A stretch of DNA of 64,000 bases from Brachynemurus nebulosus (Eukaryota > Arthropoda > Insecta > Neuroptera > Myrmeleontidae): NCBI GenBank assembly GCA_035578155.1, contig JAPWDM010000045.1:2240501-2304500 (forward strand). The letters run 5' to 3'. Shown piece after piece: positions 1 to 64,000 of the stretch. Position 1 is the first letter of the stretch; each line of letters starts with the position of its first letter. Both the position numbers and the translations under genes were made by a program. The notes beneath the pieces were generated by a model. The model had not been told where the DNA came from and did no database searches. It worked only from the letters and a program-made list of their open reading frames with translations.

Positions 1-105
1 CTGAATTTCGTACGTAATCGTATCCAATGTGCGACCGGCCTTAGTTTAACTGACATGAGACCCTTGATTGAACATGTAAATTCTGTATACTTTTTGGGAT
101 ATGCT

Positions 106-249
106 ATGTCATCAAAATAAATGCAACAAATGATGCAAAATTAGGCATACTCTAGTTTTTTGTTTCTTTTTCTTGTTGTCGTTCTTATATTGGAGTAACT
201 ATAATAACTTACGGTTATACGTCTAATTTTACTTCATTTGTTAATGTAA
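106..249. repeat. Short foldback MITE-like repeat, copy 1
   Basis: About 145 bp with imperfect complementary ends: an early stretch like TCATCAAAATAAATGC and a late stretch like ACTTCATTTGTTAATG. A second copy lies at 30091-30248 in the same orientation, with the same sub-terminal blocks and the same central GGAGTAACTATA-type core. Two dispersed copies with inverted ends suggest a small non-autonomous DNA element. The family and target duplication are not resolved. Confidence 0.5.
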
Positions 250-255
250 CTTTAT

Positions 256-850
256 AAATCTATATCTATTTTCTTATTCTATGATTGTAAATAAAATCAG
301 GATATTATGTTGTTTCAGATAACGGAATTAACAGTTGTTGCAATATGAATCCAGTCAATCAAACTCCACAAGATATTTGTTTAAAATGGAATATCAAGTT
401 TCTTTTAGTGGAAATTGGTAGATATCATAAATTTTTTAATAAAGTATACATAATGTAATTAATACATAGAATCTGTATATGCAACCATTTTCAGCCAATT
501 TTTTGTAATAATTCTGATTCAATTTTTTTTTTTTTATTGTAGAGATTTTAGAATAAAATAAATAGATATTATTAACGCATGTAAAAATTTTTTCTTGTCA
601 TAAATGAAGTTATATACCAAAGCGGTAAGTAGTAAGTAGAATGGGCAAACAGGTATTTGTTGAACAAAAATGCGTGCGCTAAGATAGTACTTGTTCCGCA
701 CGAGTAATAAAAAGTGGTTGATTAAACTAGGCTAATTTGATTATAAATTTTCTAGTTTTATAATAAAAATTTAAAAATATTTTTAATAATATTAAATTGG
801 GATCAGTTGTATTTTGTCAATTGTCAAATAAATGTTATAATTGAGGAGCT
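256..850. other. AT-rich non-coding stretch
   Basis: No credible ORF, RNA gene or clear repeat was recognised. It contains poly-T and poly-A runs and many in-frame stops in all frames. Confidence 0.5.
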
Positions 851-854
851 GGGT

Positions 855-1598
855 GGAAAAAGGGCGTAAGTCGCTTTACGCCCTTTTTCCTTAGAATTGA
901 TTTTCTAACTCTTTAGAGTGTCTACTTATAGTAAACAAATTTTTACAATGACCATAAATCAATTAATGCCCCTACGCTACGATAATAATTTGAAGCGTAT
1001 AAGCCATATTTACAAAAAATTAAATATATAATTAGTAACTTACAACTAAGAATGAATTTTTACAGTACATGACACATAATAGCCTTTAAAAGATATTTCT
1101 GGCCCTATGATGTACAGTATGATACAGAAAAATAAAGAAAATATCTAAATTTATTTTTTGGGGCAGTTAGCTGTGATTCTGTATTTTGAATTAAATTTCA
1201 CTTCTAAATAACTTTTTCAAATTATATTTTCTTATATTTTCATTAATTATAGTACTTTACTCTTAAGCCATATTTACATTTTTAAGCCCACCCTCGATAC
1301 AATCAGATATATCCAAATTTCCGTGGGTACTTTTTTAGCCTAAGACCAAGTACTAACTTTTATCAAGAATAAAATTTTCTGAAAAATTTGATATAAAATA
1401 GTTTTCCACATATAACCAACTTTCAGGCGGACACTGTACAACTATACATATAAATATTCATGAAATTAATATGAATCAAATGTTTTGGTTTAGAATTTAA
1501 TAAATGTGCTGACAAAGTTTAATTAGAATTTCAGAAAAAGGAAATAGAACTTATGTTTTTGTTCAATCAAAATTTTATCTGCAAAAAGGGCGTAAGTC
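855..1598. mobile_element. Candidate TIR element with GGGCGTAA-type ends
   Basis: A near-perfect hairpin at 855-890 has arms of the type AAAAAGGGCGTAA and TTACGCCCTTTTT. The same motif recurs at 1581-1598 (GCAAAAAGGGCGTAAGTC), inverted relative to 875-890. This could be a ~0.7-kb element bounded by the 875-890 and 1581-1598 copies, with an extra inverted half-copy at its left edge. There is no coding capacity. The target duplication is unclear. Confidence 0.35.
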
Positions 1599-1735
1599 AC
1601 GGTGACTATCGACATCATCATTACAATAATTATCAAAAAATATTCCATGTAAAGTCACGGCTAATTTTGTGTATTTAAGTTAACATATTTTATATGTGAC
1701 ATGATATGAAAAAGTGACATGATAGTAACTAAGTA

Positions 1736-4042
1736 GGGTAGTGTCGTGTAAGACGGCGCATTTAACATTTAGGTGGCTATAAAAAAATAACGGAAAATGT
1801 TATAGAAGTAAATTGTATTTATTCTAGTACCTTAATGATTAGTTAACGCTGTGATAAAGGATTTTTATTATAAACTCAATACCGGTCGAGTTATTAAAAA
1901 AAATTCACAAAATGGGAAATGCGCACTCTTACACGATCGGTTATGTAAGAGTGCGCATTGAGGTCGGTAAGAAGGCGCACTTATTAAAAAGCTTGGAATT
2001 TAGCACAAATCACGTTTAAATAATCACGCACCTACGTAACAGGAGAATTTCTATGTCAGCACTATAACAAAATTTTTGAAGGTTTAAGGGGATGGTAACG
2101 TTTATTCGGCATAAAAAGGACCATTTTTAAGAATTTTTTCAGACGTTACAAGTAAAACAAATTTAATTAATCGATCGTAGCATTATAGTACAACATACGA
2201 ACAACATTTCCTTAATTTTTTAAACCAAAATATAAATAATTAAGCAAACGGCAGCAAATCTTTGGAGGTGCCTCGAAAAAAAGTTGTTTGTCGGTGAACA
2301 ATATAACTCATGAGTGGATCATCCGAAATAAAAAAAATATATGATATCATTAGATAACCTCTTTCCTAAGGTATCCCTGAGAGGAATTTTTACTTTTTCG
2401 ATTTTTTAACTTTTGGTGGCACTTAGAAGTGAAAACATCGATTTTCGTCTAAAAAATTGACCTATTTGTTAAATATTGTAAAATTAATAATTACGAAAAA
2501 TAAAAAAAGCTCCCAGGGATACCTGGTCATTTATATAAGGAAGCAGTATACAAAATTTCAAAACAATCGGTCTAGTAGATTTTGATTTAAACTGTTCACC
2601 GGTTTCAAAAATGACAAGTGTCAGAAAATCGCTTTAAAGTTTTGTATACCTGAAAATGCAATATTAAATAATATGAAAAATTCTATAAGTTCTATATCTT
2701 ATTGTTAGTTAGTTTTACTCCGATTTGTTTCAAATTTTGACAAAACAATCTTACGATTTTGTACAATCATATGAAACAATAAAAAAAATAATGAGAAAAA
2801 ATTTTAATATGTTACCATCCCTTTGAGTGAAACAAGTTATGGGTATTCCAAACAAGTAGAAGAGTTATAACAGTACCGCGGCACACTACGTCGTCAAAAG
2901 TATGGGAATACTCTGACTCAAGATATGGCCACACTTTTGACGCCGTACTATACTTAATGTTACAGTAAACTACCGTGTCAAAATTGTGGATACACCTTGG
3001 GCCAGGATGACCCCATACTTTTGACGACGTAGTGTGCCGCCGTACTGTCATAGCTCTTTTACTCAGACGTATTGCGATTGTCAAAACTTATTTTTCGTTA
3101 TCGAAACTTATCGATACCGAATTACTTATCATAAAATGATTACAACTGGTTAATTTAGGCTCCATTAGTCCAATTAATTGAGTCAACAATAACACATTTT
3201 AAAAAAAAATTAATTTTCGTAACTTTTCGTAATGGAAAACTTGTGATCGTAGGTATCTCGTGAACGATGCGTCGTAGCGAAAAAATAACGAAATTTTTGA
3301 AGGTTTAAGTGAAACAATTCGTGGGTATTCCAAACATTTTACGACTAATAAAATATAGTTTTCGTTATCGAGAATTATCGATATCGAATTACTTTTTATA
3401 AATTGGTTATAACTGGTTAATTTTAGGCTCCAATAGTCTCAGTGATTTAATTAGTAATAGAATACTAATTACTCTATACGAAAAAAAAATTACTTTTCGT
3501 TATCGTTAGTTTTCGTAATCGTAAACTTTTAATATAGGAACTTGGGTTACACGAAATTACATTGTACAAAAGTTTACTGTATAGAATTCCTTAGAAAAGT
3601 TAAAGAAAAACACGATAAAAGAAGCTGTCGTGTAAGAATGTGTGCGCCGTCTTACACGCCTTTGTACTGCGCCATCTTACACGCCTGCCTATTGTCAACA
3701 AAATCATCCTGTGGGAACCAGCCACGCGTATTGACACAAACTAAAGTGAACGGAGCGAATTCGTGACTAACTTTACTAGCCACAGAAATATTCATAGCTT
3801 TTAATTTGTTTCGACATAAACCGTAGTAGCACATTCAAATTCGAGAAAAATAATATCAAATCGTACCAAAAATTTTAAACTTCTCTAGAATATTGCGATT
3901 ATATCGTAAACTAATATTCTTTGGTGAGCAATTACGGATACCCGAACACTTCAAAACACGATTAAAGTTTGTTACCGTTCTTGTTTTGAGAAAACAGGAG
4001 TGCACACTCTTACCGATCCCGCCATCTTACATGACCCTACCC
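1736..4042. mobile_element. 2.3-kb non-autonomous TIR element with TA target duplication
   Basis: The left end at 1736 reads GGGTAGTGTCGTGTAAGACG. The right end at 4042 is its diverged reverse complement (CATCTTACATGACCCTACCC). Both are flanked by TA, as expected for a Tc1/mariner-type element. Further blocks about 'TCTTACAC' and 'GCGCACTC' recur near 1925-1980, 3630-3680 and 4005-4030, which extends the end homology. The interior has a palindrome (2861-3057) and a direct duplication of ~80 bp (about 3090-3170 and 3357-3440). No transposase is visible, so it is non-autonomous or decayed. Confidence 0.55.
2861..3057. repeat. Palindrome inside the 1736-4042 element
   Basis: Two arms of about 46 bp are reverse complements. 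The left arm has CACACTACGTCGTCAAAAGT, and the right arm has ACTTTTGACGACGTAGTGTG near 3020-3040. The ~100-bp spacer carries a weaker copy of the same motif. An open frame on the minus strand across this region is a by-product of the palindrome. Confidence 0.75.
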
Positions 4043-4199
4043 TATATATATATTATAGGTATTATGTATTTTTATTTTTAACTCTTATCGGTCACCGATT
4101 CGTAAGTTTTCAATATTATTAGCATTTCGAAATACTGACAGTATTACGGGTAGTGTATAGTCATTACCGTAAGAAAAATGATAGACGTCAATAAATTAA

Positions 4200-4352
4200 C
4201 ACTTTCATTGCTGATCACGCGATATCACGTGATACGGCTACTTTACTATATGGCAAATCACGCGATATCGCGTGATAAATATAAGAACTTATTCAACATA
4301 AAATATTTCGCCATTTCACAAAGTCTATATTTTTAGTTTGGCAATGAAAGTG
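4200..4352. mobile_element. 153-bp MITE with TTAA target duplication
   Basis: The ends are CACTTTCATTGC and GCAATGAAAGTG, a perfect 12-bp TIR, flanked on both sides by TTAA (4196-4199 and 4353-4356). TTAA duplication points to a piggyBac-type transposase acting in trans. The interior is rich in CGCGATATCGCG-type palindromes. A diverged partial copy lies at about 6690-6790 in intron 1 of the receptor gene. Confidence 0.75.
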
Positions 4353-4356
4353 TTAA

Positions 4357-4940
4357 TTAAATTTGTTTTAACAAGCACTCTTAAGTAGTTGGTCCAAAAA
4401 ACGATATTTCAAAGGATTTTAATGAAACTTTTCTAGACATTTATTTAATTCAATACCAATAAGACGAGCCTATACCGAAAAAAATCGGCCGTCCCAGTTT
4501 TGAGAAAAACGGTTTCAAAGTTTTTTAATTTTAACACGGGCACTAATGGGAAGTTGACACATTCACACGAATTTTTTGAATAAAAATTTAATATGTTATA
4601 AAATACATAGTTACAAACCATATTTAATAACAAATAAAAATTAATGACCGAGCCGTTTTTGAAATATAATTAATCATTTTATAGCGTTTTTACAAAGATT
4701 TTCTAACAGTGCTTTTATATTACTATAACATAAGCGCGCGTAAATTAAAAAAGAAAACAAGTGGGATACAAATATAATAACTGAAGAATATTAATACATT
4801 ATTTAATTATTGCTAAAAGAAAATTTTTTCGCTGAGCTATACTTTTGTACCTGACTATTTTTTACCAAATACCTAACTATTGGTTGCAATTTTAAATTTT
4901 GAAACCTTTAAAAGAGAGAAAAAGGTCCTTTGTATATAAC
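4357..4940. other. AT-rich non-coding stretch
   Basis: No supported gene or recognised repeat. Short open frames here lack any family signature and are interrupted in neighbouring frames. Confidence 0.45.
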
Positions 4941-4944
4941 CTCC

Positions 4945-5125
4945 ATAAAGCTAGCCGTCCCCAAAAAACAAAAATTTGCAAAATTTCAAAAAACTACTAA
5001 ATAAAAAATAGATGTATTTTAGGTGTTATTTAGGTGTGCTAAAAAAATAGGTGTTTTTACAGTTTTCGAGAAAACTTGAAAAACAAAAAGGACGGCTAGG
5101 TTTACGTAAACCTAGCCGTTCCATA
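4945..5125. repeat. CTAGCCGTCC repeat, copy 1
   Basis: About 180 bp bounded by CTAGCCGTCC and GGACGGCTAGG, with internal AGGTGT and TTTTCGAGAAAAC motifs. The right end doubles back through GGTTTACGTAAACC. An inverted copy lies at about 58795-58975 with the same blocks in reverse order. It behaves as a small dispersed foldback or TIR element. No coding sequence. Confidence 0.6.
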
Positions 5126-5709
5126 GCTGTTTTCCCACGATGCTGTTAAAAATTTTGTAAAATGAAAATTTTAAGAAAAATCTTATAAAGTACTTTAAAC
5201 CACGGGAGCGCTGGGATTAACGTTAAAAACATTATGCACAGCGCCTCCACTGTTTGTTGGATATTATATATTTTGTTATGTAACTGAATATGAAAAATAA
5301 AAAAATTTCTTAACATTCTCAGCGCCTCCACCAGTAATATAATAGTGATGTTATAAATATGATAACTTGTTATAAATTTAGGTTATCATGTAAATTTAAA
5401 CCGTAAACATTCAATTGAAGTTGTCTAAAGTTAAATATTTATTGCTAGGGAATATTCTATGAAGGGTTAAATATTTATTATTTTAAAAGATCAGATAATA
5501 TTCAGTTTCGTATAGCAAACATTTATTAAATGTTTGTCCATAAAAAAAACATGTATTAAGCATTATCTTGAATATTACTGTAGTGTTTAGTAAATTGATT
5601 TATTAGTAAATTGACTTTATTTGTTCTATATATGTACATGTAAATATGGTTATCTAACTTTTTCCACAGATAAATATCTCATTATTTATTTTTCGAACAC
5701 AGTTATATA
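5126..5709. other. Region upstream of the receptor gene
   Basis: AT-rich. It presumably contains the 5' flank or promoter of the gustatory receptor gene, but no TATA, initiator or enhancer element can be assigned with confidence. Small open frames here have no recognisable content. Confidence 0.4.
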
Positions 5710-8700
5710 ATGTGTCATGAAGACGAAAATGACGTCTATTCGATATTTAAATTTTTACATTTTGTGTTAGCAGTAACTGGATCATTTCGCTACCCATTGG
5801 AACACCATGAACGATTTAAGCCAATAGTTTTAATTTTGCAATTCATTTTAACTTGTCTTAATATTTACAGTACTTTACGATTGTTCACTGACTTCGAAGT
5901 ATGGCATTCTCTCGTAATTTCATTTGTAATTACATACAATTATGCAGTATTCTATATTACGTCGAATATAAATCTAATTTTATTTGGAGTAATACACTTT
6001 AAGAAATATTGTTCAATTTTTAAAGAAATTGATTTTATTGATAAAAAGTTAGCGATGGTGGTACGTTTAAAAAATATCTCAAAATATAAAGTGATCATAA
6101 AAATTTTGTTGGTTTTCTGGATTTGTTACGTTTTATGTTTATTCAGTTTAGATGTTCTTGCACTATTTGTTGAGTTTACAGAAATACAATATACTGTCGG
6201 ATTAGCCGTGCAATATGTAGTATATTATTTTGGTTTTATGTGGACCATCATAAAAATTATGGAATTTAATTGTTTATTGTGGTTCCTAAATAAATATATT
6301 AATGGAATAAATAATTTACTTCGAAGTAGTAATCATTTGAATGTATTTAACCTAATAGATTCTATCGATTGTTCGAAGATATTATTGAAATGTTATGAAA
6401 TCGTTAAAAAAATTAATCAGTTGTTTGAACTGACAATTTTAAATTTTGTTACAGTACTGTATGTAAATGCTTTATTAATTCTTTTTATATTTAGTACATT
6501 TTCGTTCAAAGACTTACCATATTCAATCTATATGTTAACTATATCGTTATGTTTCCAAATTCCTCTGTTTTATTTAATGTGTCAACACAACGGAAATACT
6601 GTAAGTAATTTTATTTACTGTTGAAACTGTTGAATTTGGTGACTTTTTTTAAAAAAAGTTATTTAACCCAATTTTTTATTTACTAAGTATTACTAACACT
6701 TTCATTGACTATCACGCGCTAACGCGTGACACGGCTATTTTAATATATGCCTAATCGCGCGATATCGTATGATAAATATAAGAACCTACTTAATCGCACT
6801 TTGCGTACGCAAATTAACAATAAAATACACAATAGTATATTGTGCAACAAGTGCGGAAAGTTGTCGATTGCTCACTTGAGTGAAGTTGAGCGCATGATCG
6901 AAGTGAGTGCACTCAACTTCGCTCCAGTGGGCAATCAAAAACATTGCTGGTATTGCATAGGTATACTATTTTTTATAACTTTTTAAAATAGTATTTTTAA
7001 GTGTGTGTCTGTTTTTAGTTAATAATGCTTGAATTATTTTTATTAGTGGTTTCTATAGAAATGATGATAAGGGTATTTATTAAATGAAAACTCAATCTGA
7101 CCTTGCGGGTTTTCCATGACTATGCGTCTCTCCTATGCCTATAACGAATAAATGCACCAAATAACTTTTACCATTTTTGAAACTTATGAAAATATTTGAA
7201 CTTGAAACTTATGAAAATATAAAATAGGTTATAAATTGGTCATAATTAGTCAATCAGTTCTATTAATTTGGTCTGCAAAAGAACAAATTTTATTTAAAAG
7301 TTATTCAAGAATTATACAAAAATTTATTTGGAGGAATACTGATAATGTTAAGCAAAACTGTTGCGAAGTTAACACTCAAACAAATTTTGTTTTATATTTG
7401 TCATTCCTATACTATACATCTCGGATACCATACATATCGGAAATTACATTTGAACTTATAAACTTGATTGGTTAGATCAGTGGTTCCCAAACTGGTCTAT
7501 ATCGACTCCCAGGGGTCGATAACGACGTGCAAGGGGTCCACGTTGGCGAAAAAAAATTGGGAGTCGATGAGATCTAAATGGGGGTCTATAGCAACAGAGT
7601 AGATGTATAGAGAGGTAGGTTCGTTTTGTTGTTCTAAAATGTAAAAATTAAAAATTGGACACCTTTTTTTTTGGTCGTCACCTGCATTGGAAGATTGGGA
7701 GCGAGTTGTTGATTTGCTTGTCGGCGGCAGCAGGTGGAGAGCAAAAAAAAAAAGAAAACAAGCCATCAAGTGGAAGTTATACTTGCGGCAACAATGTTCC
7801 GTACAATTAGTTGTTTCTTTAAATTTTTTGTAACGGAATATGAAAGTAGATGAAATATTTTTTCTAATGAATTTTACGTCGGTTTACGTTTATCAAAATT
7901 GAACAGTGATATTTACTAAATGAACTAACAAAATTTTGCAAATATTAGATAATATTTAGGTATGTAATTAGGCATTAAAATAGACAGAAATTGTAATGTT
8001 TTTCGGGTACAGATTTATCAGCTATTCCTTACTTCTTTAATTTTTAAAACTCACTTTATAAAAAAATTACCAAAATACTCGTTTAACATAATACTAATAC
8101 AATTACTGATTAATAACATCTTGATCAAAGCAAAATATGTCATCAACTTTTATTTTTACATACCAAGAAAGTTGTGCAAGGAAAGTCAGTATCCGGACAA
8201 TCGCCACCACTGACAATCGTCACCTGTTTTATATTTTTGATGCTTGTAAAAAGGGTACCCTATCAATCACCACTACTGACAATTGCCACCAGTTTTATAT
8301 TTTAGGTCGTTGTAGAGACGAACTTGTCCTTACATATTATTTAACAAGAGGACTTTAAAGCAATAAAGTTTTACAAGTCAGTTTTACACTGGAACAAAAT
8401 ATTATACTAAATAAAATACAGGGTAAAACAGGGATAGATGGCCATGATTTTTTCAAAAGCCAATAGCGGAGCCAATTATGGCTATAAAAATCTGGAAAAT
8501 TTACAGAAACTGCTTCATGTAACTGTGAACCAAAATACGAGTTCCTTAATAAAGTAAGATCTTAGTTTAAAAAAATAAACTTTTTATAATTACGTAACAC
8601 TTGGCCATCTCACCCGTATATAGGGCTTAGATGGCCATATACCAAAGTTATAGGAAACTAGCCCACAAAATTCCTAAAAACGAAGGAGGAATTGTACTAA

Positions 8701-9160
8701 AAAGTTAATAATTTGTTTACATGTGTTTCTTAATGCATATATACATGCATAGGAAAAGGATTCTGTAACCTTTTTAGTCATTTTAACTTTAATTATAGCA
8801 CTTTTTAGATCTTCTTCTGTCTATCTGCCTTTAGTGGAATCAGGTCTAGGACCCGATATATTTGGTAAAAAAATTAAATATGTTAGAATAAACTATTAAA
8901 CAGGCGTTCAACTAACCCAATGATAGTATGACCATCTGTCCCAAACATCAGGAACAATGACCATAATGGGTCAACAAATATGGCCGACGAGAATGTCGGC
9001 AGCTAGAATACAGGGTGTAAAACAAATAACTCTCGTCCTTTTGTGGGGCGACTTATAGCACCGTGTAGACACTAAAATCGCAGGATTTTTTTCGGAATTA
9101 ACAGTCGCGTCACCCCTGAAAAGGATAAGTGTTATGTCCTTTACACCCTGTATATAATAT

Positions 9161-9238
<78 letters not shown>

Positions 9239-11235
9239 ATATATTATATACAGGGTGTAAAGGAAATAACTCTTATCCTTTTGAGGGGTGACGCGACTGT
9301 TAATTCCGAAAAAATTCCTGCGGTTTTAGTGTCTACAGGGTGCTATGGGTCACCCCACAAAAGGACGAGAGTTATTTGTTTTACACCCTGTATAATTATA
9401 TTACTGAATTCGTGCTTTAATAGCCTTTCATTTGATACCTTACTCGATATTCTTGTCCGAAAATTTTGTTTTTACTTTCCAGATTATATCCCCTAAAATT
9501 AACCCCCAGATTCGAAATTCAACTTCACATCTGTAATTAGGTCACTACACCTTATCGCCGTGTTAAGTTTCAAATTTTCGCGTTGAGTAGTTTCAGAGGA
9601 AATTGCCTGTGACACTCGGACAGACATCAAAGTGATTGTATAAGTGCTTCGTTTTTCCAATTTTGGTACGGAACACTAAAAAGGTCATCAACATCTCATT
9701 TTGGAGAATTTTCGAAGTTGTTTTACTGAATTTCTGAATTTGTACAGAGGGTCTATTTAAAATCGAAAACAATGTCAGGGGATTGACGCGACAAAGAAGT
9801 TTGGGAACCACTGGGTTAGATAAACATGATGTTAAAATTTTCATTGTAATACGTTATTTTTTGTTTTACTCGACTTAATAGCGTTTGACCTTGTAGATAT
9901 ATGACACTAGACAGCTTTGTTTACAGGAAAATTTTAAAATTTTTGATAGTGTTTTTTAGTTCTATTGACCAAAATCGCCACAAGCTTTTGTATTTTTAGA
10001 CAGGCCTGATTCTGATCTCAACTGAGCGCTTTTCTATTATAAAGCCGCTTCTACAGTCGTGTTGAGACTAAAAAAATATCATGGCCACCCTTTGATTTGT
10101 CTCTTTTTATTATTACTCTTCTCTTTCTAAAATAAATTAGCAGATTTATATCTCTATAGTTAACCAGTGACTTTTTAACAAAATGCTATTATATGATTTA
10201 ATTTAAATAAAATTTAAGTCAATTTAAATAAAATTGTCGTATAATTTTTTGATAAAAATAAGCAAATATTAATTTAAAATACTATAAGCAATGAGCCATT
10301 TTCTCAAAATGGTATGTAATAGTCTGACACCAGGGCAGCGACACAGGTAATTTGGGACTACATCTCTATGATTGAAATTTAAATTTAAAAATTACTAAGT
10401 AACCGCATAAGAAAATTGTTTAACACCAGGGCGGCGACACGGGTTATTCGGTACTATATCTATAGTTGGAATATTAATTTCTAAAAAAAAAACAATATTC
10501 CTAGGTAACCGAATTGGAAAATTTCGTTGCTAAAGTGGAATTAACAGACAGTGATTTTTGGTTGGTTAAATTAATATCTCGATTATAGACATGTAATCCC
10601 AGATACCTGTGTCGCCGCCCTGGTGACAGATTGCTACATATTTGAGAAAATGGTCCATTCCAAATATTGTAGAATAGCTCCGAATAGTATTAAATACATA
10701 GATATATAATCTACTATAGTTAAATATGCAGAACACCCTTCTTATTTCGTACCTCAGTTTTCAAGCTTTTTTTAGTCTCAATACGATAGTACTTATACTA
10801 TTTTTTTTAACTTACAGATCTCAGAAGTGACCGATACAATTTTCTACGTAGCTTTGAGGAACAAAAATGTGGAAGATTTATGCAAAGTAAAATTTTAATA
10901 AATTTATTTATGATATTTATATGAAAAATTGTTGAAATTTCTTTATAGTTGAAATCACTGGCTTTACAAATGCAACATCAAAAACCGACACTTTCAATAT
11001 TTGGATTATTTTACTTGGATAATAAATTCATCGTTGAGGTAAAATGTATAGGTGTACTATTTTTTATTAAATAGACACATTTTGAAATTTTCCTCTTTCA
11101 TTTCTATTTCAGATAGTTTTGAGCATTATTAATTGCGTCGTCATTTTATTGCAGTTTCATCAATATGAAATTAGCAGCTTTCAGGCGAACGACAACAGTT
11201 TACACAATAAGACAATACTAAAGCCCGAAATATAA
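5710..11235 (+). CDS. Insect gustatory receptor (7-transmembrane chemoreceptor), four exons
   Basis: Seen: exon 1 is 5710-6600 (297 codons, ending at the donor GTAAGT), exon 2 is 10818-10886, exon 3 is 10949-11038 and exon 4 is 11113-11235 (stop TAA). All introns are GT-AG and phase 0, giving about 390 residues, the usual length for the insect Gr family. Exon 1 is rich in hydrophobic spans at about residues 38-58, 67-92, 128-152, 163-185, 244-265 and 272-290. The last span lies in exon 4, so seven fit the family. The C-terminus has the family pattern: exon 3 carries HQKPTLSIFGLFYLD, and exon 4 carries CVVILLQF where most members have TYhhhhhQF, with NC in place of TY. Known: Grs are ligand-gated cation channels in the membrane of taste neurons. 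Ligand and subtype (sugar, CO2, bitter) cannot be told from sequence. Intron 1 is 4.2 kb because of transposon insertions, while introns 2 and 3 are 62 and 74 bp. The frame is intact through all four exons, so the gene is probably functional. An odorant receptor is less likely given the C-terminal motif. Confidence 0.88.
6690..6790. repeat. Degraded partial copy of the 4200-4352 MITE
   Basis: It contains TAACACTTTCATTG followed by ATCACGCG, GTGACACGGCTA and GATAAATATAAGAACCT blocks in the same order as in the 4200-4352 element. The right end is missing. It lies in the first intron of the receptor gene. Confidence 0.6.
6863..6938. repeat. Hairpin in receptor intron 1
   Basis: Imperfect inverted repeat: GATTGCTCACTTGAGTGAAG on the left pairs with CTTCGCTCCAGTGGGCAATC on the right, with a short spacer of further AAGTGAG/CACT-like motifs. 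It could be a remnant of a foldback element. No function is inferred. Confidence 0.6.
7478..9813. mobile_element. hAT-superfamily element in the receptor intron, 8-bp target duplication
   Basis: The 5' end is CAGTGGTTCCCAAACTGG and the 3' end is AGTTTGGGAACCACTG, the classic hAT terminal motif. Both sides carry the identical octamer GGTTAGAT (7470-7477 and 9814-9821), the 8-bp duplication expected of hAT transposition. Length is 2336 bp. No intact transposase is present. The interior has a ~70-bp direct repeat (about 8195-8310), a nested pair of inverted MITEs with an (AT)n tract (9011-9390), and blocks shared with the relic at 17310-19725. The insertion is inside intron 1 of the receptor and leaves its splice sites untouched. 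Confidence 0.85.
9011..9390. repeat. Inverted pair of 140-bp CAGGGTGTAAA elements joined by AC/AT microsatellite
   Basis: Copy 1 is 9011-9150 and copy 2 is 9249-9390, in opposite orientation. Each begins CAGGGTGTAAA and ends TTTACACCCTG, with TA at the outer junctions. They are separated by (AC)n/(AT)n. The interiors match as reverse complements with scattered substitutions. Each half looks like a TA-flanked MITE, and together they form a long palindrome nested in the hAT element. Confidence 0.75.
10054..10789. mobile_element. MITE-like element at the 3' end of receptor intron 1
   Basis: The ends share an inverted ~23-bp motif: TTGAGACTAAAAAA near 10061 and TTTTTTAGTCTCAA near 10768. The interior carries three copies of a block with ACCAGGGCGGCGACACGGGT. 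Two are direct (about 10330 and 10424) and one is inverted (about 10607-10640). No coding capacity. The right end lies only ~30 bp upstream of the exon 2 acceptor. Confidence 0.55.
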
Positions 11236-11612
11236 CCTAGAAATTTATAAATTTTTGAATTGTGTGCTATTTCATTAGATAAATCTCCGGTCTCGTTATT
11301 AAGAGTGATCGTATCATTGTCCGCAACAGTTGTAAACCCGAGTCAAGATTTTAATACTGCATTGACCCTTCTAACATCTAAATGAGCCTATATTCACCCT
11401 AAGTGAACCTATATCGACTCTTAATGAACCTACAAACACAATGTTTACAAATAATAACCCTACATTGAAGCTACTTAACCGTCCATAAACCTATCTTAAT
11501 GCTATTTAACACTTTATAAACAATTAAATAGTAGGTCTGAGCAGGTTCGATGTAGTCTCAAAACATTTTATTAGTTTAAAAAAATATATGGGAAAAAATA
11601 ATATACATAATA

Positions 11613-12617
11613 CAGTGTCTCTCATAAAGTACGCATGATATGGGGAACAATTTTATTATTGATTCCTTGAAAAATATCCTAGTGGGCTTAGTTGGTGCAT
11701 CAGTTTAAATGAGATACTAGCTAAACACATCGTACCGCCCGCTTAATATTTGACAGGAAACCGGAAATTTCAAATTTGTGAATTATGAAAAATGATAATC
11801 CTTTGAAGGTTATTGATTACCTCCTGATGAAATTTTGGCATCGTATCAAAATTAGGCATAGTAAATATATTCCGAAAGCTAAATATCACAGTTTGCAAAA
11901 ATAAAGCCCAAAAATCTGCTTTTCCAAAATACGAATTTAACTGACCCTAAATTCAAAATAATTGTACGAATTCTAGCAAAATAAAACTTATACCATTCGT
12001 TGAGATCTGCGTATTCATAAAATCACAATTATCATCAAAATATTGCTACAGACATCGGCCTTTCAATAGAAAAATTTAACTTGGTCACAAAAAGACACGC
12101 TCTGTAATATTGGAATTTTAACAAGCATTAAATAATTGTTATTTCTTTATTTTCTTTGCAGTTAGTAGTCAAAATACTCGTTACGCAAATCTCATTTCAT
12201 TGATGACAATTGTGATTTTATGAATAAACAGATCTCAAAGAACGGTATGATTTGTATTTTGCTAGAATTCATAAAATTTTTTGTATCTAGGGGTACTTAA
12301 AGCCGTATTTTCAAAAAACAGATTTTTGAGCTTTATTCTTGCAGACTATAATATTTAGCTATCAGAATATGTTTACTACACTTAAATTTGATATGATGCC
12401 AAAATTTAATCAGAAAATGACCGACAACTTTCAAATTATTACCATTTTTAATAATTCACGAAATTTCCGGTTTCCCGCCAAATAGTAAGCGGAACTAAGA
12501 TGTGTTTAGCTATTTGTTCATTTCAACTGATGCCCGAACTAACTTCACTAAAATAGTTTTTAAAAAAATTAATAGTAAAAAGTTTCCCATATGGTGTGAA
12601 ATTCATGAAAGACACTG
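11613..12617. mobile_element. 1-kb foldback element with TA target duplication
   Basis: The ends are CAGTGTCTCTCATAAAG and CATGAAAGACACTG, flanked by TA on both sides. The two halves are reverse complements over most of their length: the 11700-11770 region with GACAGGAAACCGGAAATTTC matches 12460-12490. The arms are diverged by roughly 15-20% by eye, with a centre near 12100. No ORF. It lies 377 bp downstream of the receptor stop codon. Confidence 0.75.
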
Positions 12618-12619
12618 TA

Positions 12620-13660
12620 CATATATACTGGATTTAAAATTTAAACAGTGATGAACGATTTAAATAATACGCAGGAACGTTTAATGACAAAGACGAACAA
12701 CGAACATAAACGAGACTTTACGAGACACACGACGAAGAGAATAATAAAGCCAAGATGGCCGACAGACTATACGACGCGTAAATGTATTTAATACGTTTAA
12801 AGAAGTTTATGTACGAAAATTTAAGTATTTTAAACAAATTATTAAGTGATTTATTTAAAACGAATTTACTACAGTGTATCAGTGTTATTTTCAAATTTGT
12901 ATAATAATTATTTCTTTAATTTTTATCAATTTAAATGTAAAGAACTTAACAAAGTATTGCGTAAATCATTTGATAATTCAGGTTGATTAAATAATAAGTG
13001 TAAATTTTAATTTTAACCTGATAAACGAATCCTACAATTCAGGTGTGAGGTGAAAAATTAAAATTTTGTGTTTATATGAAGAAATTGAGATGAACTAAAA
13101 GTGAAAATTTGGAAAAAATTGAAAAAACGTTACATCGTAATAATTGTTAAAAATGTTTTGTTTATATGAACTTTTTGCTAAATATCTTGTCATTATTAAA
13201 TTATAGACATTAACTTTTTCTCCGTGATTATTATTAATTAGAGTTATATTAAAAATTAAATTTATAACATAAACAGCAATTTCTTTGCTCCCTTCAATAT
13301 CTTTTCTAAAAATTGGCGCCATCAAAATTTTAGAAAGAATAAACAAATGGCATATATATTATGTATATTTTTAATTTCGTTCTACATCAGGTAAATTAAC
13401 TTTTTCCACTTCGAAAATTGCTTCCTTTATTTTAATTGTTTATATTTTATTAACAAGAATCAAACAATTAAATTAATTGTCAAATATACATAGAATTGTT
13501 ATTATTAAAAAAATTATAAAAAAAAATATTACCATAGAAAAAGTGTTTAAAATATTGTAATACATAGGTCAAAATTTTAATTTTTATTGTGATTAATGTA
13601 TAAACTTAAAATTAATAAACAGTAAAATAATAAAATACTTTTGCATTCATTTTAAAACCC
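12620..13660. other. AT-rich non-coding stretch
   Basis: No gene or familiar repeat was recognised. A brief GC-richer patch at about 12690-12780 contains AAGATGGCCGACAGAC followed within eight codons by a stop, so no coding exon is supported. Confidence 0.45.
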
Positions 13661-13667
13661 TATCATG

Positions 13668-13735
13668 CATGTGTGTATGTATGTATGGATGTATGTATGT
13701 ACGTATGCGTGTATGTATTAGTGCATTGTATGTAT
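13668..13735. repeat. (GTAT)n-type microsatellite
   Basis: Imperfect tetranucleotide array of GTAT units with GTGT, GGAT and ACGT variants. An open frame on the opposite strand here encodes only the repeat. Confidence 0.85.
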
Positions 13736-13739
13736 ACGG

Positions 13740-14636
13740 TTAAGAACCTCCTTCCAGCCTCACTACACCTGATTTTAAGGGTCAAGGAGCAGTATTGTAG
13801 GGTCAGTAGAGATACTACTTTGACACTATAAGTGGAGAATCTGTCATTTTGCGACGACATGTAGGCTTAATGTAGGCTTTTTTTACATGTAATTCTGAAA
13901 CTACTTTAACCCTATTTAATTCAATTAAAAGCAGTAATGTAGGTTTAATGCAGGTTTAATATTTCGACGCGGGAAGTTATAATGTAAAGAGAAAATATCA
14001 CCAATTAATCATAATACCTATTATTTATTAATATTTAACTTCCCATTGGAACTTATTGTAATGGGTCCGATCTTACGAATCGCTAATTTTGACATATTTC
14101 CACGTTTCAAGGTCACTAGAATCCGAATACATCGTTTTTAGCGTGATGTCTGTGTGTGCGTTCGTTACTCTGTTCGTTCGTTCGTTAGTTCGATCACTCA
14201 TAAAACAATAAAAATAATATTAACAATACATAACTATAAAAAAAAACGATAGGTTTAGAATTTTAAAAATTAAACAACAACGCACCCGATGTAAAATTTT
14301 GAAAATTTTCTTACTTGCCAAAAAAATCAAACAGTATATAATTATTTGTCTCAGTACTTCAAAGTTTTATTACCCTAAACGTACATATTTTTTGAAAGGT
14401 TTTATTTCCCCAACTTGAATCAGTTTGTCGGATAAATAGATTGGTCATGATAGATTTTATTTACGTGAATCATGGTATATGTATATTTGATGTGTGCCGT
14501 TAGCTACCCCCATGGCTCACCTAACGGTCTATTGCCTTTTCCCCTTCTGTTACCGCTCTCCCTTCCTGCCGACTCATTCTGCTGATTACAAACCTTTTTT
14601 CACCCCTACAAAAATCTTACGGGAGGGCCGCTACTG

Positions 14637-14638
<2 letters not shown>
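13740..14638. other. Non-coding stretch with a dispersed-repeat look
   Basis: No ORF with recognisable content. The segment around 14040-14190 (fragment CCACGTTTCAAGGTCACTAG, then TTCGTTCGTTCGTT) resembles dispersed insect repeats by style, but no second copy is in this window. A GC-richer patch at 14490-14640 is unidentified. Confidence 0.35.

Positions 14639-14715
<77 letters not shown>
14639..14715. repeat. (AT)n microsatellite
   Basis: Uninterrupted AT dinucleotide tract of about 75 bp. Overlapping poly-(Ile-Tyr) frames on both strands are artefacts. Confidence 0.97.
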
Positions 14716-14719
<4 letters not shown>

Positions 14720-14888
14720 CGTAAAATCTGGTAGAAGTGAATATATTTATGGTCATCAAAATTTTGAAAAACTGAAAAACTTGCAAATATTATAATTTCT
14801 CTCATCATATTTCCAGTTCACATTTCAAATTTCTTTAAACTTTTATGCCTAACTAGAACAAATTTCCTTATCCTTATTAGTCAATAAA

Positions 14889-15682
14889 TACCCCTGTCGC
14901 AGCATCCTGCAGAACATAGTGAATTTCCGTTTATAAAAATTAGTTTTTCTTGGGAACTAGTTGACATAGAATAATAGTTTAAAGACATTTTTATGTGATT
15001 TTTTCTCCTCTTTCGCATGGTGTAAAAAAATTTCACAAAAATTTTTGAATAAAGGTAAATTTTGGCAAAAAACTAATTTTTCTTCACGAAAAATTCCCAA
15101 AAAACCATGTTTCCGGCGTGTCCGTTGCAAGTTTTTGTGCGGCCCACTAAGCAACATAATTTTTCGAACAATTTGTTCTGCTTTGAATATAAAGTTGAGC
15201 ATACTCTGTACTTTTTTGTTTTCCAATGTTATTGTTATACTGAAAATTGTCGTCGTTTCCCCTGTCGTACCATACAGCATAAAATAGCGAATTTACGTCT
15301 AAAAAAAGTTAGTTTTCTTGGAAATTAGTTGACATATAGAATAATTTTTCAGAAACCTTCTTTATGTGATTTTTTCTCCTGTTTTCAACGGTGCAAGAAA
15401 GTGTCACAAGAACTTTTAAACTTGGGTACATTTTGGCAAAAAACTTATTTTTTTCACTAAAAATGCCTAAAAAACCATGTTCCGGACATCGAGCGTATCT
15501 AGCTAAAGAACTTATCCAAGATTTTCAGACTTCCTACATTTTTACCAAATTTCGTAGAAATAGAATGTCTTTTTCGAGAGTTATCGCGCGGTCACATAAA
15601 TACATACACATAAATTTCTATTATGGTCCCGGGCTCAAGTCGCGTCATGACCTAATACGTGAATTTTCGTATCGGAAATTCG
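14889..15682 (+). repeat. Family B repeat, two adjacent diverged copies
   Basis: Copy 1 starts with CCCCTGTCGCAGCATCCTGC followed by AGTGAATTTCCGTTTA. Copy 2 starts near 15259 with CCCCTGTCGTACCATACAGC and ATAGCGAATTTACG, and ends near 15682 with GGAAATTCGCTA. The same ordered blocks (CTAGTTGACATAGAATAA, TTTTTTCTCCTCTTT, TTTTGGCAAAAAACTAAT, GGTCCCGG.TCAAGTCGCGTC) recur elsewhere in the window. Copy 1 is truncated at its 3' end. Open frames here on both strands are not gene-like. Confidence 0.7.
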
Positions 15683-15699
15683 CTAAAAGGAAAAAACCT

Positions 15700-16730
15700 A
15701 CTTAAGCTACATACCAATGAGACTATATTGAAAAATATCTGAATATGCGGCCCGCTTAAAAATATTTTTTTTAAATAGCCCGCCTTCCAAAAAATGTTGC
15801 CGACCCCTCTACTAAAGCATATCCACCCTATTTTAAAATTTACCCACAATTTTACTTGAACAGCCCCTCCAGTAGATCCGACCCTGGATTTATGCACATC
15901 AATAGAAAGCTCTCTAAAAATTAAGTGTTTTGTCAATTTAAAGTTTTTTCTATCTGCCGTCGTTTTTAAGTTATCAAGCAAAATTAAAATTTTACCCTAA
16001 GTTGGTGAGGGGTTATTTCACCTCTTAAATGGCGACGGTAGCAGATAAAAAAAATACGGGTCTGTTATTTTTGCTTGTACTACACATATACCAAGTTTCA
16101 TCAAAATTGCGAATTGACAGTTCAAAACCCTTCCTTGTAAGTCATTTTAATATGTAAAGTAAGAGAGATAGGTTATAATGAAATAACAATAATTCTCTTT
16201 ACTCTTTTGACCCGTTTTAAAATTGCCGTAAATTGTCGTACAAGCCATATTTTGTCTAAGATAAGCATAGCAAAATGGTCCTTCCTGGCCTCTTTGTAAT
16301 AACACATGTATTGATATTGGTAGTCTAAGTGATTACCAAATTAAGGGCCATCAGTCTTGACTTGTCCCTGAAATACTAGCGAAAATATGTGTGAGCGTTA
16401 TAAAATTGTTAAAAAAAGTCTGAAAAATTGATGAACATTAATACGAACATAAAAATGAGGTATAATAGATTGAACAAAAATTAACAGAATTGAAAAACCT
16501 ATGTTTAAATTTAACTTTACGTATAATACATACTAATTAGTAATTACAGTTTATTATATGGACTATTATAAGATGGACATCGTACTTATATGGGAAGAAT
16601 TGACAAAATTGGTCAGGAAAATGGCAGTAACTAAGTTTTCTTTTTTTACCACTCGTGGCGTTAATATTATGAAAATACTGATGTAAATATAGCGTATGTA
16701 ATAAGATAAAACGGATAAAATAGAATGTAA
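15700..16730. other. Non-coding stretch with dispersed repeat fragments
   Basis: Part of it (about 15830-16140: GATTTATGCACATCAATAG, then AAGCTCT, later a GGGGTTATTTCACC block) resembles the repeat that forms the large palindrome at 43106-44807. No gene recognised. An ORF on the minus strand at 15652-15981 spans this repeat and lacks any domain signature. Confidence 0.45.
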
Positions 16731-16733
16731 ATA

Positions 16734-17136
16734 CAGTACTTATTCTCAAATGGAAACACGTCGGGACTGGGCAAGTCAGTGTTTCCATTTGAGAATCACC
16801 AATGTCGGTTGATGATATTTAATAATAAGGAAATACATAGGAATTACATATGTATGAAATAAACTCTTATAGTTTATATTACTTTATACGGCGAATATCC
16901 AGTGGTACTGACTTCGATTTTACATAGTGACGTCAGCGAATTATATAATATACAATGTAAGTGATGCGCCTCAAAATAAAAATTGTTAAGTTTATTTTAA
17001 AAGCGATTGAAAAACCCACTTTATAACTGAGTTGAACATTGAAAATGATTCCAGAAGATTATATTCAAAAGCTAACAAAGATAATATAGAAGCTCGCGTT
17101 TCCATTTGAAAGTGTTCCATTTGAGAATAAGTACTG
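16734..17136. mobile_element. 403-bp pogo/Tigger-like MITE with TA target duplication
   Basis: The left end is CAGTACTTATTCTCAAATGG and the right end is the reverse complement (CCATTTGAGAATAAGTACTG). Both are flanked by TA (16732-16733 and 17137-17138). The CAGT... start, TA duplication and ~20-bp TIR fit the pogo branch of Tc1/mariner. The terminal motif is repeated inverted inside the left end (about 16773-16796) and direct at the right (about 17098-17110). No transposase. Confidence 0.7.
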
Positions 17137-17654
17137 TACCGCTTTGGTATCTAAGGCACACGAATGCCCTCTTATTTTTAGATTTTTTTTTTGAATACAT
17201 TGGGTTCGGTCACCTTGTCTAATCACCATAGCTTATTCATCACAGAATATCTTTTAAAAAATTGCCTATGGGCAGCTAGCAATTGCATGGAAAAACATTC
17301 TTATTTAAAACTAAACAAGTCATCAAGTGCAAGTTGTACTTGCGTTAACAGTGTTCCGTACAATTAATTGTTTTTATGAACTTTTGTAACGGGATGTGAA
17401 AGTGGATGAAATATTTTTCCTAATGAATAAATTTTATTCCTAAAATAAACCATTTGTTTCAATTTCAAAACAATCGTATAGTTATCTTGGTCTGTTTACG
17501 TTTACCAGAAACGAACAATGATATTTACTGAATAAAGTAATTGTACTAAGAGTCGCCGCTTTTTTTTTCAATACTAATTATTAGCAGCGCTATTTATTAT
17601 AAAAATTGTACCTCCATTAGAGAATATTTTAAGTCATAAAATTATTTAAGTACT

Positions 17655-18190
17655 AGCCGTATACCCAATGGGATTGCCCATCGACAATATCTCTTTATTA
17701 GGTACTCACTTTGTGCTCACTTTTAGTGTTTTTCAAAAGCCTAAATCAATATCCACGATGAACTTCCCATATGAACTTTCATTTTCTGTTTTAACGTCTT
17801 GGGGAATAAATTTCCAGAAACAACTGACTTTTATTTATAAATAGAAGCCTAAACGCCAATTTTCATAAGTCCTGTGCTTAATTTCGTCCCTCTAAACTCA
17901 ACAGTTGAGGTTGTCCGTTGTCTATCAGTCAAAGTTAATGATTCATTAAATATTTATTTTAATAGCCATAGTAACATATTTTTAATATCACTAACTTCAA
18001 AAATAACGAATTTACATACAAATTTTCATCCCTTATTAAACCCACTTAGGGGGCGAATTTTCAGAAATCCTTTCTTAGTGGGCACCTACGTTACATAGGG
18101 AACTCCTGTGCAAAATTTGATTCTTCTAAACCCAACGGTTTAGGTTGTGCGTTGTCTGTCAGTCAGTCAGTGTTAGAAATTTATTAAGTA
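17655..18190. repeat. Retroposon-tail-like repeat units
   Basis: It starts CTAGCCGTATACCCAATGGG. Two direct ~240-bp units each end with a 'CCCAACGGTTTAGGTTGTGC'-type block followed by GTTGTCTGTCAGTCAGTCAG. This layout is familiar from 3' tails of non-LTR elements in insects (from memory, not verified). A related fragment is at 24200-24265 (TTAGCGAGCGCCTACG). No reverse transcriptase. Confidence 0.45.
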
Positions 18191-18703
18191 GGTAGATTAT
18201 TTGCCAGTTTCTTTGAATAGATAGCTTGAATTTTTGAAGTGAAAACTTCTTTAGCGGCGTTGTACACTTTTTTTGTAATGGGTAAAAAATGTTAAGTTCG
18301 CGTCAGGTCACGTGACCTGATCGAAAATTCGTAAGATCTGATCAAAAATTCGTAAGACGACAGTACATAACAGTAGACAGCAGTACAGAATACAGAACGA
18401 ACGGTAGTATCTCTATACTACTGAAACCAGTACAACGCGAAAGGACAGATATACGGGTTTAGTCCAATAGCACTAATTTTAAGCCCTATCTCATTAAACA
18501 TTAATTTTAGAATAGATATAAAAAATTTTTAAAAAGGGATTCTTGTAGGGATTACCGAAGAGAACATTTGTGCAAAATGTGAACTCCCGGAAATGTTTTT
18601 TTATATTGTTTAAACAATATTGAAAATTCATAAATAGCGTTTTTTGACCTTTCACCGCTTACGTAGCGAAAACGGTGATAGATACATTAAAAAGTGTTAA
18701 GAC

Positions 18704-18738
18704 CTTTTTTGTAGAGAATCGAATTCTCTACAAAAAAG
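18704..18738. repeat. Perfect 16-bp-arm palindrome with T/A ends
   Basis: Arms CTTTTTTGTAGAGAAT and ATTCTCTACAAAAAAG are separated by three bases. In RNA it would form a strong stem-loop. It sits in a GC-richer unit (about 18640-18870) that looks like part of a dispersed element. No function is claimed. Confidence 0.85.
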
Positions 18739-19725
18739 TCAGCGAGAGCACCTGTCTATCTTGTACAGGTAAAAAGATACAGCGCTCCAAAAGCGCACTC
18801 AAAAATCCACTTTTTCTAGCGTTCCGGCAGGGTGTACTGTCCGGAACCTTGTCGGTCATGTTTGTGTACGATAGCGCAATAAATAAATATTGTATTCTAC
18901 CACATAAATGATAGTACTTTTATACTGATAATTAAAGCAATTCGTGCAAAATTATTCCCTAACCATTCCAAAATATCAAAAATGCACAACGTTAGTATTC
19001 AAGTTTTCACTTCTGCCGGCACTCCCGGAGTGCAACCCGTCGTTTTTTTATTTCTATGGATACCTAAAAATTTTACAAATATTAAATAATATTCAAGTCC
19101 AGAGTAATATTTTCGTTTACAAATTTATCAGCTATTCCTTACTTCTTCTTTATTTTTAAAATCCACTTTATAAAAAATTAGTAAAATACCCGTTTAACAT
19201 ATTATTAATACAATTATTGATTAACAACATCTTAATCAAAACAAAGTATGTCATCAACTTTTCTTTTTGCATACCAAGAAAGTTGTGCAGGTAAATTCAG
19301 GTTTGATAATTTTCGCTCAATCTACACCTCATTCTAATGTTCGTGAATTTTTTCAGATATTTCAAAACAATCTTTCTGATAATAAGGGCCGGGGACAGCA
19401 ATTTTTTTGTTTAAGAAAAAAAAAATGGACAAAAGTATGTAGTTATTTATATTAGTGGATTCGGGCTTTAATAGGCTTTCGTTTGATACCCTACTTGGTG
19501 CTTTTGGGAAAAAATTTCGATTTCACTTTTCAGGTTATCCTTTGAAATTAACCCTCAAAATCGAAACTTAACTTCACATCTGAAATCAGGCCATCACACC
19601 CTATCTCCGTGCTAAGTTTCAAATTTTCGTGTTGTGTCGATTCAGAGGAAATTGCCTGTGACACTTGGACAGACATCGAACTGAATGCATAAGTGTTCCG
19701 TTTTGCCTTCCTTTATTAGTCTGTA

Positions 19726-19997
19726 TTTTCCAAAATTTTAAGGGTGGTCTTTGTGTATTTGGATAAAAAATTGTAACCGGTAAAAAACATTTTGTGAAAA
19801 TAGTTCACCAGCTCTTAGCCAAGTAGACAGAGTTTTTAATTAAATGTGACGATAACTTATAAAACTACATCCGACAGATATTAATTTAATGAACAGCATA
19901 AGTTCAAAGAAACGAATTTATTTGAACGTGTTGTTTATTAGGAATCCACTCTTGGTTTCTTTTTACTACATAAAAGTTAATAAATTGACAAAATATT
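19726..19997. other. Non-coding stretch
   Basis: No gene or recognised repeat. Confidence 0.4.
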
Positions 19998-20468
19998 TCA
20001 TTTTGTGGAACATAAAAATTTATTAATTAAAAACACATTTGTTACTTTTGTGTACGTAATAAATATTTGTACTTTATAAATAGAGTGTTCGACAAAAATT
20101 TCATGTTCAAAATTTTCTCTGTATTTTTGAATGTATTTTGTTCCGATTTTCACTGATGAATAAAGAGATTTCCAAGTGTAGGAGAAGCCGCGGTACCCCA
20201 TAGGACCAATGTATGTTATATGGAAATGACGGTGTGATGTTACCGATGACGATGTAATCTTGACGAATATACCTTGCAGACCAGCACTAAAAATCCATAA
20301 TGAATAAATACACGTGGAAATCTGTTTATTGTCCTCGCACGTAGTAACTAGTATGGTTACTGCAACTTTACAGAACCATTCAATTGATTGAGACAAAGAG
20401 AAATGCCAATAACGAACTAGTTTTCGACATCTATCAAAATTTATTAATTGAAAAATTAACACAAACAC
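19998..20468 (-). CDS. Uncharacterised 156-residue open frame, possibly an exon or gene fragment
   Basis: Not recognised. The frame is open for 156 residues, long for this AT-rich window, and is not made of simple repeats or palindromes. Composition is protein-like, with mixed charge and a hydrophobic stretch around residues 33-45 (FCKVAVTILVTT). There is a GPMGYRGF motif near residue 88. The DNA is less AT-rich than its surroundings. No domain signature, intron partner, Kozak context or poly-A signal could be assigned, so it may be chance, a decayed gene, or one exon of an unassembled gene. Confidence 0.25.
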   Translation of the reverse strand: MFVLIFQLINFDRCRKLVRYWHFSLSQSIEWFCKVAVTILVTTCEDNKQISTCIYSLWIFSAGLQGIFVKITSSSVTSHRHFHITYIGPMGYRGFSYTWKSLYSSVKIGTKYIQKYRENFEHEIFVEHSIYKVQIFITYTKVTNVFLINKFLCSTK

Positions 20469-20499
20469 TTTCGTGGATAAATTAATAATTTAAATAATA

Positions 20500-20560
20500 T
20501 AAAATACTAGCTGCGACCCTCGGTTTCACTCGCATAAATTTATTTGAATTTATAGTCAAA
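20500..20560. repeat. Retroposon-like fragment
   Basis: Begins ACTAGCTGCGACCCTCGG then TTTCACTCGCATAAAT. This motif type is common at edges of dispersed insect elements (from memory). There is no second copy in the window, and the extent is uncertain. Confidence 0.3.
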
Positions 20561-20699
20561 TTATTGGATAAATTTTAAATTAAATATTCGGAAATTCTGT
20601 ACATAATTAATTATTTTGTCTGGTCCCGCTTGTCAAACGACCTTAAAGTAACCATATTCATATTTCAAGAACATGGCTAATTTCTGCACCGTCATGTAG

Positions 20700-20990
20700 C
20701 CCCGCCCAGTCATAACCTACGGGATATTTTTTTGCTATTTTTTTACCAACAAATTGATTTTTTGCCGCAGCCGTGGCCGAGATACAATGGCGGAGCTAAC
20801 TTAAATCTGAAGTCAGCCCCGCCTCCCCTATATCACCGAACCTGCTGTACTTATTCAAATGAAATTTACGGGATATTTTTAGCTATTTTTTTACAAACGA
20901 ATTAATTTTTTTGCCGCAGCCGTTACCGAGATACAATAGCGGGGCTGACTTAAGTCTGAAGTCAGCCCCGCCATTCCTGTATCTTCTCAT
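20700..20990. repeat. Array of ~150-bp repeat, two units, left of the protease fragment
   Basis: Each unit carries the order ACGGGATATTTTT, GCTATTTTTTTAC, TTGCCGCAGCCGT, GAGATACAATGGCGG, TGAAGTCAGCCCCGCC and CTGC(T/A)...TTATTCAAATGAAATTT. A longer array in the opposite orientation lies at about 22060-22945, so the intervening protease fragment is bracketed by inverted arrays. Confidence 0.8.
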
Positions 20991-21310
20991 CTGCTAATCA
21001 AAGTGAAGCAAATTTTGAATTTAAGCTATCAGAATTGCCAAAAACTTTGAGCAACCCGCTAAATGAGCAAGAAGAGTTGTTGCTCATTGGGGCAGTTGCA
21101 TATCATGGTATGGGCGGTAGAAAACTGCAATGTGAAAATGAGAAATCATATGGAGCTTCTGGTCATTACACCGCTTTTGCATATCGAAGAGGTAACACCG
21201 GGTGGATGGAATTTGACAATACTGCCATCCATTCATTATATAGGTCTGAAAAATTCAAGATCGTGCCTAGATTATTATTATATGTTAAAAATAGAAGAAT
21301 AACTGTGTAA
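20984..21310 (+). pseudogene. Ubiquitin-specific protease (peptidase C19) C-terminal fragment
   Basis: The frame is open from the edge of the repeat array to a TAA near 21310. It contains LLLIGAVAYHGMGG and, after an insert, ASGHYTAFAYRR and WMEFDN. These match the second USP/UCH signature: hydrophobic strand, H-x-G loop, GHYTA with the catalytic His, then W-x-x-F-D-[DN]. The Asn of WMEFDN aligns with the third catalytic residue, which is Asp or Asn in USPs. Known: USPs are cysteine proteases that remove ubiquitin. Only about 100 residues of the ~300-400-residue catalytic domain remain, and the Cys box is absent. An AATAAA lies near 21370. This could be the terminal exon of a gene disrupted by the repeat, or a captured fragment. 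There is no start codon. Confidence 0.7.
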
Positions 21311-22055
21311 CTTATAAGCTTTACCATTAAAATTTTTCTAAATTTATATGTACTTTTTTAAATAATTGAAATAAACCTCTTCCAATTCTCAATGAATTTA
21401 AAATTTATATATTTTACATCGCATTATATCAAATACGCAAGAAATAAATACTAATGCATTGTTTAAAAAATTGTTATAATAGTAAGTGTAATCATAATCT
21501 TAGGAAGATCATAAGAACATTTACGGCATAATAAGCGGATGAATATTTGAAAACTTCTTTTTAACAGAAATAAGCAGGTTTATTACGTACGTATAAACGT
21601 ATTTCGATGCGTTCAATCAAAATTTAAAGTTCCTTTGGTTTCATCGGGCTAAAAAATTTGGTTCGTAACACAAATTTGGATATGAATTACTTTAGAATAA
21701 ATTCTACAGACTCAAGTTACGTTTCAAAGATATAGTTGATTCGCTATCTTGTGGTGCCCACCAAATTGAATTTAGAATGACGGCACATAACTAATTGTAT
21801 TCTACTTGTAAAACCCTTTTATTTGACATCCATATTAAGAGAGTTGCAAAAGAGGTAATCCGTCATTTGCCGTAATGGCCACCATGTTTGAATCCACCAC
21901 AATACCGAAAGCACTACTTTGTACTGCCATTAAAATCAAAGGTCTGTGCAAAATTTCAGCATAACCAGATATCGGTAAGTATTCGAGAATCGACTTTCAG
22001 ATCTAGGCCGGATAGTTTTACTAAAAGCTTATAATAATACTTAACGGGAGTGGAG
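21311..22055. other. Non-coding, 3' flank of the protease fragment
   Basis: An AATAAA at about 21370 could be the poly-A signal for the fragment. From about 21600 to 22030 the sequence (e.g. TCCGTCATTTGCCGTAATGG) has the look of a dispersed-repeat tail. No gene recognised. Confidence 0.4.
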
Positions 22056-22059
22056 TATA

Positions 22060-22945
22060 GCATACAAGGGAGTGGAATTCGCAATGCCAAATCAACTGTT
22101 AGAAGAACAACTAATTAGTAAAAAAATATTCTGCAAATTTCATTTAGATAAGTGCAACAGATCAGGAGATATTGTGCTGGCTACACCTGTTTCAGATTTA
22201 AGTCAGCAGCACTATTGTTTCTCAGCAACGACTGTGGCAAAAAATTTAATTCGTTGGCAAAAAAATAGCAAAAAAATTAGTAAAAAAATATGACGTAAAT
22301 CTCATTTGAAGAAGTGCAGCAGGTTCGGAGATATACTGGTGGCGGGGCTGACATCAGAGTTAAGTCAGCCCCGCCATTGTATCTCGGTAACAAAAATCAA
22401 TTCGTTGGTAAACAAATAGCAAAATATATCCTGTAAATTTCATTTGAATAAGTGCAGCAGGTCCGGAGATATAGGGGTGGCGGGACTGACTTCAGATTTA
22501 AGTTAGCTCCGCCATTGTATCTCGGCAATGGCTGCGGCAAAAAAATCAATTCGTTGGTAAAAAATAGCAAAAAAATAGCAAAAAAATATCCCGTAAATTT
22601 CATTTGAATAAGTGCAGCGGGTCCGGAGATATAGGGGGCGGGGCTGACTTCAGATTTAAGTTAGCTCCGCCATTGTATCTCGGCAACGGCTGTGGCAAAA
22701 AAATCAATTCGTTGGTAAAAAAAATAGCAAAAAAATAGCAAAAAAATATCCCGTAAATTTCATTTAATTAAGGACAGCAGGTCTGGAGATATAGGGGTGG
22801 CGGGGTTGACTTTAGACTTAAGTCATCCCCGCCGTTGTATCTCGGTAACGGCTGTGGCAAAAAAATCAATTCGTTGGTTAAAAAAATAGCAAAGAAATAT
22901 GGCCTAAATGGGATCTCGGGGTTATAACTTGGCGGGGCTAGCTTT
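22060..22945. repeat. Array of ~150-bp repeat, about six units, inverted relative to 20700-20990
   Basis: Units repeat CCGTAAATTTCATTTGAATA, AGTGCAGC(A/G)GGTC, GGAGATATA, GGCGGGGCTGAC, CCGCCATTGTATCTCGG, GGCAAAAAAATCAATTCGTT and GGTAAAAAAATAGC. Several units differ only by a few bases and by the number of AAAAATAGC repeats. Open frames within it are repeat artefacts. Confidence 0.85.
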
Positions 22946-22954
22946 ATAGACACG

Positions 22955-23465
22955 ATGTTAACATCGATTCAAGAGTATCGATATACGATATACGTATATC
23001 GAAAGAAAGTCATCGATGTTCGAAAACATCGATGTTTATGTAGCAAAATAAACAATCGTTATAATCTATTATCTTATTTATTAAAAATTAACATTGCCAG
23101 TATTTATTTGGGACACATTGCAAAAAAACTCACTTTGTTAAAAGTTTCCCTTTTAATCTGTTCCTTTGTTGATACAAATGCTGCCCAGCTTTTGAAAAAA
23201 GTCTCTCTGAAGCTGTTGAAGTTGCTGTGAAACACAAATATTTAATGGCAATTTTTTTCAAGTTTGGATAAGTGGATCCTAGAACTTGCCATGAAAGTAA
23301 TGGATCTTGTTTTAAAACAGCTACAGGACTTTTTAACTACTGGATAGCTTAGAATAATATCGATGTTTCGATATTATTCTCGTAACATCTATGTTTCGAT
23401 ATTATTCTCGTAACATCGATGTGTCGATGTTATCGCGGACATCGTTTTTACATCGATGCTACTTA
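22955..23465 (-). mobile_element. Decayed hAT element with CATCGATGTT repeats
   Basis: Clusters of ACATCGATGTT and GTATCGATATA motifs (22956-23035) and CGATGTTTCGATATTATTCT direct repeats (about 23358-23425) flank the transposase fragment at 23130-23333. The motifs probably belong to sub-terminal repeats of one element, but precise termini and target duplication are not identifiable. Confidence 0.45.
23130..23333 (-). pseudogene. hAT transposase C-terminal dimerisation domain fragment
   Basis: On the minus strand the frame between stops reads DPLLSWQVLG, then YPNLKKIAIKYLCFTATSTA, SERLFSKAGQ and RNRLKGKLLTK before a TGA. This matches the hAT dimerisation signature: D-P-L-x-x-W, hydrophobic-A-x-x-Y-L, A-T-S-x-x-S-E-R-x-F-S-x-A-G, R-x-R-L. 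Only about 67 residues remain. The DDE catalytic region and zinc finger are missing, so it is a dead relic. The two usual Trp after DPL are reduced to one. Confidence 0.85.
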
Positions 23466-23695
23466 ATCTTTTTTCTTGTTTTGTGACTGCTTCTTTAGTA
23501 CCGGATCAAATTGTAATGCAATTATATCTTCGTCTGTTTCGCTTAAAGATATTATAATTATGTATCTGAAAATTCATTTTTTTTAATAATATAAAAATAG
23601 CAAGCCTTACTTAACCTTACATTGACTTTGTTTTTTTTGTTGGCAAACAGTAAATAGCATTAATGATTTACAGAACCGATAACAGCAAATTATTA

Positions 23696-23892
23696 AATAA
23701 TAAACAAATATTTTACTTCGCAAAAATACCACTTTTATTTTGAAACTGTGACAATATTGTTTCGAACCGTCAGTTCATTTTTAAACATTTCATTCATTCT
23801 GTTTAAAAATGAACTGACGGTTCAAAAGAATATTATCGCAGTTTCAAAATAAAAGTCGTATTTTCGCGAAGTAAAATATTTGTTTATTATTT
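23696..23892. repeat. Palindrome with ~90-bp arms
   Basis: The left arm (from AAATAATAAACAAATATTTT) and the right arm (ending in AAAATATTTGTTTATTATTT) are nearly perfect reverse complements with a ~20-bp spacer near 23790. The inner arms contain GAACTGACGGTTC-type sequence. Likely a foldback MITE or hairpin-forming repeat. Confidence 0.85.
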
Positions 23893-23899
23893 AGAAATA

Positions 23900-24258
23900 T
23901 GGAATACCATAAAGTAACGCTCAAATCTATTAATATTAGCAAATTATTAATTAAATGTAGGTAAATCCAGATAAAAAACATTCAAGAGAGAATGGACAAA
24001 TGAGTATGTACAAATAAGTAGTAACCATAAATATTTAATTTTTAAAATTACACAAATTATATTTTTCCAAATACTTAGCAACTATTTAAAATTTGTATGA
24101 TTTTTTTATAAATCGTCTACAGATTGGTATATACAGTAATAAAAAATTGATATTTTGCGGTTTTTCGTAAATTTCGATGGTTAGACAAAAAAATTTTGCA
24201 AAACCCTTTCTTAGCGAGCGCCTACGACCCAGTAGGGACTTACGTGCCAAATTTCAAG
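23900..24258. other. Non-coding stretch
   Basis: AT-rich, no gene. The 24200-24258 part resembles the retroposon-tail repeat at 18060-18110. Confidence 0.4.
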
Positions 24259-24376
24259 TTTGTAGGTATTATAGAGATTATTATGTAGGTATTTATAGTT
24301 TTGGAGATTTTGTGATAGATGAGTGAGTGTATGAGTGGTATTTCGCATTCATATATCTATATCTATATCTATATCT

Positions 24377-24470
<94 letters not shown>

Positions 24471-24593
24471 AGATATAGATATAGATATAGATATAGATAT
24501 ATGAATGCGAAATACCACTCATACACTCACTCATCTATCACAAAATCTCCAAAACTATAAATACCTACATAATAATCTCTATAATACCTACAA
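24259..24593. repeat. Perfect-looking palindrome centred on AT microsatellite
   Basis: The left arm (TTTGTAGGTATTATAGAGAT through TGAGTGGTATTTCGCATTCA) is mirrored in the right arm with almost no difference. The centre is (CTATAT)n, then (AT)n, then (ATAGAT)n, itself symmetric. The arms are about 155 bp. A palindrome this exact is recent or maintained, or could be an assembly artefact at a microsatellite. Confidence 0.85.
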
Positions 24594-24630
24594 ATATTAC
24601 AGAAGATATAATTGCATTACAATTTGATCC

Positions 24631-24839
<209 letters not shown>

Positions 24840-25142
24840 ATTAATCACTTAGATATCATCAACTAACACTAGCGTCTGTTTTAATTATATTCAAGATCAT
24901 TACAGATTTCATTATACTCTCATATTACAGATTCCATTACACTCTCACTTATAGTTGCCCTCGCTATAGAAATTTTCACTCCAAAAAGTAATGTTAAATT
25001 TCTACTGTTTTCTATACACCAAAAGGAAATTAAAATTAGTTAATGTAATTTGTAAATGGATTTAAAAAACGAATTATCTTCTTTGTGGTATTATTGTGTT
25101 TTAGTGGAAATCAAATTCACTATTTTAAAATAAATATAAATA

Positions 25143-25392
25143 CCCCTGTCGCAGCATCCTGCATAACATAGCGAATTTCCGTTTATAAAAATCCGTTTTT
25201 CTGTGATTTTTCACCCTTTTAAGTGATTTTTTCTCCTCTTTCTAATGGTGTAAATAAATGTCAAAAAAATTTTTAACTTTAGAAAGTTTTGGCAAACAAC
25301 TAATTTTTTTCACGAAAAATAATCAAAAAAACCATGTTCTAGGCATCCGACATGGCTGGCTAACGAATTTGTCCAACGGTGTGGGACTAAAT
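25143..25392 (+). repeat. Family B repeat, truncated copy
   Basis: Starts CCCCTGTCGCAGCATCCTGC, ATAGCGAATTTCCGTTTATA and continues through TTTTTTCTCCTCTTTC to GGCATCCGACATGGCTGGCT. The 3' half is replaced by other sequence, although a late family block (TTTCTAGGGACCCCAAAACA) appears at about 25435. Confidence 0.75.
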
Positions 25393-25643
25393 ATAAATTT
25401 AATACATAAATTTTAGTGAATATTATTTTTGGTTTCTAGGGACCCCAAAACAAATTTCTATTATAGTCTCGGGAGATTTATTTCGGAGCTCTAAAAAATA
25501 GAACTTTCTTCGGAACCCTAAAAAACGGCATATAAGTAACATACAAACATATACATATGTATGACGTATATGACTTATATACAATCTATCTTCCTGTGTT
25601 GTACCACAAACACATTCTTTCATATAATTATGCATATAGGTAT

Positions 25644-25967
25644 ACCCCTGTCGCAGCATCCTGCATAACATAGCGAATGCCCTTTTATAAAAATTAAATT
25701 TTCTCGGAAACTAGTTGACATAGAATAATAGTTTAAAGACCTTTTTTATGTAATTTTTTTTCGTCGTTTAAATGATGTAAAAAAATTTCGCAAAAATTTT
25801 TAAATAAGTGGAAATTTTGGCAAAAAACTAATTTTTTGCAAGAACAAACACCATGTTCCTGGCATCCGACGTGTCTGGCTAACGAACTTGTCCAACGGTT
25901 TGGGACTTCCAACATTTTCACCAAATTTCGTAAACCTAGGACATTTCGTTCGAGAGTTATCGTGCGG

Positions 25968-26066
<99 letters not shown>

Positions 26067-26193
26067 AATTTTGGTAAATATTATTTTCGGTTTCTAGGGA
26101 CCTCAAAACAAATTTCTGCCATGGTCCCGGGTTCAAGTCGCGTCATGACAGTGGCTGTAATAGCTGAATTCCATTCTGGAAATTCGCTAAAAG
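25644..26193 (+). repeat. Family B repeat, near-complete copy with AT microsatellite
   Basis: The left end is CCCCTGTCGCAGCATCCTGC then ATAGCGAATGCCC. The right end is CTGGAAATTCGCTAAAAG, so TAGCGAATTTCC-like TIRs of ~12 bp bound the copy. The order is CTAGTTGACATAGAATAA, GGCAAAAAACTAATTTT, GGCATCCGACGTGTCTGGCT, TTCGAGAGTTATCGTGCGG, (AT)n from about 25974 to 26066, TTTCTAGGGACCTCAAAACA and GGGTTCAAGTCGCGTCATGA. No coding sequence. Confidence 0.75.
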
Positions 26194-26241
26194 AGTTAAG
26201 ATTATATGACCCTAATCTTATTTCTCATTATGGTACTTGTA

Positions 26242-26245
<4 letters not shown>

Positions 26246-26307
<62 letters not shown>
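26246..26307. repeat. (AT)n microsatellite
   Basis: Uninterrupted AT dinucleotides, about 60 bp. Confidence 0.97.
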
Positions 26308-26308
<1 letters not shown>

Positions 26309-26309
26309 A

Positions 26310-26835
26310 CTTATAAACGTTCAGAAATACAGAAATAAGTTTTCTTCTAAACGTTAAAACCTAAAGGTTTGGAAATGCTAGGAGTAATGTACTTTTTGAT
26401 AATAGAGGTTTTCCAGTCATAAACGATATTAGGGAGGTAAAACATATTTTTAGTTTATGAAATTTCAAAATGAGTTTTATAAATCTCGTTTTTGATAGAA
26501 TTTCAAAAATTATTTAAAAGAAGAAGTTTCTCAGTAACCGTTAAGAAAAGTTGTTCAGGAGAAAACAGCAATATACATCGAAAGAATAGATACAGAAAAA
26601 AATCCACTTTTTTCTCACTCCAAGAAGTGCAACTAAAACATCAAGTGAGAGGGGCGATCCATAAATTGCCTACACACATACACTGCTTTCTTAAGTATGT
26701 ATGTGTTCAGATCACTTGCTCGTCATGAACGGTCCGTGTACCATAAAATTAGTTATACGTATATGCAAATTACATACATATGGTTTTACGTACAATTACT
26801 GCAGAACAAAATAGAAACTGGAGAAAGAATGGGCG
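26310..26835. other. Non-coding stretch
   Basis: No recognisable gene. A short open frame at 26492-26728 has a Lys/Ser-rich composition with no domain signature and is not supported. Confidence 0.4.
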
Positions 26836-26837
26836 TC

Positions 26838-28579
26838 ATGATGCTGGCACACCATCTAAAAAGTTGCACATTGAAAAAATTTTGTCTAATAGGTCACAAA
26901 TTGGTCATAATTGGTCACTTAGTCCCACTAATTGGTCAGCAATAGAAAATTTTTAAATGAATTTTGAAAAATTTGTTAAAATTTCAAGGTCACTCAAAAA
27001 TTTTGACACACCATCTAAAGAAAAAAATAAAAATAATAAGAGCAATCGTTAGGATTTTAAACCCTGATAATTGGTCAGTTAAAGTAAAAAATTGGTCAGG
27101 TCCACAGGATTTTAAAAAAATTAAAATAGGCTCTTTCATAGTGTGACGCATGCGCAAAATCTCTACCGGTTAATCTAGATGTCAGTAAATCTAGTCGATA
27201 CGTTGAATTTTTCAATAGGGTAGAGCCACCAGTATTCGACCAGCCTATTAGCCTATATTAGCATTATTTTTGTATATCAAAGCATTTATTAAAAAAAAAT
27301 TGATTTTAAATCAAAATTAAAGTATCATTTTTTTCTATGTAAATTATGTATTTATTTCTTTTCATTAAAATTTTCAATAAAATTGAAAATAATCAACAAA
27401 CATTGATTATATATTTATTGTTTTTATTTCAACTTTATTTTTTGGTTTTTTGGTAATTAATTTAATTTTTCAATTAATTATCAATTGTTTTATTATACAC
27501 ATTCTTAAGTATACCCCATTTCAAATACAAGTGATCATGAGTCATCGTTAAAAAATTAAATAATTCTTATACTCGAAACAAATCAATCTTCTATTCTTTT
27601 CTAAAAACAAACTGAAAATTTAAAATTTACGTACATGCAATAATGAAAGAGATAAAGCCAAAAAACCGGAAATTATTTAAATTTAAAGGGATGAAGCATG
27701 GTTAAATTTAAGCGAAATGGACCATACTATAAGATCTTTAATTAAGAAATATGGGAATATGTTTATCCACACAAATTCGCCCTACTATATTTCTTAGAAA
27801 ATAAACGTTATTTCCTTATAACCCATTTTTAGGACTCCGCGATCTTAGCACTCCAAATATGAGATTTCGAATGACCAGTTACATCATTCAAAAGGTGAGA
27901 AATTGGTCATAAAAGGTCAACTGCTTTGATTAATTGGTCAGCGATAGAAAATTTTTTACTAAGGCTTAAAGTTCTTCCAAGGTCAATCAAAAAATTTTAG
28001 CACCTCATATGTGAAATTTCGGATAACCAATTAGATCATTTAAAAGGTCAGAAATTGGTCCTAAAAGGTCAACTGGTTTGATTAATTAGACAGCGATAGA
28101 AAATTCTTTCTTAATTTAATAATTTAATTCTTCATTAAAATGCCTTAATATATGAAAATAATGCTAATATAGGCTGGTCGAATACCGGTGGCTTTACCCT
28201 ATTGAAAAATTCAACGTATCGACTAGATTTACTGACAGTTAGATTTACCAGTAGAGATTTTGCGCATGCGCCACAGAATGAAAAAGCCTTTTTAATTTTT
28301 TTGTAAATTCTGGGACTTGACCAACTTTATATTTTAACTGACCAATTATCAAGGTTTAAAATTCTATCGATTCCTCTTATTATTTTTGTTTTTTTCTCTA
28401 GATGGTGTGCCAAAATTTTTGAGTGACCTTGAAATTTTTACAAATTTTTTAAAATTTATTTAAAAATTTTCTATTGCTGACCAATTAGTGGGACTAAGTG
28501 ACCAATTATGACCAATTTGTGACCTATTAGACAAAATTTTTTCAATGTGCAACTTTTTAGATGGTGTGCCAGCATCATG
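26838..28579. mobile_element. 1.74-kb palindromic (foldback) element
   Basis: The outer ends are CATGATGCTGGCACACCATC and its reverse complement. The arms extend inward about 430 bp (26838-27270 and 28145-28579), with shared blocks such as ATAGGTCACAAATTGGTCAT, TCTAGTCGATACGTTGAATT and GACCAGCCTAT. By eye they are more than 90% identical outermost and lower inward. The central ~870 bp contains further GGTCA(A/G)AAATTGGTC direct repeats. No transposase. Confidence 0.85.
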
Positions 28580-28860
28580 GAGCCGAAAGAATGACATCGT
28601 TATACCAGAAATAACAATTTTATTGACATTTGAGTTGCTCCACTACAGTTACAAGTTGCTATTGATACAACTGTTTAACGGTATCTGTGAATCGGCCTGT
28701 ATTCAAGTATTTATATATAATCTCCCACTAACAGTCAACACATTTTTATTATTTGGTTATATAATTTTGTTTTGTTATAATAAATTTAATAAGATTAACA
28801 GGTTCTAGGAATCATATCTAACGTACACGAACACCCTTGTTTTATTACATTATATATATA
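28580..28860. other. Non-coding stretch
   Basis: An 87-residue plus-strand open frame overlaps the end of the adjacent palindrome (from 28545) and continues here. Its residues are hydrophobic but match no known family, so no gene is supported. Confidence 0.4.
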
Positions 28861-29995
28861 CTGGGTGTCCCGGCCGGATGTATACATACGATTTACATGT
28901 TAATTTTTAACATTGGATTCCCATAAGGAGAAAGTTATGTCACAAGAGTGCTTTGGATAAACATATTCCTATTTTTGGTAATTTTCTTTTATAAAATAAT
29001 TTTTTTCCACCAAATTATCTGCACTATTTCTTCAACAAATTTTTTTTTTTTCGTATTTTTATTATTTTAATATTTATTTCCAAGAAAATAAAAAAAATGC
29101 CTTTCTGAATTTACAGCAGATGACACAAATATTATTATATAAAAATTTGAATTGCTTGAAAATTGCGACATTCATTTCTTTATTTTACTGCATTATTATT
29201 GTTAAAGCTGTAGTAACACAGTAGTTATAATATTAAAAAACGCCGTGAGCAGCGGGGCCCCATCACGGAAGTCGAATTTTTCGCTACATCTTCGGTATTG
29301 AATGTCTGCAAACGAAATGTGATTGAAAGTCTACAAGCGATTTGTCATTTTGATGGTTTCAAAATTGATGATGAGTGTCCGGCTGATCGGGGCTTTAAAA
29401 AAAGGTTTTAAGTTTTTAAGGGCTGAATCTCAGTAAATTTTAATTTTGTGCCGATAGCAGTTGGCAGGGAAAAAGCCAACACAATTCGTACGAGGGCATT
29501 CCTACCCAAGCTTATCCGCCAATTGCCTTTGTGTTTTATTTTTAAATATTAAAAAAGACCTTAAATAGTAAACTGGAAGGCCTTTATGAAGATATTTTTT
29601 CTTTCCAAAAAAATCCAAAATTTCTATTTTATAAATAACAATCCAAAATTCCTACGTTATAAATAAGCAGTAACATTAATAACATTTTTAAATTACTTAA
29701 TATTTATGTATTGCATTTGTTAAAAAAAAATAAGTTCATTTTTTTTTATTTTTAAAATTACTATACGCCTACAGAATCGTGTTCTACGGCTCCGAAAATG
29801 GATAGCGCCCCTACTCTCGTCTCTCGCTGTTCTTGTCGTATAGGCTGTATAAGTCTAATTTTTTCAAGGAAAAATTCGACTAATTAGTATTATTAGTTTG
29901 TTCAAAGCACTCTTGTGACATAACTTTTTTCTTATGTGAATCCAATGTTAAAAATTAACATGTAAATCGTATGTATACGTCCAAATAGGACACCT

Positions 29996-29996
<1 letters not shown>
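28861..29996. mobile_element. 1.1-kb TIR element with ~110-bp inverted ends, carrying a nested family A element
   Basis: The left end CTGGGTGTCCCGGCCGGATG and right end (reverse complement CCAGGTGTCCTATTTGGACG) begin inverted repeats that run about 110 bp. Shared sequence includes TACATACGATTTACATGTTA, TTTTTAACATTGGATTCCCA and GTGACATAA/CAAGAGTGCTTTG. A family A copy (29241-29881) fills much of the interior. The element is followed directly by an (AT)n tract. Confidence 0.75.
29241..29881. mobile_element. Family A element, short copy
   Basis: It begins CGCCGTGAGCAGCGGGGCCC then CATCACGG(A)AGTCGAATTTTTC, and ends GAAAAATTCGACT at 29881. The inner TIR is AGTCGAATTTTTC. It contains the block with CCCCTACTCTCGTCTCTCGC near the right end. 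It is a deletion derivative of the copy at 39383-41043, lacking that copy's long internal tandem region. Confidence 0.7.

Positions 29997-29998
<2 letters not shown>

Positions 29999-30080
<82 letters not shown>
29999..30080. repeat. (AT)n microsatellite
   Basis: Uninterrupted AT dinucleotides, about 80 bp. Confidence 0.97.
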
Positions 30081-30082
<2 letters not shown>

Positions 30083-30090
30083 ACTAAAAA

Positions 30091-30248
30091 TGGTCTAACG
30101 TCATCAAACAAATGCAATAAATGGAGCAAAATTAAACGAACTTATAGTTTTCGGTCTCTTTTCCTTTTGTTATTTTTATATTAGAGTAACTATAGTAACT
30201 GAAGTTTGTTCGTCCAAATTTGCTTCATTTGTTAATGACGCCAAACCA
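30091..30248. repeat. Short foldback MITE-like repeat, copy 2
   Basis: Matches 106-249 in the same orientation. The ends here are clearer inverted repeats: ACGTCATCAAACAAATG and CATTTGTTAATGACG. Confidence 0.6.
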
Positions 30249-30249
30249 C

Positions 30250-30870
30250 TTGTAGATGATTTGATCTATACCTACGTAAGTACATAATTATGCTTTTGTA
30301 CTTAATGTGTGGGATTTTCTTTTACTCATACGCGTGGCTGTAATCTGGGGATATGATACTCATTTAGAGTTCATTAAATTTAAATGATTAATAATAATAC
30401 ATATGTATATACTTTATAATCTCTTGTCCAGCTTTTAATGATTATATTTTTCATATTGCACAAACTGTATATATACAAGGGGGAATTATCGAATGTGGGA
30501 CAAATAGGTACAATGGAAAATGTTCAGTTCAGTTCATGGTTTCTTGAATTTCTAAATTAGTCATTTTTAGTCATTATTGATGACATGAATTTATTTAATG
30601 AAAGCAAAATTTGTTGTCGAATTTTGCGTTCCAGAATCACACAGATATTTATTATAATATTTATTTAAAAATTTGTAACTCATCTGAACTGTAAGCAAAT
30701 TTATTTACTATTCTGAAAATCATATAAGCTTTATCAGTTACCATCACCTTATACCATTACCATCGTATCTACAGAAAGACCTTTTTTTAAAGATTGAATA
30801 AAATTAAATATTCCTTTGCAGCTACCGTTAGTCAAGATCGATATATCTCTTCAGTAATTTTATCCATCAA
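30250..30870. other. Non-coding stretch
   Basis: No gene or clear repeat seen. Confidence 0.45.
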
Positions 30871-30879
30871 ATTTCAAAA

Positions 30880-31615
30880 GTAGCAAGGTCACAGCGGTTC
30901 TGTACCATAAGTAGTAAGATTACAGCAGTTCTATACCAAAAGTAGTAAGGTCACAGCCGTTCTATACCAAAGGTAGTAAAATTATAACCATTCCCTACCA
31001 AAAGTAGTAAGATTATACCTGTTTCTATCAAAAATAGTAAGGTTACAGCGGTTTTGTACCAAAAGTAGTAAGATTACAGCGGTTCTGTACCAAAAGTAGT
31101 AAAGTTACAGACGTTCTATACCAGAAGTAGTAAAATTATAGTCATTCTCTACCAAAAGCAGTAAGATTATAGCTGTTTCTATCAAAAATAGTAAGATCAC
31201 AGCAGTTTTATACCAAAAGCAGTAAGGTCACAGCGGTTCTGTACCAAAAGTAGTAAGATTACAGCAGTTCTGTACCAAAAGTAGTAGGGTTACAGCCGTT
31301 CTATACCAAAGGTAGTAAAATTATAACCACTCTCTACCAAAGGTAGTAAGATTATAGCTGTTTCTATCAAAAATAATAAGATCACAGCAGTTTTATACCA
31401 AAAGCAGTAAGGTCACAGCCGTTCTGTACCAAAAGTAGTAAGGTTACAGCCGTTCTATACCAAAAGTAGCAAAATTATATAACCCTTCCCTACCAAAAGT
31501 AATAAGAGTATAGCTGTTTCTATAAAAAATAGTAAAGTTACAGTGGTTTTGTACCAAAAGTAGTAAGATTACAGCGGTTTTGTACCAAAAGTAGTAAGGT
31601 TGCAGTGATTCTGTA
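30880..31615. repeat. Minisatellite of ~33-bp units with higher-order arrangement
   Basis: About 22 units of the type TACCAAAAGTAGTAAGATTA followed by CAGCGGTTCTG. Units come in recognisable variants: 'GGTCACAGC.GTTC', 'AAATTATAACCATTC' and 'GATTATAGCTGTTTCTATCA'. These variants recur in the same order, giving a higher-order period of roughly five units. No ORF runs through it. Confidence 0.92.
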
Positions 31616-31619
31616 CAAG

Positions 31620-32113
31620 AAGATTTGCAGAATGTAAATAAATTTAACTATAATATAATACAATAACTTCGTAATATAATACGAGAGTAACCATGAATTT
31701 CGTTCAGTTATTTTGAGCTGAAACTTTGTATATAAGAATTTTGTATATTTTGAAAACATCTTATACCGATAGCTTTATTGAACAACCATAGTCACATAAA
31801 GACCTACCATTTATTCATAACTGATAAATCGTTTCGATGTAGATCATCCCACATTTGAGTGCACCTACGAATTTGTGCAATGTAATAGTAGCAAAATGTA
31901 ATAAATTGTTATATTGTTGTATGAAATTTGTTTAAAAGTGCTAAGTGTTAATTTTGCACAAGGCTCTGCTCTTGGTCGGGGCAGTTCTGTTCACATCTAT
32001 AATGGTATATTGACGAAACTGAAAAAATATGTTTTCCAAAATCAGCAAAATAATTTCGTGGATAATTAACTAAAATTTTACACATTAAGGATAAGGTCAA
32101 TATACCGTTAAGC
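31620..32113. other. Non-coding stretch
   Basis: No gene recognised. A short patch at 31950-31995 (CTCTGCTCTTGGTCGGGGCA) is GC-richer but unidentified. Confidence 0.4.
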
Positions 32114-32120
32114 ATACGTA

Positions 32121-32461
32121 CAGGGCCCGCTCTAGGGGCGGGCAACCCGGGCATTTGCCCGGGGCGGCAAAATTTAGGGGCGGGATTTTTGTAAATTTTG
32201 GTAAAAAGACGGTGGCTTCTTGTGAGTGACGAACAGATTTGCCCGGGGTAGGAAATTCTGAGGGCGGGAATTTTACAAAAAAGGGGCGGCAATTTATACC
32301 CGGCGAGCAAAATAAAAAAAAAAAGGTCGTCAGTATAAAAAAAGACAACAACGCCGGCTTTTTATACCCGACGAAAAATAAAAGGTGACCGATTTTTTTT
32401 TTCACTGGGGCGGGATTATTCCCTTTTGCCCGGGGCGGCGTAAACGCTAGAGCGGGCCCTG
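32121..32461. mobile_element. 341-bp hAT-like MITE
   Basis: The ends are CAGGGCCCGCTCTAG and CTAGAGCGGGCCCTG, a perfect 15-bp TIR, flanked by ATACGTA on both sides (32114-32120 and 32462-32468). An 8-bp duplication is possible if the adjacent C is counted. The interior is built of 'TTTGCCCGGGGCGGCAAA'-type blocks, both direct and inverted, a style seen in hAT MITEs. Long frames on the minus strand are open only because of this repetition. Confidence 0.8.
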
Positions 32462-32469
32462 ATACGTAC

Positions 32470-33155
32470 GATTATTTTTTGGACTGAAAGTCTGAAAAAT
32501 TATTAGGGGAACGTTGCGCTGTGCTTTCCTACTCTATTGATTTAATGGACACATCTAAATTTACACATATTCCACAATTTACGAGGTTCTTTTTTTACTT
32601 AACTAAAAGAATTAAGAAAAAAGAAACGGTAAAAGAAAAATTTTTCGTCCAAAAAGTTAACTAATGGATGCAGCATAAATAGGAAAAGTTACCACACACT
32701 AGTCCCAATAACAATCACTAACAACAGTGACAACAAACAAATGTACCTACCTAAATAAAAGATAAACAAATAAGATTTGTTTTAGTTTTCTATGAGTGTC
32801 CTATTTACAGGGTTTTTGTATTAAAATCCATAGAAATTTCAATTTACAGGATTTTCTCATAAAATTTATTTTCCGTCTGGGTATAGTGGATGGATAATAT
32901 ATATATTCAGATCTATTTTCCTTGAGAGCGCAATCGTACCGTTTTACTGCCCTAGTGAACATTTACCTTTATCTCTTATGTACATATTTTCAATCTTGAT
33001 CAAAGAACCACACTTGCTTTAAAAACCACACTAAAAGTTGTTAACCATTATGTGGTTGGTAAAAATATGTTTATAAAAATTTTATATTCATTTTGACAAT
33101 TTTTAAAATTAAATATTCATAAATTTTCAAGTCGATTCATCCGTAGAAATGTTAT
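32470..33155. other. Non-coding stretch
   Basis: No gene or assigned repeat. Confidence 0.4.
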
Positions 33156-34068
33156 CAGAGCCGGATTTATATACGTAGGGGCCCCTAGGCAGTTTTATTT
33201 TGCTTCTAAGTCTACTAAGGTACATAAGCCTCTTAATCAGTTTTGAAAGGTGACGATTTTTGTTTTTCAAAATTAAAATTTTCACTGAACTTCTTGAATA
33301 ATTTTAATTCTGTCTGTTAGTCTTTCTACCTGTTGCCATACCATCTTTGAATGGCTGTTGCAAAATAATTACATAAATCTATCTACCAAATAGATTAATC
33401 AATATACGAATTCATTGACATCTAGTGAAATAATATGAAACTTTTAAAATCATAAAATAAATAGAAATCTAGTCGATATGATCTCAGATAATATTATACA
33501 TTGAATTTTGTTGTCAAATTGGCCACTCGTGACGTTGTTGTATGGTATGTAGAACTTAATAAAACTTAATAGAACATACCAGAATCCTGCTTATGTTTCG
33601 ATTACGGAACATATATCACTTTTAGTATTGAATCCATGAAGTATACACGTAAGTTTTTCATATCATTTTAAATTTATTTTTTTGGGCTTACATAATAGTA
33701 GATAAAGATGTAGTTTATTTTAAATTCATTATCGTAAAATTAATTATGTTTTTTTTGTAGTTCAAATTAATTAGACGTTTCTCTTTATTCTACATTCATT
33801 TTATTTTTACGATGTAAAATTTTTTTTGGCGGACTTAAATAAATTTACCTGTACCTATCAGTTAACCTAAATTGATTCATGTAGTATTTGACATGTGATT
33901 ATTTGAATTATTCTGTTAACTGGTTTAAGGATTTTTTTTTCTCCTTTCATATTTTACTTTGCGTTTGGCATAAATGCCTAACGTCTAAATTTAGGTTGTA
34001 ATTTAATTTTTTTAAACTTTATCTGGATTTCATACTCGGAAGGAGTCAAGGAGCCACGCCTCATAGTA

Positions 34069-34648
34069 CACTAAGAAAAAAATACGGTAATTTTTACGGA
34101 AATTTCTAGTAAAAAATTACGGAGCTCTCTGGTAATGCGGGCATAAGTGACAGGCAAAGGAGAAAGTACGATGAGTATAGTAAAAATTACTCTATGGCTC
34201 TGTAAAATTTGACTGCACAGTAAAAATTACACTGTGACTCCGTAAAAATTTCATAGTCTTCTAGCGTTACGTTGCCGTTGGTGCGATGCTTGTGTGAGAG
34301 AGATGCCGAAAGACAGGTTTCAAGTAGAAAATAGAGATAACAAATAGTGTCTACCCTCTACTTTTCCTATCAGCTTAGTAAAAATTACACTGTGCCTCCG
34401 TAAAAATTCTTCTATCTCTAGTATAATTTAACAAAAATTAAGTAAATTTTCCTGGTATCCACTTGAAATTTTACTAGCCCATCGAATTTTACGGAGCAGT
34501 ATAGGAAAAATTCTTAAGCTTTACAGGAAAAAATTTCAAATGAATCGTATTTTTTATATTTTTGCTTGATAATTTCCTACCGACTGGTCACTTGAGCCTG
34601 GTTTACCGGAGGCAGCTCCGTAATTTTTATTGTAATTTTTTCTCAGTG
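34069..34648. mobile_element. 580-bp TA-flanked MITE with CACTRAGAAAAAA ends
   Basis: The left end is CACTAAGAAAAAAATACGG and the right end is the reverse complement of CACTGAGAAAAAATTAC. TA lies on both sides. The interior is saturated with GGTAATTTTTACGG and AAAATTACACTGTG(A/C)CTCCGT repeats in both orientations. Likely a mariner-type MITE. Confidence 0.75.
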
Positions 34649-34659
34649 TAGGCATTTTA

Positions 34660-36025
34660 ATCTTAAAATTTAATATTGCAATTTTCATTTAATGTTTTCA
34701 TTTAAAATTTGCAAAACGTGGCTCCATCCATTTAAATATCGTGATTCAGTCACGCCTATTGTCCTTATTTATCATTTGAATATTTATATTTTACATATTT
34801 CACTTTAACAAGTCTATAAGTACATTATGTTATTTTCATACCAATTTTGCATGTAATCATTTTGTGTTTCATGTCAGTCCGTTGTTTTGAATTTACTCGA
34901 CATCATCATCTCTCACATTACGTTAATGGACAGTAGTTATAGGTCAGAATAATTTAACTTAACACCATTTAGGTTCCGCTGAAGATTTATTTTAGTGTAT
35001 TTTGTCAATAGTGTAACTTTAGTATAGGTTATAGTGATAAGTTAGCTGTTTGTGAGTCGCCCACGTGACTAGGCCAGGGGATTTATTCTCTGGACAAATT
35101 TAGTTTAATAAAGCTGTTAAGATATTGTTAAAACGAAAAATTTTGCCTTATTGATGATCTACACTCGTAATCCTTAACGCTACCTAAACCACACGCTTCC
35201 ACATCCTTTGCGCCACTCTGAACTCCAACTACCCTTTAACCCATCTATTCTTTAAAGAAAATTTACTGCATCAGCACGCAACCAGAATTCTTATAGGCTG
35301 GGTGCGTGATGGCAACGACATCTATAATATACATTTTTCCGGGCTCATTAACGAATTTAAATAATGGTAACCCTGGAAATAAATAAATTTAAAATATTTT
35401 TAAACAAACCGTAAAATCTGAATACAAATATTTGCTATTTACAATTAATTTTTTTATAAATAAATTTGAACAATTTGATTTGTTCAATTTGAACATAAAA
35501 TACTGGATGAAGTATAACAGTTATATTAAAAAAGTAATTAAACAATTTTCGACGTTAATATGGATATAATTATCAAGACAGTATTTCCGTCCAACCTCGG
35601 ACTTGGCAGAGGAAAAAGTTGCTGGTGCCGGTGAAGCACGTCAGGGAAATTCGAGAATTAAGAAATGCTGGTATGTCATTTAGTTGAATGTAGAGTCATA
35701 AGACAAACATCAATAACTTTAACTCTTTATGAAACGTTATTGCATGTGACTATGTGAGTTAAAATACATCAAATATTTTTAATTCTGTATTTATGGATTG
35801 ACGTGTAGACGTTAATACTGTTGACAGATAAATAAGGAATGGCATATTAGTTGCAACTGCGTTTATAATCAAAGTGAATCAATGTAAATATTTTTATTTA
35901 ATATTTTTTATTATACTATAAACACATATGAGCCCGTATTAATGCTTGTTTTCTCCACTACTCACGCTGCAATCGATTTAATTGTCCCCACCATGTACTT
36001 CGCACTCTGCCTATATACACAACTT
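34660..36025. other. Non-coding interior of the 33156-37681 element or unique DNA
   Basis: No ORF with recognisable content. A GTCCAACCTCGGACTTGGC segment at 35590 echoes the GTCCAACCTCGGCGAGAAT palindrome at 36390-36545. No RNA gene seen. Confidence 0.4.
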
Positions 36026-36028
36026 ATA

Positions 36029-36728
36029 CAGTAGAGCACCAGTTTTGTCAAGAAAAAGTAGTCTCCAAAAGTGGTGCTTGACAAAAGTGATGCTTTTTGA
36101 CCAAGGGCGATTCACAAATATCGTAAGATTATGTTTTGAATTAAAATTATGTTTTTCTAAATATTAATAAAAGAAAAAAAGAAGTGAAGAAATAAAAATT
36201 ATTTATCTTAGAAAATATTTTTTCATTTGTCGTTTTATTAATTTGTTTTGAAATAATTTTGTTTACATTTTACGTATGATAAAAACTGCCACAGAACAGA
36301 ATACATATAGATAAACATTCTATGTACAGTAATTAAAATCTACATTCCCACGCTTTGAGGTCTGTTGTTGTTTGCCTCTTCTATTAGGAAGTCTCCACAT
36401 TCTCGCCGAGGTTGGACGAAGTTCCTCGTCGAGTTCCTCGCTGAGGTTGGCTCAGCCATATGAATAGCATTAAAACACCAACCACGAGACACAACGAAAT
36501 GACCCTGACCATTCTCGTTTTGTCCAACCTCGGCGAGAATGTGGAAACTCCTTTACCGGTATATTTATTTGTTTCGTTTGATAAAATCATGCGTCATGGT
36601 CTATTGCACATGGATTTACTATTTATGGACTTGACATTTTTGATGCAACTTTCCAAAAGTGATGTTGACTAATTTGATGCTCTCAAAAAATTTCCGAAAC
36701 TGATGTTTCCATTATCGGTGCTATACTG
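36029..36728. mobile_element. 700-bp pogo/Tigger-like element with TA target duplication
   Basis: The left end is CAGTAGAGCACCAGTTTTG and the right end is the reverse complement of CAGTATAGCACCGATAATG. Both are flanked by TA. Sub-terminal repeats of the type (AAAAGTGATGCTTGAC) occur near both ends, as in Tigger-type elements. A nested palindrome (36390-36545, arms around CCACATTCTCGCCGAGGTTG) sits inside. The open frames across that palindrome are artefacts. Confidence 0.75.
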
Positions 36729-36791
36729 TATATTTTATTCCGTATCTAAATTTATACGCCCAACTTATACATTTTTATGCCGCATTATTAA

Positions 36792-36810
36792 TTCCCCCCC
36801 CCCCCCCCCA
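36792..36810. repeat. Poly-C tract
   Basis: A run of about 18 C in AT-rich DNA. A similar ~13-bp run is at 38731-38743. Confidence 0.95.
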
Positions 36811-36929
36811 ATATATTCGTTTTCGTCGCAATAAAATTATTTTTGCCACAATGAAAATATTTTTGCCGCACTGTGTGTCTATTTAGATCAAATGAACTAT
36901 ACTAAAAATAAAATAATTGCTTTTAAACA

Positions 36930-37330
36930 TTTCTCTAATGCCTAAGAAAGTGTCGAAATTTATCTGAATTACATGTGAGACCAGGTGGTCGGAAAACGAT
37001 ATTTCGTATTACAAGACCAAATGTAATTTCAATTAATAACGAAAATGATTCCAGAGTTAAAGAGTTGCTTTTAAGCATTTCATAAATGCTTAAGAAAATG
37101 TCAATATTTATCTGAATTTCACTGTAGACTAGCTGGCCTGAAAACGACATTTCATATTACACGACTAATTTTTATCCCAACTAATGGTGGAAATGATTCC
37201 GGTAAATAAGATATCTCTATTTAAAATTGAAGAATTACTTTCAAACTTTTCCGTAATGCTTAAGAAAGTGTCGATGTTTATCTGAATTACATAGTCGACC
37301 AAGTGGTCGAAAAAACACGTTTCATAATAA
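36930..37330. repeat. Three tandem diverged units of ~150-165 bp
   Basis: Each unit carries AATGCTTAAGAAAGTGTCGA, TTTATCTGAATTACAT and GTGGTCGAAAA.CG.TTTCAT. Units start near 36940, 37090 and 37257. An open frame on the minus strand spans two units with near-identical peptides, so it is repeat-derived rather than a gene. Confidence 0.75.
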
Positions 37331-37861
37331 ATATAAATGTAAATATAGAAAATTGATAATCGTCATATGTGTATAATCTTAAATGTGACCACACAAAATT
37401 ATTTTAGATTTTACCGGCCTGTGACTGAAAAACGGTTAAGAAACGTTGCGTTACATAATTAATATCACAATGGCCGAAATAATTTACCTTCCACTGAAAT
37501 CGAGTTCCGTATAATTTCGAAATTATTTTTTTTAATACTACATATACAAGCCCGTAGTGCCCTACTATTATAAAAAGACAGATTTCGAGAATTACCGTAA
37601 TTTTTTTTTGTGCTCAGGGGCCCCTACATGATGCGAGGGTCCCTACTTTGCCTACTTTGCCTATTTAGAAATACGGCTCTGAATATTACTTTAGAAGGAA
37701 AGGAAATTGAAAATAATATTCTTACTTTGTTGAATTGCGATATTAAAAAAGTTTTTTTTTTCTTTTTTGTTTTAATTACAATCAAACTGGAAATGACGTC
37801 AATAGGCATCCACCTAAGCAATTCTTTTGTTCCAATTGTACTTTCACAAAAATACAGTTCC

Positions 37862-38272
37862 TATTCTTTTGTTTCGGAGATGACATTTTCTCGCACTTTA
37901 CACGCCTTTTCATAAGAAAAAAAAATAGAAGTTATTATTTTCTTATAAATTTTCAATATTAAGCAGATCGAAAAATGTGTACACAATATTTGTATTGAAT
38001 ATAAAATACATAACATTATTAGTTTTAATGCTAGAGCTAATAGAGTTTGTGTTACGGACGTGACAAAAAGTACCCTTATGTCGCGTCCGTAACATATCTC
38101 TAGCATTAAAACTAACAATGTTTTGTATTTTATATTCAGTACAAATATTATGTACACATTTGTCTATCTGTTTAGTATTGAAAATTTATAAGAAAACAAT
38201 AACTTCAATTTTTTTTCTTATGAAAAGGCGTGAATATGTGCGTGAGAATGTCATGTCCGTAACTAAAGAATG
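37862..38272. repeat. Palindrome with ~195-bp arms
   Basis: The left arm (ATTCTTTTGTTTCGGAGATG onward) pairs with the right arm (ending CATGTCCGTAACTAAAGAAT), with a centre near 38065 around GTGACAAAAAGTACCCTTAT. Blocks TTTTAATGCTAGAG and ACAAATATT.TGTACACA occur in both arms. Confidence 0.88.
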
Positions 38273-38445
38273 GCTGTAATGTATCAGTTTGAATATTTTT
38301 AAGTAATTAATTTTACCTGTCAGTAGATAACAAGTCGGGAGCGAACTAACCTACGACCATTTTTAAAGATAAATTTAAAATCTGGCCGCGGGAGCGAACT
38401 GCAAAGGGTATGTTTTAAAAGAATGGCTGTACTCCTTTTCAAATA
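38222..38445. repeat. Dispersed repeat with GGGAGCGAACT motifs, copy 1
   Basis: Overlaps the right end of the palindrome and matches 56690-56915 in inverted orientation. Shared blocks are AAGAATGGCTGTAATGTATC, TTACCTGTCAGTAGATAACA, AGTCGGGAGCGAACTAACCT and CCGCGGGAGCGAACT. The two ends carry AAAGAATGGCTGTA twice in direct orientation. Confidence 0.8.
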
Positions 38446-38449
38446 ACAT

Positions 38450-38835
38450 TTTTGCGTATTTCAATTTAGAAGCCTTCTTCTTTTTCATATTGAACTACTA
38501 TGTAACTTGTTGTCTAATTATTTATTATTTTAAATACGTTATTGCATTCGTGAGTATAAATGAACTAAAAAAACTTATATTGTTTGTTGTGGTACAGGTA
38601 TAAATCGGTTTAGACATTGTCATAAGAGAAGGCTACTAGAGTTCCTATAATATCATCTTATATGGCTCAGCCCAGTGTTCTAACTTCTAAAATTATTATT
38701 CTCGTATTTTTCTTCAACACCGAACTTACATACCCCCCCCCCCCATTAATTAAAAATATGATAAAAATTGTACGTATGTATATACAAAGGAAGAAAATAT
38801 GAACAGAGAACAGTGTAAAATACATATTATTAGAA
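38450..38835. other. Non-coding stretch
   Basis: No gene; contains a poly-C tract at 38731-38743. Confidence 0.4.
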
Positions 38836-38837
38836 AT

Positions 38838-39000
38838 ACCACTGCCACAGCATCCTACATAACGGAACGAATTTCCGGTTACAAAAATTACATTTTAAAA
38901 AAGGCAAACTTTCGAATTTTTGCAAACTTTGGTAAAAATCTTATTTTTTCTCTTATCTTAAAAAAGAATTATAAAATCTTATTTAGGGCTGGTCGTCTTT
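38838..39000 (+). repeat. Family B repeat, diverged 5' fragment
   Basis: Matches the family start (ACCACTGCCACAGCATCCTA, AACGAATTTCCGG) and then TTTTGCAAACTTTGGTAAAA. Older than the other copies. Confidence 0.55.
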
Positions 39001-39149
39001 TGGATGCGGAAACGTGATATATTTGATTTGGACGAATACGCATGAAAACGGACGAACGATCTAAACAGCTGTGAAGCTATACATCCTCGTCCATTGAAAG
39101 CGTCTCGTTCGTCCGTTTCCGTGCGTATAATTGCGACGTGCGAACAGAT

Positions 39150-39266
39150 CCAATTTTAAAATTAAAAATCACAAAGTGATTGAAAAAATTAGCCGGATCG
39201 GCCGGGAATCGAACCCAGGATCTTCTGGTAACTAACCAGACGTGCTAACCTCTACGCCAACGATCC
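39150..39266 (-). mobile_element. tRNA-derived SINE, copy 1
   Basis: The head (39195-39266, minus strand) folds as a 72-nt cloverleaf. The acceptor stem pairs at 6 of 7, the anticodon stem is TCTGG/CCAGA with loop TTAGTTA (anticodon AGT, threonine), and the T arm is CTGGG-TTCGATT-CCCGG. A box (GGCGTAGAGG) and B box (GGTTCGATTCC) are intact. The D stem has a C-A mismatch and position 37 is T, unusual for a working tRNA. It is followed by TTTTTTCAATCACTTTGTGA, which also follows the tRNA-like head at 60261-60332. A shared tail indicates a SINE family rather than a tRNA gene. Confidence 0.7.
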
Positions 39267-39382
39267 CATGCTCGGTGCGGCCGAGCCGGACACCCATTCA
39301 ATCACCTATGTGTATTAGTACATAGGTTATCCAATTTTGTTTGGATTTTTTCGCGCGAAGACGTCCGTTTCGTGAGATTTTT

Positions 39383-39505
39383 AGTCGAATTTTCTCCGAA
39401 AAATTAGACTTATACAGTCTATACGATAAGAGCTGCGAGAGGCGAGAGTAGGGGCGCTATCCGTTTTCGGACCCGTAGAACACGAATATGTAGAAAAAAA
39501 AAATG

Positions 39506-39544
<39 letters not shown>

Positions 39545-41043
39545 CCCGCCACCTTTTAATTTGTGTAGGGCCCCCCTATGGAAGTTAAGAGATAAAATTT
39601 GGTAAATGGGGCTCATTTTCGAGGCACCTCATACTATCAAAGTGGGGTCAAATTTTGGGCAAATTTTTTTTCTGACCCGACCTTTAAGGTGGTGGTGGGG
39701 GGCGGAAAAGCAATAAAACTTTTCCAAACCGGTTTTAAATAATGTTTCGGTCAATTATCTACAACATATCCAAAATTCAGCTTCCTAGGATGATATGGTG
39801 GGAGTAGAGGGGGAAAAAACGATTTTCGCTGGATCTAACAGGCCCCCAGCCCCCCAGAATTAACGTAGAGGGTTGAAATTTGGTGTGTTGATAAAGTTCG
39901 TACCTAGGTTGTGCTTTTTGGAGGTTTTAATATTTTACCTCCACCCACCTCATTTTTAAGCTACAATTTCATGCATTTTCGACGTTTTCGAAGTTTGTAC
40001 CACTCGCACAGGTCACCCGAATAAACCTAGAGGGCTGAAATTTTGTATTCGGATTGAGTTAGTATCAAGGGGGTGCCTTTTGGGGGTCGCGACTTTTAAC
40101 CCCTACCCCCACCATTTTTATACCCAAAAGAACATGATTTTTCTTGTTTTTTAACAGTTTCGTTCGGGTCAAAATCTCCCCAAATAAACCTAGAGGGCTG
40201 AAATTTGGTGTACAGGTTAAGCTAATAGCCAGACACTGTTTTTTGGAGGTTTCAACTTTTAACCCTTACCCCCACGATTTTTACGCCAATATTTCCTTAA
40301 TTTTTTTGCTTGTTTTCTAACACGTCTAGAGACTCCATAAGGAAACCTAGAGGGCTGAAATTTTGTACGTGTATTCAGTTAGTATCCAGCTAGTACCTTG
40401 TAGGGAGTCCGCATCACTTTTCCCCCCACTTCTCCCATTTTTACATCGGAATTGAATGCTATTGTTAAATGTGTTTTAAAAGCATTATGTTTATTCTAAA
40501 TACAAGTAGGCGAATAGTAATTTTAAAAAATTTAAAAAAAAGTGAACTTACTTTTATGACAAATGAAATACATACATATTAAGTAATTTAAAAATGTTAT
40601 TAAAGTTACTGTTTATTTATAAATTAGGAATTTTGGATTTTTAGTATTTATAAAATAGAAATTTTGGATTTTTTTGGAAAGAAAAAATATCTTTATAAAG
40701 GCCTTCCAGTTTACTATTTAAGGTCCTTTTTTAATTTTTAAAACTAAAACATAAAGGCAATTAGCGGATAAACATTGGCAGGAATGTCCTCGTACGAATT
40801 GTGTTGGCTTTTTTTCTGCTACCTGTTTTCGGCACAAAATTGAAATTTACTGAGATACAGCCCTTAAATACTTAAAACCTTTTTTTAAAGCCTCGATCAG
40901 CCGAACACTCATCACCAGTTTTGAAACCAACAAAATGACAATTCGGTTGTAGACTTTCAATCACATTTCGCTTGTAGACATTCAATACCGAAGATGAAGG
41001 GGAAAATTCGACTACCGTGATGGGGCCCCGCTGCTCACGGCGT
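39383..41043. mobile_element. Family A element, longest copy
   Basis: It starts AGTCGAATTTTCTCCG. The matching inverted end GGGGAAAATTCGACT stops at 41013 and is followed by the family's outer GC-rich tail (ACCGTGATGGGGCCCCGCTG). It contains an AT tract (39509-39542), then four or five diverged ~155-bp direct units with AACCTAGAGGGCTGAAATTT (about 39868-40440), then AT-rich DNA matching the right half of 29241-29881. No transposase. Confidence 0.7.
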
Positions 41044-41049
41044 TTTTTA

Positions 41050-41925
41050 TTATTTTTATTGAGATGAAAATGAAGGTAAATTACAATTTCAACTGTGTAT
41101 CTTTACATATTACGTACCATAAATTGTTTTTTACGTATTTTTATAGCGTTTATAGCTTGAGAAAAAAAAAAATTAAAAAGAAAAAGATTGACGAATATTG
41201 GGCTACTGGACGAACAGCAGACATATCATTTCGCACGAAAGACAAACGTGCGTAATCGTCCGAATTAAATTTCGCACGTTTCCGCAACCAATGGACGATC
41301 AGCCTAAGGTACCATCACAGTGTGATTGGCCGAAAAATAGTCAATTTTCGCGATTTTTTTCGGACGGATAGAATGGGGGAATGGGGATGAATTTTTTTTA
41401 CAATTAATAACACTATTTAACAATACAATAAATATTTTTTTATTGATTTTTATTTATTTTTTATAATTATAATAATCTTTTGAAAAAAGTGTCTTTAAAA
41501 AAGGGCGGCTATTGGTGTCCATGAAAATTTTCATCCAAAACAAAATTAAATAGATTATTAATCTGTAGGTAAGCCGCCATATTCCTATGGAGGTATTTTC
41601 TTTTTTTTTTTGAAATTTGAAAAAATGGCGGCGAAAGTTCAAAATTACAGTTTTTTTACCTTTTTTTAACAGTTGCCCGTATGAAAAAATAGAAAGACTT
41701 AAAAAAATAAAAGCTTCCATAGGTACATGGTGAATGGAATAAAAATATTCTGTCAAAATTTCTAATTTATAGCTTGGAAACTTTCCTTCTGAGAGTGGTT
41801 ACCGTTTTTATATAGGACATTTCGAGACATACCCGTTTAAAGTTTGTTTCAAAATTATTTCAAATTATTGTTTCAAAAAAATTTGATACTGTGCTTATAA
41901 CAACTGATATACGTTCATTGGTTGT
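41050..41925. other. AT-rich non-coding stretch
   Basis: No gene recognised. Short frames on both strands lack domain signatures. The 41270-41350 segment (TTCCGCAACCAATGGACGAT) echoes 39100-39130 and may be an edge of a dispersed element. Confidence 0.4.
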
Positions 41926-42640
41926 AGAAAGACTAAATGTAACATCCCGTCAAAAGGCACCAGGCAGTCCACAGAGTAGTTAGACTGAATCCATTGATCC
42001 GTGGTCGTAGCGACTGTAATAATTCAAATTTAAATGATGGATCTATGAGGAGCTGCCCCCTAGCGCCCAAGGTTGAGACCGGTGCCGATCGATAGCCCTG
42101 GTCAAGTAGTCCAACTTTGTCAATGGACACGTTCATGAAGAACCTGGCCTTCCAAAATTATAGGGCGTCAAATGTACAAAAAGTCTGTACGTGGCCATAT
42201 CCAAACGGGATATTCTGTATAGGTACAAATGGGTTATGAGACATATCGTGGGCCGGCCTATCACTGTGTAAAACCACTTTCCTGGTAAGTGGCCTAACCT
42301 ATTTTTCTCACGTGACCTATGGCAGAAGACGTACCAAGCCGCTTCAAACCTGTACATTGGGAGTATCTGAAGAGAAGTTTGGGAGTCCTATCGGTAGCGA
42401 TTTCTGGCAGACTCCTTGGTAGATTGTCGAAATAAAATAGTCCGAAGTGCACCCTCCCGAAGGGGACTCTAATGCCCGCTGCAAGTCAACACACATCGTT
42501 TCCTTAAGAAATGGCCACATGGAGTATGCAAAACCTACTGCACGTCAGAACTTTTGAAGGGCAGGTTCTCCATACCTAAGATGGGTATATTTTTCACCTA
42601 CTAGGAAGGGGCTTTCAGAAAATATATATCTTACCAGTGG
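41926..42640. other. GC-richer island of unknown origin
   Basis: Base composition rises to around 45-50% GC against about 28-30% around it. No long ORF on either strand: the best minus-strand frames are 67 and 74 residues and abut end to end near 42133-42136. The style resembles decayed coding or retroelement sequence, but no reverse transcriptase, integrase or capsid motif could be read. Confidence 0.45.
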
Positions 42641-42734
42641 GCGCTGGGGGGCAATTTTGCCCATTGTCCTTTTGAGAGAACATTCAAAACTGTATGTACT
42701 TTAAGATAAGACTAAAAAAAAATTATTTTTTTCA

Positions 42735-42840
42735 AAATTCAACACTGTGGTGGTACCTTAAGGGACTTCAAACCAAATTTCTATCTCAGCCTTGCGTTCA
42801 AGTCTTACAATGATAGTCGCTGCAATAGCTGAATTTCAAA
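42735..42840 (+). repeat. Family B 3'-end fragment
   Basis: Contains CTTCAAACCAAATTTCTAT, TTCAAGTCTTACAATGATAG and GCTGCAATAGCTGAATTTC, matching the last 100 bp of family B. Confidence 0.55.
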
Positions 42841-42841
42841 A

Positions 42842-43105
42842 ACATTTACAAGGAACGAAAAATAAGCGGAAATTTTTTTATTTGATTATGTTGCCGCGTG
42901 TTTTACGTGCTCGTGCCTGTACTTATGTTCATTATAATAAATTCAATTTTACAAAATGCACCTGAGCTTTCTCTTATATAACTTTGTATGTAATACGGTT
43001 AATGTATGCAGGTAAACATAGATATGTATGTATATGTAATTATAAAGTTTCTCATTCATGCCTAAAAACTTTTCAATAGAGTCTTGTCTTATAAGTTATA
43101 ACTTA
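42842..43105. other. Non-coding stretch
   Basis: Nothing recognised. Confidence 0.4.
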
Positions 43106-44807
43106 CAAGGAAAGGTTCCCAGGTGTCCGCCTAAGATTTCAATGCCGCTGAAATATGTTATTCTACATCGAAATTTAAGAGACACGTATTTTTTTATCGG
43201 CGGAAAAACGGTCTGAAGGGGTGAAATCGCCCTTCAAAAATTGGGGTAAAAATTTAATTTTTAAAATATCTCGAAAGCAGTAAGAGATAGAGCAAAAGTT
43301 TAAATGGGCGATATTGCACTTTTTTAAAGAGCTATCTATTGATATGCAATTTGTTCAATTTACATCAACAGGGGTGGTTGGGGGTTAAAATTTGGGGGTC
43401 AATTTTGCAAAAAAAAGGGGTGAAAATTAAACAATATAAAAATTTTGTTTACACATTTGAAATCTACGTCAAAAAATCTAATTTACCGGTTTTCGCTCAA
43501 TGTCTTAATATTAAGTCTAGGGGTAGTTAACTAGGGGGTGACTGTGTCGAATAGTCGTACTACTTGGGTAGATCAAGTTCTTCTTGATGGAAAATAGTTT
43601 AACTCGACAATTCCCAGAGTTATTTGGAGACGACAGATATTTTTAATTTTTTTCAACTACAAGATAATTAAATATTTACATTCTGCTACCACCATCAAAA
43701 GGCCAATAAGTGATTTTATGTTTCTCTTTTGTGACAACATTATAAGTCAAACAAACAAATTCATACATTTTACAATTAAAAATGTCTGTCACCTACAGGT
43801 GACACTGGGAATTCCCGAGTTAAGGCAATTAGAATAACGCAGAAATGAAATTTTCGATTTCAAAATTCAGTTTGAGCAACACTAGAGAGGAGGTGAATTA
43901 CCCTCTTAAATTATATACTAGTTTACTAACACTTATTTTTACTATTAACACACTGACAGTGGGTAATAATGTCACAATAAGTGGTTCTGAAGTTGGACTA
44001 TCGTATTTAAGGTTTTTATAAAGTTTGTTTTTTAAGGGATGTTATAGTTTTCGTTATCGAAAATTATCGATACCGAAAATAACGATATTTTCAAAATGAA
44101 TGGAAACCTAATAAAAACCTTACATACGATAGTTCAACTTCAGAACAACTTATTGTGACATTATTACCCACTGTCAGTTTGTTAATATTAAAAATGAGTG
44201 TATGTAAACTAGTATGTAATTTAAGAGGGTGATTCACCTCCTCTCCAATGTTGCTCAAACTGAATTTTGAAACCGAAAATTTCATTTTTACGTTATTCTA
44301 ATCGTCTTAAACTATTTTCCATCAAGAAGAACTTCTTGAACTACCCAAGTAGTACGATTATTTGACACAGTCACCCCCTAGTTAACTACCCCTAGACTTA
44401 ATATTAGGACATTGAGCGAAAACAGGTCACTTAGATTTTTTGACGTAGATTTCAAATCTGTAAACAAAATTTTTATATAGTTTAATTTTCACCCCTTTTT
44501 TGCAAAATTAACCCATAAATTTTAACCCCCAACCACCCCTGTTGATGCAATTTGAACAAATTTAATATCAATAGATAGCTCTTTAAAAAAGAGCAATATC
44601 GCTAATTTAAACTTTTGCTCTATCTCTTACTGTTTTCGAGATATTTGTAAAATTAAATTTTTACCCAAATTTTTGAAGGGCGATTTCACCCCTTCAAACC
44701 TTTTTTTGCGCCGATAAAGCAAAATACGTGTCTTTTAGATTTCGACGTAGAATAACATATTTCAGCGGCATTGAAATCGGGGGTGGACACCTGGGAACCT
44801 TTCTTTG
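43106..44807. mobile_element. 1.7-kb palindromic (foldback) element
   Basis: The left arm begins CAAGGAAAGGTTCCCAGGTG and the right arm ends with its reverse complement. The arms match across essentially their whole length, apart from a 221-bp insertion in the left arm (43603-43819 plus one TTAA). The centre (about 44026-44110) has TTTTCGTTATCGAAAATTAT and is itself partly palindromic. The arms are roughly 85-90% identical by eye. No coding sequence. Confidence 0.88.
43603..43819. mobile_element. 217-bp TTAA MITE, with the empty site preserved in the other palindrome arm
   Basis: The ends are CTCGACAATTCCCAG and CTGGGAATTCCCGAG, flanked by TTAA (43599-43602 and 43820-43823). The opposite palindrome arm near 44310 has a single TTAA at the corresponding place (ATAGTTTAAGACGATTAG on the complementary strand). 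This proves insertion with TTAA duplication, as for piggyBac-type elements. Confidence 0.88.
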
Positions 44808-44814
44808 TTAGTGT

Positions 44815-45405
44815 CAAATATTTTCGATAGAACTGTCCGCTCTAAATTTTACTTACCGTCGTTATTCGTTTCTTCAATTACATCCCGGTAATGAAATCCT
44901 CCTCAAAATATCCTTTACCAAAAATATCCCTGTATGAAAATAGTCTCAAACAAAAAAGTTTTCAATCAATACTGAATGACCGGAAAATACCTTATACTAT
45001 ACTCAGTATCGATTTATTTTAAAAAAAAATATTATAATCCTTTTTTTTTTTTTTTAAATCCGATAAACTAAGTCTTAAGTTTGATTCAAATTCAATAACT
45101 AACTAATGTTAGTAACTAAGTATTGTATATTTCTAGTAGTATAGCAGATTTTCTTATTCAGTTATAAGTAAGTAACTATGTATTATAATTTATAAATTAA
45201 CGTTAATTAATAAAAGCATTTTCTTTTTATTGAAAAGTTATATCGTGTTTGTAATTCCGGGACTAAAAGACATGATTTGGTCCCTCATAATAGGGAGTAA
45301 AATGCCACTTTTAGTCCCTTGGGACTAAAAAATTCACTTTTAGTCCCAAGGGACTAAAAAATTATTTTGCTCCCGCTTTTAAGCCAATCAGCAAGCACAA
45401 TTTAC
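44815..45405. other. Non-coding stretch with TTTTAGTCCC repeats
   Basis: At 45260-45365 the motif TTTTAGTCCC/GGGACTAAAA occurs at least five times in both orientations. The rest is AT-rich and without recognised genes. Confidence 0.5.
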
Positions 45406-45407
45406 AG

Positions 45408-46888
45408 AAAGGGTATCCCGGAATAAGAATAGCCGATTGGCCCCCAGACGAGATTTTCAACGACACTTTGGCTACTATAAGAGCAGCTGATAAGAAGTCT
45501 TGCGTGCAAGTTTTAGCCTAATATCTTACGTAGTATAGAAGTTATTTGTGAGAATAGGTATTAAGGCCATGATTTTTTAAATCTTTACATCTCGTAAACT
45601 ATTACAGATATTTAAATGAATTAAAAACCATTGAGTAGATCTAAGTTAGTACTATAATATATATTTCTTTCAAATTCTTCCGTTTGTAAACAATCATAGA
45701 ATTCGAGAAAAAATATAGAAAGATACTTTTTTAGTGGTTCCTTCAGAGTGACAATCACGAAAAAAGCCTCAAATATTGCGCATTAGGTTCTGTTTAAATA
45801 CTGCAAGTTCCGTTAAAAACAAAAGGGTGGAACACTCTCAAAGAGGAGAAACCTCGATCGAAGCCACCATCGGAATGATGAATTTCATTATTCCGTTAAG
45901 TGTTTATACCATGCGCACAAGATTAATTTAGAAGCTGGTGGTGTTTTAACGATACCTACCCATATACCGATCATGACCCCCAAATATACAATGTGTTCAA
46001 GGCTAGGTGAGGCTGATATATAAATGTGTAACAAAATTTTTGCTACGATAACGGTCATATTTCTTGACCGACATAGCTACTATTTGGTATTGTAACTGCT
46101 TACGTCAAGTTCTAGGCTAAGTTTGTAGATTGAGTTGATCGTCAATATGGGACGGTTTCAAAATGGCGACTTTTCATTATTAATGAATTTATTATTATTT
46201 TATTAAATTATTGTCATTTTGAAAGGATTCAAGGAAAGGAGCTCCTTTGAACAACTTAAACCTTGACCCCGATTGTAATTATAACAAAATTAAGCTGTCA
46301 TCCGAGAAACGTAACCGCTTCCACAACTCTCATACTTCAGTATACATTTCGGTATTTGCCTACTATACTATGATTGTATATCTATTTAGAGTTAATGATC
46401 AGTAAATATTAAAACTGAAATTTAGCTCGTAGATAGGTATAACTGATTAAATAGTTTCTCAAATGACAACAATTTTAAACTTAAAATTCTCAACATTTTG
46501 AAACTGTCCCATATTGTCAATCAACTCCATTTATGAAGTTAGTCTAGAACTTAAGTTAAACAGTTGCATTGCCAAATTTCGGCTCGATTGGTTACGAAAT
46601 ATTACCTTGAACACATTGTATATTTGGGGGTCATGATCGGTATCTCGGTACATATCGTTAAAAAACCACCAGGTTTTTAATTAATCTTGTGCGCATGGCA
46701 TAAACACAAAACGAAATGATGAAAACCATCTTTTCGATAGTGGCTTCGATCGAGTTTTCTCCTCTTTGACAATGTTCCACCCTTTTGTTTTTAACGAAAC
46801 TTGCATTGCTTAAACTTGCCCTAATGTACAATATTTGAGGCTTTTTTCGTGATTGTTACTCTGAAGGAACCACTAAAAAAGTATCTTT
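45408..46888. mobile_element. Host foldback element, left part (interrupted by the Polinton-like insert)
   Basis: The left end AAAGGGTATCCCGG is mirrored at 53898-53911 on the other side of the large insert. The foldback's left arm (45408 to about 46200) pairs first with about 46490-46882 and then, across the insert, with 53562-53911. Shared outer blocks include GGCCCCCAGACGAGATTTTC, AACGACACTTTGGCTACTAT and GTTTACGAGAT.TAAA. The right outer arm carries one extra copy of a 30-bp AACTTCTAAACTACGCAAGA unit. Without the insert the element is about 1.83 kb. Confidence 0.85.
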
Positions 46889-47692
46889 AGTAGTAGGAAT
46901 ATGGGCATTCTGGAGCCTCCTTCCCTCCTGCCGACTTTTTGAGTGACCTCGGCAGGAGGCAAAACTACCGAGGCGGTTCTAGAAGCCTCCGGCGGTGGGT
47001 GGAGCAAAACTTGGTCTCCAACCTAACGATATCTAGTGAAATTTTTTTCTAACCTAACAGAACCCAATGGAACTTGACCTAACCTAACGAAACCTAAGCG
47101 AACTTAGCTTAACCTAACAAAATTTTTTCTAACCTAAGAACTGAAAAATTCCCTAACAGATGGCGCAGCCACCTTCGAGCCCTGTGAATTCGCTACTAGA
47201 TGGCGTTGCTAGTCTGGATTCCTGTGTGTAAGTTTGAAAAATTGTCAACAGATGGCATCGAAAACCTTTTTTTGATAGTTAAACTAGCTATTAAAAGATG
47301 ACCTTGCTTTCATAATTTTATAATATTTTTATCTGAAAACAGGCTTAAACTGTCAGCTGACGTCACTAAAGGTAAACTGATATCAAACAGCGAAGATTTC
47401 TCTCTAATATGCGAAAATGAATTTTATCATATGATTGTATATTTTTATCTGAAAACAGGTTTAAACTTGTATAAATTGCCAGCTGACGTCACTAAAGGTA
47501 AACTGATATCAAATAGCGAAAATTTCTGTCTAATATGTGAAAATGAAGCAGCAGGTTTTAACCTGTATGGCTACATAAAGTGTGACAGCTGACGTCACCA
47601 TACTATTTTTTCTGCTATAAAAAGGGCGCGACAGAATTTCATCAATTACAATTTTGTTCGAAACTTTAGTGGAAAAAACATTAAACCTTATT
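46889..47692 (+). repeat. Left TIR of the Polinton-like element
   Basis: About 804 bp matching 52753-53555 inverted. Sub-regions from the outside in: terminal AGTAGTAGGAATATGGG; a GC-rich block with CTCCTGCCGACTTTTTGAGT and CTCGGCAGGAGG (a hairpin) to about 46990; a stretch of interspersed CCTAAC motifs (46995-47145); two AACAGATGGC direct repeats; a pair of ~75-bp direct repeats (about 47350-47425 and 47475-47550); then the promoter. The only coding-relevant difference noted between the arms is a G-to-A change near 47301 that creates a stop in the left copy of a shared frame. Confidence 0.9.
47358..47650 (+). promoter_or_regulatory. Inward promoter in the left TIR: three CRE octamers plus TATA box
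   Basis: Perfect TGACGTCA octamers lie at 47358-47365, 47484-47491 and 47590-47597, each preceded by AGC. TATAAAAA follows at 47616-47623, and a likely start site lies near 47640-47650 (TTCATCAATT). TGACGTCA is the palindromic binding site of CREB/ATF bZIP proteins. Three exact copies in 240 bp, the last 19 bp upstream of the TATA box, is a textbook inducible promoter layout. It would transcribe into the element towards the plus-strand ORFs. Confidence 0.75.
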
Positions 47693-47954
47693 TCACGAAG
47701 AATTTTTTCAACCTTCTCCCAAATTGCGTGGACTAGCTTTATAGAAGGATGGACGTAATGAAACCAATATCTTCTATTTCATAGCTTTTCTTTATTAAAA
47801 TTGCCAAAATATTTTCGATATGTTTAATATCATCTTCAGTGGCTAAACATCAAAAAAAAAAAATTTTTTTTTTTTACAACGTAATAATAAACAATAACAT
47901 CATTTTTATATATTTACAATTCTTCGTTAACTTATACTATTATTTTTTAGGTTA

Positions 47955-48115
47955 TAATTTTTTGGGAGTGACTCTTTTTTGGGAGTGACTCTTTTTTTGG
48001 GAGTGGCTCTTTTTTGAGAGTGGCTCTTTGATGTCATTTGGTGTCATTTTGATGCACTTTGGTGTCATTTGATGCATTTTGGTGTAAATTTGGTGTATTT
48101 TTGGTGTTTAAACTC
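47955..48115. repeat. Two short tandem arrays upstream of ORF1
   Basis: At 47966-48030, four ~20-bp units of GGGAGTG(A/G)CTCTTTTTT. At 48030-48115, five units of the type TTTGGTGTCATTTTGATGCA with decreasing fidelity. Both are in the predicted 5' leader of the plus-strand transcript. Confidence 0.85.
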
Positions 48116-48162
48116 AGCTTCCCAAGTAGTGTCAAGAGCTGGATTGATAGCAAAGACTTGGT

Positions 48163-48948
48163 ATGATATCCCCACCAACATGGAGCAGCGAATACGTATG
48201 GTGGACCGGAGCAGTCGCAATATCCCCCACCAACATGGAGCAGCGAATACGCATGATGAGCCGGAGCAGTTGCAGTATCCCCCACCAACATGGAGCAGCA
48301 TATAATGATGATGATGACGGTGAGCCGGAGCAGTTTGAATTTTTTTTCGGCGAAGCAACACCAAGTGAAAAAACAACAATGAGTGAAGATCTTCAACAGC
48401 TTATAACAATGGAGGAATCCACAGTCAAAAATCGCTTGTTGAATAAGATGTTGGATAAAGCTATCCGATTATCTGATTTGGAGATGATCCAATCGATAGG
48501 ATCAAGAGATCGTCAAATTTTTCATCCTAAAAAAATAAAATTAGCGGTTGAATGGGGCTCATCTGTGGAAACTTTCGATATTCTGTTCAACCTTACATTC
48601 GATGAATGGGACATTGGTGAAGACAGCCTAGATGGATTTGATACGTTGTCGCATTATCTTACGAAGTGGATGCGGAAAGCGATAGAGTATGCTCGTCCGA
48701 AACTGCTGCAGCATATATTGAAGCTTGTGGAAGAATATGGCGTTCTACGATTATATTTCAGTCCAAAGTGTGTAGAAGGAGACGCCGAATTGTTGAAGTG
48801 GATCACACACAACATTGAAAAAGGTGAAACCAATCAATCAGCACTCCTGGGCTGGGAAAGTGGTCCGGATACGGGAGCGTGGCCGTCGACAAACTTACAA
48901 GATTACTTAGATATATACAAAATTTTACAAACTAATTTTAATATTTAA
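48163..48948 (+). CDS. Polinton-like element ORF1, unknown acidic protein (261 residues or shorter)
   Basis: Not recognised. The frame is open for 261 codons to TAA at 48946-48948. The first ~45 residues come from three 55-bp DNA repeats read in successive frames, so the true start is probably later. The ATG in the context AACAATGAGTGAAG (MSEDLQQL, near 48379) gives about 190 residues. After an Asp/Glu-rich patch (NDDDDGEPEQ), the body is mixed alpha-helical and acidic, with motifs such as SVETFDILFNLTFDEWDIG and AELLKWITHNIEKGE. No signal peptide, membrane span, zinc finger or catalytic motif seen. It lies about 0.73 kb from the left-TIR promoter and is followed within ~100 bp by ORF2. It does not resemble known Polinton core genes as far as can be judged by reading. 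Confidence 0.6.
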   Translation: MISPPTWSSEYVWWTGAVAISPTNMEQRIRMMSRSSCSIPHQHGAAYNDDDDGEPEQFEFFFGEATPSEKTTMSEDLQQLITMEESTVKNRLLNKMLDKAIRLSDLEMIQSIGSRDRQIFHPKKIKLAVEWGSSVETFDILFNLTFDEWDIGEDSLDGFDTLSHYLTKWMRKAIEYARPKLLQHILKLVEEYGVLRLYFSPKCVEGDAELLKWITHNIEKGETNQSALLGWESGPDTGAWPSTNLQDYLDIYKILQTNFNI

Positions 48949-49037
48949 CATTTGAAGCAAGAAATGAAGAAAAGGAAGATAAAGCACCAGTATTTCAAAA
49001 TCAGCAGGAAGATGATACAGATCTATCTACAAGAAAC

Positions 49038-49553
49038 TTGAATACTTTTAATCAAAGTATGATGGCTGCAGCAGAAGCAATCAGACGTAAATTCCACGCT
49101 TTAAAAAACTCGCATAATATTCTACAATCGGCGAATGATGAAGATAATCGATCTGATGAACAAAAGCATTTACCATCGCCTGATAACTACAAAGAAACAA
49201 GTTTTACTCCAAAGATGGCTGGTCTCTTACAAACTGCTCTAGACATATTAATGGTCAAAGAGCTTCAGAACGCATGCGCAAAGGATGAAGAGAAAGAAAA
49301 TAAAAATTCAGGAGAAAAGGAACAACCTTCGACATCTAACTCAACAAATGGCGGAGCTAAACGTTTCAAATATGATGATGAAAATGCTAACCTTCATAAT
49401 GGCCATTCGAAACCTGTTGATAAAGAAGAAGAATATTTTGATGACCCGAACCATTTAGTTGATGAACTAAGAAGTTTAGCGACTCAGACGCAAATTGGAG
49501 AAGAAATGGTTAATACTGTGTGCAATTTGTTGGAAAGCGGATTATCTCAGTAA
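49038..49553 (+). CDS. Polinton-like element ORF2, unknown charged protein
   Basis: Not recognised. The frame runs to TAA at 49551-49553. The first ATG is at 49059 (MMAAAEAIRRKFHALKN), giving 164 residues. The frame is open upstream to the end of ORF1 without an ATG, so it may be reached by splicing or frameshifting from ORF1. Composition is very polar: a Glu/Lys-rich middle (KDEEKENKNSGEKEQPSTSN) and a possible nuclear-localisation patch (GGAKRFKYDDEN), followed by a leucine-rich helix near the C-terminus (LVDELRSLATQTQIGEEMV). It overlaps ORF3 by 34 bp in another frame. A structural or DNA-associated accessory role is possible, but nothing demonstrates it. Confidence 0.55.
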   Translation: MNTFNQSMMAAAEAIRRKFHALKNSHNILQSANDEDNRSDEQKHLPSPDNYKETSFTPKMAGLLQTALDILMVKELQNACAKDEEKENKNSGEKEQPSTSNSTNGGAKRFKYDDENANLHNGHSKPVDKEEEYFDDPNHLVDELRSLATQTQIGEEMVNTVCNLLESGLSQ

Positions 49554-49753
49554 CTAGGGAATTGGAAAAGCATGATATTATTGAACCAGTGTTAAAATAT
49601 GTATCCAATGATGATGAAAAAAAATCTGCTAGCGATAGCGAAGATACTGCGAGCGAAGGAGAAGCTGATGATGACGAGAATACAGTCGCCAACGATGGTG
49701 ATGAAAAAATTTCGGGTGAAGGGTTATACTTAAGGCCCTATAGGAGATATTAA
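49520..49753 (+). CDS. Polinton-like element ORF3, acidic tail, possibly a frameshifted continuation of ORF2
   Basis: An open frame of 77 codons ends in TAA near 49753. No ATG starts it, and it overlaps the last 34 bp of ORF2 in a different frame. The sequence is strongly acidic (SDSEDTASEGEADDDE) and ends LYLRPYRRY. A single indel or programmed frameshift near the ORF2 stop would join the two. Whether this is a broken gene or a natural frameshift cannot be decided from one copy. Confidence 0.4.
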   Translation: MQFVGKRIISVTRELEKHDIIEPVLKYVSNDDEKKSASDSEDTASEGEADDDENTVANDGDEKISGEGLYLRPYRRY

Positions 49754-49759
49754 AATAAG

Positions 49760-51930
49760 CTATCAGAATTTAATAAGTTGTTAAAAAAAATCTTTGTAAC
49801 TTTTCCAATAGCTATATGTTAATTATTTTAAAATTATATGAGTGTTGTTATTTCTTACATACCACAGTCCTTAATTCTAGTAATTCGTTAAAAAAAAAGA
49901 TCACCGAAATGATTGTTCTTACAACGAACTATGTAATGTGTATTTTCTAAGCTATTAAAATAGGTAATGTTTTTGCTTGCTCCTGAATATAGGCAATTAA
50001 ATCGCATTGTCCTATTAACATTCTGATGCGATAGAACATATGTGTAAACTATGTAATTCTTGCCAATAAGTATTCACCCATATTATTAATGATTTGCTAA
50101 TTTGAAGTATCGTTTGCACAGTAATGATCTAAAACTGCTGTGCAGGAAAGGGTTAATTAATTGAATGCAGCTTAACTCCGGAAAAAAAAATAAAATTTCG
50201 TAATCCAAAATTAAAGTTTTCATCCGCTCTTTAAAAATTATGAGAGTTATTTACTGTCCACCCTATATATAAGCATTTATTCTTATGATATAAAACTACA
50301 TTTTCAATTCGTTTGCTTAGAAATATTTGTCTGTGACTGATAATTTTTAGGTGTTTTTACAAAATTAAACTGCAAAAAAAAATAGTTTAAATGTATTTCA
50401 CTGTCTATAAAATCATAAATTTTTTTTCTCTATCATCAATAAATTAACAAACAAAAAATACTTATTCAATACCTACCTAGCTTGCTATAACTATTGTTTA
50501 TGGTAGAAAATATTGCGGGGAATATATAAACATAAGTTTCAGCGAAGTAAGAACATACAAATTTAACATGGGAAAAAATTGTTGAGATCAGAGCATGCTT
50601 GTCTTTTATGGGTATCGTTTTATATAGGCATCGATAGTTACTAAAATTTTCTTTAATTGCAAAAAAGGTAAATTTGAAAACAAAACAATAGGTGCCTAAT
50701 TTTCTACTAAGCAGTACTATTTGTTAATAAATATTTCAACATTAGATTAATATTTATTTATAGTTATCTTAATAAATTTACTGCTATTGTCTTTTATTGA
50801 CTTCTGAATATTATTTTGACGCGATATTATTTAAAATTTTGCTAATTTTTTTAATAAATAAAACACATTTTTATAAATTATAATAATATACAATATATTG
50901 GAGTATGATAATATGAGAAAAAAAAAACGCTTATTTAGCATTGATAAAATAATTTCGTATTTAAGATGAATTGCTATTACTACCGTCTTTCACAAAAAGT
51001 AGGGGTCACTTAATACCTATAGATATATTTAACTAATTTTTTAACAATAGCAAGTAATAAATTTTTTGATAAAAATAGCTATAAATTTTTTAGATAAGTT
51101 ATAAAATATTAAAAGAAAAATTTTCTTAAAATATATGGAACATTGTGCTATTAATTTAAGACTAAAAAAAATATTATGAGGAGAAATTAATGTTTCAAAA
51201 CTGTTTTAAATTCTTGATGTTACATATTCAGTTTTAAAAATATTAAGAAATATGATTTTTTACAATATATTGATATTGTAAAATATATGTTTTTTAACGG
51301 TGTAGAAGCCCGTACTTTTAACAGAGTACTGTATATATATACGAAATATTATATTACTATATATATTTAAAAAAAATTCGTTTTTATTTAATTGTTGATG
51401 ACCAAATATTTTTACATTAAATGAGTAAATTCTTATGTATTTTATAACATGATATCGCGTGATTACAGTTATATAGTAAAGTAATCGTGAGTATTTACAA
51501 GTTATTTATTTAAAAGAAAAATACACACTTAGATATTTATAACGTAAGTATGTAACAATTTTAGCTGATTTAGTTGATTAAAGATTTAGCTGATTAAATA
51601 ACATCAAAGAATATGCACACAGATTTAAAAAAAATGTACAGAGTGATACATTTTTGTAAAATTTACGAGTATATATGGTGTACCATAATTGTAAATGGAA
51701 TTTTTATATATACATCAAGTTTAAGTTATAATATCAAAAATTAGTTTGATTTCTTTTTAGGGGATCGGTGTAAATCAAAAGATCGGTTTTTTTTTTTTTT
51801 AAATTTATTTTATTAAGTATAGTTTTAAACAAAAATAGGTACACAATGATCACTTTTTTAACTTGTAAAATTTATAATTATATTAAAAATTTGTGCATAT
51901 GCAAGAAAGTGCTCTGTGAGGAATCAAAGA
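49760..51930. other. AT-rich central region of the Polinton-like element, no ORF
   Basis: 2.2 kb with poly-A/T runs and no frame over about 60 codons. Several AATAAA-like hexamers could serve as poly-A signals for transcripts converging from both TIR promoters. No core Polinton gene remnant could be read, but a heavily decayed one cannot be excluded. Confidence 0.5.
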
Positions 51931-51937
51931 TCACCAA

Positions 51938-52272
51938 TTTACCGACTTGTGTATTAAAATAGTGAAAAATTATCCAACAAACACCATTGAATTTATAGAG
52001 GTGGTTTGTAGACTTTTCAAGCGCAATTATAGACGAAATATTGGGAATATTGAGATATCGGAATATTTCTGTTGTATGGAATTTACGGATCATTACATCA
52101 ATTTTCTTCAATGTTCTTCAATGCAGTTTTCTTCAATGCAGAATTAAGAGAACTAAGTAAAGCGAAGCGTCGAGAGGAAATTATTAAACAAATTATCAAC
52201 AACTCTGAAATGCTATGTGATGAATACGAACGATTTCCACAATACATGGATTCCATTGTTGGCAATAATTAA
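51938..52272 (+). pseudogene. Polinton-like element ORF4, frameshifted small ORF
   Basis: Two overlapping frames (to 52147 and from 52072 to 52272) together look like one small gene. The first has IVKNYPTNTIEFIEVVCRLF, and the second has LSKAKRREEIIKQIINNSEM and ends MDSIVGNN. The frame changes inside a local microduplication of TTCTTCAATG at about 52106-52140, the likely cause of the break. There is no clear ATG start. Product unknown. Confidence 0.4.
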
Positions 52273-52305
52273 TTGTTAACACAACAATTGAAAATTTACA
52301 AATTT
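52247..52305 (+). repeat. Direct repeat within the Polinton-like element (copy 1 of 2)
   Basis: The ~55 bp starting ATGGATTCCATTGTTGGCAA and including ACACAACAATTGAAAATT recurs at 52693-52750. One copy ends ORF4. The other overlaps, on the opposite strand, the start of the minus-strand ORF5. Confidence 0.85.
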
Positions 52306-52703
52306 CAAGAAGATCCAACGTTTTGAATTGCGATTTCAAGAAGATCCAACGTTTTTCTGAATTCCAGTTTATGAGTTAGTCCGATTGGTCCATTATTTAT
52401 GATACCCAATTTTGGATTGCTTTGCAGCCATGCCAGCATCTGCTCGTTCAAATTGTCAAATCTCGCTGGTAACGAAATGTATCCAATTTCCAATTCCAAT
52501 ATTGTCTTCATTTTCGATGAATCGAATTTCGATGGTAGTTGACTGGCTCCCATTATTTTATATACTTTTCCAATTTGCATATCAGAAAGTTTAATCCATC
52601 GTTTAACAGCGCCAAGATGATTCAATTCATCCACAAAATTTCCAGCCATTTTTTGAATTAAGTCTCTGTTTCCAGATGAAGCACCAGCAGTAATGGATTC
52701 CAT
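52305..52703 (-). CDS. Polinton-like element ORF5, OB-fold-like small protein
   Basis: Minus strand. The ATG at 52703 (MESITAGASSGNRD) lies about 120 bp inside the right-TIR TATA box, well placed for a short leader. The product is about 132 residues. The central part reads WIKLSDMQIGKVYKI, then KTILELEIGYISLPARF. The layout (L-x-D-x-x-x-G-x-x-Y-x-I, then a strand with alternating hydrophobics, then LP-x-[RK]-[FY]) resembles, from memory, a family of short OB-fold-like proteins common in insect mobile or viral elements. That assignment is unverified. A single-stranded-DNA or RNA-binding role would be the natural guess. The open frame is intact, and the coding sense is better supported than the antisense frames. 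Confidence 0.5.
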   Translation of the reverse strand: MESITAGASSGNRDLIQKMAGNFVDELNHLGAVKRWIKLSDMQIGKVYKIMGASQLPSKFDSSKMKTILELEIGYISLPARFDNLNEQMLAWLQSNPKLGIINNGPIGLTHKLEFRKTLDLLEIAIQNVGSS

Positions 52704-52752
52704 TGTTGGCAACAATTAACTCTTAACACACAACAATTGAAAATTCACAACA

Positions 52753-53555
52753 ATAAGGTTTAATGTTTTTTCCACTAAAGTTTCGAACAAAATTGTAATT
52801 GATGAAATTCTGTCGCGCCCTTTTTATAGCAGAAAAAATAGTATGGTGACGTCAGCTGTCACACTTTATGTAGCCATACAGGTTAAAACCTGCTGCTTCA
52901 TTTTCACATATTAGACAGAAATTTTCGCTATTTGATATCAGTTTACCTTTAGTGACGTCAGCTGGCAATTTATACAAGTTTAAACCTGTTTTCAGATAAA
53001 AATATACAATCATATGATAAAATTCATTTTCGCATATTAGAGAGAAATCTTCGCTGTTTGATATCAGTTTACCTTTAGTGACGTCAGCTGACAGTTTAAG
53101 CCTGTTTTCAGATAAAAATATTATAAAATTATGAAAGCAAGGCCATCTTTTAATAGCTAGTTTAACTATCAAAAAAAGGTTTTCGATGCCATCTGTTGAC
53201 AATTTTTCAAACTTACACACAGGAATCCAGACTAGCAACGCCATCTAGTAGCGAATTCACAGGGCTCGAAGGTGGCTGCGCCATCTGTTAGGGAATTTTT
53301 CAGTTCTTAGGTTAGAAAAAATTTTGTTAGGTTAAGCTAAGTTCGCTTAGGTTTCGTTAGGTTAGGTCAAGTTCCATTGGGTTCTGTTAGGTTAGAAAAA
53401 AATTTCACTAGATATCGTTAGGTTGGAGACCAAGTTTTGCTCCACCCACCGCCGGAGGCTTCTAGAACCGCCTCGGTAGTTTTGCCTCCTGCCGAGGTCA
53501 CTCAAAAAGTCGGCAGGAGGGAAGGAGGCTCCAGAATGCCCATATTCCTACTACT
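52753..53555 (-). repeat. Right TIR of the Polinton-like element
   Basis: Inverted copy of 46889-47692, nearly identical by eye over ~803 bp. Its shared frame (53244-52852, minus strand, 130 codons) is uninterrupted here, whereas the left copy has a stop after 33 codons. That frame contains the ~75-bp direct repeat read twice in the same phase (ADVTKGKLISNSE...LICENE) and covers the promoter. It may therefore be a chance frame. Confidence 0.9.
52800..53086 (-). promoter_or_regulatory. Inward promoter in the right TIR: three CRE octamers plus TATA box
   Basis: Mirror of the left promoter. TGACGTCA lies at 53079-53086, 52953-52960 and 52847-52854, and the TATA box (TTTTTATA on the plus strand) at 52821-52828. 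Transcription would run leftwards into ORF5, whose ATG is about 90 nt beyond the expected start site. Confidence 0.75.
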
Positions 53556-53561
53556 ATCTTT

Positions 53562-53911
53562 CTATTTTTTTTTCTCGAATTTTCTATGATTGCTCACAAA
53601 CGAAAGAATTTGAAAGAAATATATATTATAGTACTAACTAAGACCCACTCAATGTTTTTTAATTCATTTCAATATCTGTAATAGTTTACGAGATATAAAG
53701 GTTTAAAAAATCATGACCTTTATACCTATTATCACAAATAACTTCTAAACTACGCAAGATATGAGGCCAAAACTTCTAAACTACGCAAGATATGAGGCCA
53801 AAACTTCTAAACTACGCAAGACTTCTTATCAGCTGCCCTTATAGTAGCCAAAGTGTCGTTGAAAATCTCGTCTGGGGGCCAACCTGCTATTCTTATCCCG
53901 GGATACCCTTT
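53562..53911. mobile_element. Host foldback element, right outer arm
   Basis: Continues the foldback interrupted at 46888. CTATTTTTTTTTCTCGAATT through to CGGGATACCCTTT is the reverse complement of 45408-45718, at roughly 85-90% identity by eye. It contains a 30-bp AACTTCTAAACTACGCAAGA unit repeated nearly three times (about 53740-53822). Confidence 0.85.
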
Positions 53912-53914
53912 AAC

Positions 53915-54565
53915 TTAAATTAAATAGCGTTACTACGTAATTGAAAATAATAGACAAATTCAAATTTGTAGACCAAGACAAACAGTTATATTGTATTGTA
54001 CAATTCGATTGATTTATCCAAAGTATACTTGATGGATTATTATCACATACAATTTGAATGACATTTGAGTAATTTTTTTAAATTTTTGTAATTTTAAATT
54101 ATCCAAAATTGCAAAAAATAGTATATACACTAAGGAACTAAAGTGTTTTTTTCCCTTCCTCGTGTGATTTGTTGCCCTCGGCCTTTACAAGTCCTCTGGC
54201 AACAAACTTCATACTCGGGATTAAAACTCACACTTTAGTCCGTTGGTGTATAACATACTATTCTATACTTATTCACATTAAGCTTTTACTACTCGAATAG
54301 ATAATATATTCAGTATTTTGTATAAATTACAGCGAATACGAATACTTATAAAACTGGTAAATATTCAGTGAACTAAACGTAAATATTCGAATATCTGGAA
54401 TGTCCCCAACAGAAAAGGTTTGTTCTAAAAACGTTTTAGAGAAATTTTACTCTTCTGCAGAATTTTTCTTTAGAAAAGTAAAAAAAAATTCACTGTTTTC
54501 ATATTGTTATTATAAAAGCGCAAAAATTATTTTGAAAATATAATTATTCTTTAGAATATTATTAG
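53915..54565. other. Non-coding stretch with one dispersed repeat
   Basis: At 54150-54257 there is a block (CTCGTGTGATTTGTTGCCCT ... TTTAGTCCGTTGGTGTATAA) that recurs in the same orientation at about 56565-56655. The remainder is AT-rich and unassigned. Confidence 0.55.
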
Positions 54566-54567
54566 TC

Positions 54568-54712
54568 GAATTTTTCAACTGAAAATTAGACTTATACAGC
54601 CTATACGATAAGAATGGCGAGAGGCGAGAGTAGGGGCGCTATCCGTTTTCGGACACGTAGAACACGATTCTGTAGAAAAAAAATGTCTGATATATATATA
54701 TACATATGATAC

Positions 54713-54790
<78 letters not shown>

Positions 54791-55036
54791 CCGCCACCTT
54801 TTAATATGTGTAGGGCCCTAAAATTTGGTAAGTGCGGCTCGTTTTCAAGGCACCTCATACTATCAAAGTTGGTTCGGATCCAAAATTTTCTCAACCTTTA
54901 GGGGCGTGGTGGGTGGTGGGGGGCAATAAAACAATAAAACTTTTCCAAACCGGTTGGAAATAATGTTTCGGTTAATTACCTACAACATACCCAAAACTCA
55001 GCTTTCTAGGATGATTTCCGCTGCTCACGGCGTTTT
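54568..55036. mobile_element. Family A element, truncated copy
   Basis: Starts TAGTCGAATTTTTCAACTG, contains GGCGAGAGTAGGGGCGCTAT and an (AT)n tract (54690-54788), and ends abruptly after CTTTCTAGGATGATTTCCGC, where it fuses to the family's outer tail CTGCTCACGGCGTTTTAG. The internal tandem region is deleted. Confidence 0.65.
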
Positions 55037-55400
55037 AGCGAATTTCCATCCATTCTATTACAGCTGGTGTCATGACGCGACTTGAGCCCGGGACTATGGC
55101 AGAAATTTGTTTTGAGGTCCCTAGAACCCAAAAATAACATTCACTAAAATTTATATATATACGTATATGTATTTATGTATCAGCACGATAACTCTCGAAT
55201 GTCCTAGGTTTACGAAATTTGGTGAGAACGTTGGAAGTCCAAAAATCTTGGATGAGTTCTTCAGCCAGACACGTCGGATGCCAGGAACATGGTTTTTGTT
55301 CTTGCAAAGAATTAGCTTTTTGCCAAAATTTGTTATAATTTGAAAGTTTTTGCCACATTTTTTCACACCATTGCAAAGACGGAAAAAAATCACATAAAAA
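55036..55400 (-). repeat. Family B repeat, inverted truncated copy
   Basis: Starts TAGCGAATTTCCATCCATTC, followed by TGTCATGACGCGACTTGAGC, CCCTAGAACCCAAAAATAAC, CGATAACTCTCGAATGTCCT, CGTCGGATGCCAGGAACATG and ACACCATTGCAAAGACGG: the 3' half and middle of family B read on the minus strand. Confidence 0.7.
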
Positions 55401-55487
55401 AGGTTTTTGAAATATTATTCTAGGTTAGCTAGTTTTTGAGGAAATAAGAAAAAAATGTCAGTAGCAGGATTAGATAGTTCTGGACAC

Positions 55488-55665
55488 ACCATCCGCTACC
55501 GGGGCGGTTCTAGAAACCTCCGGAGGTAGGTGAAGTAATGTGAATGAAAACTTTTTCTAACCTAACGGAACTTGATCTAACCTAACCGAGCCTAGGGAAA
55601 TTTTTTCTAACCTAACAGAACCCAACAAAATTTTTTCTAACCTAACTGAACTTTATTGTTCTAAA
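55488..55665 (+). repeat. Fragment related to the Polinton-like TIR
   Basis: Contains GGGGCGGTTCTAGAAACCTC followed by TTTTTCTAACCTAACGGAAC and repeated AATTTTTTCTAACCTAAC. It parallels 46962-47140 of the left TIR in order and orientation (GCGGTTCTAGAAGCCTCCGG, CCTAACAGAACCCA). It is diverged, so it indicates an older related element inserted only 2 kb away. Confidence 0.65.
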
Positions 55666-55688
55666 TTTATATAAACTGAATTTATTAT

Positions 55689-56215
<527 letters not shown>

Positions 56216-56689
56216 TATTTTTTAATTGGCTTGCAACGCAGAGTGTGGTATAACATACGACAAGTAAGTGTTTGTATTGTCATTCTGAACAATTTAAAGA
56301 AAATACAAAAGACATTGAAAATAAAAACAACACATCCTCCAGTAAATTTATACAATTAAAACGTAGGTGCACACACATCAGCGGCATAGAAGTAGGGCAT
56401 ATTTATTGTTAGTATATGATATACCTACATAAGCGAGTGACAAATTCGAATGAAGTTAATTTCTTTCTCAATTTTTATAATTATTTTATATTACCCGAAT
56501 TTCAAAAAATAATATCTACCCCACAGGACAAAAGTTTTTTTTTTTTTTTTATTTTGATCCCTCGTGTGATTTGTTACCATCGGGTCTTTACAGGCCTTTT
56601 GGCAACAAACTTCACACTCAGGATTTAAAGTCACACTTTATTTCCTTGGTGAATAACATACTTTTTTTTAAATGCTACTGCAGCCATTC

Positions 56690-56915
56690 TTTTGAAACAT
56701 ACACCTTGTAGTCAAATTGCCTCATACTAGTTCGCTCCCGCGGTCAGATTTTAATCTTATCTTGAAAAAGAATCGTAGGTTAGTTCGCTCCCGACTTGTT
56801 ATCTACTGACAGGTAAAATTAATTACTTAAAAATATTCAAACTGATACATACACAGCCATTCTTTTGTTACGGACTTGACATTTTCACACACTTTACACG
56901 CCTTCTTAAAAGGAA
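56690..56915. repeat. Dispersed GGGAGCGAACT repeat, copy 2 (inverted relative to 38222-38445)
   Basis: Shares CAGCCATTCTTTTG, TAGTTCGCTCCCGCGG, AGGTTAGTTCGCTCCCGACT, TGTTATCTACTGACAGGTAA and ACGGACTTGACATTTTC with the reverse complement of copy 1. Confidence 0.8.
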
Positions 56916-56929
56916 AAAAACGGGGCCCC

Positions 56930-57680
56930 ATTAACTTCCGTGATGGGCCCCATCACTAAATTTCTATTTTATAAATAATCTTCATTCATCTAAAATCAAA
57001 ATTCATCTAAAATTTCTATTTTATAAATAATAAAAATCCAAAATTCCTACTTTATAAATAAACAGTGACTTTAATAACAGTTTTAAATTACTTAATATTT
57101 GTGTATTGCATTTGTTATAAAAGTAAGTTTTTTTTTTAAATTTTTTTAAATTACTATTCGCCTACTTGTCTTAGAATAAAAATAATGCATTTAAAACACA
57201 TTTAAAAATACCATTGAATTGCGATGTAGAAATGGGAGAAGTGGGGCGAAAAGTAATGTGGAACCCCTAAAAGGCACTAGCTGGATACTAACTCAATACA
57301 CATACAAAAAAAATGTCAGCCGTCTGTGGGGTAAGGGTTAAAAGTTGAAACCTCCAAAAAGCAGTGGCTAGCTGCTAGCTTAACGTTTACACAAAATTTC
57401 AGCCCTCTAGGTTTATTTGGGGAGATTTTGACCTGAACGAAACTGTTAAAAAACAAGAAAAGTCATGTTTTTTTTGGTATAAAAATGGTGGGGGTAAGGG
57501 TTAAAGGTGAGACCCCCAAAAGGCACCCCCTTGATACTAACTCAATCCGAATACAAAATTTCAGCCCTTTAGGTTTATTTCGGTGACCTGTGTGAGTGGT
57601 ACAAACTTTGACAACGTCAAAAAAGTATGAAATTGTAGCTTAAAAATGAGGGAGGTGGGGGTAAAATATTAAAAAAAAAA
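56930..57680 (-). mobile_element. Family A element, inverted partial copy
   Basis: Begins CGGGGCCCCATTAACTTCCG then GTGATGGGCCCCATCAC. It includes ATTTCTATTTTATAAATAAT direct repeats and then inverted versions of the 'AACCTAGAGGGCTGAAATTT' units (e.g. AATTTCAGCCCTCTAGGTTT near 57395). Lacks the other terminus. Confidence 0.65.
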
Positions 57681-57681
57681 A

Positions 57682-58755
57682 AAAATTTTAAGAATTTTTC
57701 GAAAGAATTTTTCGAAAGAATTTTTCAAAAATTCTTTGAAAAATTTTAGAAAGAAAATTTTTTTTTGAAAATTATTTAAGAAATTTTCTTTTTCTTATAA
57801 ATTTAAATACTGTTATTGATAAAAATGTGAAAAAAGCTGAGAAAAATTTTCTTTTCATTTTGTTATAGATTATGAAAGTTTAAGAGAAAAAAAACCATCC
57901 TTTAAATTTTTCAAAAATTCAATCGAATGAAACAAAAAAACGCCTGGATGGATTTGATTGAAACTCGGTAAAGTTTTTGTGGGTACATTGAACTGTAAAA
58001 GGCACACTTAACATTAATGGTTTGCTCGATATTTTTAATTTAGCGCTTGATTTTCCAAAAACCACCAATATCTCGTTTTTTCTTGATTTTTCAAATTCAT
58101 GTAGAGTATGCAAAAACATTTTTTTCCGAAAAAACAATGGCTAATCCTTGTAGAGAATTTATTCGAGTTTCTAAAACCCATCTTCAATTTTCTGTGTGTT
58201 CATTGGTTCCTGAAATATCGATGGTCAAAGACGAAATGGTCCATTTCCATTCAAAGCTCGATATCTCAGCGAGAAGTGTTCGTATAAAGGTCTAAAAAAA
58301 AGGAAAAATTAAAGCCTAATGAACAGGTTATCCGGTTCATATGGTAATTAAGTCGGAAAAATTTTTTCCAAATCTGTAGACCAAAAAAAGGAACCGAAAA
58401 AATTTCGGAAATATTTTTTTCAGTGTATTTATTAGGATTACGCGATACACGTTGCTTTGAAAATTTTTTTATCACAAGATCTCGAAACTAGAAACTTCCA
58501 GCTTTAAATTGCTTTGCTTACGACTCCGATACGACCACTTTTCACAAAGATACAGCCATTCGAAAAATCGCTAAAAATTTGGAATTTTTTTTTGATCCTT
58601 TAATTTTTTCCGCTAGTGTATATAATATTTAACAAACAGTGAAAGCTCGATGTATAACGTTATTATCGTTCTACATTGAGCTTCCATGGTTTCAGATTTT
58701 TCTTAAAAATTTTACAAAATTTTTGTCAGCTTGGTCGAAAAACACCTAATTTGCA
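57682..58755. other. Non-coding stretch
   Basis: Starts with a purine-rich low-complexity stretch (GAATTTTTCGAAAGAATTTT repeated). The remainder (e.g. GGTTTGCTCGATATTTTTAA) looks like dispersed-repeat DNA without a second copy here. No gene recognised on either strand. Confidence 0.4.
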
Positions 58756-58759
58756 CCTA

Positions 58760-58975
58760 ATTCTCCATATTTTAATTTACTGAAAACATCTAGGCTAGGT
58801 TTATGTAAACCTAGCCGTCCCTTTTCTTTTTCACGTTTTCTCGAAAACGGTAAGAACACCTAATTTTTTATTAGCACACCTAATTTACACCTAAAATACA
58901 CCTATTTTTTATTTAGTAGTTTCTTTGGATTTCGCAAATTTTTCTTTTTGGGGCGGCTAGGCTTGTGGAGGTGCT
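58760..58975. repeat. CTAGCCGTCC repeat, copy 2 (inverted relative to 4945-5125)
   Basis: Shares GTAAACCTAGCCGTCC, GTTTTCTCGAAAAC, TAGCACACCTAA, CACCTAAAATACACCTATTT, TTAGTAGTTT and GGGGCGGCTAGG with the reverse complement of the first copy. Confidence 0.7.
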
Positions 58976-58979
58976 GATT

Positions 58980-60225
58980 TCAAAGGTTCAAGAAGTGAGT
59001 TAAAAAATAAATTTTTTTAAGAATATATTCTGGGATATCAAATGCCTGTTCAAAACGTAGACTTTTGTAGACAATAATAATTTCCGTGGTAGATAAAAGC
59101 TTGATACAAATTTTTCTTTGGTCAAGATGTTAATTCATAATTATATTAACATTAAGTTGAGTGGGAATTTGGGTAAATTTAAAAAAAAAAGGAATTTTAA
59201 AATTAAAATGAAGAAACATTTGATAAATCTATAATAAACTAAATCTATAAATAAAATGTAAGTAGATAAATCTATACTTATGTTACCCGAGTATCTAATA
59301 CTACAATGAGACAATAATTTCAGTACAAAATGACTTCATAAATAAGAAATGAGTAAATACAAAAAATTTAGTTAAAAAATAGAGTGGATCAAAGACACTG
59401 CCCGAAAGTTTTGAGGTGTTTGGATTAAATATCTGTTAAATGGTTTTAATATAGTAAAAGTGTCAACAAAAATAATATCAAATAATAACAAAAATGTCAC
59501 ATTCTAGAAAGGTTGGAAATTCCTGTGAATTTTCTGAATGTTATGGTCAATACTGGTACTGAATATAAGCTTGAGATTACCTGGTCACACACAATTGAAG
59601 GTAGATGATTTTTAAAGTGGGAATATATGAAGAAGAGATTCTAGACTTATTAAATTAGGGGGTAGATATACTAAAAAAGCCACCAACAGAAATTTAGATC
59701 CTATGATATGATTAAAATTAAACTTTAGCCGGTTAATTGTAAAATTATCTTCAGTATCAATCTTTCCTATAACATATTAAATTAATATAGAAAGAAAAAG
59801 AATAGTAGAACAAGGCACAGTTTTTAGAGTTTTCATTTTTCTGTACTTGCTTTTAGGGGTGCCTGTGAAAAATGCATATGCTATAATTTTATCTAAAATT
59901 TAATTAAATCCTTTTAATTATTTAAATGGTAATGTAGGTAAGTTTATTAAACAAAAGTACAGGATCATTTTAAATATTACACAAAGGACTAGGAACTCAT
60001 AATTTAAAACCAATTTACTGTCATGAGAATTACGTACAGTTACAGTAAGTATAAAGATGTCAAACATAATAAAAATGGCTTGGATATTACCAACTAAAAA
60101 TTTCGCCAAGTGCAAGTTAGACACTCATCAAGCTAGGGTTCTTCAGTAGTTAATTTTTTTCAAAGCTTTCGGAATGAAACACAGGACGTTTAGTACATAT
60201 TTTATGATTTATGATATCAAATGGA
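58980..60225. other. Non-coding stretch
   Basis: AT-rich without recognised genes or repeats. Slightly more complex sequence around 59500-59900 has stops in all frames. Confidence 0.4.
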
Positions 60226-60227
60226 TT

Positions 60228-60335
60228 AATAATCACAGAGTGATTGAAAAATTATCAAACAGGAATAACTGGGACTCGAACCTAAGATCCCTGATTATTA
60301 GCCAAGCGCCTCACTGTACCTGACTAGTAATCAAT
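60228..60335 (-). mobile_element. tRNA-derived SINE, copy 2
   Basis: The minus-strand head (about 60261-60332) retains the B box GGTTCGAGTCC and a recognisable anticodon arm (TTGG-CTAATAA-TCAG), but its acceptor and D arms are degraded. It is followed by TTTTTCAATCACTCTGTGAT, as in 39150-39266. Confidence 0.65.
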
Positions 60336-60414
60336 AATCTTGGGTGCAATTTTGAAAATTATTTTTACCATTAGAAAACCAAACTATTTTAGTTATTTAT
60401 GTTAAATGAGGTTC

Positions 60415-60615
60415 CCATAAAACTGGCAGGCCGCAATAAGTTACGTTATGTGAGGTGCACCAGGGTCCTGGGGATTCAAAAGCACCAAAAATAGACTACA
60501 AAAGTGATTTTGAAAATTTTTCATTGTTAGAGAGCTAAACTATTTTAAACGCATATAGGCTATTTTATATAAGATCCGTCAGGGTCCTGCGGACTTAAAA
60601 CCGGTAAAACCAAAT
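60415..60615. repeat. Tandem ~105-bp tail repeat, two units
   Basis: Units contain TTTTCATTGTTAGAGAGCTA, AACTATTTTA, ATAGGCTATTTTATATAAGA and CAGGGTCCTG. Related units are at 63520-63835. The style matches 3' repeat tails of non-LTR retrotransposons in insects (from memory). Confidence 0.65.
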
Positions 60616-60619
60616 TACA

Positions 60620-61157
60620 CAGTTGAAAATCTTGGACTAATTTTTTAATCCAACCTTAGCTTACTGGAAAAACTAAATATTAAAATACTAAAATTAAATT
60701 CTCCCCTTTATATTAAAATATTTTCAATATTTTTTAGTATTCAAATTTAATCTCTATTTATATTATTTCCCATAATTTAAACCAATTTTTATTATTTAGA
60801 TCACAAGAATGAAACAAAAAAAAAAAAAAAAAATACTAAAAAGCAATACAAAATATGTAATTTTTTTAATTCCAAACTTAAGAATACGTCTTAGATATAA
60901 TCCAAAATAGTTTACATTTTATCAGTCGTCATATCTGCCATAAACCGTCACATTTTGCACCATGTTCGCTGCCTCGCTGTGCTTGGTACGTTGACGGTTT
61001 TGTTGGTGTTGTATAAAGATTTTCTGTTTAGTTACTAGTCATTCTCACTTCAACCTATTTAATTTATAATATAGTTTTCTCCGGTTAGTCTGGCCTGGTG
61101 ATTCAACTTGTGACCATCAGACCATGGAATATTCTCGTAATTTCAAAAAATATATAA
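60620..61157. other. Non-coding stretch with a GC-richer patch
   Basis: AT-rich to about 60925, then a more balanced 200 bp (e.g. GTTCGCTGCCTCGCTGTGCT). A short ATG frame at 61124 abuts a GTAAGT, but that sequence is also the terminus of the adjacent inverted-repeat element, so an exon is not supported. Confidence 0.4.
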
Positions 61158-62236
61158 GGTAAGTGGCCCAGTTTCTGACCTTTGAAGAGTGACGGCCGAA
61201 GTTAAACGACAGTAATAAACATAATTTTCAACTTAAGAGACAATTAATAATTTTATCAACAAGTTTCATATACGTAAAATAATTATTTGAATTGAATTAA
61301 TAATTTAAATTAATGTTTTAAAAATTGACATCCAAGGACCCAGTTTCTGACCTTCAAAATTTCTCATGTGACAGTTTCTGACCCTGACAGTGGCCTAGTT
61401 TTTGACCCTTAAATTCAATTATGATTAGCTTATGAAGTACTTACTAAGCTTAACTAAACTAAAATCATTACTTAGATTAATAAATTAAATACTTATTTAT
61501 TATAAAAGAATACAGTTTCTTAAAATTTAATTTACAAATATTGACATTATTTTAACAATAATTGTATCACTTCAAAAATGTACTTTCAAGACAATATAAT
61601 TTTTTATTGATAAAAATGAATGTTTGTGTTAACTTCTCACTACGTTATGAAAAATAACAAAAACTAATCGAAGATAACTATAAATAACAAAATAACTAAC
61701 AAAAACTAATTTAAAATAACTATTTTTACATTTTATTCACATGTCAATAAACAGATAACCTCCCTTGTTTTAGGTTAGAATTTTAGGGTGAAAAACTGGG
61801 TCATACCTTTAGAATTGAGCCTAGTAATATTGACCCTCATATTTCAATAATAAAAATCATTCTAAGGTATTTTATAAATATTTTAAAAAAAATTTTAAAT
61901 AAATATTAACCTGCTCATATATTTTTAATTAAATTTTCATACTTACATGGTGAATGTTGCACAGATCAAAACGACGGACCTTTTAACGTAAGCCGTTTAG
62001 AAAACAACTAAAAAATAGCTTTCACATACATTTTAAACTTAAAATTTTTTTTTATTTAGTTAATATATTTTATACTTTTTCAAATACTATTCATTAGGCA
62101 CAGAATAAATTACTTAAAATTAAGAATTTATTTTTTTTTCTTATTTAAAATGTAGTTTTTTTTATTAATTTATAAAAAAGTTGAAAATATTAGAAACTGG
62201 GCCAGGGTCAGTAACAGGGTCTTTTACCTTACCTGT
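61158..62236. mobile_element. Candidate MITE with GGCCCAGTTTCTGACC motifs
   Basis: The left end GGTAAGTGGCCCAGTTTCTG and right end (reverse complement GGTAAGGTAAAAGACCCTGT, then CCCAGTTTCTAA) are inverted. The motif CAGTTTCTGACC recurs inside at about 61339, 61373 and, imperfectly, 61396. AT-rich interior, no ORF. Confidence 0.5.
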
Positions 62237-62239
62237 AAA

Positions 62240-63515
62240 TGCTTCACCAGTCAACATAAACAATTAAGTCCTTGCTTTTGTTTAACCATTTTGTTTATTT
62301 TCGAAATTTCGGAGCTGGGCTGAAAACATTTAAATATAAAAATACTTAAATATTTAAAAATGTAATTTCAATTGTTAACGTTTGTTTAAAGTCATTTCGG
62401 TTACTTATTAAATAAATCCGTTCATCCGCAAAATATTTTCTTTTTATTGAAATTTTGGTACAACCGACATGGTTTACTGAAATAATTTTCAATATAGTTT
62501 ATTATTATAAAAATTCAAATTATTTTTTAACTCAGGTTTTTATACAAGGTACGTAATATCCATTTTAAGTATTGAACGATATGAAAAAATAAAATATTCT
62601 GATTTTTTTTTAATCTATTGTTTAGGTGCGCAACTACTATGTTTGTATGCATCGTTTGGTGTAATACATAATTGATTTTGATATTGGAAAGACTATTGAT
62701 AGATGAGCGGTATGGTAATGTAGATGACGTATCTCTCCATTTTGATTTCGAACTCAAGATCTATCAGACAAGAGCGAAGTGTTCTGATTTTTATTTATAT
62801 TAAAATTCAAATTATTTACCCGGACAACTTCGGCGATGTAATGTAGCAGTCAGCATAGAATTTAAGCACTTAATTATCAATTATGTGGTAAGTCTTTGCA
62901 ACTAACATTTAACTGACAATAATTCCACTTATTCTCCTCTTTATTTATAGAATTTATTCTACTATTATGAAAAATTTAGAAGATCTACTACTAAAAACGT
63001 TCAAGAAGAAACAGACCATGAGCTAAGCCCGGAAGACCTATTTTTTTTTTTTTAGAAATTCACGTTTTTTTTTGTTTATTGTGAAAAAAATTAATAAAAT
63101 GTTGCTAATACAAAAATGCTATTGAGTTCCAATATAACCTTCACATTACAATATTTAGTAAATAAAATATTAGATTTAAATACAGACAATATTAAAATTT
63201 TAAACCAAAGAAATCTATCTTTTAATACATATTTGGTTTAAAATATAATCCACCGTTAGTTATTTTTAATATCTTTTAAATTTAGAATTGTAATATTCAT
63301 AGTATTAGTTTGCAATACAACTGGAATAAAATTTGGTTTTGTGACTCTAACCCAAGTCCAATTAATTTTTAATATCAGTCATAATATTACAATAAATTTT
63401 TTAATATGCGGAACCGATTAGATTTTAATAAAATCTAGATGTTGCCATATATGTAACCTCTGTTAGATTACTTATTAAACCAATATTTTCAACCGTGTAC
63501 TCAACCGATTTAAAA
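62240..63515. other. AT-rich non-coding stretch
   Basis: No gene, RNA or clear repeat. Two small pockets of balanced composition (62690-62770 and 62945-63040) have no long frame. Confidence 0.4.
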
Positions 63516-63519
63516 AACA

Positions 63520-63835
63520 TTTTCAGTGTTAGAGAAATAAATTACTTTAGATGGACAAAGACTATGTTATATGAGATCCGCCAGAGTCCTGGGTTCCAAA
63601 AGTGCCAAAAATAGACTGCCCAACCGATTATGAAAATTATTTCATTGCGAGAGAGTGTTTCATCCAACTATTTTAGTTGGATGTAGGCTATCTTATGGTC
63701 AAGCGGATCTATTTTTTTTTTACTGTAAGAGAGCTAAAGTAATTTAGATAAACACGGGTTATTTTATATGAAATTCAACCAGATCCTGGTGACTCAAATG
63801 CGCAATAAATTAACTAACTAACAGATTTTGAAAAA
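63520..63835. repeat. Tandem ~105-bp tail repeat, three units
   Basis: Units share TTAGAGAAATAAATTACTTT, GGACAAAGACTATGTTATAT, GAGATCCGCCAGAGTCCTGG and GTGCCAAAAATAGACTGCC. They are related to 60415-60615, and a hairpin CCAACTATTTTAGTTGG lies within. Confidence 0.65.
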
Positions 63836-63849
63836 TTTTCGCCCGTAAA

Positions 63850-63896
63850 TTTTTGGAAATTCGTTATGTTATGCAAGATGCTGCGACATAGGTATT
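63850..63896 (-). repeat. Family B terminal fragment
   Basis: GGAAATTCGTTATGTTATGC followed by AAGATGCTGCGACATAGGTA matches the outer ~45 bp of family B, inverted. A solo end. Confidence 0.65.
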
Positions 63897-64000
63897 TTGA
63901 CTTTTGTAATTAGTACTAGTATTTGTAGTTTTTTCAAAATTTTTGATTTAACAGTTTAAATATTACGGGTGAATGACAAATTGTAGGCGACAAACGGCCA

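What the first reader, a model, noticed from the sequence alone, without database searches (positions are those of the whole stretch)
46889..53555. Compact Polinton-like element without Polinton core genes
A 6.67-kb element has AG...CT termini, ~804-bp TIRs and a perfect 6-bp target duplication, the structural signature of Polintons. Its 5-kb interior encodes only small unfamiliar proteins. Either it is a Polinton-derived parasite that borrows integrase and polymerase in trans, or a separate lineage that shares Polinton-type integration. The near-identical TIRs argue for recent mobility, so it may be active.
Basis: partly seen in the sequence, partly recalled or inferred. Interest (0 to 1): 0.9.

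Follow-up and report, generated by a model that had tools for sequence, protein, structure and literature searches.

The report
Truncated copy of palindromic Polinton parasite
The 6.7-kb insertion is a shortened copy of a repeated element built like a giant DNA palindrome from pieces of virus-like Polinton transposons, which seems to move only with enzymes borrowed from complete Polintons.

Summary
46889-53555 is an insertion with AGTAGT...ACTACT ends, 804-bp TIRs (one mismatch) and duplication ATCTTT; an inverted relative of the target in the window preserves the empty site. It is a truncated member of a large family (P3-gene 51-mer 573 times, TIR 62-mer 287 times). Of 12 other copies read, 9 are 10.2-11.8 kb and palindromic, so the 804-bp TIR marks a deletion. 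All 10 copies with both flanks fetched have 6-bp duplications. The 136-aa ORF matches the last gene of a local Polinton (E 3e-30), the 261-aa ORF a gene beside PolB (E 3e-48); a third, P1, is a zinc-finger chimera weakly similar to two Polinton proteins. No polymerase, integrase, ATPase, protease or capsid match was found in the pieces, yet P1 and P3 look under purifying selection and arms evolve in concert. Best reading: a Polinton-derived, non-autonomous snap-back element mobilised in trans. A helper with this TIR was not identified; a 17-18 kb class is the candidate, but no PolB was seen in it by incomplete searches.

The parts
46883..46888 (.). left target-site duplication ATCTTT
   Evidence: empty site
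53556..53561 (.). right target-site duplication ATCTTT
   Evidence: empty site
46889..47692 (+). left terminal inverted repeat (804 bp; begins AGTAGTAG; three TGACGTCA motifs); remainder of a deleted left arm
52752..53555 (-). right terminal inverted repeat, one mismatch to the left one; continuous with the intact right arm
47693..47957 (.). about 265 bp at the deletion junction with no match over 40 bp in the five longer copies compared
   Evidence: L012, L013, L009, L018, L014; the genome search for it did not complete
47958..48100 (+). remains of the central tandem repeats (GGGAGTGACTC and TTTGGTGTCA units)
48163..48948 (+). 261-aa ORF ('SED' protein); homologue of the gene beside PolB in Polinton L071 (44% over 192 aa, E 3e-48)
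48948..49535 (+). P1 gene fragment, aa 80-274; its zinc-finger start is replaced by the SED gene at a junction identical in L012 and L023
49529..49750 (+). P1 gene fragment, aa 304-377, in another frame (aa 275-303 missing): P1 is broken in this copy; ends in GEGLYLRPYRRY
49873..49999 (+). non-coding stretch with two blocks shared with the right end of Polinton L071/L072 (78% and 86%)
52305..52715 (-). P3: intact small gene (ATG at 52703, 132 aa), homologue of the last gene of Polinton L072 (44% over 104 aa, E 3e-30), same place and direction
45508..46002 (-). other arm of the older inverted repeat, which serves as preserved empty site

Best explanation
The insertion is a truncated member of a family of non-autonomous, palindromic Polinton derivatives. 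A Polinton's P3-bearing right end (terminal repeat, P3 gene, a short non-coding block) plus a chimeric gene P1 forms each arm of a head-to-head palindrome of about 10-12 kb; the middle carries tandem repeats and in some copies a second Polinton gene (SED). No polymerase or integrase was found in it. Proposed cycle: a complete Polinton's protein-primed polymerase starts at the AGTAGT ends and its integrase inserts the product with a 6-bp duplication. A palindrome can arise by snap-back copying of a displaced strand. Because both halves are terminal repeats, panhandle or hairpin intermediates repair one arm from the other in each round, which keeps arms identical while the asymmetric centre stays. 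P1 and P3 are kept by selection, so the element uses them, P3 as in the parent and P1 perhaps as a DNA-binding adaptor carrying a virion-protein tail. SHOWN: termini, TSD, empty site, palindromes, P3 and SED homology, lack of core-gene matches in the pieces read, low dN/dS, arm homogeneity. INFERRED: trans-mobilisation, protein priming, snap-back origin, roles of P1 and P3.
For: Termini and TSD: AGTAGT...ACTACT and 6 bp in the window copy and 10 of 10 others; an enzyme-bearing Polinton of this genome (L069/L070: rve, PLA2, Pox_A32 ATPase, DJR capsid, PolB) has AGTAGTTGGG ends and TSD TAAGAT. One palindrome end has an extra AGT unit, as slide-back priming could give (recalled). Palindromes: L009 98.3% self-inverted over 9068 bp, L015 97.3% over 8.6 kb, L012 arms 3894 bp 99.87%, L013 4250 bp 99.74%. 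Homologies, all pairwise against single loci: P3 E 3e-30, SED E 3e-48; weak: P1 body E 0.0007-0.002 and P1 tail to a PLA2 protein's tail E 0.004. P3 homologues lie within 20 kb of 42 of 48 PolB places that I picked, 36 of them at 9.2-11.9 kb. Core genes: 0 matches (E<=0.01) in 16 pieces of 12 copies and in the window element. Selection: P1 dN/dS 0.17-0.66 (one 0.94 at dS 0.009), P3 0.06-0.37 where dS>0.05 (no significance test). Concerted arms: 11 of 11 within-copy arm pairs 99.57-100%; C80b and C74b share one asymmetric junction and differ by 1.5-1.7% while their own arms differ by 0.2-0.4%.
Against: No PolB- or integrase-bearing Polinton with the same TIR was found: 0 of 66 PolB-motif places fall in the 39 TIR-bounded intervals I could form, and 0 of the 8 PolB-motif places on C1 within the listed range have a listed P3 of this type within 15 kb. 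These tests are partial: the exact motif misses PolBs that one search shows (e.g. C77:523328), and only 100 of 287 TIR and 100 of 573 P3 places were listed. Palindromic P3 is only 44% identical to that of Polinton L071/L072, so the true parent is not the one compared. P1's link to Polinton proteins is weak by sequence. Three of 11 arm pairs (C79, C41, C117) are not sisters in the tree, being in a nearly identical group. The printed ends of C79 and C48a differ left from right, so homogenisation does not always reach the tips. Long inverted repeats can also be homogenised by host recombination.
Confidence: 0.75

Rival explanations
1. It is the deleted remnant of an ordinary autonomous Polinton: full-length 17-18 kb elements with the same TIR carry the enzymes, and the palindromic and short forms are decay products without a life of their own.
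For: Five of 39 listed TIR pairs are spaced 17.3-18.0 kb and four of these hold a SED-B gene at 8.2-8.3 kb from the left end. Of 11 SED-B genes on C1 within the listed range, 5 have a single listed P3 of the palindrome type 7.7-8.8 kb away, one at 11.9 kb, 5 none, and 0 a pair, so that class looks asymmetric like a Polinton. SED-B rows are numerous (roughly 80 of 150 scored), so the class is not rare.
Against: 24 of the 39 listed TIR pairs are of palindrome size against 5 long ones; palindromes have clean TSDs and keep P1 and P3 open with low dN/dS: they multiply as units. No PolB was seen in the long class, but neither search excludes one.
Confidence: 0.15
2. A foldback-type DNA transposon of another superfamily that captured Polinton gene fragments and happens to make 6-bp duplications.
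For: Very long inverted repeats with internal tandem repeats resemble foldback elements (recalled). IS3EU and GingerRoot also make 6-bp duplications (PMC10045372, passages seen).
Against: IS3EU ends in TA..TA and GingerRoot mostly so, occasionally TG..CA, not AGTAGT..ACTACT; the ends match a Polinton of the same genome; P3 is the last gene and reads inward as in a Polinton, with shared non-coding blocks beside it, which fits descent of the whole end.
Confidence: 0.05
3. The palindromes are made or homogenised after insertion by host recombination or gene conversion between inverted copies, not by the replication of the element.
For: Gene conversion between long inverted repeats is common (recalled); within-copy arm identity alone does not tell when homogenisation happens.
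Against: Both ends carry one 6-bp duplication in 10 of 10 copies, so these inserted as units; 38 convergent P3 pairs are among the first 100 listed P3 places; the shared asymmetric centre shows inheritance through transposition.
Confidence: 0.1

Closest known systems
Polinton/Maverick elements (Polintoviricetes)
   Same: 6-bp TSD (PMC10045372 passages), AGTAGT start as in a local Polinton, P3 and SED homologous to Polinton genes of the same genome
   Different: No PolB, integrase, ATPase, protease or capsid match; about 10-12 kb; almost the whole element is inverted repeat
Symmetric snap-back defective genomes of adenoviruses (recalled, no paper read)
   Same: Protein-primed relatives; a duplicated genome end joined head to head so that the ends are very long inverted repeats
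   Different: Here they are integrated, apparently in the hundreds, keep two genes open and carry a new chimeric gene
Virophages and transpovirons (titles and abstract starts in listings; PMC11071308 passages)
   Same: Small DNA parasites that depend on a larger DNA virus
   Different: Here the presumed helper is a Polinton in an animal germ line, and the parasite derives from it
IS3EU / GingerRoot DNA transposons (PMC10045372 passages)
   Same: 6-bp TSD
   Different: TA..TA (GingerRoot occasionally TG..CA) termini and own transposase
Foldback elements (recalled) and Teratorn (PMC6431247 passages)
   Same: Long inverted repeats within a mobile element
   Different: Other transposases and ends; no Polinton genes known to me

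Membership tests
Polinton/Maverick (autonomous) | 6-bp target-site duplication | tested here: met
   window copy and 10 of 10 others with both flanks; empty site
Polinton/Maverick (autonomous) | ends shared with a Polinton of the genome | tested here: met
   AGTAGT in palindromes and in Polinton L069/L070; the rest of the TIR is not alike
Polinton/Maverick (autonomous) | protein-primed PolB | tested here: not met
   0 matches in 16 pieces of 12 copies and in the window element; pieces leave out some ends
Polinton/Maverick (autonomous) | RVE integrase | tested here: not met
   0 matches
Polinton/Maverick (autonomous) | capsid, ATPase and protease genes | tested here: not met
   0 matches for MCP, mCP, ATPase, protease, PLA2
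Polinton-derived non-autonomous element | genes or ends homologous to an autonomous Polinton | tested here: met
   P3 E 3e-30, SED E 3e-48, shared non-coding blocks
Polinton-derived non-autonomous element | an enzyme-bearing Polinton with the same TIR | tested here: inconclusive
   17-18 kb class with this TIR exists; no PolB seen in it (both incomplete); integrase pattern search did not complete
Snap-back (palindromic) protein-primed genome | nearly whole genome is an inverted repeat of one end of the parent | tested here: inconclusive
   palindromy met; only P3 and two non-coding blocks of the arm are matched to a Polinton end, P1 is chimeric
Snap-back (palindromic) protein-primed genome | replication primed by a protein at the ends | not testable with these tools
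   only indirect: terminal AGT repeats, one copy with an extra unit
IS3EU / GingerRoot | TA..TA (or TG..CA) termini | tested here: not met
   termini AGTAGT..ACTACT; family definition

The most novel reading that the evidence does not exclude
A true satellite of an animal Polinton virus: a palindromic mini-genome that not only borrows polymerase and integrase but is packaged or spread through Polinton virions. P1 would be its tool: a swappable zinc-finger start (44 of 79 residues identical between two types while the rest is 278 of 297), a body like a Polinton protein, and a tail like that of the PLA2 virion protein (GLYLxPYRR). The element would then be a hyperparasite with its own selected genes, and its variable terminal ~23 bp a possible target of the zinc finger.
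Probability: 0.2. Interest if true: 0.88.

Novelty: new variant of a known kind. Interest (0 to 1): 0.68.

Why it matters
Non-autonomous DNA elements usually lose their genes (recalled); here a Polinton derivative with probably hundreds of copies (573 P3 matches) shows no core-gene match in the pieces read, and still keeps two genes open with low dN/dS in a palindromic genome whose arms are homogenised. It offers a natural record of snap-back replication of a protein-primed element in animals, and a concrete case in which dependence of one mobile element on another can be tested.

Tried and rejected
Pfam on the window ORFs gave nothing above cut-off. External homologues: the search for homologous proteins with P1, P3 and a P3 alignment found none; viral contigs with P3 and SED alignments found none; no solved structure matched P3 by sequence. 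A single-sequence fold of the window's P3 had pLDDT 40 and was discarded. I first read the 17-18 kb class as autonomous helpers; the PolB pattern did not support that, so it stays open. Two long copies (15.7 and 16.7 kb) are palindromes with nested retrotransposons (BEL/Pao-type ORF in L016, RT-like ORF in L020). The 39-kb TIR pair on C1 is probably two elements.

LIMITS: only 100 of 287 TIR places and 100 of 573 P3 places (all on C1, no mismatch) were listed. PF03175 scored 75 of 1288 candidates; the PolB motif pattern (66 places) misses several PolBs seen there. TSDs and the interval check were done by eye. E-values of homologies are for single loci or a handful of proteins. The tree uses one region of up to 1.85 kb, 23 arm sequences (three of them shorter) and the window. 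In one search the filter took only P1 ORFs with zinc finger and LRPYR tail (17 found) and P3 ORFs with MESIT (22 found); arms not caught were left out, so decayed copies are under-counted. Direct self-comparison covered eight pieces; for other copies palindromy rests. The 16 pieces lack the outer ~0.8 kb of several copies and about 1.8 kb of C41.
Full report
WHAT IS THERE. The insertion 46889-53555 is real. Its TIRs are 804 bp with one mismatch, it starts AGTAGTAGG and ends CCTACTACT, and ATCTTT flanks it on both sides. The target is one arm of an older inverted repeat; the other arm, 45508-46002 on the minus strand, runs through the junction at 445 of 498 columns with a single ATCTTT. The window is G000:C91:2240501-2304500 of a 960-Mb genome.

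THE FAMILY. A TIR search gave 40 scored hits of 2638 candidates, many as inverted pairs about 10-11 kb apart. I read pieces of 12 copies: 9 span 10.2-11.8 kb, one 7.1 kb, and two (15.7 and 16.7 kb) carry nested retrotransposons (spans). The longer ones are palindromes: L009 is 98.3% self-inverted over 9068 bp, L015 97.3% over 8.6 kb, L012 has arms of 3894 bp at 99.87%, L013 of 4250 bp at 99.74%, L018 of 3411 bp at 99.88% within the piece held. The arms meet at tandem repeats. The window copy aligns with one full arm and the centre of L012 but has only 804 bp of the other arm: it is a deletion derivative. All 10 copies for which both flanks were fetched have 6-bp duplications (by eye; C117's TATATA is in a TA-rich stretch). 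In 8 of these 10 the printed left and right ends agree; in C79 and C48a they differ, and C48a's right end has an extra AGT unit. The ~23 bp inside the AGTAGT end vary between copies.

NUMBERS. A TIR 62-mer (up to 3 mismatches) occurs 143 + 144 times, control 0. From the 100 listed places I formed 39 inverted pairs: 8 at 6.7-7.8 kb, 24 at 9.0-11.9 kb, one at 15.6, five at 17.3-18.0, one at 39.2 kb. A 51-mer of the P3 gene (up to 3 mismatches) occurs 279 + 294 times, control 0; the 100 listed places, all on contig C1 and without mismatch, form 38 convergent pairs spaced 4.0-9.9 kb and 24 singles.

THE GENES. Three proteins matter. P3 (window 52305-52715, minus) is 44% identical over 104 aa (E 3e-30, against one locus) to the last gene of a Polinton of this genome, at the same end and in the same direction (L072:504-977). 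P3 homologues lie within 20 kb of 42 of 48 PolB places that I picked, 36 of them at 9.2-11.9 kb. SED (48163-48948) is 44% identical over 192 aa (E 3e-48) to a gene beside PolB in the same Polinton (L071:671-1348). P1 is 377-384 aa in other copies: a C2H2 zinc finger (zf-C2H2 E 5e-4 and 2e-5, below or just under Pfam's cut-off), a body weakly similar to a Polinton protein (E 0.0007-0.002 for the YFDDPNHLV region; some longer matches are acidic low-complexity sequence), and the tail SGEGLYLRPYRRY that resembles the tail of the PLA2 proteins of two Polintons (E 0.004 and 0.13). In the window P1 lacks its start, replaced by SED at a junction identical in L012 and L023, and lacks aa 275-303 with a change of frame: it is broken here; P3 is intact.

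POLINTONS IN THE SAME GENOME. PF03175 gave 193 matches from 75 scored of 1288 candidates, many in open frames above 1300 aa. Polinton L069/L070 has rve (E 2e-8), Pox_A32 ATPase, PLA2 and double-jelly-roll capsid domains, a ~205-bp TIR, ends AGTAGTTGGG and TSD TAAGAT. Polinton L071/L072 has capsid (E 7e-118), ATPase and PLA2 domains above cut-off and an integrase end whose Pfam hits are below cut-off but which shares 146 residues of 191 with the L069 integrase. None of the integrase, PolB, ATPase, PLA2, protease, penton or capsid proteins matches any of 16 palindrome pieces or the window element at E<=0.01. Two non-coding blocks of about 43 and 64 bp are shared between the window element and that Polinton, between P3 and its neighbour gene. 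Beyond the AGTAGT tip the TIRs of the palindrome and of L069 are not alike.

SELECTION AND CONCERTED EVOLUTION. Pairwise dN/dS (NG86, no significance test) is 0.17-0.66 for P1 in 21 pairs of 7 copies (one 0.94 at dS 0.009, one pair identical) and 0.06-0.37 for P3 where dS exceeds 0.05, of 28 pairs of 8 copies (up to 0.68 at smaller dS). Arms of one copy are 99.57-100% identical in 11 of 11 cases; they are sisters in the tree in 8 of 11, the other three belonging to a nearly identical group. C80b and C74b share an asymmetric centre with an identical junction and differ from each other by 1.5-1.7%, while their own arms differ by 0.2-0.4%. So arms were homogenised after the asymmetric centre arose. 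Between haplotypes the arms are mosaics: about 1 kb between P3 and the non-coding block is unrelated in C17- and C80b-type copies, the rest is mostly 88-100% identical per 200 columns.

THE OPEN QUESTION: THE HELPER. The window's SED protein found two groups among 150 scored matches: A (mostly 92-100%, in palindromes) and B (about 68-80%). Four of the five 17-18 kb TIR pairs hold a group-B SED 8.2-8.3 kb from the left end. Of 11 group-B SEDs on C1 within the listed range, 5 have a single listed P3 of the palindrome type 7.7-8.8 kb away, one at 11.9 kb, 5 none and 0 a pair. This asymmetric class is the best candidate for the parent. But none of 66 PolB-motif places lies in any of the 39 TIR-bounded intervals (by eye), and 0 of 8 PolB-motif places on C1 within the listed range has a listed P3 of this type within 15 kb (two more lie beyond the list). 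The exact motif misses PolBs that one search shows, so this is weak evidence of absence. The integrase pattern search did not complete. The helper is inferred, not found.

MECHANISM. The ends, the TSD and the homologous genes argue that Polinton-type enzymes in trans move the element. A palindrome with homogenised arms is what snap-back copying and panhandle repair of a protein-primed linear genome would give, as in symmetric adenovirus defective genomes (recalled). P1 and P3 seem of use to the element, since 17 full P1 and 22 P3 frames stand open in the pieces read. The tail shared with the PLA2 protein makes a role at the virion possible, but 14 residues are thin evidence.

VERDICT. Observation confirmed; interpretation partly supported; new variant of a known kind.

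Noticed in passing
window 5710-6624 (+): 304-aa ORF that looks like an insect chemoreceptor fragment (recalled, not tested).
   Followed up: no
window 24259-24594 and 9008-9393: Small palindromes without spacer (168-bp arms 99%, 193-bp arms 93%) among 39 inverted-repeat pairs of the window, 25 shown.
   Followed up: no
window 39194-39266 and 60262-60333: tRNA-Thr and tRNA-Ile calls by ARAGORN, genes or tRNA-derived repeats.
   Followed up: no
L016:3405-7196 and L020:176-3541: BEL/Pao-type ORF (1264 aa, Peptidase_A17 E 3e-48) and a 1121-aa ORF that looks like a LINE reverse transcriptase (recalled) nested in palindrome copies.
   Followed up: partly
rows, e.g. C65:934326, C65:2557653, C58:12732294: Nine P3 homologues with one identical score (57% identity to the L072 P3): perhaps another young P3-bearing family; not checked for PolB nearby.
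   Followed up: no
window 46889-47692: Three TGACGTCA motifs in the TIR and one in the TIR of Polinton L069; CCTAACCTAA stretches in the TIR.
   Followed up: partly
L072:2553-4000: Retrotransposon-like ORFs beyond P3 (recalled, not tested); the right TIR of this Polinton was not seen.
   Followed up: no
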